The notes beneath the pieces were generated by a model. That model was given only the letters and a program-made list of their open reading frames with translations. It searched no databases and had not been told where the DNA came from. DNA of 40,883 bases from Bifidobacterium breve (lineage in GTDB: Bacteria; Actinomycetota; Actinomycetes; S36-B12): NCBI GenBank assembly GCA_945861925.1, contig CAMAWO010000004.1, positions 1 to 40,883 of the forward strand. The letters run 5' to 3'. Shown in pieces: positions 1 to 40,883 of the stretch. A program made the position numbers and the translations under genes. The stretch's first letter is position 1; every line of letters begins with the position of its first letter.

Positions 1-1
1 G

Positions 2-298
2 AGTCCAGCGACGCGGGTCCTCATGGTCATGGGTCCCAACGGCGTCGTGGATGGGGTTGGTACGTACGGAACGCTCATGCTCACTCCGGGCGACGATGGG
101 ATGACCGCCGTGATGCTGTCGAATGGGCAACATGACGATTGGACGGCGACGCCGGACCCAACGACAGGGCCATCGGCGATCTCCCAGAAAATCTCTTTAA
201 TGAATACTTGGTCAGAATCGTACGCCGTGAGTAGTACTGAGATGTTTGGGTACTGCGGAGGAGGGGCCGTTGACGCGGCAACGAAAAACGTAACATGA
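2..298 (+). CDS. C-terminal part of an unidentified protein (5' end outside window)
   Basis: A frame open from the first bases of the window runs to a TGA at 296-298 and gives about 98 residues. It contains a Gly-rich stretch (GVGTYGTLMLTPGDDGMTAV) followed by MLSNGQ. That resembles, only loosely, the C-terminal strands of beta-lactamase-fold serine hydrolases, but the catalytic motifs would lie outside the window. The last 40 residues match nothing I recognise. A strong hairpin at 381-416 follows the stop and would suit a terminator. The flanking DNA looks decayed, so this could itself be a remnant. Function is not assigned. Confidence 0.35.
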   Translation, partial: SPATRVLMVMGPNGVVDGVGTYGTLMLTPGDDGMTAVMLSNGQHDDWTATPDPTTGPSAISQKISLMNTWSESYAVSSTEMFGYCGGGAVDAATKNVT

Positions 299-1142
299 CG
301 GTTGATTGAGGTTGTGATGCAAGGACGCGTTGGCTAGGGCGCATTCGGTCGTGTCAGAGCACGCTGGTTGCCAAGTCGGCTACAGGGGATGACACATGTA
401 GGTGTCATCCCCTGTATGCGGCGTGTGCCGAGGACCCTAAGTCGACGTCGATGACCCCTGCTGCGCCCTCTGAGGTCCGTAGTTTTTTGTTGGCTCCGCA
501 ACCCAGTGGTTGGACTGTGTGAGCCATACAGTGTCCACTGGGGGTGCCTATTGGCGCACACGGTGAAGTCTCCCGGCTTCACGAACGACGACTGTTTCGT
601 GACTTTCCACAACGTCCGGGGTCGGCCTGCTGAGGCGACTCAGTTCGCGGAGTTTCCTCGTCTACGGGGCGACATGTTCGCTTGATCCTGCTCGTCTGCG
701 AGGTGTGCGGCGTCTCCTCGCAGGCCAGCGCGAGTGCGCCCCATGCGTGCCGGACATGAGGCTAATCCGGTGAGATCGTCGCGGTGAGGCAAGCCTACGA
801 CACGATGGCCGCAGCGAAAAAGGCTTGCGGTGCAGCGTGCAGCAGAGGGCGCAAGCGTCGTCGAAGCCGACGACTAGGAAGTCATTGCCGCTTGGCTTGC
901 ATGGCTATGAGTGGTGCGGGCCAAGCGGACCTCCCGGGTGCCGCGCAAATACTGTTCACCCCCCACAGATGCATCATCTCCGCCATCTAATCGAGAACGC
1001 TCAGTGCACTGAAGACGGATCCAGATCGCGTGATCGTTGGCAAGAGTGTGCAGGTCCATTGCTGCTTTGGCCATCTATTGGTGCTTCTGGGACACCGTTG
1101 GACGATCTCGGTGTGGCTGCAAGTGCCACATCGATCCGGTGG
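299..1142. other. Gene-poor stretch without a convincing coding region
   Basis: About 840 bases carry no frame with a credible start, ribosome-binding site and recognisable product. A stop-bounded frame ending at a TGA near 684 reads about 70 residues but has no usable start and no family I recognise. The long frame across 825-1712 on the plus strand is antisense to the Lsr2-like gene and has shadow-type composition. The only clear structure is the hairpin at 381-416. The stretch reads like decayed accessory DNA. Confidence 0.5.
381..416. terminator. Perfect 15-bp hairpin, probable bidirectional terminator
   Basis: Arms TACAGGGGATGACAC (381-395) and GTGTCATCCCCTGTA (402-416) are exact reverse complements around a six-base loop ATGTAG. 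There is no T tract after either arm. It lies 83 bases past the stop at 298. A T-less terminator is the simplest reading; a protein-binding palindrome or the end of a mobile element is also possible. Confidence 0.55.
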
Positions 1143-1493
1143 CTACGCCTCGCGCTCGTCGAGGTAGCGGGCGATCAGCGACTCCGGTACCCGCCCCTTC
1201 TCGTTGACCTCGATGCCACCGGCGATGGCCCGCGCCCGTACCTCGGCGGTCGTCACCCGTGGCTTTGCCGGTCGGGGTCGGGGCGATTGTTGCGGCGGCA
1301 CGGGTGCGTTGGTCTCCTTGGCTGGACTGGGCGCTCCGAGTCGTCTCGCATTGGCGGCGATGGCGTCCATGAGTTCGACCAGCGCACCCGAATGCTCGGG
1401 GCACAGGTCGGCGTCGTAGAACACCGAGTTCCGCCACACCCGCCGAGCATCGCCCTCAACCTCTGTGCCGCACGCGTCGCACACCGGCACCAT
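1143..1493 (-). CDS. Lsr2-like nucleoid-associated protein with Cys/His cluster
   Basis: The protein has 116 residues from ATG at 1493, close to the 110-115 of Lsr2. The C-terminal 30 residues (VRARAIAGGIEVNEKGRVPESLIARYL) follow the Lsr2 DNA-binding domain pattern, in which a Gly-Arg pair (here KGRVP) acts as an AT-hook-like minor-groove clamp. The N-terminal half fits the Lsr2 dimerisation domain (FYDADLCPEH, then a helix ending in ARR) but carries CDACG and LCPEH, a possible zinc site as in some Lsr2 paralogues. The linker is Pro/Gln-rich. Lsr2 proteins bridge AT-rich, often foreign, DNA and silence it. This looks like an accessory paralogue, since it stands alone in a decayed region beside a truncated regulator. 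A TTG three bases upstream is a weaker start. Confidence 0.7.
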   Translation of the reverse strand: MVPVCDACGTEVEGDARRVWRNSVFYDADLCPEHSGALVELMDAIAANARRLGAPSPAKETNAPVPPQQSPRPRPAKPRVTTAEVRARAIAGGIEVNEKGRVPESLIARYLDEREA

Positions 1494-1494
1494 C

Positions 1495-1659
1495 AAGGGC
1501 CATCACAAGTTGGCTCGGGGTGGGCATCTGTTCATGCCGGTGGCCGACCTGTACATCGGGCGCACCCCGGTCTGGGCCCGGTCGACCATCGACGCGTGGC
1601 TCAACAGCAGAGGCCACGTCGCCCTCGTCGAGCCTTGGCAGCAGGTCCCGTCTGGGTGA
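1495..1659 (+). pseudogene. 5'-truncated helix-turn-helix (AlpA/excisionase-like) regulator fragment
   Basis: The segment reads HKLARGGHLFMPVADLYIGR, then TPVWARSTIDAWLNSRG. That is the C-terminal half of the short MerR/AlpA-like HTH proteins common in actinobacteria, whose pattern is roughly ...DFPxPVAxLxxGxVW...xxIxAWxxxR. The expected first helices (VxxIAxxLGVSRQRVYQL) are missing: the frame upstream is antisense to the 5' end of the Lsr2-like gene and does not encode them. There is no start codon with a ribosome-binding site. I infer a gene broken when the two were joined. What it regulated is unknown; relatives act as excisionases or small repressors in mobile elements. Confidence 0.45.
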
Positions 1660-1758
1660 CCGATTGGGACCCGTGGCGGGGCGGGTGCCCGTCTCGTTCG
1701 CAGGCGGTGTGATCTGACCTCAGTGACAGGGGGTCGGGCTAATGAGGGGACCGCGTTG

Positions 1759-1784
1759 AATCTCGTCACTACAGTGACGAGATT
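1759..1784. repeat. Perfect 12-bp inverted repeat with 2-base spacer
   Basis: AATCTCGTCACT and AGTGACGAGATT are exact reverse complements separated by AC. The near-zero loop disfavours a terminator and favours a dimeric-protein operator or a recombination site. A CAGTGAC half-site recurs about 40 bases upstream, near 1720. Confidence 0.6.
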
Positions 1785-1822
1785 TCGACAGGGTGATGGG
1801 CTGATGACAACTAAAAAGCGAG

Positions 1823-1834
1823 GGCCGAAAGGCC
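1823..1834. repeat. GGCC-GAAA-GGCC tetraloop hairpin
   Basis: Four G-C pairs are closed by a GAAA (GNRA) loop, immediately before the long hairpin that starts at 1836. It is short and could occur by chance. Its placement next to two other stems makes a structured RNA or ssDNA region worth considering. Confidence 0.35.
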
Positions 1835-1835
1835 G

Positions 1836-1899
1836 GATTCGTGAGGGAAATGCGAGGTTTGCCACTCCCACGAGTGCAAACCGAAATCTCTCACGAATC
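1836..1899. repeat. Long two-level imperfect hairpin
   Basis: The outer arms GATTCGTGAGGGA (1836-1848) and TCTCTCACGAATC (1887-1899) pair with one mismatch. The inner arms GGTTTGCCACTC (1856-1867) and GAGTGCAAACC (1872-1882) pair with one bulged base around a CCAC loop. Interior loops of 7 and 4 bases separate the two stems. The architecture recalls folded single-strand recombination substrates or IS200/IS605-type element ends, but no transposase or integron recombination box is recognised here. Confidence 0.5.
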
Positions 1900-1963
1900 T
1901 GACTGTCGGATGGATCACAATTTGATTACAACTCGCGGTCGGTGGCCTTCGTGGGATTGTCGG

Positions 1964-2890
1964 CTAGACGAACACCTCGAGGGCATCGGGCACGGACTCG
2001 AAGTGCACCTCGGTGACGAGCCCGATGCTTTCACCATCAATCTGCAGGCCCTTCGGAACCGACACCGTCACCGTGAACGCATCAACGTCATGCCAGATCA
2101 CGATGGAGTTCCGGGTGGACCCTGACTTCGCGTGCATGATCATGCGTCGGGCTGCCCGCAGCGTGTTCGTCGTATCGAGGCTGCGGAGTGCGAACACGTC
2201 GAGACCGGTATCGAAGGAGGCGTCCGGGCACGGCTGGATGGGCCAGGTGCCGAAGTAGGTCCACGGCTTGGTGTTCTGGACGATCACGTGGAACACTCCG
2301 TCAACCGTGAGTCGGCCAGGGCGGCGCAGTGACAGGCGGGGATTGCGTCGATCGGTAACCCAGAAGGTGTGCCGGATCACCGTTGCGAGGTAGCGGACGG
2401 GGGTCGCCGTATGGCCGGCCCGGCGCTGCTCCTCCATGGCATCGATGACCTCTGCGTCAAGGCCAATGCCGGCGTTCGTGATGAACCATCGGTCGGCTGC
2501 GCGCCCGAGGCCGATGCGACGGGTATTGCCGTTGCGTACCGAGTCAAGCAGGTGGCCGGTGGCCTCGACGGGGTCTGCCGGCAGGCCGAGGGCGCGTGCG
2601 AAGACGTTGCCGCTGCCACCGGGGACGGTCGCGAGCCGGGGGAGCCCCTCGCGGACGCCGTCGGCGAGCAGACCGTTGACCACCTCGTGGATGATCCCGT
2701 CGCCGCCGAGGGTCACGACGATGTCGAGGCCTTCCATGCGGGCGCGTTCGCCGATCTCGATTCCGTGGCCCTTATGGGTGGTGACGGTGACCTCGAGATC
2801 GAGCTCGCGGGAGAGGGCCTGAACAAGGACGTCGGTCACCCGGGGCGAGGTCGTGGTGGCGTGAGGGTTCACGACGAGCAATCCGCGCAT
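1964..2890 (-). CDS. Diacylglycerol kinase-family (YegS/DgkB-like) lipid kinase
   Basis: The 308-residue length is normal for the family. The N-terminus is the DAGK catalytic fold: MRGLLVVNPHA (phosphate-binding start), GGDG at residues 62-65 in LGGDGIIHEVVNGLL, and a PGGSGNVFARALG loop near residues 90-102. The rest is the beta-rich C-terminal domain typical of bacterial lipid kinases (LDVFALRSL, LQIDGE). These enzymes phosphorylate diacylglycerol or related lipids with ATP at the inner membrane face. Which lipid is used cannot be read from sequence. The gene stands alone and is divergent from the membrane protein at 2973; the 82-base gap holds TAGGTC-type repeats. Confidence 0.88.
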   Translation of the reverse strand: MRGLLVVNPHATTTSPRVTDVLVQALSRELDLEVTVTTHKGHGIEIGERARMEGLDIVVTLGGDGIIHEVVNGLLADGVREGLPRLATVPGGSGNVFARALGLPADPVEATGHLLDSVRNGNTRRIGLGRAADRWFITNAGIGLDAEVIDAMEEQRRAGHTATPVRYLATVIRHTFWVTDRRNPRLSLRRPGRLTVDGVFHVIVQNTKPWTYFGTWPIQPCPDASFDTGLDVFALRSLDTTNTLRAARRMIMHAKSGSTRNSIVIWHDVDAFTVTVSVPKGLQIDGESIGLVTEVHFESVPDALEVFV

Positions 2891-2929
2891 TCGTCCACCC
2901 TAGTTGCGCCGTCCCGGGTGGTGCAGACG

Positions 2930-2958
2930 TAGGTCCGGCCCAGCTCTGGACCTAGGTC
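2930..2958. promoter_or_regulatory. Repeated TAGGTC/GACCTA sites in a divergent promoter gap
   Basis: TAGGTCC (2930-2936) and GGACCTA (2948-2954) form an inverted repeat. The second arm overlaps a perfect 10-bp palindrome, GACCTAGGTC (2949-2958). The cluster sits 14 bases before the GTG at 2973 and 40 bases before the divergent start at 2890, a good place for one regulator to act on both genes. The regulator is unknown. Confidence 0.35.
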
Positions 2959-2972
2959 ATAGCATTGGCCTT

Positions 2973-3389
2973 GTGGCAGGCATGATCCTAGGACGTCCCT
3001 TCATCGCACTGGGCGTCATCGCGGGAATCGAGGGAATCGGACTGCTTGGCTATGCGCTATTCGACGCGATAGAGGGCATCCGGATCGGCGCAACCGGACC
3101 TGCGGCAGTCTCGAGCGTGCCAGCGCTCATCTTGCAGATCGCCATCCTCGGCGCTTTCGGCGCCGGCCTCGTGCTCGTTGGGACCGGCTGGCTGCGGGCG
3201 CGGCGATGGGCACGTGCCCCGTTCGTGCTCGCCCAGCTGATCGCTCTGGTGATCGGCGCCCCATTGGTTACGGCAGTTGGCGGGGTCGAGCGCATCGCGG
3301 GCATCAGCATCATCCTGCTCGCGGCCACCGGCGTCGTCCTCGTCTTCGCTCCTGCCGTGACTCGCTCACTCGCCGAGCATTCGGACTGA
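2973..3389 (+). CDS. Small integral membrane protein of unknown function
   Basis: From GTG at 2973 the product is 138 residues with four hydrophobic segments: FIALGVIAGIEGIGLLGYAL, a LILQIAILGAFGAGLVLVGT segment, a LAQLIALVIGAPLVTAV segment and ISIILLAATGVVLVFAPAV. Between segments two and three lies the basic stretch WLRARRWARAP. The topology resembles small four-helix membrane proteins that are widespread and uncharacterised in actinobacteria. ATG at 2982 is an equally possible start; neither has a clear ribosome-binding site, so the mRNA may be nearly leaderless. It converges on sigF with a 15-base gap. Confidence 0.65.
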   Translation: MAGMILGRPFIALGVIAGIEGIGLLGYALFDAIEGIRIGATGPAAVSSVPALILQIAILGAFGAGLVLVGTGWLRARRWARAPFVLAQLIALVIGAPLVTAVGGVERIAGISIILLAATGVVLVFAPAVTRSLAEHSD

Positions 3390-3404
3390 GCCTCCCGCTC
3401 TGTA

Positions 3405-4226
3405 TCACGTGCCCCGCGTGCCCTCATTGCGTAACTTCTCCATGGATGCGGCGAGGAGCCGCGACACGTGGACCTGGGAGATTCCGAGTTCCTCGGCGAT
3501 CTGGGACTGGGTGAGCTCCTCGTAGATCTTCGCGATGACGATGCGTCGCTCGCGCTCAGGAAGGGTGTCGAGCAGCGAATCGACGATCATTCGGTTCTCG
3601 ACCTGTTCGAAGGAGTAATCAGGGAGGCCCATGGTTTCGGCGAGGCTACGCCCCTCGGAATCGACGGGGGTATCGAGCGAGGCCGCATCGCGCGCTGTCG
3701 CTGCCTCAAGTGCCGACAGGATCTCTTCCGGCGGGACCTCGAGGTGGGCGCTGAGCTCCGCCACCGTTGGCGAACGCCCGAGATCAGCAGACAGGTCATC
3801 CCTCGCCCGGTTGACCGAGGAGGTGAGATCGCGAAGGCGCCTGGGAACGTGCACCGTCCACGAGTCGTCGCGGAAGAACTTCCGCATCTCGCCGATGATG
3901 TGCGGGGTAGCGAAGGTGCTGAACTCATGGCCCCGGTCGAGGTCGAAGCGGTCGACTGCGTTGATGAGGCCAGCAATCCCGACTTGAACGACGTCGTCGC
4001 CGGATGACCCGCGCGCCCCGTATCGCTGCGCGAGATGGTGCACGAGTCCGAGGTGCATCGTGACAAGTTCGTCGCGCACTGCTCGAAACTCTGACCTCTC
4101 GCGTGGAACGTCGTCACAGCCGTGCAGGTCCGTGGTGGCGCGAAGCCTCGCAAACTCGGCGAACAGCTCGCGTTCACGGGCACGCTGCTCCGCTGTCCAG
4201 CGCGACGTTCGCCCGCTCGCGCTCAT
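3405..4226 (-). CDS. sigF: RNA polymerase sigma factor, SigF/SigB group (sigma-70 group 3)
   Basis: The 273 residues carry all parts of a group 3 sigma factor. Region 2 contains DVVQVGIAGLINAVDRFD, then GHEFSTFATPHIIGEMRKFF and DDSWTVHVPRRLRDL. Region 3 follows (LGRSPTVAELSAHLEV). Region 4 has LPERERRIVIAKIYEELTQS and a helix-turn-helix at IAEELGISQVHVSRLL. It directs RNA polymerase to stress or stationary-phase promoters. The start ATGA overlaps the stop of the upstream anti-sigma gene by four bases, so the pair is translationally coupled. No anti-anti-sigma gene lies nearby, so any partner-switching antagonist must be encoded elsewhere. Confidence 0.93.
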   Translation of the reverse strand: MSASGRTSRWTAEQRARERELFAEFARLRATTDLHGCDDVPRERSEFRAVRDELVTMHLGLVHHLAQRYGARGSSGDDVVQVGIAGLINAVDRFDLDRGHEFSTFATPHIIGEMRKFFRDDSWTVHVPRRLRDLTSSVNRARDDLSADLGRSPTVAELSAHLEVPPEEILSALEAATARDAASLDTPVDSEGRSLAETMGLPDYSFEQVENRMIVDSLLDTLPERERRIVIAKIYEELTQSQIAEELGISQVHVSRLLAASMEKLRNEGTRGT

Positions 4227-4597
4227 GCCCCGGCTGGCTCCAGACCGCGCATAAGCAGGGTGAGGGTGACGAGTCCGCCGAGTTCACCTGCGTGAACCTC
4301 GTCAACGAGGGCCCTGATGACCATCCACCCGAAGCCCTCCGGATCCGGAAGGGTCGCATTCAACGCATTCGAGGTCACGACCATGGTGAGCTCGGTGCCC
4401 GAGACGAGGAACGAGCAGGTGATGGTCTCGTCGCCACCGGTGATGAGTTGGGATACGGCTTCATCTATGGCGAGGCGGGCGTCCTCAACCTGATCAATCG
4501 TGAAGTCGAGTCGGGCTGCGAGCGTGGCCGCAGTGGTGCGGGCGAGCGTCACATTCGCTGCGTGCGCTGGGAAACTCAAGGTGATGGGCTCGAGCAT
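4223..4597 (-). CDS. Anti-sigma factor, RsbW/UsfX-like ATPase fold
   Basis: The start is the ATG at 4597 because AGGAGG (4605-4610) lies seven bases upstream; a longer frame to 4615 would start inside that site. The 124-residue product has the HATPase_c order of RsbW/SpoIIAB proteins: an N-box-like VEDARLAIDEAVSQLI (residues 38-52) and a G1-like DPEGFGWMVIRALVDEV. The N-box asparagine that normally binds Mg-ATP appears replaced (EAVSQ, where SpoIIAB has EAVTN). Kinase activity may therefore be weak or lost, as in other actinobacterial SigF partners. It is expected to bind and hold the SigF product encoded immediately downstream. Confidence 0.82.
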   Translation of the reverse strand: MLEPITLSFPAHAANVTLARTTAATLAARLDFTIDQVEDARLAIDEAVSQLITGGDETITCSFLVSGTELTMVVTSNALNATLPDPEGFGWMVIRALVDEVHAGELGGLVTLTLLMRGLEPAGA

Positions 4598-4682
4598 TGG
4601 GAGACCTCCTTCCATTGTGCCGTGAGCCTATCGCCGGGCGTGCCAATAGCGCCGGAAGCCGCTCCGGGCGTACGGTGGGCAA

Positions 4683-5951
4683 ATGCGGGTGATCATCGTT
4701 GGCGCAGGATTCGCTGGGCTGAGTGCCGCTTGGGTGCTCGCCGATGCCGGAGTGGATGTGACGGTTCTCGAGGCGCGCGACCGCGTCGGCGGGCGCGTCT
4801 GGTCTTGGGAACTGGTGCCGGGCGACCCGGGGACCGTGGTTGAGCGAGGCGCCGAGTTCGTCCTCGATGGGTACGAGCATCTGAACACTTGGGTAACGCG
4901 GCTTGGCCTGGAGCTCGCGAACACGACGATGAGCTATTACGTTCGCGAGCCTCGGGGCGGCCTGCCGGTGACAGTTGGTGAGGTGGCGACGGCTGCGGCG
5001 ATTCTCGCCGATGCAGCCGCGGCAGAGCCGAGTTCGGTCTCGGTCGCAAGCATCGCCGAGACGGTCCTCGCGGCCCAGTCGCGGTCAGCAGGAGGGGTCA
5101 GCCCGGCAGCCGTCGCAGCGATCCTCACGAGAATCTCGATCAGCTGGGCGACGGAGGTGACCGAGCTCTCATGCAGGGCGCTGCAGGGGACGGCGTCGGC
5201 ATTCGAGCCCAATCCCACGTATCGGGTCGCCGGTGGTAACCAGGGAATCGCCCATGGCATTGCTGCACTGCTCGGTGATCGGGTCCGCCTCGGCTGCCCG
5301 GTCCGCAGGCTTACTCACGACGATGGTTCGGCTACCGCCTGGACCGATGGTGGGGCCGAGCGGGCTGACGCAGTCATCGTTACGGTGCCGCTTGCCTGCT
5401 CGAGCGCCGTGCCGGTTGAGCCGGCGTTACCTGCGTGGAAGTACGAGGCGTGGTCGCGCACCGGACTCGGCCAGGCGGCGAAGCTGCACGTCATGCTTGC
5501 GCAGCCGGCGCCTGCGTCAGCAGTGCTGTCCGTCCCAGACGGCTATTGGACCTGGGTGGCGACCGATGCATCAGGCGCGCCCCAGCCGATCGCGCACTGC
5601 TTCGCAGGATCGATGCCAGCACTTGATCGCCTCGGGGTGATGAGTGGTCCGGAGGCCTGGCTCGCCCGCCTTGCAGACCTGCGACCAGAACTCTCATTCG
5701 ATGTCGATCGGGTGCTCGTGTCGACCTGGGCTGACGATCCTTGGGCCGCGATGGCCTACTCGGCGGAACGCGCGGTGAGCCGCGAGGACGACCCAGACCT
5801 CATGGCCGCACCGGTGGGCCGGCTGCACTTTGCTGGGGAGCACACGGCCGGACCGTGGTCAGGGCTCATGGAGGGGGCGCTGCGTTCAGGGGAGCGGGTG
5901 GCGCAGGAAGTATTGGTTACGTGGGGTTCGCGAGGGCCGCAAGGTCGATGA
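4683..5951 (+). CDS. FAD-dependent amine oxidase (flavin monoamine oxidase family)
   Basis: The protein has 422 residues. An N-terminal Rossmann fold (VIIVGAGFAGLSAAWVLA, then VTVLEARDRVGGRVWS) binds FAD. The C-terminal FAD motif is present as LHFAGEHTAGPWSGLMEGAL. The middle (WKYEAWSRTGLGQAAKLHVM) matches the substrate domain of monoamine oxidases. It should oxidise an amine to an aldehyde or imine with release of hydrogen peroxide; the substrate is not identifiable. Its 3' end overlaps the convergent GNAT gene by 35 bases. The GNAT enzyme belongs to a group including diamine acetyltransferases, so a shared polyamine theme is possible but unproven. Confidence 0.87.
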   Translation: MRVIIVGAGFAGLSAAWVLADAGVDVTVLEARDRVGGRVWSWELVPGDPGTVVERGAEFVLDGYEHLNTWVTRLGLELANTTMSYYVREPRGGLPVTVGEVATAAAILADAAAAEPSSVSVASIAETVLAAQSRSAGGVSPAAVAAILTRISISWATEVTELSCRALQGTASAFEPNPTYRVAGGNQGIAHGIAALLGDRVRLGCPVRRLTHDDGSATAWTDGGAERADAVIVTVPLACSSAVPVEPALPAWKYEAWSRTGLGQAAKLHVMLAQPAPASAVLSVPDGYWTWVATDASGAPQPIAHCFAGSMPALDRLGVMSGPEAWLARLADLRPELSFDVDRVLVSTWADDPWAAMAYSAERAVSREDDPDLMAAPVGRLHFAGEHTAGPWSGLMEGALRSGERVAQEVLVTWGSRGPQGR

Positions 5952-6444
5952 GTGCCTGTCCGCTCACCCGCTGAACCGTCCATTCATCCATCGGCACCGC
6001 CCCGATCGAGGCGTAAACGTTCAGCGCGTCCTCGTTCCAGTCGAGGACCCACCATTCGAAGCGTCCGTACCCCTCGTCGACACAGACCTTCGCCATCGTG
6101 GCGAGGAGAGCTTTGCCGAAGCCACGGCCACGAAATGCCGGGCGCACGAAGAGGTCCTCGAGGTAGAGGCCATGGACACCGAGCCAAGTCGAAAAATTGA
6201 GGAAGTAGATGGCGAAGCCGGCAAGGCTGCCGGTTTCGGGGTCGTCGTCGACGACGAAGGCATAGACGGCTGGGGCTGGCCCGAAGAGCGCGGCGTTGAA
6301 TTGCTCGGGGGTAGCGACCGCGTGGTCTGCGAGCCGTTCGTATTCAGCGAGTTCACGCACCATGGCGAGGATTTCACCGGTGTCGCCGGGGACGGCCCTG
6401 CGAATGAGGCCGGTCGGCACGGTGTTGCGATCGGGGGTCGGCAT
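5917..6444 (-). CDS. GNAT-family N-acetyltransferase (diamine acetyltransferase-like)
   Basis: The 175 residues form one GNAT domain. IRRAVPGDTGEILAMVRELA is strand 1 and helix 1. YLEDLFVRPAFRGRGFGKAL holds the acetyl-CoA pyrophosphate loop (RGRGFGKALL). FEWWVLDWNEDALNVYASIG followed by AVPMDEW is the C-terminal signature shared with the spermidine/spermine and thialysine acetyltransferase subgroup. It probably acetylates a small primary amine. It follows the nitroreductase gene on the same strand after 41 bases and may be cotranscribed with it. The 3' end overlaps the amine oxidase gene. Confidence 0.83.
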   Translation of the reverse strand: MPTPDRNTVPTGLIRRAVPGDTGEILAMVRELAEYERLADHAVATPEQFNAALFGPAPAVYAFVVDDDPETGSLAGFAIYFLNFSTWLGVHGLYLEDLFVRPAFRGRGFGKALLATMAKVCVDEGYGRFEWWVLDWNEDALNVYASIGAVPMDEWTVQRVSGQALIDLAALANPT

Positions 6445-6485
6445 GGGACCTGAGCCTAGGAGGTGGTGGGCGGGGTCTGGAACGA

Positions 6486-7115
6486 CTACAGGACAGTGAC
6501 GGCTTCGTCGTACGCGTGGCGGGGATTGCGCGGATTGTTTGCCCCCTCGGCCACGTGCCCGAGATTCACGACGAGCAGGGACTTCAGGCCGGTGCCAGCG
6601 AAGAACTCCGCGTCGATGCCCGCCTTGTTGAAACCGCCCATTGGGCCGGCATCGAGGCCGACCGCCCGCGCGGCGATGATGAAGTAGCCCGCCTGGAGGG
6701 TGGCATTGAACAGTGCAGCCTGAGTTCGGGCTGCATCGTCGGCAAACTTGTCCTTCGCGTCCGGTACCTGCGGCAGGACGCGAGATAGATGCTCGTGAAA
6801 ATTGGTGTCGGCGGCGAGGATGGCAACGACCGGTGCGGAGAGGGACTTGGGGCGATTGCCCTCCGCGAGCAGGGGGAGAAGCCGGGCCTTGGCCCCGTCG
6901 CTGCGGATGAAGGTGATGCGCAGCGGCTGGGAGTTCATCGCAGTCGGGCCGAAGCGCATGAGGCCATAGAGCTCTGCGAGTTCCTCGTCGCTCACCGGGG
7001 CGTCTGTGAAGCCGTAGGCCGTGTGGGCATCATGGAACAGCAGGCTCGCGGTCTGCGCGTCGATGGCGCGGCTAACGGGTATCCCGCTGCTGGTGGATTC
7101 GGTGGTCGCGGTCAT
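6486..7115 (-). CDS. Nitroreductase-family NAD(P)H:FMN oxidoreductase, RutE/HadB-like
   Basis: The 209 residues match the RutE/HadB subgroup: YGLMRFGPTAMNSQPLRITF (FMN-phosphate loop), KSLSAPVVAILAAD, AALFNATLQAGYFIIAARAV and GLDAGPMGGFNKAGID. RutE reduces 3-hydroxypropionate semialdehyde (malonic semialdehyde) in pyrimidine catabolism. No other rut genes are nearby, so the substrate could be a different aldehyde or quinone. GGAG lies a few bases before the ATG. A near-perfect palindrome 34-61 bases upstream of the start (7149-7176) suggests control by a MarR/TetR-type repressor encoded elsewhere. Confidence 0.86.
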   Translation of the reverse strand: MTATTESTSSGIPVSRAIDAQTASLLFHDAHTAYGFTDAPVSDEELAELYGLMRFGPTAMNSQPLRITFIRSDGAKARLLPLLAEGNRPKSLSAPVVAILAADTNFHEHLSRVLPQVPDAKDKFADDAARTQAALFNATLQAGYFIIAARAVGLDAGPMGGFNKAGIDAEFFAGTGLKSLLVVNLGHVAEGANNPRNPRHAYDEAVTVL

Positions 7116-7148
7116 TGTGTCTCCTAGGTGCCCGTCGGGGTGCGAAGG

Positions 7149-7176
7149 TATGATGATTGATTATTCAACCATCATA
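7149..7176. promoter_or_regulatory. Operator-like inverted repeat upstream of the RutE-like gene
   Basis: TATGATGATTGA (7149-7160) and TCAACCATCATA (7165-7176) pair with a single mismatch around TTAT. The core TTGA-N4-TCAA form is typical of winged-helix dimers such as MarR-family repressors. It is AT-rich against a GC-rich background and lies where the promoter for the minus-strand gene ending at 6486 should be. Confidence 0.6.
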
Positions 7177-7221
7177 CGTGTCGTCGCTCGCACCGCCGGG
7201 CGGCTGCTCCCCTTTGGGGCC

Positions 7222-7617
7222 TCAGTAGCAGTTGCTCTCGCTGAGCGACGCTCCCTGCGCGCGTCTCTCGGACCGCGGCAAGGTCACTATCGCTGTCTGG
7301 CCGCGTCGCACGCGCGGGAGCACCGCGGCGACGTCCGAGAAAAAGACATTGGAGGGCGAGAGAAAGTCGGCCTGCGTCCACTGATTGAGGGACAGGTAGA
7401 GGCCGTGGGGGCAGGAGGTCGATACTGCGGTGACCTTGACCTGCCAGCAGGAACGAGGCGGGCAGTCCGGCCTTTTCACTAATGACCATCGAAGTCCGGA
7501 GACCTCCTGTGCCTGTGCGCTCGCGAGGCTAGGACTGACAATTGCGCACAGTGCCAATGCAAGCGATGCTGCCCATCGAATAGCGTCCACCTCCTTGCAC
7601 TGCTGACTATGGAACAT
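7222..7617 (-). CDS. Small secreted protein of unknown function
   Basis: From ATG at 7617 the frame gives 131 residues. It has a signal peptide (IRWAASLALALCAIVSPSLA, then SAQA) and a short mature part with five cysteines (KRPDCPPRSCW, STSCPHG, SESNCY) and no domain I know. The start is uncertain. The ATG lies upstream of a perfect AAGGAGG at 7590-7596, which would then fall inside the gene, and it leaves only two bases before the divergent ATG at 7620. An in-frame GTG (7590) overlaps AAGGAGG. An in-frame ATT (7581) sits eight bases past it and directly begins the signal peptide. The true N-terminus is probably nearer 7581-7590. Confidence 0.6.
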   Translation of the reverse strand: MFHSQQCKEVDAIRWAASLALALCAIVSPSLASAQAQEVSGLRWSLVKRPDCPPRSCWQVKVTAVSTSCPHGLYLSLNQWTQADFLSPSNVFFSDVAAVLPRVRRGQTAIVTLPRSERRAQGASLSESNCY

Positions 7618-7619
7618 CG

Positions 7620-8589
7620 ATGACCCGGCGCCGGTGGACGATGGCCTCGACGTCGGTTGCCGTGATGGTGGCCCTCGTGGCACGGGCTTCGACATCGACT
7701 GCCATCGCTGTTCAGCGCTTCGCCGTCGTTCCTGCCTTCGACCATACCCCCGTCTTCTTCTTCTTCTTCTCCGACGACAACAGGCGGGACGTGTCGACGC
7801 AGGCGTCGTCCCCGGTGAGCGGCGAGTTCGCACGCATCACCATGCGCGTGAGCTTGGACTGCCCTGCTGCTGGCTGCGATCCCTGGGACCGTTACGGCAC
7901 CATCGGCCTGGTGACCGAACCCGGCACAGGCGACTCCCCGGCGACAGTCATCGAGCTCGCGCGGTTTATGACGCCGTACGGGGTGGGTGGCCGATGGTCC
8001 CTCGACGTCACCGACATGCGCCCGATGCTGACCGGAGACGTGACCCTGGCGGCCCACATCGACACGTGGGTTGGGCCCGGGTAGCGACGGCGGGGCCGGC
8101 TGGCAGCTCAGTACGTGGTTCGATCTCGCCCCCGGTCGTCCTGAGCGCAAGGCCATCGCCGTCATCCCGGTGTGGTCGCCCCGCGAGGTTCGATATGGAG
8201 ATCCGATGGTCCCGACAGCGGCCGACGCGCCGACCGTTACCTTGGAACTCCCTGCGGCGAAGGAGTTCTCGCTGCGGACGTTCGTTACGGGCCATGGGCA
8301 GGGAAACCAGGATGACTGCGCCGAGTTCTGCCCGCGTACCCACTCCATCCGGGTCAACGGCGTGAGGCACGAAACCGCGGGTTGGCGCAACGACTGCGCC
8401 ACGTCTGGTGCCCGGGAGCACTCGTCAATCCCTGGGATGTTGATGTGAGCGGCGACATACCGGGCCGGACGGCCCGGGTGGCGTACGCCGTCACCCCGTA
8501 TGTCAACGGCGGCCGAGTACGACGGCGGCCGCCACACCCCGCCCATCTACCGGCTGTCAACGGTCCTCATCGCCTACTCAAACAACTGA
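7620..8589 (+). pseudogene. PNGase F-like (peptide-N-glycosidase F family) secreted protein, frameshifted
   Basis: Four consecutive pieces in alternating frames read as one protein. Piece one (to about 8072) has a signal peptide, FFFFFSDDNRRDVSTQ, CDPWDRYGTI, then RFMTPYGVGGRWSLDVTD and HIDTWVGPG. Piece two (about 8076-8395) has GWQLSTWFD, AVIPVWSPREVRYGDP, TGHGQGNQDDCAEFC and WRNDC. Piece three (about 8396-8505) has HVWCPGALVNPWDVD and TPYVNGG. Piece four (to TGA at 8587-8589) has HTPPIYRLSTVLIAY. The order is that of the two jelly-roll domains of PNGase F relatives, which cleave N-glycans from asparagine. One extra G near 8073-8078 explains the first shift; the second comes with an apparent loss of about 20 residues before WCPG. 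Decay is more likely than sequencing error because three lesions occur within 450 bases. Confidence 0.72.
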
Positions 8590-8621
8590 TGGTCCCCGAG
8601 GCATGAAGCTTCGAGGACCAT
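8589..8621. terminator. Imperfect hairpin after the PNGase F-like pseudogene
   Basis: ATGGTCCCCGA (8589-8599) pairs with TCGAGGACCAT (8611-8621) with one mismatch and an 11-base loop. It begins in the stop codon of the pseudogene and is followed within six bases by a second, perfect stem. Confidence 0.45.
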
Positions 8622-8626
8622 CGCAG

Positions 8627-8657
8627 CCCAACGCAAGGCTGAGAAACTTGCGTTGGG
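8627..8657. terminator. Perfect 11-bp hairpin between convergent genes
   Basis: CCCAACGCAAG (8627-8637) and CTTGCGTTGGG (8647-8657) are exact complements with a nine-base loop. The stem lies between the 3' end of the plus-strand pseudogene and the sodN stop at 8679, so it can serve both directions. No T tract is present. Confidence 0.65.
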
Positions 8658-8678
8658 GACGAGTCGGAGACCTCCGAC

Positions 8679-9077
8679 CTACTTCTTGGTCTCCCAGAAG
8701 ATCACGGCGATCTCGTCGATCTTCGCGAGAAGGTTGTCGGCGACAGCGACATCGACCGTGCCCTTGGTGCCGCCCGCACCAGCGAGCTTCGTCGCCTCAT
8801 TGAACAGGCCGTTCAGCTGCGGGTACTGCTCAAAGTGCGGTGCCTTGAAGTAGTCGGTCCACAGGACCCACAGGTGCTCCTTGACCATGTGCGAGCGATC
8901 TTCCTTGATCGTGATCGCTCGTCCCTTGAAATCGGCATCATCAGAGGCGTGGTACTTGACCATGCAGGCTTTGACCGACTCAGCCTCGAGGCGGGCCTGA
9001 GCGGGGTCATAGACGCCGCAGGGGAGGTCGCAGTGTGCGTAGGCAGTCTGCGTGGGGGCGAAGAAACGGGTCAGCAT
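8679..9077 (-). CDS. sodN: Nickel-containing superoxide dismutase
   Basis: The start is ATG at 9077, behind GAAGGGA five bases upstream. The 132-residue precursor has a 14-residue leader (MLTRFFAPTQTAYA) followed by the Ni-hook HCDLPCGVYD. After cleavage, His1, Cys2 and Cys6 of the mature protein (His15, Cys16 and Cys20 here) bind nickel. The remainder (VKYHASDDADFKGRAITIKE, then HLWVLWTDYFKAPHF) matches the four-helix bundle of NiSOD, and the mature length of 118 is normal. It converts superoxide to oxygen and hydrogen peroxide. The dedicated protease gene sodX is divergent at 9171. Expression is often nickel-dependent in this family; no operator was identified. Confidence 0.95.
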   Translation of the reverse strand: MLTRFFAPTQTAYAHCDLPCGVYDPAQARLEAESVKACMVKYHASDDADFKGRAITIKEDRSHMVKEHLWVLWTDYFKAPHFEQYPQLNGLFNEATKLAGAGGTKGTVDVAVADNLLAKIDEIAVIFWETKK

Positions 9078-9170
9078 GGTGTTCCCTTCGGTGGTCATCG
9101 GCAGCAATGAACTGCTCACCATCTGAGCCTAGTGCCGATCGTCGACGAGGGAGCGCGAAAGGATGGGGCC

Positions 9171-9470
9171 ATGCTCGGATTGACCGCGGTCTGCATCGCC
9201 GGCCCTTCAATGGAACCGGTCGTGCGCTCGGGGGACTGGTGGCTCGTTCGCACCATTGGACGCATCCGGCCCGGCGACGTCCTGCTCCTTCGTCATCCCA
9301 CCCGACCTGACCTGCTCATCGTGAAGCGAGCGGTCCGCGAGGAGCCTGACGGCTGGTGGGTCGAAGGGGACAATGCCGAGTGGAGCGACGACAGCCGCGC
9401 TTTCGGTGTCGTTTCACGCGAATGCGTGATCGGCTGCCTCCTCCTTAGGTACCGGAGAGGACGGACCTGA
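9171..9470 (+). CDS. sodX: Nickel-type superoxide dismutase maturation protease SodX (S26 family)
   Basis: ATG at 9171 follows GAAAGGA, giving 99 residues; a GTG at 9132 would add 13 residues. The protein is a minimal S26 signal-peptidase fold. GPSMEP carries the nucleophile Ser13, and LLIVKRAVREE carries the general base Lys52. GDVLLLRHP and WWVEGDN AEWSDDSR are the other S26 blocks. It should remove the SodN leader to expose the His1 nickel ligand. It is divergent from sodN with a 93-base gap that must hold both promoters. Its 3' end overlaps the convergent threonine aldolase gene by 26 bases. Confidence 0.88.
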   Translation: MLGLTAVCIAGPSMEPVVRSGDWWLVRTIGRIRPGDVLLLRHPTRPDLLIVKRAVREEPDGWWVEGDNAEWSDDSRAFGVVSRECVIGCLLLRYRRGRT

Positions 9471-10497
9471 CCGTCGAGGCGAAGTCGTCAATGTCGTGCT
9501 CGGTGGTGTCCCACGAGCACAGCCAGCGAACCTCGCTTGCGGCCTCATCCCACACGTAGAAGGGGGTGTGCTCCTGGAGGATCGGGATCGTATGGGCGGG
9601 CAGGGTGGCGAACACTCCATTCGCCTGGACAGGCCGCTCAATCCTCAGCCCGGGAACATCGGCCACGGCAGCGGCGAGCCGCTGAGCCATGGCGTTCGCG
9701 TGCGAGGCGTTCCGGCGCCATAGATCATCGGTAAACAGTGCAGTGAATTGGGCCGAACTGAACCGCATCTTGCTTGATAGTTGCATGTACTGCTTGCGAA
9801 TGAAGCCGAGATTTCCGGTAACGCTGAGATCGCCCCCGGAGGTGAGCCGGGGATTGAGGATCACGACGGCCTCGGCGAGGATCGTGCCGTTCTTCGTGCC
9901 ACCAAACGACATCGCATCAACCCCGGCATCGGTCGTGATGGCCCGCAATTCCACCCTGAGGCCCGCAGCGGCATTGGCGATGCGAGCGCCATCCATGTAG
10001 AGGTAGAGGCCGCGCGCATGGGCAGTATCGGCGATCGCCCTGACCTCCTCAGGCGAGTAGCGCGTGCCGGATTCGGTCGATTGGGTGATGAGCACGACCT
10101 TGGGCTGGCTCTGGTGGATATCGCCGGCCCGCCACTGCACGGCCTCGATCATGGAGGGGGTGAGCTTGCCGTCGGGGGTGTCGAGGGTGATGAGCTTGGA
10201 CCCGAGCAGTTTCTCCGGCGCCCCGGCCTCGTCGACATTGATGTGAGCGGACGAGGCGCAAATGACGGCCTCCCACGAGCGCATGAGCGACTGCATCCCG
10301 ATGACGTTTGATCCAGTGCCGTTAAACGTCATGAACACGTCGACGTGCCCGCCAAGATGCTCTCTGAAGAGCTCAACGGCGCGCGCGGTGACCGAATCGC
10401 CACCGTAGGCGGGAGCATGCTCGGCGTTGGATGCGGCAATCGCCTCGAGGACCTCCGGATGGGCACCTGCATAGTTGTCGCTCGCCAAGGTTCTCAT
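9445..10497 (-). CDS. Low-specificity L-threonine aldolase (PLP-dependent)
   Basis: The 350 residues start with SDNYAGAHPEVLEAI and continue with YGGDSVTARAVELFREHLG, TFNGTGSNVIGMQS, LYLYMDGARIANAAAGL and SFGGTKNG. Lys202 in the last motif should form the internal aldimine with pyridoxal phosphate. This is the beta-eliminating lyase/threonine aldolase fold. It splits threonine or allo-threonine to glycine and acetaldehyde, reversibly. It stands as a single gene, divergent from the MDR gene at 10551 with a 53-base gap. Confidence 0.92.
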   Translation of the reverse strand: MRTLASDNYAGAHPEVLEAIAASNAEHAPAYGGDSVTARAVELFREHLGGHVDVFMTFNGTGSNVIGMQSLMRSWEAVICASSAHINVDEAGAPEKLLGSKLITLDTPDGKLTPSMIEAVQWRAGDIHQSQPKVVLITQSTESGTRYSPEEVRAIADTAHARGLYLYMDGARIANAAAGLRVELRAITTDAGVDAMSFGGTKNGTILAEAVVILNPRLTSGGDLSVTGNLGFIRKQYMQLSSKMRFSSAQFTALFTDDLWRRNASHANAMAQRLAAAVADVPGLRIERPVQANGVFATLPAHTIPILQEHTPFYVWDEAASEVRWLCSWDTTEHDIDDFASTVRSVLSGT

Positions 10498-10550
10498 GCA
10501 TGGAACAGTAGCAATGGGGGCGAAAGCTGCTCGCTGAGTAAAGTCATGCC

Positions 10551-11522
10551 ATGATCGCCTGCTACGCGCACGGAGTCAGCCGTGACGACCCGCTGTCCTG
10601 CCTCACGATCGGTGAGATTGATGAACCGCTCACGCCCGAGGGCTGGGTGATGGTCCACGTGAAGGCGGCGAGCCTAAATCACCACGACCTGTGGTCGCTA
10701 AAGGGGCAGGCACTTTCGGCCGAGCGGGTGCCGATGATCCTCGGGTCGGATGCGGCGGGGGTCACTGACGACGGCCGGGAGGTCATCGTCCACGGTGTGG
10801 TCGGCGATGTGAAGGTGGGTCAGGGCGACGAGACACTCGACCCGCGGCGGTCGCTGCTGAGCGAGGTTTACCCGGGCACCTTCGCCGAACGGGTGCGGGT
10901 CCCGGCACGTAATCTCATCGATAAGCCGTCCGAGCTCACCTGGGCGGAGGCTGCCTGCTTGCCCGTCGCCTACCTCACCGCCTACCGGATGATCAAGACG
11001 AAGTCGGCGACGTCAGAGGGTGACACGATCCTCGTTCAAGGCGCGGCTGGCGGCGTGGCCACCGCCCTCATCGTTCTCGGCAAGGCTCTTGGCCGCACGG
11101 TGTGGGTGACCTCGCGAGCCGAAGAGAAGCGCGAATGGGCTCTTTCGATCGGAGCCGACGCCGCATTTGAGAGCGGCGCGAGGCTCCCGGCCAAGGTCGA
11201 TGCCGTCATGGAGACTGTGGGCGAGGCGACCTGGGACCACTCTTTGAAGTCGCTGCGACCGGGAGGGACCATCGTGATCTCGGGTGCGACCTCGGGCGCC
11301 AACCCACCGGCCGACCTCAACCGGGTCTTCTTCCTCCAACTGAACATCGTTGGCTCGACGATGGGCACGGCTGAAGAGCTGCGCGAGCTCGTCGCACTCC
11401 TCGTTCGCACGGGGGCACGCCCGGTCATTGACCGAGAACTGCCGATCTCGCAGGCGGCTGAGGCGTTCGAGGCCATGGCGGCGGGCGAAATCCACGGGAA
11501 GATCGTCCTCACCGCCGACTGA
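10551..11522 (+). CDS. Zinc-independent MDR oxidoreductase (quinone oxidoreductase-like)
   Basis: The 323 residues have the GroES-like N-domain (VHVKAASLNHHDLWSLKG, ILGSDAAGVTDDGREVIVHG) and a Rossmann C-domain with GAAGGVATALIVLGKALG, then GADAAFESG and LRPGGTIVISGATSG. The catalytic zinc Cys/His set of alcohol dehydrogenases is absent, as is the structural zinc lobe, so an NADPH-dependent quinone or enone reductase is more likely than an alcohol dehydrogenase. SRAEEKREWA after strand 2 suits NADPH. The gene is alone and is followed by a perfect hairpin at 11547-11571. Confidence 0.85.
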   Translation: MIACYAHGVSRDDPLSCLTIGEIDEPLTPEGWVMVHVKAASLNHHDLWSLKGQALSAERVPMILGSDAAGVTDDGREVIVHGVVGDVKVGQGDETLDPRRSLLSEVYPGTFAERVRVPARNLIDKPSELTWAEAACLPVAYLTAYRMIKTKSATSEGDTILVQGAAGGVATALIVLGKALGRTVWVTSRAEEKREWALSIGADAAFESGARLPAKVDAVMETVGEATWDHSLKSLRPGGTIVISGATSGANPPADLNRVFFLQLNIVGSTMGTAEELRELVALLVRTGARPVIDRELPISQAAEAFEAMAAGEIHGKIVLTAD

Positions 11523-11546
11523 CCAACGAGGGTGAGGTCTCTGCCG

Positions 11547-11571
11547 GTGGGGGTGTTCGCGACACCCCCAC
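11547..11571. terminator. Perfect 10-bp GC-rich hairpin between convergent genes
   Basis: GTGGGGGTGT (11547-11556) and ACACCCCCAC (11562-11571) pair exactly around TCGCG. The stem starts 25 bases past the MDR stop and 24 bases before the stop of the convergent binding-protein gene. No T tract follows, so it is a T-less bidirectional terminator candidate. Confidence 0.7.
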
Positions 11572-11594
11572 GCGGGATTCGGAATGGGATTTGG

Positions 11595-12770
11595 CTACCC
11601 CAAACCCCAAAGCCGCTGATAGGCGGCCGGATATTCGTCGCCAAACCCTTGGTCGAACTGAGGTGGATTGCCCGTCTCCGCGACATTCGATGCATCGATG
11701 ACCCGAATTGGGTTGCGACCCGGGATTGATGGCGGGGCCTTGAGCATGGCGCGGAGCACTGCGTCAATGTTCACGTGGGCCACCCAATGCGGGTTCTCGG
11801 CAACGTCAACGCGAACAACGCCTTCCGGAATCAACTCCATCACTGCCGGGGTACCGTTGAAGGAGTAGATGCCGATACTGCGGTCCGGTGCCGCCTGCTG
11901 GATACCCGGAGCAGCGAACAGTGCCATGGAGTCGAAGATCGGCAGAACGATGTTGATGCCGGGGTCGGCGAGAAGCGCCGATTCGACGGCAGGCTGGACT
12001 TCCGTCGACCAATCGCCCACCTGCGAGTCGATCACTGTCGTGGTCGAGCCCACGGGTGCGGTGGCGGCGATGATGTTCTGCATGGCCTTGACCATTCCCG
12101 CCGAGGGGCCGGTCTCGGAGGCCTCGATGATGAGCGCATTCAGGGGCTTGCCGTCGAGGTCTGCGATCGCGCAGTAGGCCATGAGCTCTGCTGAGTCCTG
12201 GAAGGGCGCGAATGCCTCGTAGGGAAGGTTCGGCAGTGCCGGCTCGGAGTGATCCGAGATGTGGACTGGAATGACCGGGATGCCTGCGGCGGCAGCCTCG
12301 TCGAGCTGGGAGGACAGGGTCTCGGGCAGCGGTCCGTTGAGCACAATGGCTGAGGCATTGGCGTCGATCGCCTGCCGGAATCCCAACTCGACGGACGCTG
12401 GCGATCCATCGGACGGGAACGTGACGAACTTCAGCCCGGCACCCTCCGCGACAGCCTGCATGGCCTGCTCGCCCACCTTGGACCACTCGAGTTCAACATC
12501 GATCGGGATGCTGTAGACCGTCTTGCCGGCGAGCGGCTTCACGTCGATCGGCGTTCCCAGATCGGTGGCGGAGGGGAGTTCCTTGGCTGCATCACAGGCG
12601 GCCTTGGCTGCCGCAATGCTGCCGCTGCCACTTCCTTCTGCACTCGGTGCAGAAGCGGAACTTGCGTCAATGGATGCTGCACTGGTGTTGTCTGAGTCGC
12701 TGCTGCAGCTAACCAGCGATAGCGCGGCCGCTGCCGCGAATGCCGCCAGCATCAATCTTTGGGTGCTCAT
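11595..12770 (-). CDS. Orphan sugar-type ABC transporter substrate-binding lipoprotein
   Basis: ATG at 12770 is preceded by GAGGA; the longer frame to 12788 lacks a site. The 391 residues begin with a lipoprotein signal (LMLAAFAAAAALSLVSC) with Cys22 as the lipidation site, then a Ser/Ala linker. The body is the periplasmic-binding-protein type 1 fold of the ribose/xylose group: KTVYSIPIDVELEWSKVGEQ, FRQAIDANASAIVLNGPLPE, GIPVIPVHISDHSEP and NIVLPIFDSMALFAAPGI. It binds a solute outside the membrane. No permease or ATPase gene is nearby, so it either feeds a transporter encoded elsewhere or acts as a sensor. Confidence 0.84.
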   Translation of the reverse strand: MSTQRLMLAAFAAAAALSLVSCSSDSDNTSAASIDASSASAPSAEGSGSGSIAAAKAACDAAKELPSATDLGTPIDVKPLAGKTVYSIPIDVELEWSKVGEQAMQAVAEGAGLKFVTFPSDGSPASVELGFRQAIDANASAIVLNGPLPETLSSQLDEAAAAGIPVIPVHISDHSEPALPNLPYEAFAPFQDSAELMAYCAIADLDGKPLNALIIEASETGPSAGMVKAMQNIIAATAPVGSTTTVIDSQVGDWSTEVQPAVESALLADPGINIVLPIFDSMALFAAPGIQQAAPDRSIGIYSFNGTPAVMELIPEGVVRVDVAENPHWVAHVNIDAVLRAMLKAPPSIPGRNPIRVIDASNVAETGNPPQFDQGFGDEYPAAYQRLWGLG

Positions 12771-12943
12771 GTGGTCCTCGGATCTCATCGATGGGTTGCG
12801 CCAGCCGCATGCCGTGTTCGGGTGACGGGTTGGCGATCAGATCCTCAGGAATCCGGGCCACGAGTCGCGGCAGGGATCCCAGTCACTTCACTAAATGACT
12901 CTCTCATCCGCCGTGGTGCTACGTTGCGCTACGGAGGATCCTG

Positions 12944-13219
12944 ATGCTTGGAGTTTCGAACCGCAACACCGTCAGCCATCGTGAATTGCGCAACAACAGC
13001 GGAGAAATCCTGCGAGCTGTCGCTGACGGGGCGAGTTTCGTCATCACGAATCATGGATTGGCTGTTGCGGTGCTCGCGCCTATTGCGGCTCCCGTCTACG
13101 GCGGGCTGAGCGTCCAGCGAGCAGACCGGTCGCGACAGATGCGTGAACTCGAGCCCGCTGACGGCCGGCCGGACGAGACCACGGCCGAGTCGCTTAACGT
13201 CCTTCGCGGGGAGGAATGA
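12944..13219 (+). CDS. Phd/YefM-family antitoxin
   Basis: ATG at 12944 follows GGAGG (12933-12937) by six bases. The 91 residues have the Phd/YefM N-domain: TVSHRELRNNSGEILRAVAD, then FVITNHGLAVAVLAPI. The N-domain binds operator DNA, and the variable C-terminal tail (about residues 60-91, rich in Arg, Glu and Asp) would wrap and inhibit the toxin. Its stop overlaps the toxin start by four bases. The upstream gap contains GCTACG twice (around 12918-12933), which may be part of an autoregulatory site. Confidence 0.85.
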   Translation: MLGVSNRNTVSHRELRNNSGEILRAVADGASFVITNHGLAVAVLAPIAAPVYGGLSVQRADRSRQMRELEPADGRPDETTAESLNVLRGEE

Positions 13220-13614
13220 TCGTCTACGTGGAGACGTCAGCGGCCGCCAAACTACTGAAACGCGGACCGGAGTCGGCGGCCGTCCGCGAGTTCATTGCGC
13301 GACTCATCGATGATGAGCATCTGGTGGTTACCGGAAGGATGCTCGAGACCGAACTCCGTCGCCTTGCCGTTCGTCAGGGCATCGACCAGGAGAAGGCGAG
13401 TGAGATCCTCGACCTCCTCGACGTCCTCGAGCATGATCGATCCCAGTTTCGTCAGGCAGGCACCATTGGGGGCGATCAGGTCCGAAGCCTTGATGCGCTG
13501 CACTTGGCGGCTGCGCTGCGGGTCGGGGCCGACGCGATGATCACCTTTGATGAGCGGCTGAAGCGGGCCTGCGAGCTCGTGGGGCTACCGGTGCTGTCGG
13601 TTGCTGGCGCCTAG
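13216..13614 (+). CDS. PIN-domain toxin (VapC-like ribonuclease)
   Basis: The 132 residues form one PIN domain. Acidic residues expected to hold Mg are Glu6 (MIVYVETSAAAKLL), Glu44/Glu46 (RMLETELRRL), Asp93 (SLDALHLAAAL) and Asp112 (MITFDERLKRA). The first is Glu where most VapC toxins have Asp (VDTSA), a conservative change whose effect is untested. VapC toxins cleave tRNA or rRNA to stop growth. The start overlaps the antitoxin stop (ATGA) and GAGGA lies just before it, so translation is coupled. The 3' end overlaps the convergent DUF6104 gene by four bases. Confidence 0.87.
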   Translation: MIVYVETSAAAKLLKRGPESAAVREFIARLIDDEHLVVTGRMLETELRRLAVRQGIDQEKASEILDLLDVLEHDRSQFRQAGTIGGDQVRSLDALHLAAALRVGADAMITFDERLKRACELVGLPVLSVAGA

Positions 13615-13796
13615 TCATCGTCTTCGACTCCGTCGTCGATACGCGCCAGCCATGTCGCGAGCCGTTCCACCGGGATCTCGAACTCCGGATTGAGGTCTAC
13701 GAATTCCCGCATGCGCTCGGCGAGCAGGTCGATGCTGATGTCCTCCTCGCCCCTGCGCTTTTGGAGTTCCTCGATGCCGCGATCAGTGAAGTACAC
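13611..13796 (-). CDS. DUF6104 family small protein
   Basis: The 61 residues (MYFTDRGIEELQKRRGEEDI, then VDLNPEFEIPVERLATWLAR) match a short acidic protein conserved in actinobacteria, usually beside the kgd/sucA gene. Function is unknown. It starts 12 bases after the kgd stop on the same strand, so it is almost certainly the last gene of a kgd operon. There is no signal peptide or membrane segment. The conserved linkage hints at a role connected with the oxoglutarate dehydrogenase complex, but that is inference only. Confidence 0.8.
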   Translation of the reverse strand: MYFTDRGIEELQKRRGEEDISIDLLAERMREFVDLNPEFEIPVERLATWLARIDDGVEDDD

Positions 13797-13808
13797 AGTG
13801 GCTCCGTT

Positions 13809-16800
13809 CTAGCCGCGTGCGGCGAAGGCCTGCTCGACGATGGCCTGCTGCTCTTCGTCATGGCGGTGGTGGGCGCCGACGGCCGGCGATGAAGATGCGG
13901 GCCGGGTCACCCCGGAGATTGGCCGGCCTATAATCGTCGACAGGTTCATGGCGATGAATGACCAGGGCCCTTGATTGGCCGGCTCCTCCTGCACCCAGCG
14001 TATGTCGGCGTCTGGCATGGCGTCGAGTTCAGGAGGGAGGGTGCGGTAGGGAAGGGGATACAGCCGCTCGACCCGGATGATCGCGACATCTGTCCGCCCC
14101 GTTGCCTCGCGATGGGCGAGGAGGTCGTAGTAGACCTTGCCGCTGCACAGGAGGATTGTGGTGACGGCGGCCGGATCGACCGAGGGGTCGGGGAGCATTG
14201 GCTGGAAGTGGCCGCTCGTGAAATCCTCGCGCCGTGACACCGCTGCCTTTGCGCGGAGCAGTGACTTCGGAGTGAAGACGACCAGCGGACGCGTGAGCCT
14301 GCTGTGCACCTGCCAGCGCAGGAGGTGGAAGAACGAGGCGGGGGTTGATGGCATCGCGACGGTCATGTTGTCCTGGGCGCAGAGCTGCAGGAAGCGCTCG
14401 ACCCGCGCAGAGGAGTGATCAGGGCCTTGGCCCTCGTAGCCGTGCGGAAGGAGGAGCGTGACGGCGGAGCGCTGCCCCCACTTCTGCTCTCCCGACGATA
14501 TGAACTCGTCGATGATCGTCTGGGCTCCGTCGGCAAAGTCACCGAACTGGGCCTCCCACATGACGAGGGCATCGGGACGCGCGACCGAGTAGCCGTACTC
14601 GAACCCCATCGCCGCAAACTCGCTGAGAAGCGAGTCGTACACGTAGAGCTTGGCATCGCCTCGGTAGCACTGCTTGAGTGGCTTGTACTGCCACCCGGTT
14701 TCCTTGTCGACGATGACCATGTGGCGGTGGCCGAAGGTCCCGCGCCGAGAGTCCTGACCGGCTAGCCGAACGACCTTGCCCTCGAGGAGGAGCGAGCCGA
14801 CCGCGAGGGCCTCGCCCATCCCCCAGTCGATTGCGTCGTCAGCGACCATCTGGGCTCGCCGCTGCAACTGTGGTGCGAGCCGTGGGTGGATGGTGAAGTC
14901 ATCGGGCATGTTCACCTGCGAGCTGATGACGGTGTCGATCTGCTCGAGGGTGATCGCGGTGGCAACCTCTGCAGCGGGGCCTTGCAGGGTGAGTTCCCGC
15001 TGGCCGGAGGTGATGATGTCACGCGAGGTCTCCGAGAAGTGGCTGTCATCGGTCTCGGTTCGGGTCTCTTGGAAGATTCGTTCAAGTTGCTCCTGGAAGT
15101 GCTTGAGTGCCTCCTCCGCCTCGTCGACCGTGATGTCGCCCCGGCCGATAAGGGCTTCGGTGTAGTGCTTTCGCACGGACCGCTTGGCATCGATGATCGA
15201 ATACATGAGCGGTTGGGTGAGCGACGGATCATCGGCCTCGTTGTGCCCGCGCTTTCGGAAGCAGACGAGATCGATGACGACGTCTTTGGCAAAGGCCTGA
15301 CGGAACTCGAAGGCGAGCCGTGCCACCCGCACCACGGCCTCGGGATCCTCGCCATTCACATGGAATATCGGTGCCTGCACCGCTCGGGCGATATCGGTTG
15401 AGTACACGGAGGAGCGGCTGTACTTCGGGCTTGTCGTGAACCCGACCTGGTTGTTCACGACGATGTGCACGGTGCCGCCGGTGCGGTAGCCCTGGATCTG
15501 TGACATTTGCAGGGTCTCGGCGACCACGCCTTGGCCGGCGAACGCCGCATCGCCGTGCATGAGCACGGGAAGGATGTCGAACACGCGATCGCGCGGCAGT
15601 TGGTCCTGCTTCGCGCGCACGACCCCCTCAAGCACCGGGTTGACCGCCTCGAGGTGCGAGGGGTTGGCGGCGAGGTAGACGGCGGTGGTGACGCCATCGG
15701 GCGCAGTGAAGACCCCGGTCGTGCCAAGGTGGTACTTGACATCGCCAGACCCTTGGACCGACTCCTCGCCGTAGTGGCCCTCGAACTCGCGGAACACCTG
15801 CGCGTAGGACTTGCCAGCGATGTTGGTGAGGACGTTCAGGCGGCCGCGGTGTGGCATCCCGATCGCGACTTCGAGGATGTCGTCGTGCGCCGCTGCGTCG
15901 AGGATTGCGTCGAGGAGCGGGATGAGCGATTCGCCACCCTCGAGTGAGAAGCGCTTTTGCCCCACGTACTTGGTCTGAAGGAACGACTCGAGGGCCTCGG
16001 CCTCGTTCAGCTTGCGCAGGATGCGCAATTGCTCGCCGCGATCCGGCTTACTGTGCGGGAGTTCGACGTGATCTTGGATCCAGCGTCGCTGGTCGGGATC
16101 CTGGATGTGCATGTATTCGACGCCGACGGTCCGCGTATAGGAATCGCGCAGGACCCCGAGGATCTCACGCAGTTTCATCAGCGGACGCCCACCGAAGCCC
16201 CCGGTCGCGAACTCGCGGTCGAGGTCCCACAGGGTGAGGCTGTGCTGGAGGACGTCGAGGTCGGGGTGCATCCGCTGGTGGTACTCGAGGGGGTCGATGT
16301 CAGCCATCAGGTGGCCGCGAACGCGGTAGGCGTGGATGATTTCCTGAACTCGCACGGTCTTGTCGAGGTCGGTCTCGTGGCTTGACGAGATATCCCGCGC
16401 CCAACGAATCGGTTCGTAGGGGATGCGAAGCGAGCGGAAGATCTCCCCGTAGAAGTCGTTATCCCCGAGGAGGAGTTGGTGGATGCGGCCGAGGAACTCC
16501 CCGGACTGCGCTCCCTGGATGATGCGATGGTCGTAGGTCGAGGTGAGGGTGAGGATCTTGGAGACGGCGTTGCGCGCGATCGCCTCGGGTGATGCTCCCT
16601 CCCACTCAGCGGGATAGTCCATCGATCCAACTCCGACAATGCACCCTTGGCCGTCCATGAGACGCGGCACCGAGTGGTTCGTGCCGATTGTTCCGGGGTT
16701 CGTCAGTGAGATGGTGGTGTTCGCGTAATCCTCGACGGTGAGCTTGCCGCCGCGCGCCTTGCGAACGAGATCGTCGTAGCTCGCCCAGAAGATCGCGAAG

Positions 16801-17450
16801 TCCATGGACTGGGCCCGCTTGATGTTCGGGACGAGGAGTTGACGGCTGCCGTCAGGCTTCGCGAGATCGATTGCCAGGCCGAGGTTGACGTCGGGATTGA
16901 GCGAGATGGCGGGCTTGTCGCCGACTGAGGTCAAAGAGGCGTTCATCGCCGGGATTTCGGCTGCCGCGCGAACAACGGCGTAGGCGATCAGGTGGGTGAA
17001 CGAGACCTTGCCGCCGCGGGCGCGCGCGAGATGGTTGTTGATGACGATTCGGTTGTCGATGAGGAGCTTTGCGGGGAGGGCGCGGACGCTCGTCGCGGTC
17101 GGGACGGCGAGGCTCGCCTCCATGTTCGTGACAACCCTCGCGGCCGCGCCGCGAAGAATGGTGACCTCGCCTTCCGCTGACGGCTCGGCTGGTACGGGAG
17201 ACGGCGTGGGTACTGGCGCGGTCTTCGCAGGAGGGGCGGCGGGGATGATCGTCGGGGCGGCGAGGGCGACAGCCTCAGCGTGCGCTGCGGCCACTGGTGA
17301 GTGCTCAGCTGGGGCATAACCCTCGAAAAACTCCCACCAGGCAGGGTCGACGCTGGACTGGTCCTTGAGGAACTGGTCGTAGATCTCATCGACGAGCCAC
17401 TCGTTCGGGCCGAACCCGGTCAAGCGTCCGTCGCTGGAGTCGGTCGCCAC
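13809..17450 (-). CDS. kgd: Multifunctional 2-oxoglutarate decarboxylase/dehydrogenase E1 with fused E2 succinyltransferase domain
   Basis: The start chosen is GTG at 17450, with AGGA a few bases upstream and the conserved N-terminus FGPNEWLVDEIYDQFL following; this gives 1213 residues (about 1230 in mycobacteria). Domain order is an N-terminal E1-type segment (1-40), a Pro/Ala-rich linker, an E2-like acyltransferase domain (about 110-340, with TYDHRIIQGAQSGEF), then the thiamine-diphosphate E1 domain. Within E1 are GMPHRGRLNVLTNI, GDAAFAGQGVVAETLQMSQI and NNQVGFTTSP. The enzyme decarboxylates 2-oxoglutarate in the TCA cycle, and the E2/E1 fusion is specific to actinobacteria. It is divergent from the SDR gene and is followed by DUF6104. 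Confidence 0.95.
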   Translation of the reverse strand: MATDSSDGRLTGFGPNEWLVDEIYDQFLKDQSSVDPAWWEFFEGYAPAEHSPVAAAHAEAVALAAPTIIPAAPPAKTAPVPTPSPVPAEPSAEGEVTILRGAAARVVTNMEASLAVPTATSVRALPAKLLIDNRIVINNHLARARGGKVSFTHLIAYAVVRAAAEIPAMNASLTSVGDKPAISLNPDVNLGLAIDLAKPDGSRQLLVPNIKRAQSMDFAIFWASYDDLVRKARGGKLTVEDYANTTISLTNPGTIGTNHSVPRLMDGQGCIVGVGSMDYPAEWEGASPEAIARNAVSKILTLTSTYDHRIIQGAQSGEFLGRIHQLLLGDNDFYGEIFRSLRIPYEPIRWARDISSSHETDLDKTVRVQEIIHAYRVRGHLMADIDPLEYHQRMHPDLDVLQHSLTLWDLDREFATGGFGGRPLMKLREILGVLRDSYTRTVGVEYMHIQDPDQRRWIQDHVELPHSKPDRGEQLRILRKLNEAEALESFLQTKYVGQKRFSLEGGESLIPLLDAILDAAAHDDILEVAIGMPHRGRLNVLTNIAGKSYAQVFREFEGHYGEESVQGSGDVKYHLGTTGVFTAPDGVTTAVYLAANPSHLEAVNPVLEGVVRAKQDQLPRDRVFDILPVLMHGDAAFAGQGVVAETLQMSQIQGYRTGGTVHIVVNNQVGFTTSPKYSRSSVYSTDIARAVQAPIFHVNGEDPEAVVRVARLAFEFRQAFAKDVVIDLVCFRKRGHNEADDPSLTQPLMYSIIDAKRSVRKHYTEALIGRGDITVDEAEEALKHFQEQLERIFQETRTETDDSHFSETSRDIITSGQRELTLQGPAAEVATAITLEQIDTVISSQVNMPDDFTIHPRLAPQLQRRAQMVADDAIDWGMGEALAVGSLLLEGKVVRLAGQDSRRGTFGHRHMVIVDKETGWQYKPLKQCYRGDAKLYVYDSLLSEFAAMGFEYGYSVARPDALVMWEAQFGDFADGAQTIIDEFISSGEQKWGQRSAVTLLLPHGYEGQGPDHSSARVERFLQLCAQDNMTVAMPSTPASFFHLLRWQVHSRLTRPLVVFTPKSLLRAKAAVSRREDFTSGHFQPMLPDPSVDPAAVTTILLCSGKVYYDLLAHREATGRTDVAIIRVERLYPLPYRTLPPELDAMPDADIRWVQEEPANQGPWSFIAMNLSTIIGRPISGVTRPASSSPAVGAHHRHDEEQQAIVEQAFAARG

Positions 17451-17607
17451 TATCGGTCCTCTCGCACGCGCCGAGGTGGCGCATTCGACACTTGGATGCA
17501 CGCTGCTGCGCTTGCTCAACAGTACTGCAGGCGCAAGGGTTGGATCGTGGGACGCAAGGTCGCCTACGGACGCGGGGACGCGAGGGTTCGGACGAAGGAG
17601 GCTTGGC

Positions 17608-18345
17608 ATGGGTGAGTTGGATGGCGCGACGGCGGTCATCACTGGCGGCTCGCGCGGAATCGGGTTCGCAGCCGCTCGCGGCATCGGACTCCTCGGTGCG
17701 ACGGTCGTACTTGTCGGCCAAGATGCCGATCGCGCGGAGGCCGCCGCCAAGTCGCTCCAGGCCGAGGGTATCGACGCGCTCGGCACCTCATGCGATGTCA
17801 GCGATTATGGAAGTGTCGCGGCACTTGCGGCGAGGCTCGGACCCCTTGCTGAGGTGGACATCCTCGTGGCGTCCGCCGGGGTCATGAGCGAGCGAATGTC
17901 GAAGACCCTTCGTACGAGTGATGAGGAGTGGCGGCGGGTCATGCGGGTGAATCTCGACGGAGCTTTCAACGTCATGAGCGTGTTCGGCCCGGGCATGGTT
18001 GAGCGGCGGCGCGGTCGAATCGTTGCCGTGAGCGCATGCCTAGGCAGATTCAGTGGGCCCGGCACTGCGGGCGGGTTGGCCCCTTACCGAGTGAGCAAGG
18101 CCGCGGTCAATGCACTCGTGAAGAACCTTGCCGCTGAGATGCAGTTCGGCAAGCGCGGCGTGCTCGTCGATGCAATGTGCCCGAACCATTGCCGAACCGA
18201 CATGGGTGGCCCTGATGCCCCCCGCTCGGCGCAGGAGGGTGCGGACACCATTGTGTGGCTCGCCAGTCGACAGGCGCTGCTCCCGGATGGGACCCCGTCT
18301 CCCTCGGGTTTCCTATGGGAGGACCGGCAGATCATTCCGTGGTGA
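17608..18345 (+). CDS. Short-chain dehydrogenase/reductase (SDR)
   Basis: ATG at 17608 is preceded by AAGGAGG six bases upstream, which fixes the start. The 245 residues show the classical SDR set: TGGSRGIG at 12-19, a CDVSDYGSVAAL strand, an NAG-like VASAGVM, RVNLDGAF, Ser142 and the YRVSK catalytic pair (Tyr160, Lys164). It is an NAD(P)-dependent oxidoreductase of unknown substrate. The C-terminus ends in DTIVWLASRQ, then PSPSGFLWEDRQIIPW, a form common in dehydrogenases whose last segment closes over the active site. It is divergent from kgd and convergent with the ABC permease gene. Confidence 0.9.
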   Translation: MGELDGATAVITGGSRGIGFAAARGIGLLGATVVLVGQDADRAEAAAKSLQAEGIDALGTSCDVSDYGSVAALAARLGPLAEVDILVASAGVMSERMSKTLRTSDEEWRRVMRVNLDGAFNVMSVFGPGMVERRRGRIVAVSACLGRFSGPGTAGGLAPYRVSKAAVNALVKNLAAEMQFGKRGVLVDAMCPNHCRTDMGGPDAPRSAQEGADTIVWLASRQALLPDGTPSPSGFLWEDRQIIPW

Positions 18346-18366
18346 GCCGATCGCGGTGATGGACCG

Positions 18367-19140
18367 TCAGGTGATGTCGCGTCGCATTGTCGTGGCGGAT
18401 GCGAGCGCGCCGAGGATCACGGCGTAGCCGACAAGGACGGCAGCCCCAGCACCGACGGAGAGCACTTCACTGCCACCGCGGCCGGACACATTGGTGGCCT
18501 GAAGGACTGCATCGAGCGCCCCGCCAGGGAGCCACTTGCCGATCCAATCGACAAACACGGTGAGGAGCGCCTCGAGGATGAGCACCCAGATGAGCGCTCC
18601 AACCACCGCAGCGACCTGATTGCGGATGAGGGCGCCGACTGCGACCCCGACGAACGCGTAGATCGCGAACCCGAGGACGACCCCACCGAGGATCTGCAGG
18701 GCGATGTCCGTGTCGATCGGCGCATGCGCCTTGCCCGAGAGCGTGAGTGTCGCGAGTGCGATCGCCGTCGCGAATGCGATGAGGCCGATCACCGCGCCGA
18801 TGACGAGAAAAATGATGCCCTTGGAGATGAGGACTCGCGAGCGACGCGGGGTGACGAGCAGCGTCGACGTGATGGTCATGTGCCGGAACTCACCGGTCAT
18901 GGCGACGATCCCGAGGATGAGCACGAAGATCGAAGAGGAACCCGCTGCCCCGACGATGTTGGTGATGTAGTCGGGGTTCATGAGGAGCTCGTCGTTGTTC
19001 TCGACCCCCATCGCCCTTGGTGTGAGGTAGACGAGCAGAAACACATTGAGAGCAGTAAAGAGGACGACGGCGAGCGCAAGAAAGAACAGCACCTTCGTTG
19101 TCGTGACCTTACGAAGCTCGGATCGCAGGAGCGGCATCAT
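18367..19140 (-). CDS. ABC-2 type transporter permease
   Basis: The 257 residues have a short basic N-terminus (LLRSELRKVTTTKVLFFLAL) followed by six hydrophobic segments, the pattern of ABC-2 permeases paired with a separate ATPase. EFRHMTITSTLLVTPRRSRV is the cytosolic coupling helix common to bacterial exporters of this type. Its start overlaps the ATPase gene by four bases, so the two form an operon and an exporter. The substrate is unknown; similar pairs are involved in antibiotic or lipid export. Confidence 0.88.
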   Translation of the reverse strand: MMPLLRSELRKVTTTKVLFFLALAVVLFTALNVFLLVYLTPRAMGVENNDELLMNPDYITNIVGAAGSSSIFVLILGIVAMTGEFRHMTITSTLLVTPRRSRVLISKGIIFLVIGAVIGLIAFATAIALATLTLSGKAHAPIDTDIALQILGGVVLGFAIYAFVGVAVGALIRNQVAAVVGALIWVLILEALLTVFVDWIGKWLPGGALDAVLQATNVSGRGGSEVLSVGAGAAVLVGYAVILGALASATTMRRDIT

Positions 19141-20069
19141 GCGGTTCCTCCAGGGGTGCCCGTTGCGGTGAGTTCGAGGAAGAGCGACTCGAGGTCATTG
19201 GTCTGCTGGGCGAGCTCGTGGAGTTCGACGCCCGCAAGAAAGGCCCTTCGACCAATGTCGCTCGGAGTGAGCCCGGTGACGAGGAGTTCATCGGGGCCTG
19301 TCGGGTCGAGACCGGTCGGCGGGTTGCTGCCACCCGAGGCCTCGAGCGCGGCGACGAGCGCCTCTCGGCGCGGGGTGCGCACGCGGACGCGGACGGCGCC
19401 GTTACCGGCGAGATCGGCGAGGGTGCCGGACTGGACCAGGGCACCTCGGCTGATGATGACGACGTCGTCGACGGTCTGCTGGACCTCGGAGAGCACGTGG
19501 CTGGAGACGAGCACGGTCTTGCCCTCGCGAGCCAGCCCGCGCAGGAGCCCGCGAAGCCAGGCGATGCCCTCCGGGTCGAGGCCATTGGCCGGCTCGTCGA
19601 GAATGAGGATGCCCGGATCGCCGACGAGGGCCGCCGCTAGGGAGAGCCGCTGGCGCATACCGAGCGAGAATCCTCCAGCCTTGCGTCCGGCTGAATCGGC
19701 GAGGCCAACGAGTTCGAGTACTTCGTCAGCACGCGACTTCGGCAGCCCGAGGGCGTCGGAGATGACGCGAAGGTGCCCACGCGCTGTTCGGCCGGGGTGG
19801 AAGCCGCTCGCTTCCAAGGCTGCCCCGACGATCATTCCGGGGTGGTCAAGGTCTCGGTAGACGTGACCCCCGATGCGGGCAGCGCCACTGCTTGGGCGCA
19901 CCAGCCCGAGCATGCATCGAAGGGTCGTGGTCTTTCCGGATCCGTTCGGGCCGAGGAATCCGGTGACCCGGCCAGGTTCGACGTTGAAGGTGAGATCTTG
20001 GACTGCGTGCACCTTGCCGAACCTCTTTGAGAGGTTTTCGACGGTGAGGGCTTGGCCGATTGTGGGCAT
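19137..20069 (-). CDS. ABC transporter ATP-binding protein
   Basis: The 310 residues contain Walker A (LGPNGSGKTTT), a Q-loop region, the signature FSLGMRQRLSLAAAL, Walker B with the switch-side residues (ILILDEPANGLDPEG) and the H-loop (VLVSSHVLSE). The C-terminal extension of about 80 residues is usual in DrrA/CcmA-type exporters. It energises the permease encoded immediately downstream. It is divergent from the L,D-transpeptidase gene with a 108-base gap containing a consensus DnaA box. Confidence 0.93.
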   Translation of the reverse strand: MPTIGQALTVENLSKRFGKVHAVQDLTFNVEPGRVTGFLGPNGSGKTTTLRCMLGLVRPSSGAARIGGHVYRDLDHPGMIVGAALEASGFHPGRTARGHLRVISDALGLPKSRADEVLELVGLADSAGRKAGGFSLGMRQRLSLAAALVGDPGILILDEPANGLDPEGIAWLRGLLRGLAREGKTVLVSSHVLSEVQQTVDDVVIISRGALVQSGTLADLAGNGAVRVRVRTPRREALVAALEASGGSNPPTGLDPTGPDELLVTGLTPSDIGRRAFLAGVELHELAQQTNDLESLFLELTATGTPGGTA

Positions 20070-20106
20070 AGCCGCAGACTACCTGCCGAGAAGCCTGGTG
20101 CAGATT

Positions 20107-20115
20107 TTATCCACA
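20107..20115 (+). promoter_or_regulatory. Consensus DnaA box (TTATCCACA) in a divergent promoter gap
   Basis: The nonamer matches the classical TTATNCACA DnaA box exactly. It lies between the divergent starts of the ABC ATPase (20069) and the L,D-transpeptidase (20178). Only one copy is seen, so it is not an origin; it could be a regulatory or titration site, or chance. Confidence 0.4.
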
Positions 20116-20177
20116 GGGGGTGTCCGACGTACAGTTCTACTGTGTCCTGCTCCCCTCTCCCACGCCTGATCCGACCG

Positions 20178-21524
20178 ATGTCGGCGATGCGCGGATCCAG
20201 CGTCGTTGCAGTCCTCGTTGCCATGCTTCTTGGCGTCGCGGTAGCACTAGCGACGCCCGCCGCCGCCGCGAACGGGGTTCCTGACGCCCCAGTGATCACG
20301 ACCGTGGCAGGCGGCGCTGCGAGCGGTCAACTCGCGGTCAACTACACGGCCCCCGCTCCCGATGGGGGCGCTGCGATCACCGGCTACGAGGTGTCCCTCG
20401 ATAACGGCACCATCTGGTTTCTGTGCTCGGGCACCGTGGGCGTCTGTCCCCTCCTCAACCTCGTCAATGGTCGGCCTTACACCGTCGTTCTGCGGGCCAC
20501 TAGCGCCGCGGGCCCCGGCCAGACGAGTGCGCCAGCATCCGGGACTCCATCACTGCCCGTAGGTACCGACCCCGACAAGCCCGCCACCCTGCCGAGTCCG
20601 CGTGTGCGCGTCGGCGCCACCTTCAATGCTGCGAGCAACAGTCTCGGTGTCGATGGCACGACCACGAAACTTGGGGTCGGGACCCTCCCCAAGTTGCGGT
20701 TTACTCGCTCGATCCCGGATAAGGCGGCCGCCGAGCGACACCTCGCGGTGACGGCCACCTCGAACGTGACGGGCGCGACGAGATCCATCCCTGGATCATG
20801 GGGTTGGGTGGATGACCGGAGCGCGATCTTCCGGCCGGCGAAGTTCTGGCCGGGCAATTCGACCTTCACGATCACCTCTAGCCTCGACGGCGTCATCATG
20901 GGCAAGTCGGGAGCAGACTTCGTCGTGGGTGCGAAGAGCCTCGGGACGAGCTATGTCTTCCAGACCGCACGATCGCTCATAGCGCGCGTTGACGGCGCTA
21001 CCCGAATGATGAAGGTCTATATCGATGGGGATCGGGTACAAACCTTCCCCATCTCACTCGGCAAGAGTGGTTGGGAGACCCGTAACGGGGTGAAGGTGGT
21101 CTCAACCCAAAAGGAGCCGAAGCACACGTACACGAGTGTTGCACTCGACATCGATGCCAGCGTCGAGGAGCCGTATGAACTCAAGGACATCCCTTGGAAT
21201 ACTCGGCTCACCCCGACCGGCGAGTTCATGCACGCCGCCCCTTGGGCTCTGTCCCGTCTCGGCAAGTGGAATGGGTCGCATGGCTGCACGAACATGCGTC
21301 TCGAGGATGCGAAGTGGATCTACGACGTGACCATCCCCGGCGATGTTGTTTTCTACACGAACACAGGCGGTGCAACCGTCGAGCCGGGCAACGGGCCCGG
21401 CGGGCTCTGGAACATCCCAGCGTCGCAGTGGTTGGCGAAGTCTGCACTCGTCAGCGTCACCGGATCGGTTGATACGTCGAAGATCACCGGTCCGTCGTCG
21501 AACCTGCCAGCAGCAACCGCATAA
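20178..21524 (+). CDS. Secreted L,D-transpeptidase with FN3 and Ig-like domains
   Basis: From ATG at 20178 the product has 448 residues. The signal peptide (VVAVLVAMLLGVAVALA, then TPAAAA) is followed by a fibronectin type III-like domain (PDAPVITTVAGGAASG, YTAPAPDGGAAITGYEVSLD). Next is the Ig-like domain usual in actinobacterial Ldts (RHLAVTATSNVTG, FRPAKFWPGNSTFTI), then the YkuD catalytic domain with HAAPWALSRLGKWNGSHGCT. Cys370 is the nucleophile. The enzyme makes 3-3 cross-links in peptidoglycan outside the membrane. FN3 replaces the first Ig domain often seen, which may aid wall or protein binding. An in-frame ATG at 20187 is an alternative start. Confidence 0.9.
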   Translation: MSAMRGSSVVAVLVAMLLGVAVALATPAAAANGVPDAPVITTVAGGAASGQLAVNYTAPAPDGGAAITGYEVSLDNGTIWFLCSGTVGVCPLLNLVNGRPYTVVLRATSAAGPGQTSAPASGTPSLPVGTDPDKPATLPSPRVRVGATFNAASNSLGVDGTTTKLGVGTLPKLRFTRSIPDKAAAERHLAVTATSNVTGATRSIPGSWGWVDDRSAIFRPAKFWPGNSTFTITSSLDGVIMGKSGADFVVGAKSLGTSYVFQTARSLIARVDGATRMMKVYIDGDRVQTFPISLGKSGWETRNGVKVVSTQKEPKHTYTSVALDIDASVEEPYELKDIPWNTRLTPTGEFMHAAPWALSRLGKWNGSHGCTNMRLEDAKWIYDVTIPGDVVFYTNTGGATVEPGNGPGGLWNIPASQWLAKSALVSVTGSVDTSKITGPSSNLPAATA

Positions 21525-21548
21525 AGACGCCGGGATCGGGGCATCTGC

Positions 21549-22736
21549 ATGCGACTGCTCCATACCTCGGATTGGCATCTGGGCCGATCGCTCCACTCAA
21601 CCTCGCTCCAGGCCGCCCAGGAGCAAGCCGTCGGGTTCATCGTCGACCTTGCGGTGTCGGAGTCCGTGGACTGCATCGTCATCGCCGGTGACGTCTTCGA
21701 TCGAGCCATTCCGCCGATCGAGTCACTTCGGCTCCTGAACCGAGCAATCGATGCCCTTGCCGCCGCCGGGGTTATCGTCATCATCACCGCGGGCAATCAC
21801 GACAGCGGCGACCGCCTCGCGACCTACTCGGGCGTGCTTGCGGAGGGGGTTCACCTTGTTGGCTCCCTTGATTCGGTGGGAACCCCGGTTGTTCTCGAGG
21901 ATGAGTTCGGGCCGGTTCTTGTCTACCCGCTTCCGTATCTCGAGCCTGACGTTGCGAGGTTCAGCCTCAGCGGCGATGACGAGCCTCTTGAGCGCAGCCA
22001 TGAGGCGGTCATGCGCGCAGCGGTCGACCTCATCCGCCGCAATCTCGCCGCCCGGCCGGTCCCGACCCCCCGCGCGGTTGCCATTGGTCATGCCTTCGTG
22101 GCAAATGTTGGCAAGCCAGAAGAGTGGACCGACGAGGGCCGCACCACCTCGGAGAGCGAGCGCGATCTCACTGTCGGCGGCGTACAAGTCGTGCCAGCAG
22201 GAGTCTTTGACGGGGCCGGCCTGCAATACGTGGCGCTCGGCCACCTGCACCGCGGGCATGAGGTCTCGGGGGGCAACACCATTGTTCGCTACAGCGGGTC
22301 CCTCCTGCGCTACTCCTTCTCCGAGGCCGCGCACGACAAGCACGTCGTCATCGTCGACATCGGGGCACCGGGGTCGGCATGTGAGATCCGGGAGGTGTCG
22401 CTTCCGCAGCCACGCCCCATGAGCCGCTTGCGCGACTCGATCGACGAGCTCTTGTCTGATACGTACGTCGACGCTCGTGAGCACTTCGTCGAACTCGTCG
22501 TCACCGATGACGCTCCACCGGAGCGCATGCACGCCAGACTCGACGCCGTATTCGCATACGCACTGAGGAAGAGCCATGAGCCCGCGAATCGTGTCTCGCT
22601 CGCGCGTGACCGCGGTGATGCCAGAGGCAAGGAGCCGCTCGACGTCGTCGCTGACTTCCTGCGGAAGGTCACCGGGGCCGTCCCTGACGAGGCCCAGTTC
22701 GCGATCCTTCGTGCCGGCTACGAGAAGTGCCGCTGA
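21549..22736 (+). CDS. sbcD: Exonuclease subunit SbcD (Mre11-like)
   Basis: The 395 residues hold the metallophosphatase motifs in order: HTSDWHLGRSLH, IAGDVFDRAIPP, ITAGNHDSGDRL, GHAFVAN and LGHLHRGHEV. These bind two Mn ions. Together with SbcC it forms an ATP-dependent nuclease that opens hairpins and trims blocked DNA ends. Its TGA shares one base with the sbcC ATG (TGATG), so the genes are translationally coupled. It starts 24 bases after the L,D-transpeptidase stop. Confidence 0.95.
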   Translation: MRLLHTSDWHLGRSLHSTSLQAAQEQAVGFIVDLAVSESVDCIVIAGDVFDRAIPPIESLRLLNRAIDALAAAGVIVIITAGNHDSGDRLATYSGVLAEGVHLVGSLDSVGTPVVLEDEFGPVLVYPLPYLEPDVARFSLSGDDEPLERSHEAVMRAAVDLIRRNLAARPVPTPRAVAIGHAFVANVGKPEEWTDEGRTTSESERDLTVGGVQVVPAGVFDGAGLQYVALGHLHRGHEVSGGNTIVRYSGSLLRYSFSEAAHDKHVVIVDIGAPGSACEIREVSLPQPRPMSRLRDSIDELLSDTYVDAREHFVELVVTDDAPPERMHARLDAVFAYALRKSHEPANRVSLARDRGDARGKEPLDVVADFLRKVTGAVPDEAQFAILRAGYEKCR

Positions 22737-25318
22737 TGCGCCTCGAACGGCTGCGATTCGCCGCGCTCGGCCCCTATGCAGGTGAGCATCTCATCGATTT
22801 CGAGATGCTCGGCGGCAGTGGTCTTTTCATCATCGAAGGGCCAACCGGGGCTGGCAAGTCGACAATTCTCGATGCGATCGTCTTCGCCCTCTACTCCGAC
22901 GTGGCTGGGGAGGGCTCGGACAAGCAGCGGCTGCGTTCGGGATTTGCCGACCCTGGCTCCGAGTCGTTCGCCGAGGTCGAGTTCAGCAGTTCCTCGGGCC
23001 GATATCGGGTCCGCCGCACGCCGGACTACCTGACCTCCAGGAGACGCGGCGAGGGTGCCGATGTCCCGGTTCGTTCGACCATTCAGGTGTGGCGTTCCAC
23101 CGGCGAACAAGGGTGGGAGCTCGTCTCGGGGCGCCACCGCGAGGCCGATATGGAGATCCAGCTTGTCGTCGGCCTTGACAAAAGTCAGTTCCTTCAAACG
23201 GTCGTTCTTCCGCAGGGCGAGTTCGCCCGGTTCCTCAAGGCCAAGAGCGCTGAGCGCCAGGCAATCTTGGAGCAGGTATTCGCAACGGGTGTGTTCGCCA
23301 GGCTGCAGGACTGGGCCGATGAGCAGCGCCGGGTGGTTGAGCGAGACATCACCGTGTGCGCTGATCGGCTCAGGGACGCCCTGCAGCAACTCGTTGGCCG
23401 GCTCACCGACCAAGAGTTCGCCGAGGAGCGTTTGACCCTCGGCGATGCGGCGTCCACCGCAGAGGCCGTCGCGGAGTCGATCGCGCGAGTGTCAGGCATA
23501 ACCGCGGCGCGACTGGAGCGCACCGCTGGTTCGGTTGTGTCGATGGAGGTTGAGGTCGCGAACCTCGAAGAGGTCGTCACACGGGTCCGCGAATGGCAGG
23601 CGGCCCATCGGGCGCTCGCCGAGGCCGGACAATTGGCAGCGGAGGCCACGGAGCGCGTTGCAGCGGCTCGTGTGGTGGCGGTTAGACACGTCACGAACCT
23701 AATGGCCCTTACTGCTCAGGCCATTGATCTCGAGCATCCGAATGAGGTCTTGACCAAGGTCGACGAGGCGATCGGGTCACTCCGCGAGGTGATGGGTCAG
23801 GCGCAGGCACGTCCGGGACTCCTGCGAGACGTTGATCGGCTTGAACGCGAGGCCGATGATGACGATGCGACGTCCGACCGGCTGAGCGTTGAACGCGAGC
23901 GAGATCTCCCGGCCCGGTTGCTCTGGTGCACTGCAGAACTCGAACAGCGGTCGCGGGAACTTGAGGATGCCTACTCTGAGGCGACGGCCCAGCGGGACGC
24001 CCTCATTCAGGCCCGAATGGACGGCATGGCGGGCGAGCTCGCTGACCGACTTATCGGCGGAGGCCCGTGCCCGGTCTGTGGGGCGACAGAGCATCCGCAT
24101 CCGGCGGTTGCCTCTGAACTGGCCGTCACGCCGGGGGATATTGAGGCGGCCGGACGGCGCGTCGAGTCGGTCTCCGCGAAGCGACTCGCGATCACACCAG
24201 ACGTGACTGCGGCTCGGGTGCTCACGAAGCACATGGAGACCTCCGCTCAAGAGGCCGTCGACGGGGCAGGTGATCCGGCAGCAGTGCTCGCTGAGGTGCG
24301 AGGTCGGTTGGAGGTGATTGCCGAGGAGTTGCCGCGGCTTGTCGAGCGCTCGAGCGCGAACCGGGCGCAGGCAGTGCAGCAGGCAGAGGCGATCGCGGCC
24401 ATCGATCGAAAGTTGGGCGCCGCATTGGGCGGTTTCGCCACAGTTGATGAGCGGCTGGCGGCAGTAGCGGCGATGCGGGCCGATGTGGTCGGACTGCGGG
24501 ATGCAATCGACCTGCAGGCGTCAGCGGTTCGAATCGAGGCTGATGCGCAGTCTGCCCTCGCGAGCCTCGATGAGCTGGTGCTCGATGAGCCCGTCGAAGG
24601 CATCGGCTCGCTCGAGGAGCAGCTCGTGGCGGCGAGGGCGGCACTGACCAACGAGGTGAGTGCTGCACACGCTGCGCGCAGACTTCACGGGGACCTAGAA
24701 GCGAAGACCGGGGCGGTAGCCGAGGCGCGGGCGAACCGGGATCTGGCCGCAAGTAGTGGCGCAGCCACCATCTCACTGGCGGACACCCTCAACGGTCGGG
24801 GAGCAAATCAGCTGGCCCAGCCCCTAAAGGCCTATGTCCTGCAGCAGATGTTCGATGAGGTGATCGAGGCCGCGAATGCCCGACTGTCGGGCATGCTCGA
24901 GGGCCGGTTCGCGCTCGTCGACACCGAGCAGGCGCAGGGCCGGGAACGAATCCTTGGCCTGGGTCTCGCGATCTCAGACCGGTTCACCGACTCAGTTCGC
25001 AGGGCCGATACCTTGTCGGGCGGTGAGACCTTCTGTGCTGCATTGGCACTCGCGCTCGGTCTTGCCGACACTGTCCGCGCCCATGCGGGCGGCATTGATA
25101 TCGGCATGCTGTTCGTCGACGAGGGCTTCGGGTCGCTCGACCCGGATCGACTCGATGACGTCATGGCTGAACTCACGCGCCTGAGGGCGGACGGAAGGAC
25201 GGTCGGCGTGATCAGTCATGTCTCGGAGATGAAGCGTTCGATCCTCGAGCGCATCAGCGTCCGACCGCTCGATCCCGGTTCGGGAAGCACGCTTAGCGTC
25301 AGTTGGATGGGGGAGTAG
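22736..25318 (+). CDS. sbcC: SMC-like ATPase subunit SbcC (Rad50-like)
   Basis: ATG at 22736 overlaps the sbcD stop, giving 860 residues, shorter than the 1000 or more of many relatives. The N-terminus has Walker A (EGPTGAGKSTILDAIVFALY) and a Q-loop (VVLPQGEFARFL). Long coiled coils rich in Ala, Glu and Arg flank the zinc hook CPVC (Cys445 and Cys448). The C-terminal lobe has the ABC signature LSGGETFCAALALALG and Walker B (MLFVDEGFGSLDPDRL). It is the ATP-driven clamp of the SbcCD nuclease. Its stop directly abuts the thioesterase ATG. Confidence 0.95.
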   Translation: MRLERLRFAALGPYAGEHLIDFEMLGGSGLFIIEGPTGAGKSTILDAIVFALYSDVAGEGSDKQRLRSGFADPGSESFAEVEFSSSSGRYRVRRTPDYLTSRRRGEGADVPVRSTIQVWRSTGEQGWELVSGRHREADMEIQLVVGLDKSQFLQTVVLPQGEFARFLKAKSAERQAILEQVFATGVFARLQDWADEQRRVVERDITVCADRLRDALQQLVGRLTDQEFAEERLTLGDAASTAEAVAESIARVSGITAARLERTAGSVVSMEVEVANLEEVVTRVREWQAAHRALAEAGQLAAEATERVAAARVVAVRHVTNLMALTAQAIDLEHPNEVLTKVDEAIGSLREVMGQAQARPGLLRDVDRLEREADDDDATSDRLSVERERDLPARLLWCTAELEQRSRELEDAYSEATAQRDALIQARMDGMAGELADRLIGGGPCPVCGATEHPHPAVASELAVTPGDIEAAGRRVESVSAKRLAITPDVTAARVLTKHMETSAQEAVDGAGDPAAVLAEVRGRLEVIAEELPRLVERSSANRAQAVQQAEAIAAIDRKLGAALGGFATVDERLAAVAAMRADVVGLRDAIDLQASAVRIEADAQSALASLDELVLDEPVEGIGSLEEQLVAARAALTNEVSAAHAARRLHGDLEAKTGAVAEARANRDLAASSGAATISLADTLNGRGANQLAQPLKAYVLQQMFDEVIEAANARLSGMLEGRFALVDTEQAQGRERILGLGLAISDRFTDSVRRADTLSGGETFCAALALALGLADTVRAHAGGIDIGMLFVDEGFGSLDPDRLDDVMAELTRLRADGRTVGVISHVSEMKRSILERISVRPLDPGSGSTLSVSWMGE

Positions 25319-26158
25319 ATGGATTCATTCGAGCAGGGCCTATCGATGACGGTTGACGCTGAGCAGACCGCCGAAGGGTCGTTTCGCGCTTCGTGGCCTG
25401 TCCCCGATGCATGGCAGCAGGGGAGGGGAGCGTGGGGCGGGCTCGTGGTCGGCGCCTCGATCCGGGCCCTGGCCCTCGTCAATCCTGAGCCGGGGAGGAC
25501 CGTGCGGACGATCTCGTGCCACATGTTCGGACCGGTACCAAACGGCGACTGCGTGATCGAGGTGTCACCCGTTCGCAGGGGCGCCGCCATGTCGACCTGG
25601 GCGGTGAGCATCTGGGATCCGAGCGGTGCCCGATGCACCGAATCGATCGTCATCACGGGAGGGGCTCGTGGCGAGGACATTGAATTTTCGGAGTGGGGTA
25701 CCGCGACGATGCCGAAGGCACCGGACTGGCAACATGTCCCGGCCGTGCCCGTTGCGCCCCCCATGGGGCCGGTGTTCGGTCCTCATTTGGAGTTCCGTCC
25801 GATTGCCGGATTGCCCTTCTCCGGGTCCGAGGCCAGGGCGCTCGGCTGGTCCCGATTCACTGAGCACGCTTCGCCGCAAGAGAAGCGTGGGTGGACGGCA
25901 GAGGAGTTGCTTGCCATCGTCGACGGGTGGTGGCCGGCGGGCTACGTCCGACTTACGGCGCCACGGACCATGGCAACTGTGTCGTTAAGTGCTCACCTGC
26001 TCGCCGATCCGGCGAGCGTTCCCATCGGCGAACCCGTGCTCATGGAGAGTGCGGTGACCTCGGCCTATGAGGGCTTCACCTCGGAGATTCGCCGGCTGTG
26101 GAGTGTTGACGGCCGGGTCCTCGTCGAGAATCTGCAGTCGATTGTCGTCGTGAACTGA
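25319..26158 (+). CDS. Acyl-CoA thioesterase (TesB-like double hotdog)
   Basis: The 279 residues form two hotdog halves. The first contains DAWQQGRGAWGGLVVGASIR, then RTVRTISCHMFGPVPNG and GAAMSTWAVSIWD. The second contains WSRFTEHASP and YVRLTAPRTMATVSLSAHLL, then TSAYEGFTSEIRRLWSVDGR. This is the layout of actinobacterial TesB-type thioesterases, which hydrolyse acyl-CoA esters. The ATG follows the sbcC stop with no gap, so it is cotranscribed with sbcDC although the functions are unrelated. Confidence 0.78.
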   Translation: MDSFEQGLSMTVDAEQTAEGSFRASWPVPDAWQQGRGAWGGLVVGASIRALALVNPEPGRTVRTISCHMFGPVPNGDCVIEVSPVRRGAAMSTWAVSIWDPSGARCTESIVITGGARGEDIEFSEWGTATMPKAPDWQHVPAVPVAPPMGPVFGPHLEFRPIAGLPFSGSEARALGWSRFTEHASPQEKRGWTAEELLAIVDGWWPAGYVRLTAPRTMATVSLSAHLLADPASVPIGEPVLMESAVTSAYEGFTSEIRRLWSVDGRVLVENLQSIVVVN

Positions 26159-26174
26159 GCATGGTTCCTGCCTG

Positions 26175-26194
26175 CAGCAGGCCCACCGCTGCTG
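26175..26194. terminator. Short CAGCAG/CTGCTG hairpin between convergent genes
   Basis: CAGCAG (26175-26180) and CTGCTG (26189-26194) pair around an eight-base loop, between the thioesterase stop and the stop of the convergent transglycosylase. The stem has only six pairs, so support is modest. Confidence 0.3.
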
Positions 26195-26233
26195 GCAAGA
26201 TCAGGGCTTCGCGGGGCTTGCTGTTGCGCGTCC

Positions 26234-26788
26234 CTAGAACTCGATCGTCTTGGAAATGTTGAGAATTCGCTTCACGTAGGCCTCGGTCTCCGGGTACGGC
26301 GGAATGCCGTCGTACTTGCGCACGGCATTGAACCCGGCGTTGTAGGCGGCAAGGGTGTTCTCGAGGCGTTTGCCCGCGACGTCCTTCACCAACCCTCGAT
26401 TGACGCAGTTGAGGAGCGAGGCCGAGTGAATCGCATCGGTGGGGTCCCAGACACTTGAGACGCCATCACTGTTGGCGTCGATCCCGTACTGGTCCCAGAC
26501 CTCGGGCATGAACTGGGCGATACCTTGGGCGCCCGCCCCGCTCACGGCCCTCGGATCCCAGCCGCTCTCCGCGGCGATTTGCGCCGCGAAGACCCTCGCC
26601 GGGACCTGGGGACACAATTGGGCGGCGTCTCGAATAACTAATCGATACTCGGTCGGCACGACCACGGGTCCGATGATGCTCGCCGTCCGGGCGACGGGCA
26701 GTCCCCACCAGACGACAGCCCCGGCGATGCCCGCGAGGACAAGGAGTGCCGCCGTGATGCGCACCCCTGACGGCCCTCGCTTCGACAT
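26234..26788 (-). CDS. Membrane-anchored lytic transglycosylase (SLT domain)
   Basis: The 184 residues start with a basic segment and one hydrophobic helix (ITAALLVLAGIAGAVVWWGL) that is either an anchor or an uncleaved signal. The SLT domain follows: FAAQIAAESGWDPRAVSGAG with catalytic Glu74, AQGIAQFMPEVWDQYG and LAAYNAGFNAVRKYDGIPPY. It cleaves the glycan strand of peptidoglycan to 1,6-anhydro ends. NSDGVSSVWDPTDAIHSAS resembles the catalytic-domain loop of resuscitation and NlpC-associated transglycosylases. It is divergent from the GTPase gene; only 23 bases separate the outermost starts. Confidence 0.88.
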   Translation of the reverse strand: MSKRGPSGVRITAALLVLAGIAGAVVWWGLPVARTASIIGPVVVPTEYRLVIRDAAQLCPQVPARVFAAQIAAESGWDPRAVSGAGAQGIAQFMPEVWDQYGIDANSDGVSSVWDPTDAIHSASLLNCVNRGLVKDVAGKRLENTLAAYNAGFNAVRKYDGIPPYPETEAYVKRILNISKTIEF

Positions 26789-26811
26789 GAGTCCACGGTA
26801 ACCCGCGGGGG

Positions 26812-28047
26812 ATGGCAGTCGCGAATCCCCCGGGCGCGTACCGTGGGGACGTGACGATAGAGCCCGGTACGCCGCCCGCAGGCCATGACCTGAGCCGAGC
26901 AGACCTCGAGGGCATGTTCGAGAAGCGACTGGCAGAGGCCTTTGCGGCTCTCGGAACCTTCAACCTCGCAGTCTTCGGCAAGACGGGTGCGGGAAAGTCG
27001 ACCCTCGTCAATGCCATCTTTGGTCGCGATGTCGCGAGGACTGGCGTGGGGCAACCAGTGACAAAGGGCCTCGTCTACCACCGGCATCCTGACGGATTCC
27101 TCGGCCTGTATGACTCGGAGGGATTCGAGACGGGCACGGCGGGCAACGTCATCCTCGAAGGCCTACGAGCCCTCGTCGCGGACCATGGCACACGGCCGGT
27201 GGACCAGCGAATCCACGCGGCCTGGTACCTCGTCCGATGGTCTGACCGTCGATTCGAAGGCGCCCAGGCGGAGTTCGTCCGTGCACTCCGTGACCTCGGA
27301 CTGCCGGTGATCGTCGTCATGGCGCAGGTCCCCACCCGTGACGGGGTCATCCACCCCGATGCCCTCGAGTTCGCGCGCTACATCGAGGGACTCGGCCTGC
27401 CCCTTGCGCCGAACGGCCGCGTCGTTCACACGAATGCGCTCGTTGACGAGTTCAGCGGCGCTCCGGTTTTCGGACTCCAGCAATTGCTCGACGCCACCTA
27501 CGAGGTGGTTCCCGAGGTTGCTGAGAGGGCGCTAACGGCGGCGCAGGTTCTGGATATCGGGCGTAAAAAAAAAGTGGTCGCTGGCATCGTTAACCAGGCC
27601 GTCGTCATCGCCGCGGGGATCGGAGCGACCCCGATCCCGTTCACTGACGCAGCACTCCTCATCCCCAATCAGGTGACGATGATCGCGCGCATCACCGCCG
27701 CGTACGGGCTGCCGCCGAGCCGGTCGAGGGCCATGGCTGCGGCGGGATCGATCATCCTCACCGGCGGAGCAACGATGGCGGGCAAGTACGCCGTCACGAA
27801 CCTGATGAAACTCGTGCCCGGAGGGGCCATTGCCGGCTCGGCGATCTCGGCGGCCGTTGCCGCATCGCTCACCAAGGCCGTGGGATTGGCGTGGTCGCGG
27901 GTGTGCGAGTACGCGGTGTCGCTTCCCGACGACCAGCGCGACCGGTTCCTTGAGAGCGGCGAGGTCACCCAAAAGTTCGTTGGGTTCATGAAGGCCGGGG
28001 GAGTCGCCTCGGCCTTTGGGGGACTCGGACGCAAAGGCGGTTCGTGA
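26812..28047 (+). CDS. Dynamin-like/Era-type GTPase with C-terminal DUF697-like membrane region
   Basis: The 411 residues (or 398 from GTG at 26851, which leaves more room for the divergent promoter) begin with a G domain: P-loop VFGKTGAGKSTLVN, Thr of G2 in GQPVTKG and DSEG as G3. The base-recognition motif is not the usual NKxD; VMAQVPTRD occupies that place. The C-terminal third is hydrophobic (VVIAAGIGATPIPFTDAALL, then IILTGGATMAGKYAV and AIAGSAISAAVAASLTKAVG), like the YcjF/DUF697 region that associates with membranes. The role is unknown. An A9 run at 27565-27573 encodes Lys-Lys-Lys between the halves. The stop overlaps the VanZ-like gene by four bases. Confidence 0.78.
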   Translation: MAVANPPGAYRGDVTIEPGTPPAGHDLSRADLEGMFEKRLAEAFAALGTFNLAVFGKTGAGKSTLVNAIFGRDVARTGVGQPVTKGLVYHRHPDGFLGLYDSEGFETGTAGNVILEGLRALVADHGTRPVDQRIHAAWYLVRWSDRRFEGAQAEFVRALRDLGLPVIVVMAQVPTRDGVIHPDALEFARYIEGLGLPLAPNGRVVHTNALVDEFSGAPVFGLQQLLDATYEVVPEVAERALTAAQVLDIGRKKKVVAGIVNQAVVIAAGIGATPIPFTDAALLIPNQVTMIARITAAYGLPPSRSRAMAAAGSIILTGGATMAGKYAVTNLMKLVPGGAIAGSAISAAVAASLTKAVGLAWSRVCEYAVSLPDDQRDRFLESGEVTQKFVGFMKAGGVASAFGGLGRKGGS

Positions 28048-28517
28048 TTATCCGCAGGCGCGTTGTCGCCGTGGCAGCAGTCGTCGGCGCGACGGTGCTC
28101 ATGTGGTCCGACGGTGCTGTCGGCGTCTGGCAGTCGATCGTCGCCCTAGCCCTGCGCTCGAACGAGGCGGTGACCTCGACCGTCATGGGAGCGAGGCAGT
28201 GGGGCGACGCTGATCTCCACGTCGCAGTGTGGGGAACGGTCGCGGTATGCGTTCTGCTCGCGCTGCCATCGCCTCGTGCCCGGTGGCAGGGGCTCGTATG
28301 CCTGCTCGCCTGGAGCTGGTTCGTCGAACTGGCGCAGCCCTGGTTCACCGAGATCCGCAGCAGGCAGCTCGTCGACGCGCTCGGCAACACGGTGGGGATC
28401 ATCGGGGCGTATACGGTGATGTCCGTCTGGGCAAGGGTTCGCAGGGCCCGTGGAGATGCAGGCTCATTCTTCGCCGGGAGCGAACGGACGGAAGGTCTGG
28501 CTGCCCGGGAGCGTTGA
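28044..28517 (+). CDS. VanZ-like family membrane protein
   Basis: GTG at 28044 overlaps the GTPase stop (GTGA). The 157 residues have about four hydrophobic segments and the VanZ-like core WFVELAQPWFTEIRSRQLVD followed by ALGNTVGIIGAY, in which the acidic and Arg residues are characteristic. VanZ-like proteins are small membrane proteins, some linked to glycopeptide resistance; most have no known function. Coupling to the GTPase suggests a shared role at the membrane. The C-terminus is a cytosolic Arg-rich tail. Confidence 0.72.
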   Translation: MIIRRRVVAVAAVVGATVLMWSDGAVGVWQSIVALALRSNEAVTSTVMGARQWGDADLHVAVWGTVAVCVLLALPSPRARWQGLVCLLAWSWFVELAQPWFTEIRSRQLVDALGNTVGIIGAYTVMSVWARVRRARGDAGSFFAGSERTEGLAARER

Positions 28518-28558
28518 CGTGGAGACAATAGGGAAGTCGACCACAGGAGGGCCTCATC

Positions 28559-29494
28559 ATGCGACCACCCGAGGAGCTGTACTCAATCCACAGTGAGCCA
28601 TCTTCTGTTGATGGCCCCGTTCTCGTCTACGCCTTCGCCGGGTTCGTCGATGCAGGCGCGGGCGTTCGACTGGCTGCCGATCACCTGCTGGCCTCGTGCG
28701 AGCACCGGCTGATCGCCACCTTCGATGTCGACGAGGTCTTCGACTACCGCGCGAGGCGACCGCGGATGTCGTACGTCGTCGATCACTTCGCGTCAGTTGA
28801 GATCCCGCAGATCACCCTGCACGAGGTGACCGACTCCAGCGGTGTTCCGTTCCTTCTTCTCGTCGGCCCAGAGCCCGATTACCAGTGGCAGCGGTTCATT
28901 GCGGCGGTCGAGCAGATCGTCGACCGGTTCGGTGTTCGGCTCGCCATTGGCCTGACCGCGGTCCCGTGGCCGGCCCCCCATACCCGTCCGCTCGGCATTA
29001 CCGTGCACGGAAGCGAGCCATCGCTCCTTGAGAACCACCCATCAGTCCTTGGCGAGATCGAGGTGCCTGGGCATGTGTCGGCGATGCTCGAACTACGTCT
29101 CGGTGAGCGCGGCACCCCCTCAATGGGGATTACCGCGCAGGTTCCGCACTACCTCGTGCAGTTCGAATATCCGAATGCTGCCACCGCATTGCTTGACGGC
29201 CTCGCGAACGTCACGGCCATGAGTGTGCCGAGGGGAAACCTCGTGCCGGCTGCCGCCCGAGCGGAGCGTGAGATCGCCCAGCAACTCGAAGGTAACGACG
29301 AGTTCGCGACCGTGGTGTCGGCCCTCGAGCAGCAGTATGACCAGATGACCCACCTGCAGAGCGGTGCTGGTGGAGGGCTCGCCGATCTGGCCCCAGCCGG
29401 CGGAGTGCCGACCGGCGATGAGATCGCGGCGATGGTGGAGGAGTTCCTCCAGGGACTCGCAGGCGAGGCCGACGAAGGAAAGACGGAGGGTTAG
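28559..29494 (+). CDS. PAC2-family protein
   Basis: ATG at 28559 follows AGGAGG by eight bases. The 311 residues contain the PAC2 fold: VLVYAFAGFVDAGAGVRLAA, FLLLVGPEPDYQWQRFI, IGLTAVPWPAPHTRPLGITV and MGITAQVPHYLVQFEYPNAA. PAC2 proteins in eukaryotes are proteasome assembly chaperones; actinobacterial members are uncharacterised, but the phylum has proteasomes. The tail is Gly/Ala-rich with an acidic end (EGEADEG-type composition). Its 3' end overlaps the convergent DUF5302 gene by four bases. Confidence 0.85.
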   Translation: MRPPEELYSIHSEPSSVDGPVLVYAFAGFVDAGAGVRLAADHLLASCEHRLIATFDVDEVFDYRARRPRMSYVVDHFASVEIPQITLHEVTDSSGVPFLLLVGPEPDYQWQRFIAAVEQIVDRFGVRLAIGLTAVPWPAPHTRPLGITVHGSEPSLLENHPSVLGEIEVPGHVSAMLELRLGERGTPSMGITAQVPHYLVQFEYPNAATALLDGLANVTAMSVPRGNLVPAAARAEREIAQQLEGNDEFATVVSALEQQYDQMTHLQSGAGGGLADLAPAGGVPTGDEIAAMVEEFLQGLAGEADEGKTEG

Positions 29495-29697
29495 CCGCTC
29501 TTGCGGCGGAACTCGCGCTTGCCGCCGGTGCGGTTCGACTGGTCCTTGCCCGACTGCGTCCCTGAGTCACCGGAGCCCGCTCCGTAGCCGCCCTTGCTGT
29601 TCTTTGCCTCGAGTGCCAAGCGGAACCGTTCGCGCGGATCATTCGGGTCAGGAGTGCTCGGGTCAGGGCTGGTCGAGGGTGAATCGGTCGTTGCCAT
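29491..29697 (-). CDS. DUF5302 small hydrophilic protein
   Basis: The 68 residues have an acidic Pro/Ser/Asp-rich start, a short helix (PRERFRLALEAKNSK), a Gly/Ser linker and the C-terminal block GGKREFRRKSG. Such small hydrophilic proteins are widespread in actinobacteria and have no known function. The composition suggests an intrinsically disordered protein. It is divergent from the TlpA-like gene with a 69-base gap. Confidence 0.8.
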   Translation of the reverse strand: MATTDSPSTSPDPSTPDPNDPRERFRLALEAKNSKGGYGAGSGDSGTQSGKDQSNRTGGKREFRRKSG

Positions 29698-29766
29698 GGG
29701 GAGAGTCTGGCACCTGCGAGCCAGCCATGCGTCGAGGCATGCCCCTCGCGGTGCAGGATGTCCTCT

Positions 29767-30303
29767 GTGAAGCGACTCGGATCGGTGCTTGTCCTCATGG
29801 CCGTCGTCTCTCTCACCTCCTGCGGACGCACGCCCCCGGTCGGAGCTGTCGGCATCACGCGTATCGCGCCGGCCGACCGCGAGTCGATGCCGGTCATCTC
29901 CGGCCCGCTCCTCGAGGGCGGCACCGGTTCAATCGCTGACGGAGCCGGGCGAGTGGTCGTCCTCAACAATTGGGCCTCGTGGTGCGAGCCCTGCCGAGAA
30001 GAGATCCCGCTCCTCGTTGATGCATACGCGGCGGCTGACCCGGACGACGTCCTGTTCCTCGGGCTCAACGTGAGCGACGAGAGCGCGGCCGCGAGCGAGT
30101 TCGTCGATGTGACCGGGATGCCATACGCGAGCATCGTCGATTCGGGTGGCGCCATGCTTGCGACGATCCCCGGGGTTCCGGCGAAGGCGCTGCCGAGCAC
30201 CGTCATCATCGACCGGGAAGGCCGAATCGCGGCTCGCATCATCGGCCCGGTTCGCGGCGGCGAGGTCACCGAGATTACCGCTGAGGTGGCACGCGAATCG
30301 TGA
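29767..30303 (+). CDS. TlpA-like thiol:disulfide oxidoreductase lipoprotein
   Basis: GTG at 29767 is chosen because AGGA (29755-29758) lies eight bases upstream; the in-frame ATG at 29758 overlaps that site. The 178 residues have a lipoprotein signal (LGSVLVLMAVVSLTSC, Cys19) and a thioredoxin-fold domain of the TlpA/ResA group with VLNNWASWCEPCREEIPLL. Cys73 and Cys76 form the redox CxxC. ALPSTVIIDREGRIAARIIG is the cis-Pro side. It should reduce disulfides in secreted proteins or in cytochrome c maturation. Its stop overlaps the tgt GTG start (GTGA). Confidence 0.87.
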   Translation: MKRLGSVLVLMAVVSLTSCGRTPPVGAVGITRIAPADRESMPVISGPLLEGGTGSIADGAGRVVVLNNWASWCEPCREEIPLLVDAYAAADPDDVLFLGLNVSDESAAASEFVDVTGMPYASIVDSGGAMLATIPGVPAKALPSTVIIDREGRIAARIIGPVRGGEVTEITAEVARES

Positions 30304-31514
30304 GCGACTTCTTCGAGATTGCTGGCCGTCTCCCAGATGGGCCGAACGGACCCTTCCTGGGGCGTGCCGGCGTCATCACGACGCCGCACGGCCAGATCCG
30401 CACCCCCTCATTCACGCCGGTCGGCACGAAAGCCACGGTGAAGGCGGTGCTGCCCGAGACGATGCGCGAACTCGGTGCCCAAGTGATCCTCGCGAACGCC
30501 TACCACCTGTACCTGCAGCCGGGTCCCGACGTCGTCGACGAGGCCGGCGGAGTTTCGGCGTTCATGGGCTGGCACGGGCCGACGATCACCGACAGTGGCG
30601 GCTTCCAGGTACTCTCGCTCGGGGTTGGGTTCAAGAAGGTCCTCGCGATGGACGCGAAGGCGGTCCGGACGGACGATGTCATCGCCAATGGCAAGGACCG
30701 ACTCGCGCATGTCGACGATGACGGGGTGACGTTCAAGTCGCACCTCGACGGGTCATTCCACCGGTTCACTCCAGAGGTGTCGATGCAGGTGCAGCACCAG
30801 ATCGGCGCCGACATCATGTTCGCGTTCGACGAGTGCACGACCCTCATGAACACCCGGGAGTACCAGGAGCGATCGCTCGACCGAACCTTTGAGTGGGCGA
30901 AGCGGTGCGTGGTTGAGCACGAACGGCTGACCCGCGAGCGCAACCACCGGCCTTATCAGGCGCTCTTCGGGGTGGTCCAGGGCGCGCAGTACGAGGACCT
31001 GCGCCGCAAGGCGGCTCGTGATCTTGCGGCCCTCGATTTCGACGGCTTCGGCATCGGGGGAGCGCTCGAGAAGACCGAACTCGGGACGATCGTCCGCTGG
31101 GTCAACGAGGAGCTGCCAGAGGGCAAGCCGCGTCATCTCCTAGGGATTGGCGAGCCTGAGGACGTCTTCACTGGCGTCGAGAACGGCGCCGACACCTTCG
31201 ACTGTGTTGCGCCTTCGCGCATCGCCCGCAATGGCACCGTCTACCACCCGCTGGGCCGGTTTCACATCACGAATGCGGGCTACAAGCGCGACTTCCGGCC
31301 GATCGATGATGCCTGCGACTGCTACACCTGCCAGCACCACACCCGTGCCTACATCCATCACCTGTTCAAGGCGAAAGAGATGCTCGCGTCGACCCTCGCC
31401 ACAATCCACAACGAGCGGTTCATCGTCCGCATGATCGACGTCATGCGCGAGAGCATCATCGAGGGGCGGTTTGCCGACTACAAGGCAGACTTCCTAGGCC
31501 GCTATCTCAACTAG
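30300..31514 (+). CDS. tgt: tRNA-guanine(34) transglycosylase
   Basis: GTG at 30300 overlaps the upstream stop. The 404 residues show HGQIRTPSFTPVGTKATVKA, TITDSGGFQVLSLG with the catalytic Asp, FDECTTLM, GVVQGAQYEDLRRK, IGEPEDVFTGVENGADTFDC, then VAPSRIARNG. The zinc site is DACDCYTCQHHTRAYIHHL. The enzyme exchanges guanine-34 of Asn, Asp, His and Tyr tRNAs for the queuine precursor. De novo queuosine genes are not in view, whereas a precursor transporter (YhhQ type) lies immediately downstream on the opposite strand, which points to salvage. Confidence 0.95.
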   Translation: MSDFFEIAGRLPDGPNGPFLGRAGVITTPHGQIRTPSFTPVGTKATVKAVLPETMRELGAQVILANAYHLYLQPGPDVVDEAGGVSAFMGWHGPTITDSGGFQVLSLGVGFKKVLAMDAKAVRTDDVIANGKDRLAHVDDDGVTFKSHLDGSFHRFTPEVSMQVQHQIGADIMFAFDECTTLMNTREYQERSLDRTFEWAKRCVVEHERLTRERNHRPYQALFGVVQGAQYEDLRRKAARDLAALDFDGFGIGGALEKTELGTIVRWVNEELPEGKPRHLLGIGEPEDVFTGVENGADTFDCVAPSRIARNGTVYHPLGRFHITNAGYKRDFRPIDDACDCYTCQHHTRAYIHHLFKAKEMLASTLATIHNERFIVRMIDVMRESIIEGRFADYKADFLGRYLN

Positions 31515-31533
31515 CGGTACCTCAAGGTAAGTA

Positions 31534-31553
31534 CCCAGAGCGCGAAATCTGGG
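31534..31553. terminator. CCCAGA/TCTGGG hairpin between convergent tgt and yhhQ
   Basis: CCCAGA (31534-31539) and TCTGGG (31548-31553) pair exactly around an eight-base loop. The stem is short but lies centrally in the 48-base gap between two convergent stops. Confidence 0.4.
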
Positions 31554-31562
31554 GTCGCTGGC

Positions 31563-32243
31563 TCAGGTTGCGGTCTGCAGTTCGTAGGTTGGCTCGCGCC
31601 GCTTGATCGCCCGGATGACCGGGTAGGTGATCGGCAGCAGGACGATCTCGAGGAGGGTCTTGTAGAGGTAGCCAACGATGACGTAGTTCACGAACTCGGC
31701 GCCGGTGATGATGCCATAGAAGGCGACGGAGCAAAAGACGAAGGTGTCAGCGAACTCGCCGACGACGGTTGACCCGATGAGCCGGGCCCACAGGTACTTC
31801 TCCTTGGTGCGCTCCTTGATCTTTACCAGTACGTAGGCGTTGAGGAGCTGACCGACGAGGAACCCGCAGATGCTCGCCAGGACGATGCGGGGGACGAAGC
31901 CGAGGACCGCCTCGAATGCGGCCTGGTTCTCGTAGCCTGCGGCCGGGGGTGAGAGCTGGACGAGGTACAAGGTCACCGCCGCGAGAATCGTCATCGCGAA
32001 ACCAAGGATGATGGCCCGCCTCGCCGCCTTCCAGCCGTAGACCTCGCTCAGGATGTCGCCGATGAGGTAGGTGAGCGGGAACAGGAAGACGCCGCCGTCG
32101 GTGATGAGCGGGCCGAACTCGATGAGCTTCGTTGCGCCGATGTTCGAGATGATCAGGACGCTGCAGAAGGTCGCAAGGATGATCGGGTAAAGGCTTGATC
32201 CGGTTGCTGCGTAGTGCGGGCGGGTGAGGGTAGTTGTCGTCAT
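31563..32243 (-). CDS. yhhQ: Queuosine precursor transporter, YhhQ/VUT family
   Basis: The product is 226 residues from ATG at 32243; a GTG at 32264 would overlap the upstream gene. It has about six hydrophobic segments and family motifs: NIGATKLIEFGPLITDGGVF, LFPLTYLIGDILSEVYGWKA, ASICGFLVGQLLNAYVLVKI and STVVGEFADTFVFCSVAF. YhhQ imports preQ0 or preQ1 for queuosine synthesis; position opposite tgt supports that use here. It follows the AlbA_2 gene on the same strand with the stop and start nearly touching, so the two are coupled. Confidence 0.88.
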   Translation of the reverse strand: MTTTTLTRPHYAATGSSLYPIILATFCSVLIISNIGATKLIEFGPLITDGGVFLFPLTYLIGDILSEVYGWKAARRAIILGFAMTILAAVTLYLVQLSPPAAGYENQAAFEAVLGFVPRIVLASICGFLVGQLLNAYVLVKIKERTKEKYLWARLIGSTVVGEFADTFVFCSVAFYGIITGAEFVNYVIVGYLYKTLLEIVLLPITYPVIRAIKRREPTYELQTAT

Positions 32244-32250
32244 CAGGCGA

Positions 32251-34014
32251 TCAGTCAACACCACTCGGGGCCGGCGATGAACTCGACGGTGGCGCGAGCC
32301 GGTAGCGCACTCCGGCGCCCCGCGCGTTGGAGACGGGTTCGATCACTCCCTGTCGGGTCAATTCGGCGAGGATTCGTGAGGCTGAGTTCTCGACAACACC
32401 GAGAAGGGCCGATGCGGCCTCTCGGCCGATTTGCGGCTGCGAATCGAGATAAGCGCGGACAAGATCAGCATGCTGATCGAGTGCGCGTCGTGGGGTATAT
32501 CGAAGGCGTGAATGGAATCGCTCGCGCGTTTGGTCAGCAAGGGCGTAAGCGCGACCCGAATGGACGAGTCGGCGAAGTTCTCCTGCGACTTCGAGGGCAG
32601 CCAGTGTCTGGTTCGCCTCGCCTATGGTGCATTGAGCGATCGAGGCAAGTCCCTCTGCACGTAGAGGGGTGGCGGTGAAGAGCGCCGTTATAGCCATCGC
32701 GGTGCGCACGCCGTCAAGGGATTGATCGCGGGCAGCGAGCTCGTCGAAGAATGCGAGGAGTTCGGCGTCGGGTCGACCGCCGAGCAAGGTCACGACCACC
32801 TCGCCATTGAGCTCGGTGATGGTTGGAGCGGGGTGCCCCGCTCGGAGCATCTGCTCGTACATGATGTCAATTCCGACACCCTCGCGCTCCGCAAGACCGA
32901 GCACGCGCATTGCTGCAGCCAACGCCGGGTTGCGGGGTGTGGATGGAGCGGTGATAAGTCGGTCGGCACTCAGCCCGGAGACGAACCCGCCGGGTGAGCG
33001 CACCTTGAGGGTCATGCCGTTGATCGCGTGGACGGTTATAGCCGAGCGCGACAGTCGGTAGTCGCGGTGCATGATGGCGTTAATGAGTGCCTCGCGCAAG
33101 GCGTAGTCGGGTATGGCTCGCATGAGCCGACGGCCCGCGCCGACAACCGTGACGGTTTCGGGGAAGGATCGTCCGGTCAACTGCGCCCATGCCTCATCGA
33201 ACAGCTCAAGAAGCGGTGCCGGACCGCGCACCGAGTGGCGAGAGGGCCTGCCTTCCGATGGAACGTCGAGGATGACGAGCTGCTCGATTCCGGGGTCCAA
33301 TGTGGCGAGAAGGAGCGCCCCAGTTCGCGTGAGTTCAGGGTCAGCCTCGACTCCGCCCCCGACAAGCACTCCGAGCCGGCGAACGAGTTCATGGTCGCTG
33401 GCCGGCGCCACGCCTTTCGCAGCCTGATACTTCGCTCGTGCAGACGCAAGGCCTGCAGGTGTTGCCTGTGAGAGCCGGACACCGGATGGTTCGGCACTCC
33501 AGTCGTAGCCGCGTCGACGCTCAAGAAACTCCCTCGCGCGGTCACCGGACAGTTCCTCGCACGACGAACCGATTCTGGCCCTCAGTTTTCCGCCGGCTCG
33601 AATCTCTTCCAGTGCGGGCGGCACGTTGATGAGGAGGAGTCGGGCGCCGTGCTCGATGAGTTCCTCGATATCCACCGTGTAGCGAGGGGATGTCAGTGCG
33701 TGAATCCGTGACTTGAGCCACGCGGAGTCGCTTTGCGCACCGACCAGGGCAGCCGTTCCACCAATACGGTCTTCAACTCCGATGATGAGTACACCGCCGG
33801 ACAGGCTGTTGGCCAGGCAACCGACTTCTTCGGCGATGGCTTGAGCGGCCGGCTCGTGCGTGGGAGAGATGATCTGGTGAGCTCCGCCGCGGCCGCGTGT
33901 ACCCAACTCCTCCTTGAAGTCGACTTGCTCAGTCTCGGCGTCGCAGGCACGAGTGCCTGACGCGACGGCGGTCAGGGCGGCGAGCGCTAAATTTCTTCTC
34001 CGATGGGCGCTCAT
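32251..34014 (-). CDS. Schlafen AlbA_2-domain ATP-binding protein (RecG-like helicase-related regulator)
   Basis: The 587 residues begin with an AlbA_2 domain (about 30-165): QVDFKEEL, IAEEVGCLANSLSGGVLIIG, then VEDR and DSAWLKSRIHALTSPRYTV. An unassigned middle part is followed by an HATPase-like block with EALINAIMHRDYRLSR and a Gly/Ser-rich loop (SPGGFVSGL). The C-terminus has winged-helix segments (EAASALLGVVENSASRILAE, then LTRQGVIEPV). Such proteins are usually called transcriptional regulators or putative DNA-binding ATPases; some AlbA_2 proteins act in phage defence. A palindrome at 34047-34059 lies upstream. The gene is coupled to yhhQ, an odd pairing. Confidence 0.8.
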   Translation of the reverse strand: MSAHRRRNLALAALTAVASGTRACDAETEQVDFKEELGTRGRGGAHQIISPTHEPAAQAIAEEVGCLANSLSGGVLIIGVEDRIGGTAALVGAQSDSAWLKSRIHALTSPRYTVDIEELIEHGARLLLINVPPALEEIRAGGKLRARIGSSCEELSGDRAREFLERRRGYDWSAEPSGVRLSQATPAGLASARAKYQAAKGVAPASDHELVRRLGVLVGGGVEADPELTRTGALLLATLDPGIEQLVILDVPSEGRPSRHSVRGPAPLLELFDEAWAQLTGRSFPETVTVVGAGRRLMRAIPDYALREALINAIMHRDYRLSRSAITVHAINGMTLKVRSPGGFVSGLSADRLITAPSTPRNPALAAAMRVLGLAEREGVGIDIMYEQMLRAGHPAPTITELNGEVVVTLLGGRPDAELLAFFDELAARDQSLDGVRTAMAITALFTATPLRAEGLASIAQCTIGEANQTLAALEVAGELRRLVHSGRAYALADQTRERFHSRLRYTPRRALDQHADLVRAYLDSQPQIGREAASALLGVVENSASRILAELTRQGVIEPVSNARGAGVRYRLAPPSSSSPAPSGVD

Positions 34015-34046
34015 GGGTAAGAACCTAACATAAATAGCTGGCCGAG

Positions 34047-34059
34047 TAATGTTACATTA
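34047..34059. promoter_or_regulatory. AT-rich palindrome TAATGT-T-ACATTA upstream of the AlbA_2 gene
   Basis: The 13-base site has exact six-base arms around one base. It lies 33 bases before the minus-strand start at 34014, in AT-rich DNA unlike its surroundings. A related half-site (TAACAT, within CCTAACATAAAT at 34024-34035) lies between it and the start. Autoregulation by the winged-helix C-terminus of the encoded protein is plausible. Confidence 0.5.
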
Positions 34060-34135
34060 ACGGCAACCGCTCCTGACGGCCATGAGTTTGAATTCTCGGG
34101 GCAAGGCCAAGCGAGGCACGCACATCTGGGAAGGG

Positions 34136-34208
34136 TGCCCCCGGCAGGATTTGAACCTGCGACCTACGGTACCGGAAACCGGCGCTCTATCCACTGAGCT
34201 ACGAGGGC
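34136..34208 (-). tRNA. tRNA-Arg (anticodon CCG)
   Basis: The 73 bases fold as a cloverleaf. The acceptor is GCCCTCG with CGGGGGC (one G-U pair) and the discriminator is A. The D stem is GCTC/GAGC. The anticodon stem is CCGGT/ACCGT, with a C-U mismatch at the 27-43 pair, and the loop TTCCGGT places CCG at 34-36. The T stem is GCAGG/CCTGC. It reads CGG codons. CCA is not encoded: CCC follows A73. It is transcribed away from yihY and towards the AlbA_2 gene. Confidence 0.95.
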
Positions 34209-34270
34209 GAAGCGCACAGGCTATCAGCGTGTGCTCAAGGCCTGCGCCGGCCGAGTGCGAGGATGTCTGA

Positions 34271-35116
34271 ATGCGTGGACGGATAGGCAGGCTGGTGGCG
34301 TACTGCCTGGTGATCTCCCGGAGGTTCGCAGCGCATCGTGGCTCCCTCTCGGCGGGCGGCCTCGCATTCTTCGTGGCGCTGTCGATCGCGCCGGCCGCGG
34401 TCGTGGTCGGCGGCATCGCCGGCCTTTTCGTGACCCCGGAGGAACTCCGGGGAACACTCACCACTGCGATTGGTTCGGCTCCGAATGTGACGCAGGTGGC
34501 AGGACCGTTCATCGATTCGATCGTGAACCTCGTCGAGCGATCATCCGGGAGCACGGTGACGATTGTCTCGATCGTGAGCCTCATTATCGCCGTGTATGCG
34601 GCCTCGAGGATGGTCTACGGATTCCGGCTCGCACTCAATGCGGCATTCGGAGTTCCCGAGCGCTACCAAGGGATATTGGAGCGGTTGCTCTCGTCGGTGA
34701 TCACGCTCGTCGGCATCATTGGCGCGGTCGGCGTCATCGTCGTCCTCACGATCGTCCCTAAGATCCTCGCAGCACTTGGCATCACAAACGCGCGACTCTT
34801 TACCGGGATTGGGTGGGTCGACTGGGTCATCGTCTCGGTGGTCGTCTGGCTGGGAGCCTGGTGGCTCATCCGAAGGGGTCCCAATGGGATCGACCCGGTG
34901 CCGATTCGCTCCGTGGGTCCGGTGGTCGCTGCCGTGTGGGTCATGGGCTCGAGTGCGGGCGTCGGGGTGTACGTCAACCTCTCAGGGACGCTCGGCGCTG
35001 CGATCCTTGTCTTTGGATCCGCGCTCGTCGTGCTCCTGTGGCTGTACCTGTGCTTCGTCGGGTTGCTCATCGGCGCGGAGATCGAGGCCGAGCGACAGGA
35101 AGGCGCTCGAGTGTGA
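34271..35116 (+). CDS. YihY/virulence factor BrkB-family membrane protein
   Basis: The 281 residues have six hydrophobic segments and the family features LSAGGLAFFVALSIAPAAVV, VYAASRMVYGFRLALNAAFG and LLWLYLCFVGLLIGAEIEAE. YihY proteins were once called ribonuclease BN; they are now regarded as membrane proteins of unknown, possibly transport, function. The first ATG at 34271 is used; no strong ribosome-binding site precedes it. The gene is followed by a perfect hairpin at 35215-35243. Confidence 0.88.
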   Translation: MRGRIGRLVAYCLVISRRFAAHRGSLSAGGLAFFVALSIAPAAVVVGGIAGLFVTPEELRGTLTTAIGSAPNVTQVAGPFIDSIVNLVERSSGSTVTIVSIVSLIIAVYAASRMVYGFRLALNAAFGVPERYQGILERLLSSVITLVGIIGAVGVIVVLTIVPKILAALGITNARLFTGIGWVDWVIVSVVVWLGAWWLIRRGPNGIDPVPIRSVGPVVAAVWVMGSSAGVGVYVNLSGTLGAAILVFGSALVVLLWLYLCFVGLLIGAEIEAERQEGARV

Positions 35117-35214
35117 TCTGTGCCTCAATTCCAGCAATGAGGGTTGAACGTGGGAATTGCGGCCCATAACGCATGTGTCGCCGCCTCGTCGGGGGATGAA
35201 CGCTGGCGACAGTG

Positions 35215-35243
35215 GTGGAGGGCTCGTTGGTTGAGCCCTCCAC
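35215..35243. terminator. Perfect 11-bp hairpin after the YihY-like gene
   Basis: GTGGAGGGCTC (35215-35225) and GAGCCCTCCAC (35233-35243) pair exactly around GTTGGTT. It lies 99 bases after the stop at 35116 and before the next gene on the same strand. No T tract follows, as for the other stems in this window. Confidence 0.75.
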
Positions 35244-35317
35244 CTCGCTTGGCTAAGGTTGCTAACCATGGCACATTCTTAATGGGCTGCCAGTTCCCGT
35301 GATAGGTGGTTGTTCCG

Positions 35318-35812
35318 ATGTTCAACGTCAGACTTCTCGTAGCCAGTGCAGCAGCGTTGTCAATGGTCTGGCTCGGTCCGGCCTTCACAGCCTCGGCCGC
35401 GGAGCGGCCAAGTGTTGTCCGCCTGACCCTGGTGCAAGAAGTCGGCGTCGATGCATTGATTCCTGCGCCGAACGGGTTCGGAACCGTCGCTGTATTCGAG
35501 TCGAATCTGACCCGGAACGGCAAGCCCTTCGGGACATTCACGGGCACGACACTGAAGACGGACGTGACACCCGGGGATCCAGCAGGGGAACGTCGACTGC
35601 GCACGTTCGTCTTCGACCTCCCCAAGGGTCAGATCGTGGCGATTGGAACGGGGCTCTACGCGACGCCGCAGTCGGAGGTACCGGCGCTCGTCAAACCGAC
35701 GACGATTGCGATCGTTGGAGGAACTGGAGACTATCTCGGGGCACGGGGGCAGGTCACGTCGACAAGAAAGAGCGATGGCTCATTCCTACAGCAGCTCACG
35801 ATACTGAAGTAG
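35318..35812 (+). CDS. Secreted allene-oxide-cyclase-barrel-like protein
   Basis: From ATG at 35318 the product has 164 residues: a signal peptide (LLVASAAALSMVWLGPAFTA, then SAA) and a beta-rich mature part. The C-terminus (TIAIVGGTGDYLGARGQVTS, then GSFLQQLTIL) has the GGTGxYxGARG turn typical of the AOC/dirigent-like barrel. Related proteins bind or guide small hydrophobic substrates; bacterial members are uncharacterised. An ATG at 35306 adds four residues. It stands alone ahead of argS, with a 48-base gap. Confidence 0.72.
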   Translation: MFNVRLLVASAAALSMVWLGPAFTASAAERPSVVRLTLVQEVGVDALIPAPNGFGTVAVFESNLTRNGKPFGTFTGTTLKTDVTPGDPAGERRLRTFVFDLPKGQIVAIGTGLYATPQSEVPALVKPTTIAIVGGTGDYLGARGQVTSTRKSDGSFLQQLTILK

Positions 35813-35860
35813 AGCGTTGATGGTTTCCTGAACGCTGCGGCGTGCGGATACGCTCTCGCG

Positions 35861-37519
35861 GTGACTCCTGAAGCGATCTCAGCCTGCGTCCGTGATGCCC
35901 TCACCGGTCTTGTCGCGGCTGGACGTCTTTCGATTGACGTGCCAACCGAGGTTCACATTGAGCGACCGAAGTCACGTGAGCACGGCGACTATGCCACGAA
36001 CGTGGCCCTGACCCTCGCGAAGCAGGCCGGAGTCGCCCCCCGGGTCATCGCCGAGCAATTGGCGGCGGCACTCGTCAATATCGATGGCATCGCTTCAGCA
36101 GACGTTGCAGGGCCGGGGTTCATCAACATCACCCTCGATACTGCGGCCCAGGGCGAGGTTGCTCGCCGAATCATTGAGGCCGGCGATCTGTTCGGGTATG
36201 GCGATGCTCTCGCTGGCCGGGTCGTGAACGTCGAGTTCATCTCGGCAAACCCGACCGGACCTCTGCACCTCGGTCACACCCGGTGGGCCGCCGTTGGCGA
36301 CGCTTTGGCGCGCGTGCTCACGGCTGCCGGCGCGATAGTCGCCAGGGAGTTCTACGTCAATGATCGTGGCGTCCAGATGGACAAGTTCGGTGCCTCGGTC
36401 ATGGCGGCAGCGCACGGCCAGCCGGTCCCGGAGGATGGCTATCAGGGGGGCTACATTCTCGACCTCGCGGTAGAAATCGTTGCGGAGCAACCGGACTTGC
36501 TGACCCTGCCCGCCGATGAGCAGATGCCTGCGTTCCGAGAGGCCGCCTACGCCAAGCAGCTTGCGCAGCAGCAGGCTGTGCTCGCCCTGTTCCGAACCGT
36601 CTTCGACGTCTGGTACTCCGAGCGTTCGCTCCACGACTCGAATGCGGTCGAGCATGGGTTCGAGAAGCTTCGGGAGCACGGCCACGTCTTTGAGCTCGAC
36701 GGCGCGGTATGGCTGCGCACCACTGACTTCGGCGATGACAAGGACCGGGTTCTTATCAAGGCGGACGGCGAGTACACCTACTTCGCCTCCGACACCGCCT
36801 ACTACGTCGACAAGCGCGAGCGCGGATTTGATCTGTGCATCTACCTGCTCGGTGCCGATCACCACGGTTACGTGAACAGGCTCAGGGCTGTCGCGGCATG
36901 TGCTGGTGATGACATGGACAACAACGTCGAGGTGCTCATCGGCCAGCTCGTGAAGATCACCAGGGCGGGGGAGGAGGTCAAGCTCTCCAAGCGTGCAGGC
37001 ACGATCGTCACGCTGGAGGAGCTCGTCGAGGAGGTGGGGGTCGACGCGGCCCGCTACTCGCTCATCAGGTATCCGGTTGACTCACCGCTCACGGTCGACC
37101 TCGAGGTCATCAAGCTGCGCACCAACGACAATCCGGTGTTCACCGTGCAGTACGCGCACGCGCGGGTGTCGTCCGTCCTGAGAAATGCTGCCGACATCGG
37201 CATCGACTGGCGCGAGCAGGGATTCGACCCCAGCCTGCTCGTGCACGAACGGGAGAATGAACTGCTCGGAGCACTCGCTGAGTTCCCGCGCGTGCTCGCG
37301 GGTGCGGCGGAACTCCGTGAGCCGCACCGGATCGCGCGCTATCTCGAGGCACTTGCATCGACGTATCACCGGTTCTACGACGCCTGCCGGGTGCTCCCGC
37401 GAGGTGATGAGGACCTGAGTGGCGAGCACCTTGCGCGGCTGTGGCTGTGTGCTGCGACCCGCCAGGTGATCGCGAACGGGCTAGGCCTGCTCGGAGTCAG
37501 CGCACCCGAACGCATGTAG
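35861..37519 (+). CDS. argS: Arginyl-tRNA synthetase
   Basis: GTG at 35861 starts 552 residues, the usual length. The N-terminal additional domain is followed by FISANPTGPLHLGHTRWAAV, with HLGH as the HIGH motif, and by EEVKLSKRAGTIVTLEEL in the KMSKS position (KLSKR). The C-terminal alpha-helical domain ends with LARLWLCAATRQVIANGLGL and the ArgS-typical LLGVSAPERM. It charges arginine onto tRNA-Arg. In many actinobacteria lysA follows directly; here a 2.5-kb surface-protein gene lies between. Confidence 0.96.
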   Translation: MTPEAISACVRDALTGLVAAGRLSIDVPTEVHIERPKSREHGDYATNVALTLAKQAGVAPRVIAEQLAAALVNIDGIASADVAGPGFINITLDTAAQGEVARRIIEAGDLFGYGDALAGRVVNVEFISANPTGPLHLGHTRWAAVGDALARVLTAAGAIVAREFYVNDRGVQMDKFGASVMAAAHGQPVPEDGYQGGYILDLAVEIVAEQPDLLTLPADEQMPAFREAAYAKQLAQQQAVLALFRTVFDVWYSERSLHDSNAVEHGFEKLREHGHVFELDGAVWLRTTDFGDDKDRVLIKADGEYTYFASDTAYYVDKRERGFDLCIYLLGADHHGYVNRLRAVAACAGDDMDNNVEVLIGQLVKITRAGEEVKLSKRAGTIVTLEELVEEVGVDAARYSLIRYPVDSPLTVDLEVIKLRTNDNPVFTVQYAHARVSSVLRNAADIGIDWREQGFDPSLLVHERENELLGALAEFPRVLAGAAELREPHRIARYLEALASTYHRFYDACRVLPRGDEDLSGEHLARLWLCAATRQVIANGLGLLGVSAPERM

Positions 37520-37635
37520 TGGTCGAAATGGCCGACAAGTACGTATGAAGTGAGGAATACCCATCATTGGTAACGGGGCTGACTATGTTCTAATGGTGGT
37601 GCATCTAGTAGCGCGTTGCCTTTGAGGAGTTGCCC

Positions 37636-38301
37636 ATGAGAGTCTCCCGTGTCGCCCTCGCTGCTGTTACGGGCACACTGGTCGCTGGATCATTGGGTGT
37701 GGGGATCGTGATGGCACCATCGGCCTCTGCCGCAATTGTGACCACGTCCCAGATCAACTGCGGGACGAGTGCCGCCTCTGCGACCGTGACGGCCCCAACC
37801 GCACTTGCGGCAGGCGACACGCTGGTGGTGAGCTACACGGACTGCAACAACTACAACCTGACACGGAGCAACTTCGCCGAGAGCACCGTGTACAACGTCA
37901 TCGGTGCCAGCGCTCAGACTCAGACCTTGACGGTCTACGCCGGTGCGACCACAGCGGGCACGACGTTGGCCACGCTCACGGGCACATCCGGCGGTACCGC
38001 AAAGACGATCACCATCGAGCAGGCGGCTGCGGATCCGTGGACCGCAAAGACGCCGGGATCTGGAACTGTCGGCACGGCTTACACGTACACATTTGCCGCG
38101 ACGGGAGCAACCGCAACCTCCTACGCCCTCGGCTCCGGCACCCTCCCGACCGGACTCTCGCTCGCCAACACCGGGATCCTCAGCGGGACGCCAACCACTA
38201 CGGGCAGCTTCACGTTCGCAGTGACGGCAACAGTCGGGTCAACCGTTTCCACCGGCAACGTAACGGTCGTTGTCACGGGGGTCCGGTCATCACGAAGGTG
38301 A
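37636..38301 (+). CDS. Surface protein, N-terminal part (frameshifted at a G5 run)
   Basis: ATG at 37636 follows GAGGAG (37624-37629) by six bases. The part has a signal peptide (VALAAVTGTLVAGSLGVGIV, then APSASAA), a beta domain with Cys42 and Cys70, and a putative Ig domain of the He_PIG type at 139-202 (GTVGTAYTYTFAATGATATS, LPTGLSLANTGILSGTPTTT). In frame it stops at 38299-38301 after VVVTG plus six out-of-frame residues. One added G in the run at 38277-38281 joins it smoothly to the frame that continues to 40154. I treat both as one broken or slip-translated gene. The product would be exported. Confidence 0.75.
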   Translation: MRVSRVALAAVTGTLVAGSLGVGIVMAPSASAAIVTTSQINCGTSAASATVTAPTALAAGDTLVVSYTDCNNYNLTRSNFAESTVYNVIGASAQTQTLTVYAGATTAGTTLATLTGTSGGTAKTITIEQAAADPWTAKTPGSGTVGTAYTYTFAATGATATSYALGSGTLPTGLSLANTGILSGTPTTTGSFTFAVTATVGSTVSTGNVTVVVTGVRSSRR

Positions 38302-40154
38302 CGATCTGCCATCGAACCAGGGCGACGACCAATCCCTACGTCCTCATCACCGTTTCGGTGAACTCGGTCATCGGGAGCGGCGGTGGCAATGGTCACAGTA
38401 ACCACAACACGACGAGCACGAACCTAGTGAACCCCACGACGAACGGAATCACGCCCGGATCCGGGCCCTTCGACACGTCATGGACCTATGCATCGAACCG
38501 CAAGTGGTGGGGCGACATCATCCCGCCATTCACGTACAGCTCCGGTTCGTACGCCGGTCTCAACTGGGGGCCGAGTACCGGGACCACGTGGGCCTGGCCG
38601 AATCCAACGACGACCTCGGCGACTGACTGGTTGCAGGCGAGCGAGTTCGCGACAGCCGTGAGCGCGGCACCGAGTAGCACCTACAAGACTGCTGTCGAAC
38701 AGTGCATGGATCTCGGTGCCTCGGGCGCCCAATCTGTGAAGTCGGCTGCGATGGACACTCCGCAGGAGTACTTCAACGTCTCGGTCAACGAAGGCGAGGA
38801 TCCCACCTCGGTTCAGTCAGACTTGTCCGATCAGTCACCTGATCCGGCCTATTCGACTGCTGATCTCGTCCTGTCCACCCTGGAGACTGCCCAGGCGGCT
38901 GCGGCCCCCGTGCAGACCGACGCAGCCTCGGGTACGACGACCACGACCTCGAACCTCAACGGAACGCTCAAGACCGGCTCGACGTGGACCTCATGGCGAT
39001 TCGAATGGGGCCTGAGTGCTGCGTCAGTTCGAGACGGCTCAGGCTCGACGTACACCTACACGCCGGGCACGGACCCATCTAGCTCGATCGGAGCGGGCCC
39101 GCGAAGTCCGACCTACGCCATGACCGGGCTCACCTGCGGCACGACCTACTACTTCCGAGTCGTCGGCGTTGACAATGCGGCGCCTGCTGTCACGTCATAC
39201 GGAGCCTTCAATTCGTTCAGTACGTCGTCATGCGGTGGTTCTGGTGGTGGTTCCAGCGGCGGCAGCTCGTCCGGGGGTGGGTCGACCTCGACCACGTCGA
39301 CCTCAACCACGTCGACATCTGCGACGACCTCGCCCGGCGTCGGGGCGGTGAAGAAGCCGGAAACCGAGAAGGTGAAGCCCGGCAAGGACATCACGCTCGT
39401 CGACGGGGAGCCCGCGAAGACCGAGACGAAGAAGGACGGGAAGTCCACGAAGGTCGAGATCTCCGGGCCCGAGTTCGAGGTTGAGGTCGGAGGGACGACG
39501 CCTGCGGGCGCGCCGCTGCCGCTGACCCCGGGGGGAGCTCCGATCGTCGCGCCAAAGGAAAAGGTGGCAACGAGCGGAAAGGGATATGCCCCCGGCACCT
39601 CGATCGAGGTGTACCTCCTCGATCCACTGACATCGCTCGGCTCATTCCCGGTGAACCCCGACGGAACCTTCTCCGGGAGCGTCACCCTGCCCCCGACCCT
39701 TCCCCCGGGCGAGTACGTCATTCAGATGAATGGATACACACCGACGTCGCAGGTCAGGTCGGTTTCGGTCGGGATATCTGTTCGGTCGGCAGCGCTCGTC
39801 CTGTGCTCGGAGGGGACGACGGCAAAGTCGTCTGCGGCTTGCCCTAGTAAGCCTCAGCGCCCGAGGAAGGGGTTCATCCTGCCCGATGAGCTTCTTGGAG
39901 GCCGCAACCTGCTGATTCCGACTCGCGTCCGGATGAACTCCGGCGTGTTCGCCGACGTGCAGGCGCTCTGTACTCCCGTGCTGCGCTCAGCGCCTAAGGG
40001 TGACATTGCCTACTGCGCGACAACGCGGGAGGGGAAGAAGACATACGTCCTCATCCGCCCGGATATGCGGCTGTCCGCGCAGGTGGTCATCTCCGCGCCG
40101 GCAACGGAGAAGTACGCAGCCTACAAATTCACGAAGCGTTACAAGGTCAACTAG
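38280..40154 (+). CDS. Surface protein, C-terminal part (continues the gene at 37636)
   Basis: This frame has no start of its own with a ribosome-binding site; read from 38280 it continues ...TG with GPVITKVTICHRTRATTNPY. The CHRTxxxTNPYV block, followed by GNGHSNHN, is a Cys/His module seen in secreted bacterial proteins. Further on come an FN3-like segment (WRFEWGLSAASVRDGSGSTY, then TYYFRVVGVD), a Gly/Ser and Ser/Thr linker, a Lys/Glu-rich stretch and a repeat-type beta domain (GKGYAPGTSIEVYLLDPLTS, LPPGEYVIQMNGYTP). There is no LPXTG or clear membrane anchor at the end. Together the two parts make about 839 residues. The role, perhaps adhesion, is unknown. Confidence 0.72.
   Translation, partial: GPVITKVTICHRTRATTNPYVLITVSVNSVIGSGGGNGHSNHNTTSTNLVNPTTNGITPGSGPFDTSWTYASNRKWWGDIIPPFTYSSGSYAGLNWGPSTGTTWAWPNPTTTSATDWLQASEFATAVSAAPSSTYKTAVEQCMDLGASGAQSVKSAAMDTPQEYFNVSVNEGEDPTSVQSDLSDQSPDPAYSTADLVLSTLETAQAAAAPVQTDAASGTTTTTSNLNGTLKTGSTWTSWRFEWGLSAASVRDGSGSTYTYTPGTDPSSSIGAGPRSPTYAMTGLTCGTTYYFRVVGVDNAAPAVTSYGAFNSFSTSSCGGSGGGSSGGSSSGGGSTSTTSTSTTSTSATTSPGVGAVKKPETEKVKPGKDITLVDGEPAKTETKKDGKSTKVEISGPEFEVEVGGTTPAGAPLPLTPGGAPIVAPKEKVATSGKGYAPGTSIEVYLLDPLTSLGSFPVNPDGTFSGSVTLPPTLPPGEYVIQMNGYTPTSQVRSVSVGISVRSAALVLCSEGTTAKSSAACPSKPQRPRKGFILPDELLGGRNLLIPTRVRMNSGVFADVQALCTPVLRSAPKGDIAYCATTREGKKTYVLIRPDMRLSAQVVISAPATEKYAAYKFTKRYKVN
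39281..39325. repeat. Three 15-base tandem repeats encoding Ser/Thr linker
   Basis: The units GTCGACCTCGACCAC, GTCGACCTCAACCAC and GTCGACATCTGCGAC are near-identical and encode a Ser-Thr linker of the surface protein. Such repeats can change copy number by slippage and so alter linker length. Confidence 0.6.
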
Positions 40155-40185
40155 CACCAGCCGACAGGCGTAAGATTCGCAGATT

Positions 40186-40223
40186 GACGAGGGCCGCGCA
40201 CCGCGAGGTGGGCGGCCCTCGTC
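40186..40223. terminator. Perfect 12-bp hairpin after the surface-protein gene
   Basis: GACGAGGGCCGC (40186-40197) and GCGGCCCTCGTC (40212-40223) pair exactly with a 14-base loop. It lies 32 bases after the surface-protein stop and 19 bases before the lysA start. It probably isolates lysA from that gene, although it could also attenuate lysA. Confidence 0.8.
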
Positions 40224-40241
40224 GTGCCATAGCCTTTCGCT

Positions 40242-40883
40242 GTGCGCGCCCACCCTGCAGGCCCTCGCCACGGCGACGCCTCCCCTCCATCAACGGGTAT
40301 TGGCCCGGTCCCGACCATTGACGATCTTGGTCTCTTGGCGCCCTCGGTTTGGCCGATGAGCAGTGAGCGCGTTGGCTACGGCGCCCTTGCGATGGGCGGG
40401 GTCGACTGCCGCGACGCCGTCGCGGAATTCGGCTCCCCGCTGTTCGTTCTGGACGAGGCCGAGGTGCGCGAGCGCGCCCGCCGCTACCGCGATGCGTATC
40501 ACGAGGCCGGTGCCCGGATGGTCTATTACGCAGCCAAGGCCTTCATATCGACGGCTGTTGCGCGCTGGGTGAGCGAGGAGGGCCTCGGGATCGACGTCGC
40601 ATCGGGCGGGGAGCTCGCCGTGGCGCTGCGGGCCGGCGTTCCGGGCGAGCTGATCCTCATGCACGGCAACAACAAATCGATGGCTGAGGTTGAGGAGGCG
40701 ATCGCGGGTGGCGTCGGGCGTATCGTCATCGACTCCTTCGATGAGATCGTGCGCGTTGCCGATGCTGCGGGCCGGGCAGGGGTCGTCCAGCCGGTACTCG
40801 TCCGCGTGACCGTCGGGGTGGAGGCGCACACCCACGAGTTCATTGCGACCGCGCACGAGGACCAGAAGTTCGGCCTGTCGATC
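40242..40883 (+). CDS. lysA: Diaminopimelate decarboxylase (partial, cut by window end)
   Basis: GTG at 40242 gives VRAHPAGPRHGDA, the N-terminus typical of actinobacterial LysA; an ATG at 40356 would omit it. The 214 visible residues show FGSPLFVLDEAEVRERARRY, then YYAAKAF with the pyridoxal-phosphate Lys, and GIDVASGGELAVALRAGVPG and LMHGNNKS. It decarboxylates meso-diaminopimelate to lysine, so it competes with peptidoglycan synthesis for that substrate. The C-terminal barrel half and the dimer Cys motif lie beyond the window. Confidence 0.93.
   Translation, partial: MRAHPAGPRHGDASPPSTGIGPVPTIDDLGLLAPSVWPMSSERVGYGALAMGGVDCRDAVAEFGSPLFVLDEAEVRERARRYRDAYHEAGARMVYYAAKAFISTAVARWVSEEGLGIDVASGGELAVALRAGVPGELILMHGNNKSMAEVEEAIAGGVGRIVIDSFDEIVRVADAAGRAGVVQPVLVRVTVGVEAHTHEFIATAHEDQKFGLSI

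Follow-up and report, generated by a model that had tools for sequence, protein, structure and literature searches.

A split gene for a secreted Ig/FN3-like protein between argS and lysA of an actinomycete MAG

Layout of the locus and of the encoded protein

The window (the whole stretch of DNA analysed, 40,883 nucleotides, corresponding to contig C4) derives from a MAG of 3.67 Mb in 334 contigs, with 87.6% completeness and 6.2% contamination, and the best named relatives of its argS are from Candidatus Nanopelagicales and other actinomycete MAGs, so that the source is probably an uncultured actinobacterium of Candidatus Nanopelagicales. In the interval between argS and lysA, a gene is found that is split into two frames of the forward strand. 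The features of this interval are the following.

37520-40217, + strand: accessory cassette in the argS-lysA interval, missing from the congeners G001 and G003 (occupied versus empty site)
37636-38301, + strand: ORF1, with a signal-peptide-like N-terminus, a conserved N-domain and a He_PIG Ig-like domain, ending with TGA
37636-37731, + strand: putative Sec-type signal peptide (MRVSRVALAAVTGTLVAGSLGVGIVMAPSASA), assigned by inspection of the sequence
38050-38277, + strand: He_PIG (PF05345) putative Ig domain, ORF1 residues 139-214 (hmmscan E 8.6e-10)
38277-38281, + strand: GGGGG run, the frame change lying within about 38277-38290
38283-40154, + strand: downstream frame, intact, 623 codons plus stop
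38292-38600, + strand: conserved module KVTICHRT...NPY.LITVS...WGDIIPPF, also present in further secreted proteins within the family and the order
38298-38301, + strand: GTGA, overlap between the ORF1 stop and a GTG that is in frame with the downstream part; candidate site for reinitiation
38913-39182, + strand: FN3-like region, with model strands at residues 211-297 of 623 and FN3 structures among the Foldseek hits
39393-39791, + strand: confident beta-sandwich module, with pLDDT of about 78-95 over most of its length, common to many family paralogues
40187-40222, + strand: perfect 11-bp inverted repeat (ACGAGGGCCGC / GCGGCCCTCGT) 3' of the gene, read from the sequence

According to the ORF list and the sequence itself, ORF1 begins with the ATG at 37636, shortly preceded by GGAG, and terminates with the TGA at 38299-38301. 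The second frame extends to 40154, has 623 codons beyond the GGGGG tract and is free of stops upstream as far back as 37623, so that stop codons alone would permit a join anywhere in ORF1. The last matched He_PIG residue falls at 38277, that is, the domain ends at the junction. Downstream of the gene, the inverted repeat likely represents a terminator-type hairpin lacking a T-run; accordingly, no terminator was reported after the gene by a consensus scan requiring such a run.

The downstream part consists of the KVTICHRT module, for which no Pfam match was obtained, the FN3-like region, a G/S/T-rich linker and the beta-sandwich, the latter recurring in many secreted paralogues. Its AlphaFold model has a mean pLDDT of 56 and is usable only in the FN3-like and beta-sandwich regions. 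With Foldseek, low-coverage hits to FN3, adhesin and further Ig-type sandwiches were obtained, and a sequence search of solved structures gave nothing meaningful. In outline, He_PIG and the modelled FN3/Ig-type beta-sandwiches support a secreted, Ig/FN3-like protein, as had been proposed from the sequence-only reading. Its further description as a surface protein is not sustained, as a C-terminal or surface anchor was not noticed in the sequence.

One ancestral gene in a dispensable cassette

A clear ortholog was found in only one of 85 family genomes, the congener G002. This gene (contig C43) adjoins argS, as does the window gene, is 73-79% identical over the matched parts and stays in a single open frame across the junction as far as the end of the contig. 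At the junction, ...STGNITVTISGVAISKVTICHR... is encoded by a single frame of the ortholog, whereas the corresponding window sequence, ...STGNVTVVVT / PVITKVTICHR..., is distributed over two. Pairwise dN/dS versus G002 is 0.15 for the N part (211 codons) and 0.16 for the C part (381 codons), compared with 0.047 for argS, and in both halves most differences are at codon position 3. Moreover, a second lesion, either stop or frame change, is not present in the 214 + 623 codons. By this comparison, the two frames are demonstrated to encode one protein and to descend from one ancestral gene. As both halves are constrained, the second half was under selection as a protein until recently; a lack of purifying selection on the downstream frame, named as a refuting observation in the sequence-only reading, was thus not found. 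Most family matches to the gene are free of internal stops. The locus is single copy in the MAG, with no second copy representing another allele, and no relatives of the downstream frame were found among genome contigs and viral contigs.

The cassette of ~2.7 kb, comprising the gene and most of the downstream inverted repeat, is present or absent en bloc. In G001 and G003, which are 97-98% identical to the window in the C-terminal part of argS, lysA lies only about 164 bp from argS, and immediately downstream of the argS stop their sequence rejoins that of the window at 40218. Most relatives likewise have lysA directly next to argS, at distances of 42-220 bp, while at the equivalent place in G020 (L025) a related intact ORF of 851 residues is located. 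Absence of the cassette from two congeners and adjacency of argS and lysA in most relatives establish that its loss is tolerated and the gene is dispensable. The occupied/empty site also fits a high turnover of secreted Ig/FN3-like proteins in the lineage.

Two related genes on another contig of the same MAG (C59) are decayed, at positions 529-2966 and 7011-7656 of locus L120. The first has an in-frame stop near L120:1976 and a frame change near L120:2330, before the Gly-rich linker, and its original C-terminus is lost or replaced; the second is devoid of the N-terminal part.

Position and cause of the frame change

The segment enclosed by matched anchors measures 58 bases in the window versus 56 in G002. 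When a 2-base gap was slid along this segment, the best placement was at 38283-38284 with 40 identities, just beyond the G-run, inside which 38 were reached. Judged by homology, the frame change may fall anywhere within about 38277-38290, so that the G-run does not define the point of the join. Thus, frames, coordinates, tract and the derivation from one protein were correctly recognized in the sequence-only reading, but not the exact join at G5. The simplest difference from G002 would be a net gain of 2 bases, frame-equivalent to -1. Loss of one base from the G-run might explain the frame change as well, but would need an additional in-frame codon difference; codon-sized gaps are common around the junction in the window/G002 alignment. 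The G5 at the junction is unremarkable. G/C runs of at least 5 bases occur 71 times in the window (43 G-runs and 28 C-runs), with eight in the split gene, and a random 14-base interval of the gene overlaps such a run 5.5% of the time.

The explanation that we favour, and hold to be just about probable, is that a recent indel has inactivated an accessory gene for a secreted protein. A single small indel within 38277-38290, net +2 compared to the congener ortholog, would have interrupted a formerly continuous gene, the ancestral product of which would have been secreted, of multi-domain Ig/FN3-like type and about 840 residues long. As now read, the gene would give a secreted product of 221 residues, ending just past the He_PIG domain, while the downstream 623 codons would be left un- or poorly translated. 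The mutation would be recent because neither half shows other decay. In line with loss, the continuous G002 ortholog is found at the equivalent place after argS, the cassette is dispensable and two related genes on C59 are decayed. A genuine mutation and a loss of function are what we infer. Counting against a real mutation are the MAG source, in which an error at one site may occur, and the single true ortholog found. In the GeneTack survey, singleton frameshifts having homologue support are regarded as indels or sequencing errors (PMC3711429), which would agree with an indel, but according to the same paper such singletons are expected to represent sequencing errors and not genuine indels (PMC3711429), which speaks against a real mutation.

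The main rival, tentative but to be taken seriously, is a consensus or assembly error, with an intact gene in the population and a MAG sequence that is off by a small indel near 38277-38290. Such an error would agree with the contamination of the MAG, with the pristine and constrained downstream frame and with the frequent assignment of homologue-supported singleton frameshifts to errors (PMC3711429). However, with proteins from congener samples and other loci as queries, covering about 90 kb of the sample from this MAG (G000), no other homology-supported frameshift was detected, and window genes with close NCBIfam matches appear full length, with SigB/F/G, kgd, sodN, tgt and argS aligning over most of the respective model. 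Hence, the assembly is not generally poor, and a broadly error-prone assembly is unsupported. In addition, the simplest difference from the congener amounts to 2 bases, unlike a homopolymer miscount. Of the four options raised by the sequence-only reading, recent mutation and sequencing error are the favoured ones.

In the course of the same check, two raw frame-change candidates in G000 were dropped, one being Lsr2 in the wrong frame and the other judged to result from a wrong query ORF. In G003 (133 kb checked), one likely frame change due to mutation or error was found in lsr2 (L150, about 1564), and in G001 (114 kb checked) an ATPase-like gene is likely disrupted (L171, about 9282), the frame change being accompanied by a nearby in-frame stop.

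Two coupled ORFs, with ribosomes restarting at the GTG at 38298 via GTGA and producing the downstream part without a signal peptide, are improbable. The four-base overlap of the ORF1 stop with an in-frame GTG and the intact downstream frame would allow this, but a clear Shine-Dalgarno sequence ahead of this GTG is missing. The same bases encode KVT within the continuous ortholog, making the overlap a by-product, and a beta-sandwich protein lacking a signal peptide would remain cytoplasmic. Fusion of both parts in one frame in G002 also argues against separate coupled genes.

Switching and recoding, even when taken jointly, are improbable, too, and it is very doubtful that on/off switching or recoding takes place at low frequency at the junction, with the He_PIG-ended form of 221 residues as the usual product. 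A phase-variable tract, in which polymerase slippage at the G-run would toggle the full-length protein, is hard to credit. The G-run at the junction and the secreted nature of the protein would suit it, and a variable C5/C6 tract that differs between strains has been reported for Neisseria meningitidis NMB1760 (PMC5084427), a precedent by which G5 switching is unlikely, yet possible. On the other hand, a Campylobacter survey employed a cut-off of at least 7 G/C, with switching demonstrated for tracts of at least 8 (PMC6321876), so that the G5 falls below both the cut-off and the proven lengths. Furthermore, it is one of 71 comparable runs in the window, the sole ortholog is without a G-run at the junction and the best indel position lies just beyond the run. 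Least likely of all is programmed -1 ribosomal frameshifting at the G-run with short and long products, for which a frame-0 GGG codon following a G could re-pair one base back, but in the frame-0 sequence ACG GGG GTC neither ACG/GGG nor GGG/GTC can both re-pair, inspection revealed no in-frame X XXY YYZ slippery heptamer at the junction, an RNA of 100 nt starting at the tract does not fold more stably than shuffled sequences (z +0.69; 150 of 200 shuffles at least as stable), the slip site is missing from the continuous ortholog, and the frameshift is a singleton, unlike recoding sites, for which conservation across clusters is described (PMC3711429). Hence, neither the phase-variable tract nor the programmed slippage considered in the sequence-only reading finds support.

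Elsewhere in the window, an A9 run at 27565-27573 lies inside a GTPase/DUF697-like ORF (26812-28047), in a genome with 65% GC. G001 has the identical run, and in both G001 and G003 the ORF is uninterrupted. As a slippage candidate, this A9 run is better than the G5.

Comparison with known systems

Relative to dnaX-type programmed frameshifting, the likeness is limited to a -1 change joining the two frames, whereas the window site is without tandem-slip heptamer, stable downstream structure and conservation. The poly-G phase-variable genes of Campylobacter and Neisseria (PMC6321876, PMC5084427) share with the window gene an outer or secreted protein and a G-run near the frame change. However, their tracts have at least 7 bases, mostly 9-10 (PMC6321876, PMC5084427), while that in the window has 5, is unconserved and shows no observed length variation. 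As a caution, short G-runs located at frame breaks of a GC-rich MAG should not be taken for phase variation. Beyond annotation, the interrupted gene matters little.

In architecture, the protein resembles the He_PIG/FN3-like secreted proteins of Actinobacteria, with which it has in common He_PIG, the FN3-like region, the G/S/T-rich linker and the beta-sandwich module. It differs in a C-terminal segment of its own, for which the alignment to the RA..G..RR-type terminus seen in most paralogues is poor. With respect to the interruption, the singleton frameshifted genes or hypothetical pseudogenes of the GeneTack survey (PMC3711429) are similar in having an interrupted gene, a continuous homologue and no conserved frameshift motif, and, like these singletons (PMC3711429), the window gene is without a tandem repeat at the frameshift site. 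In contrast to them (PMC3711429), the cassette is here missing from close relatives and related genes of the same genome are decayed.
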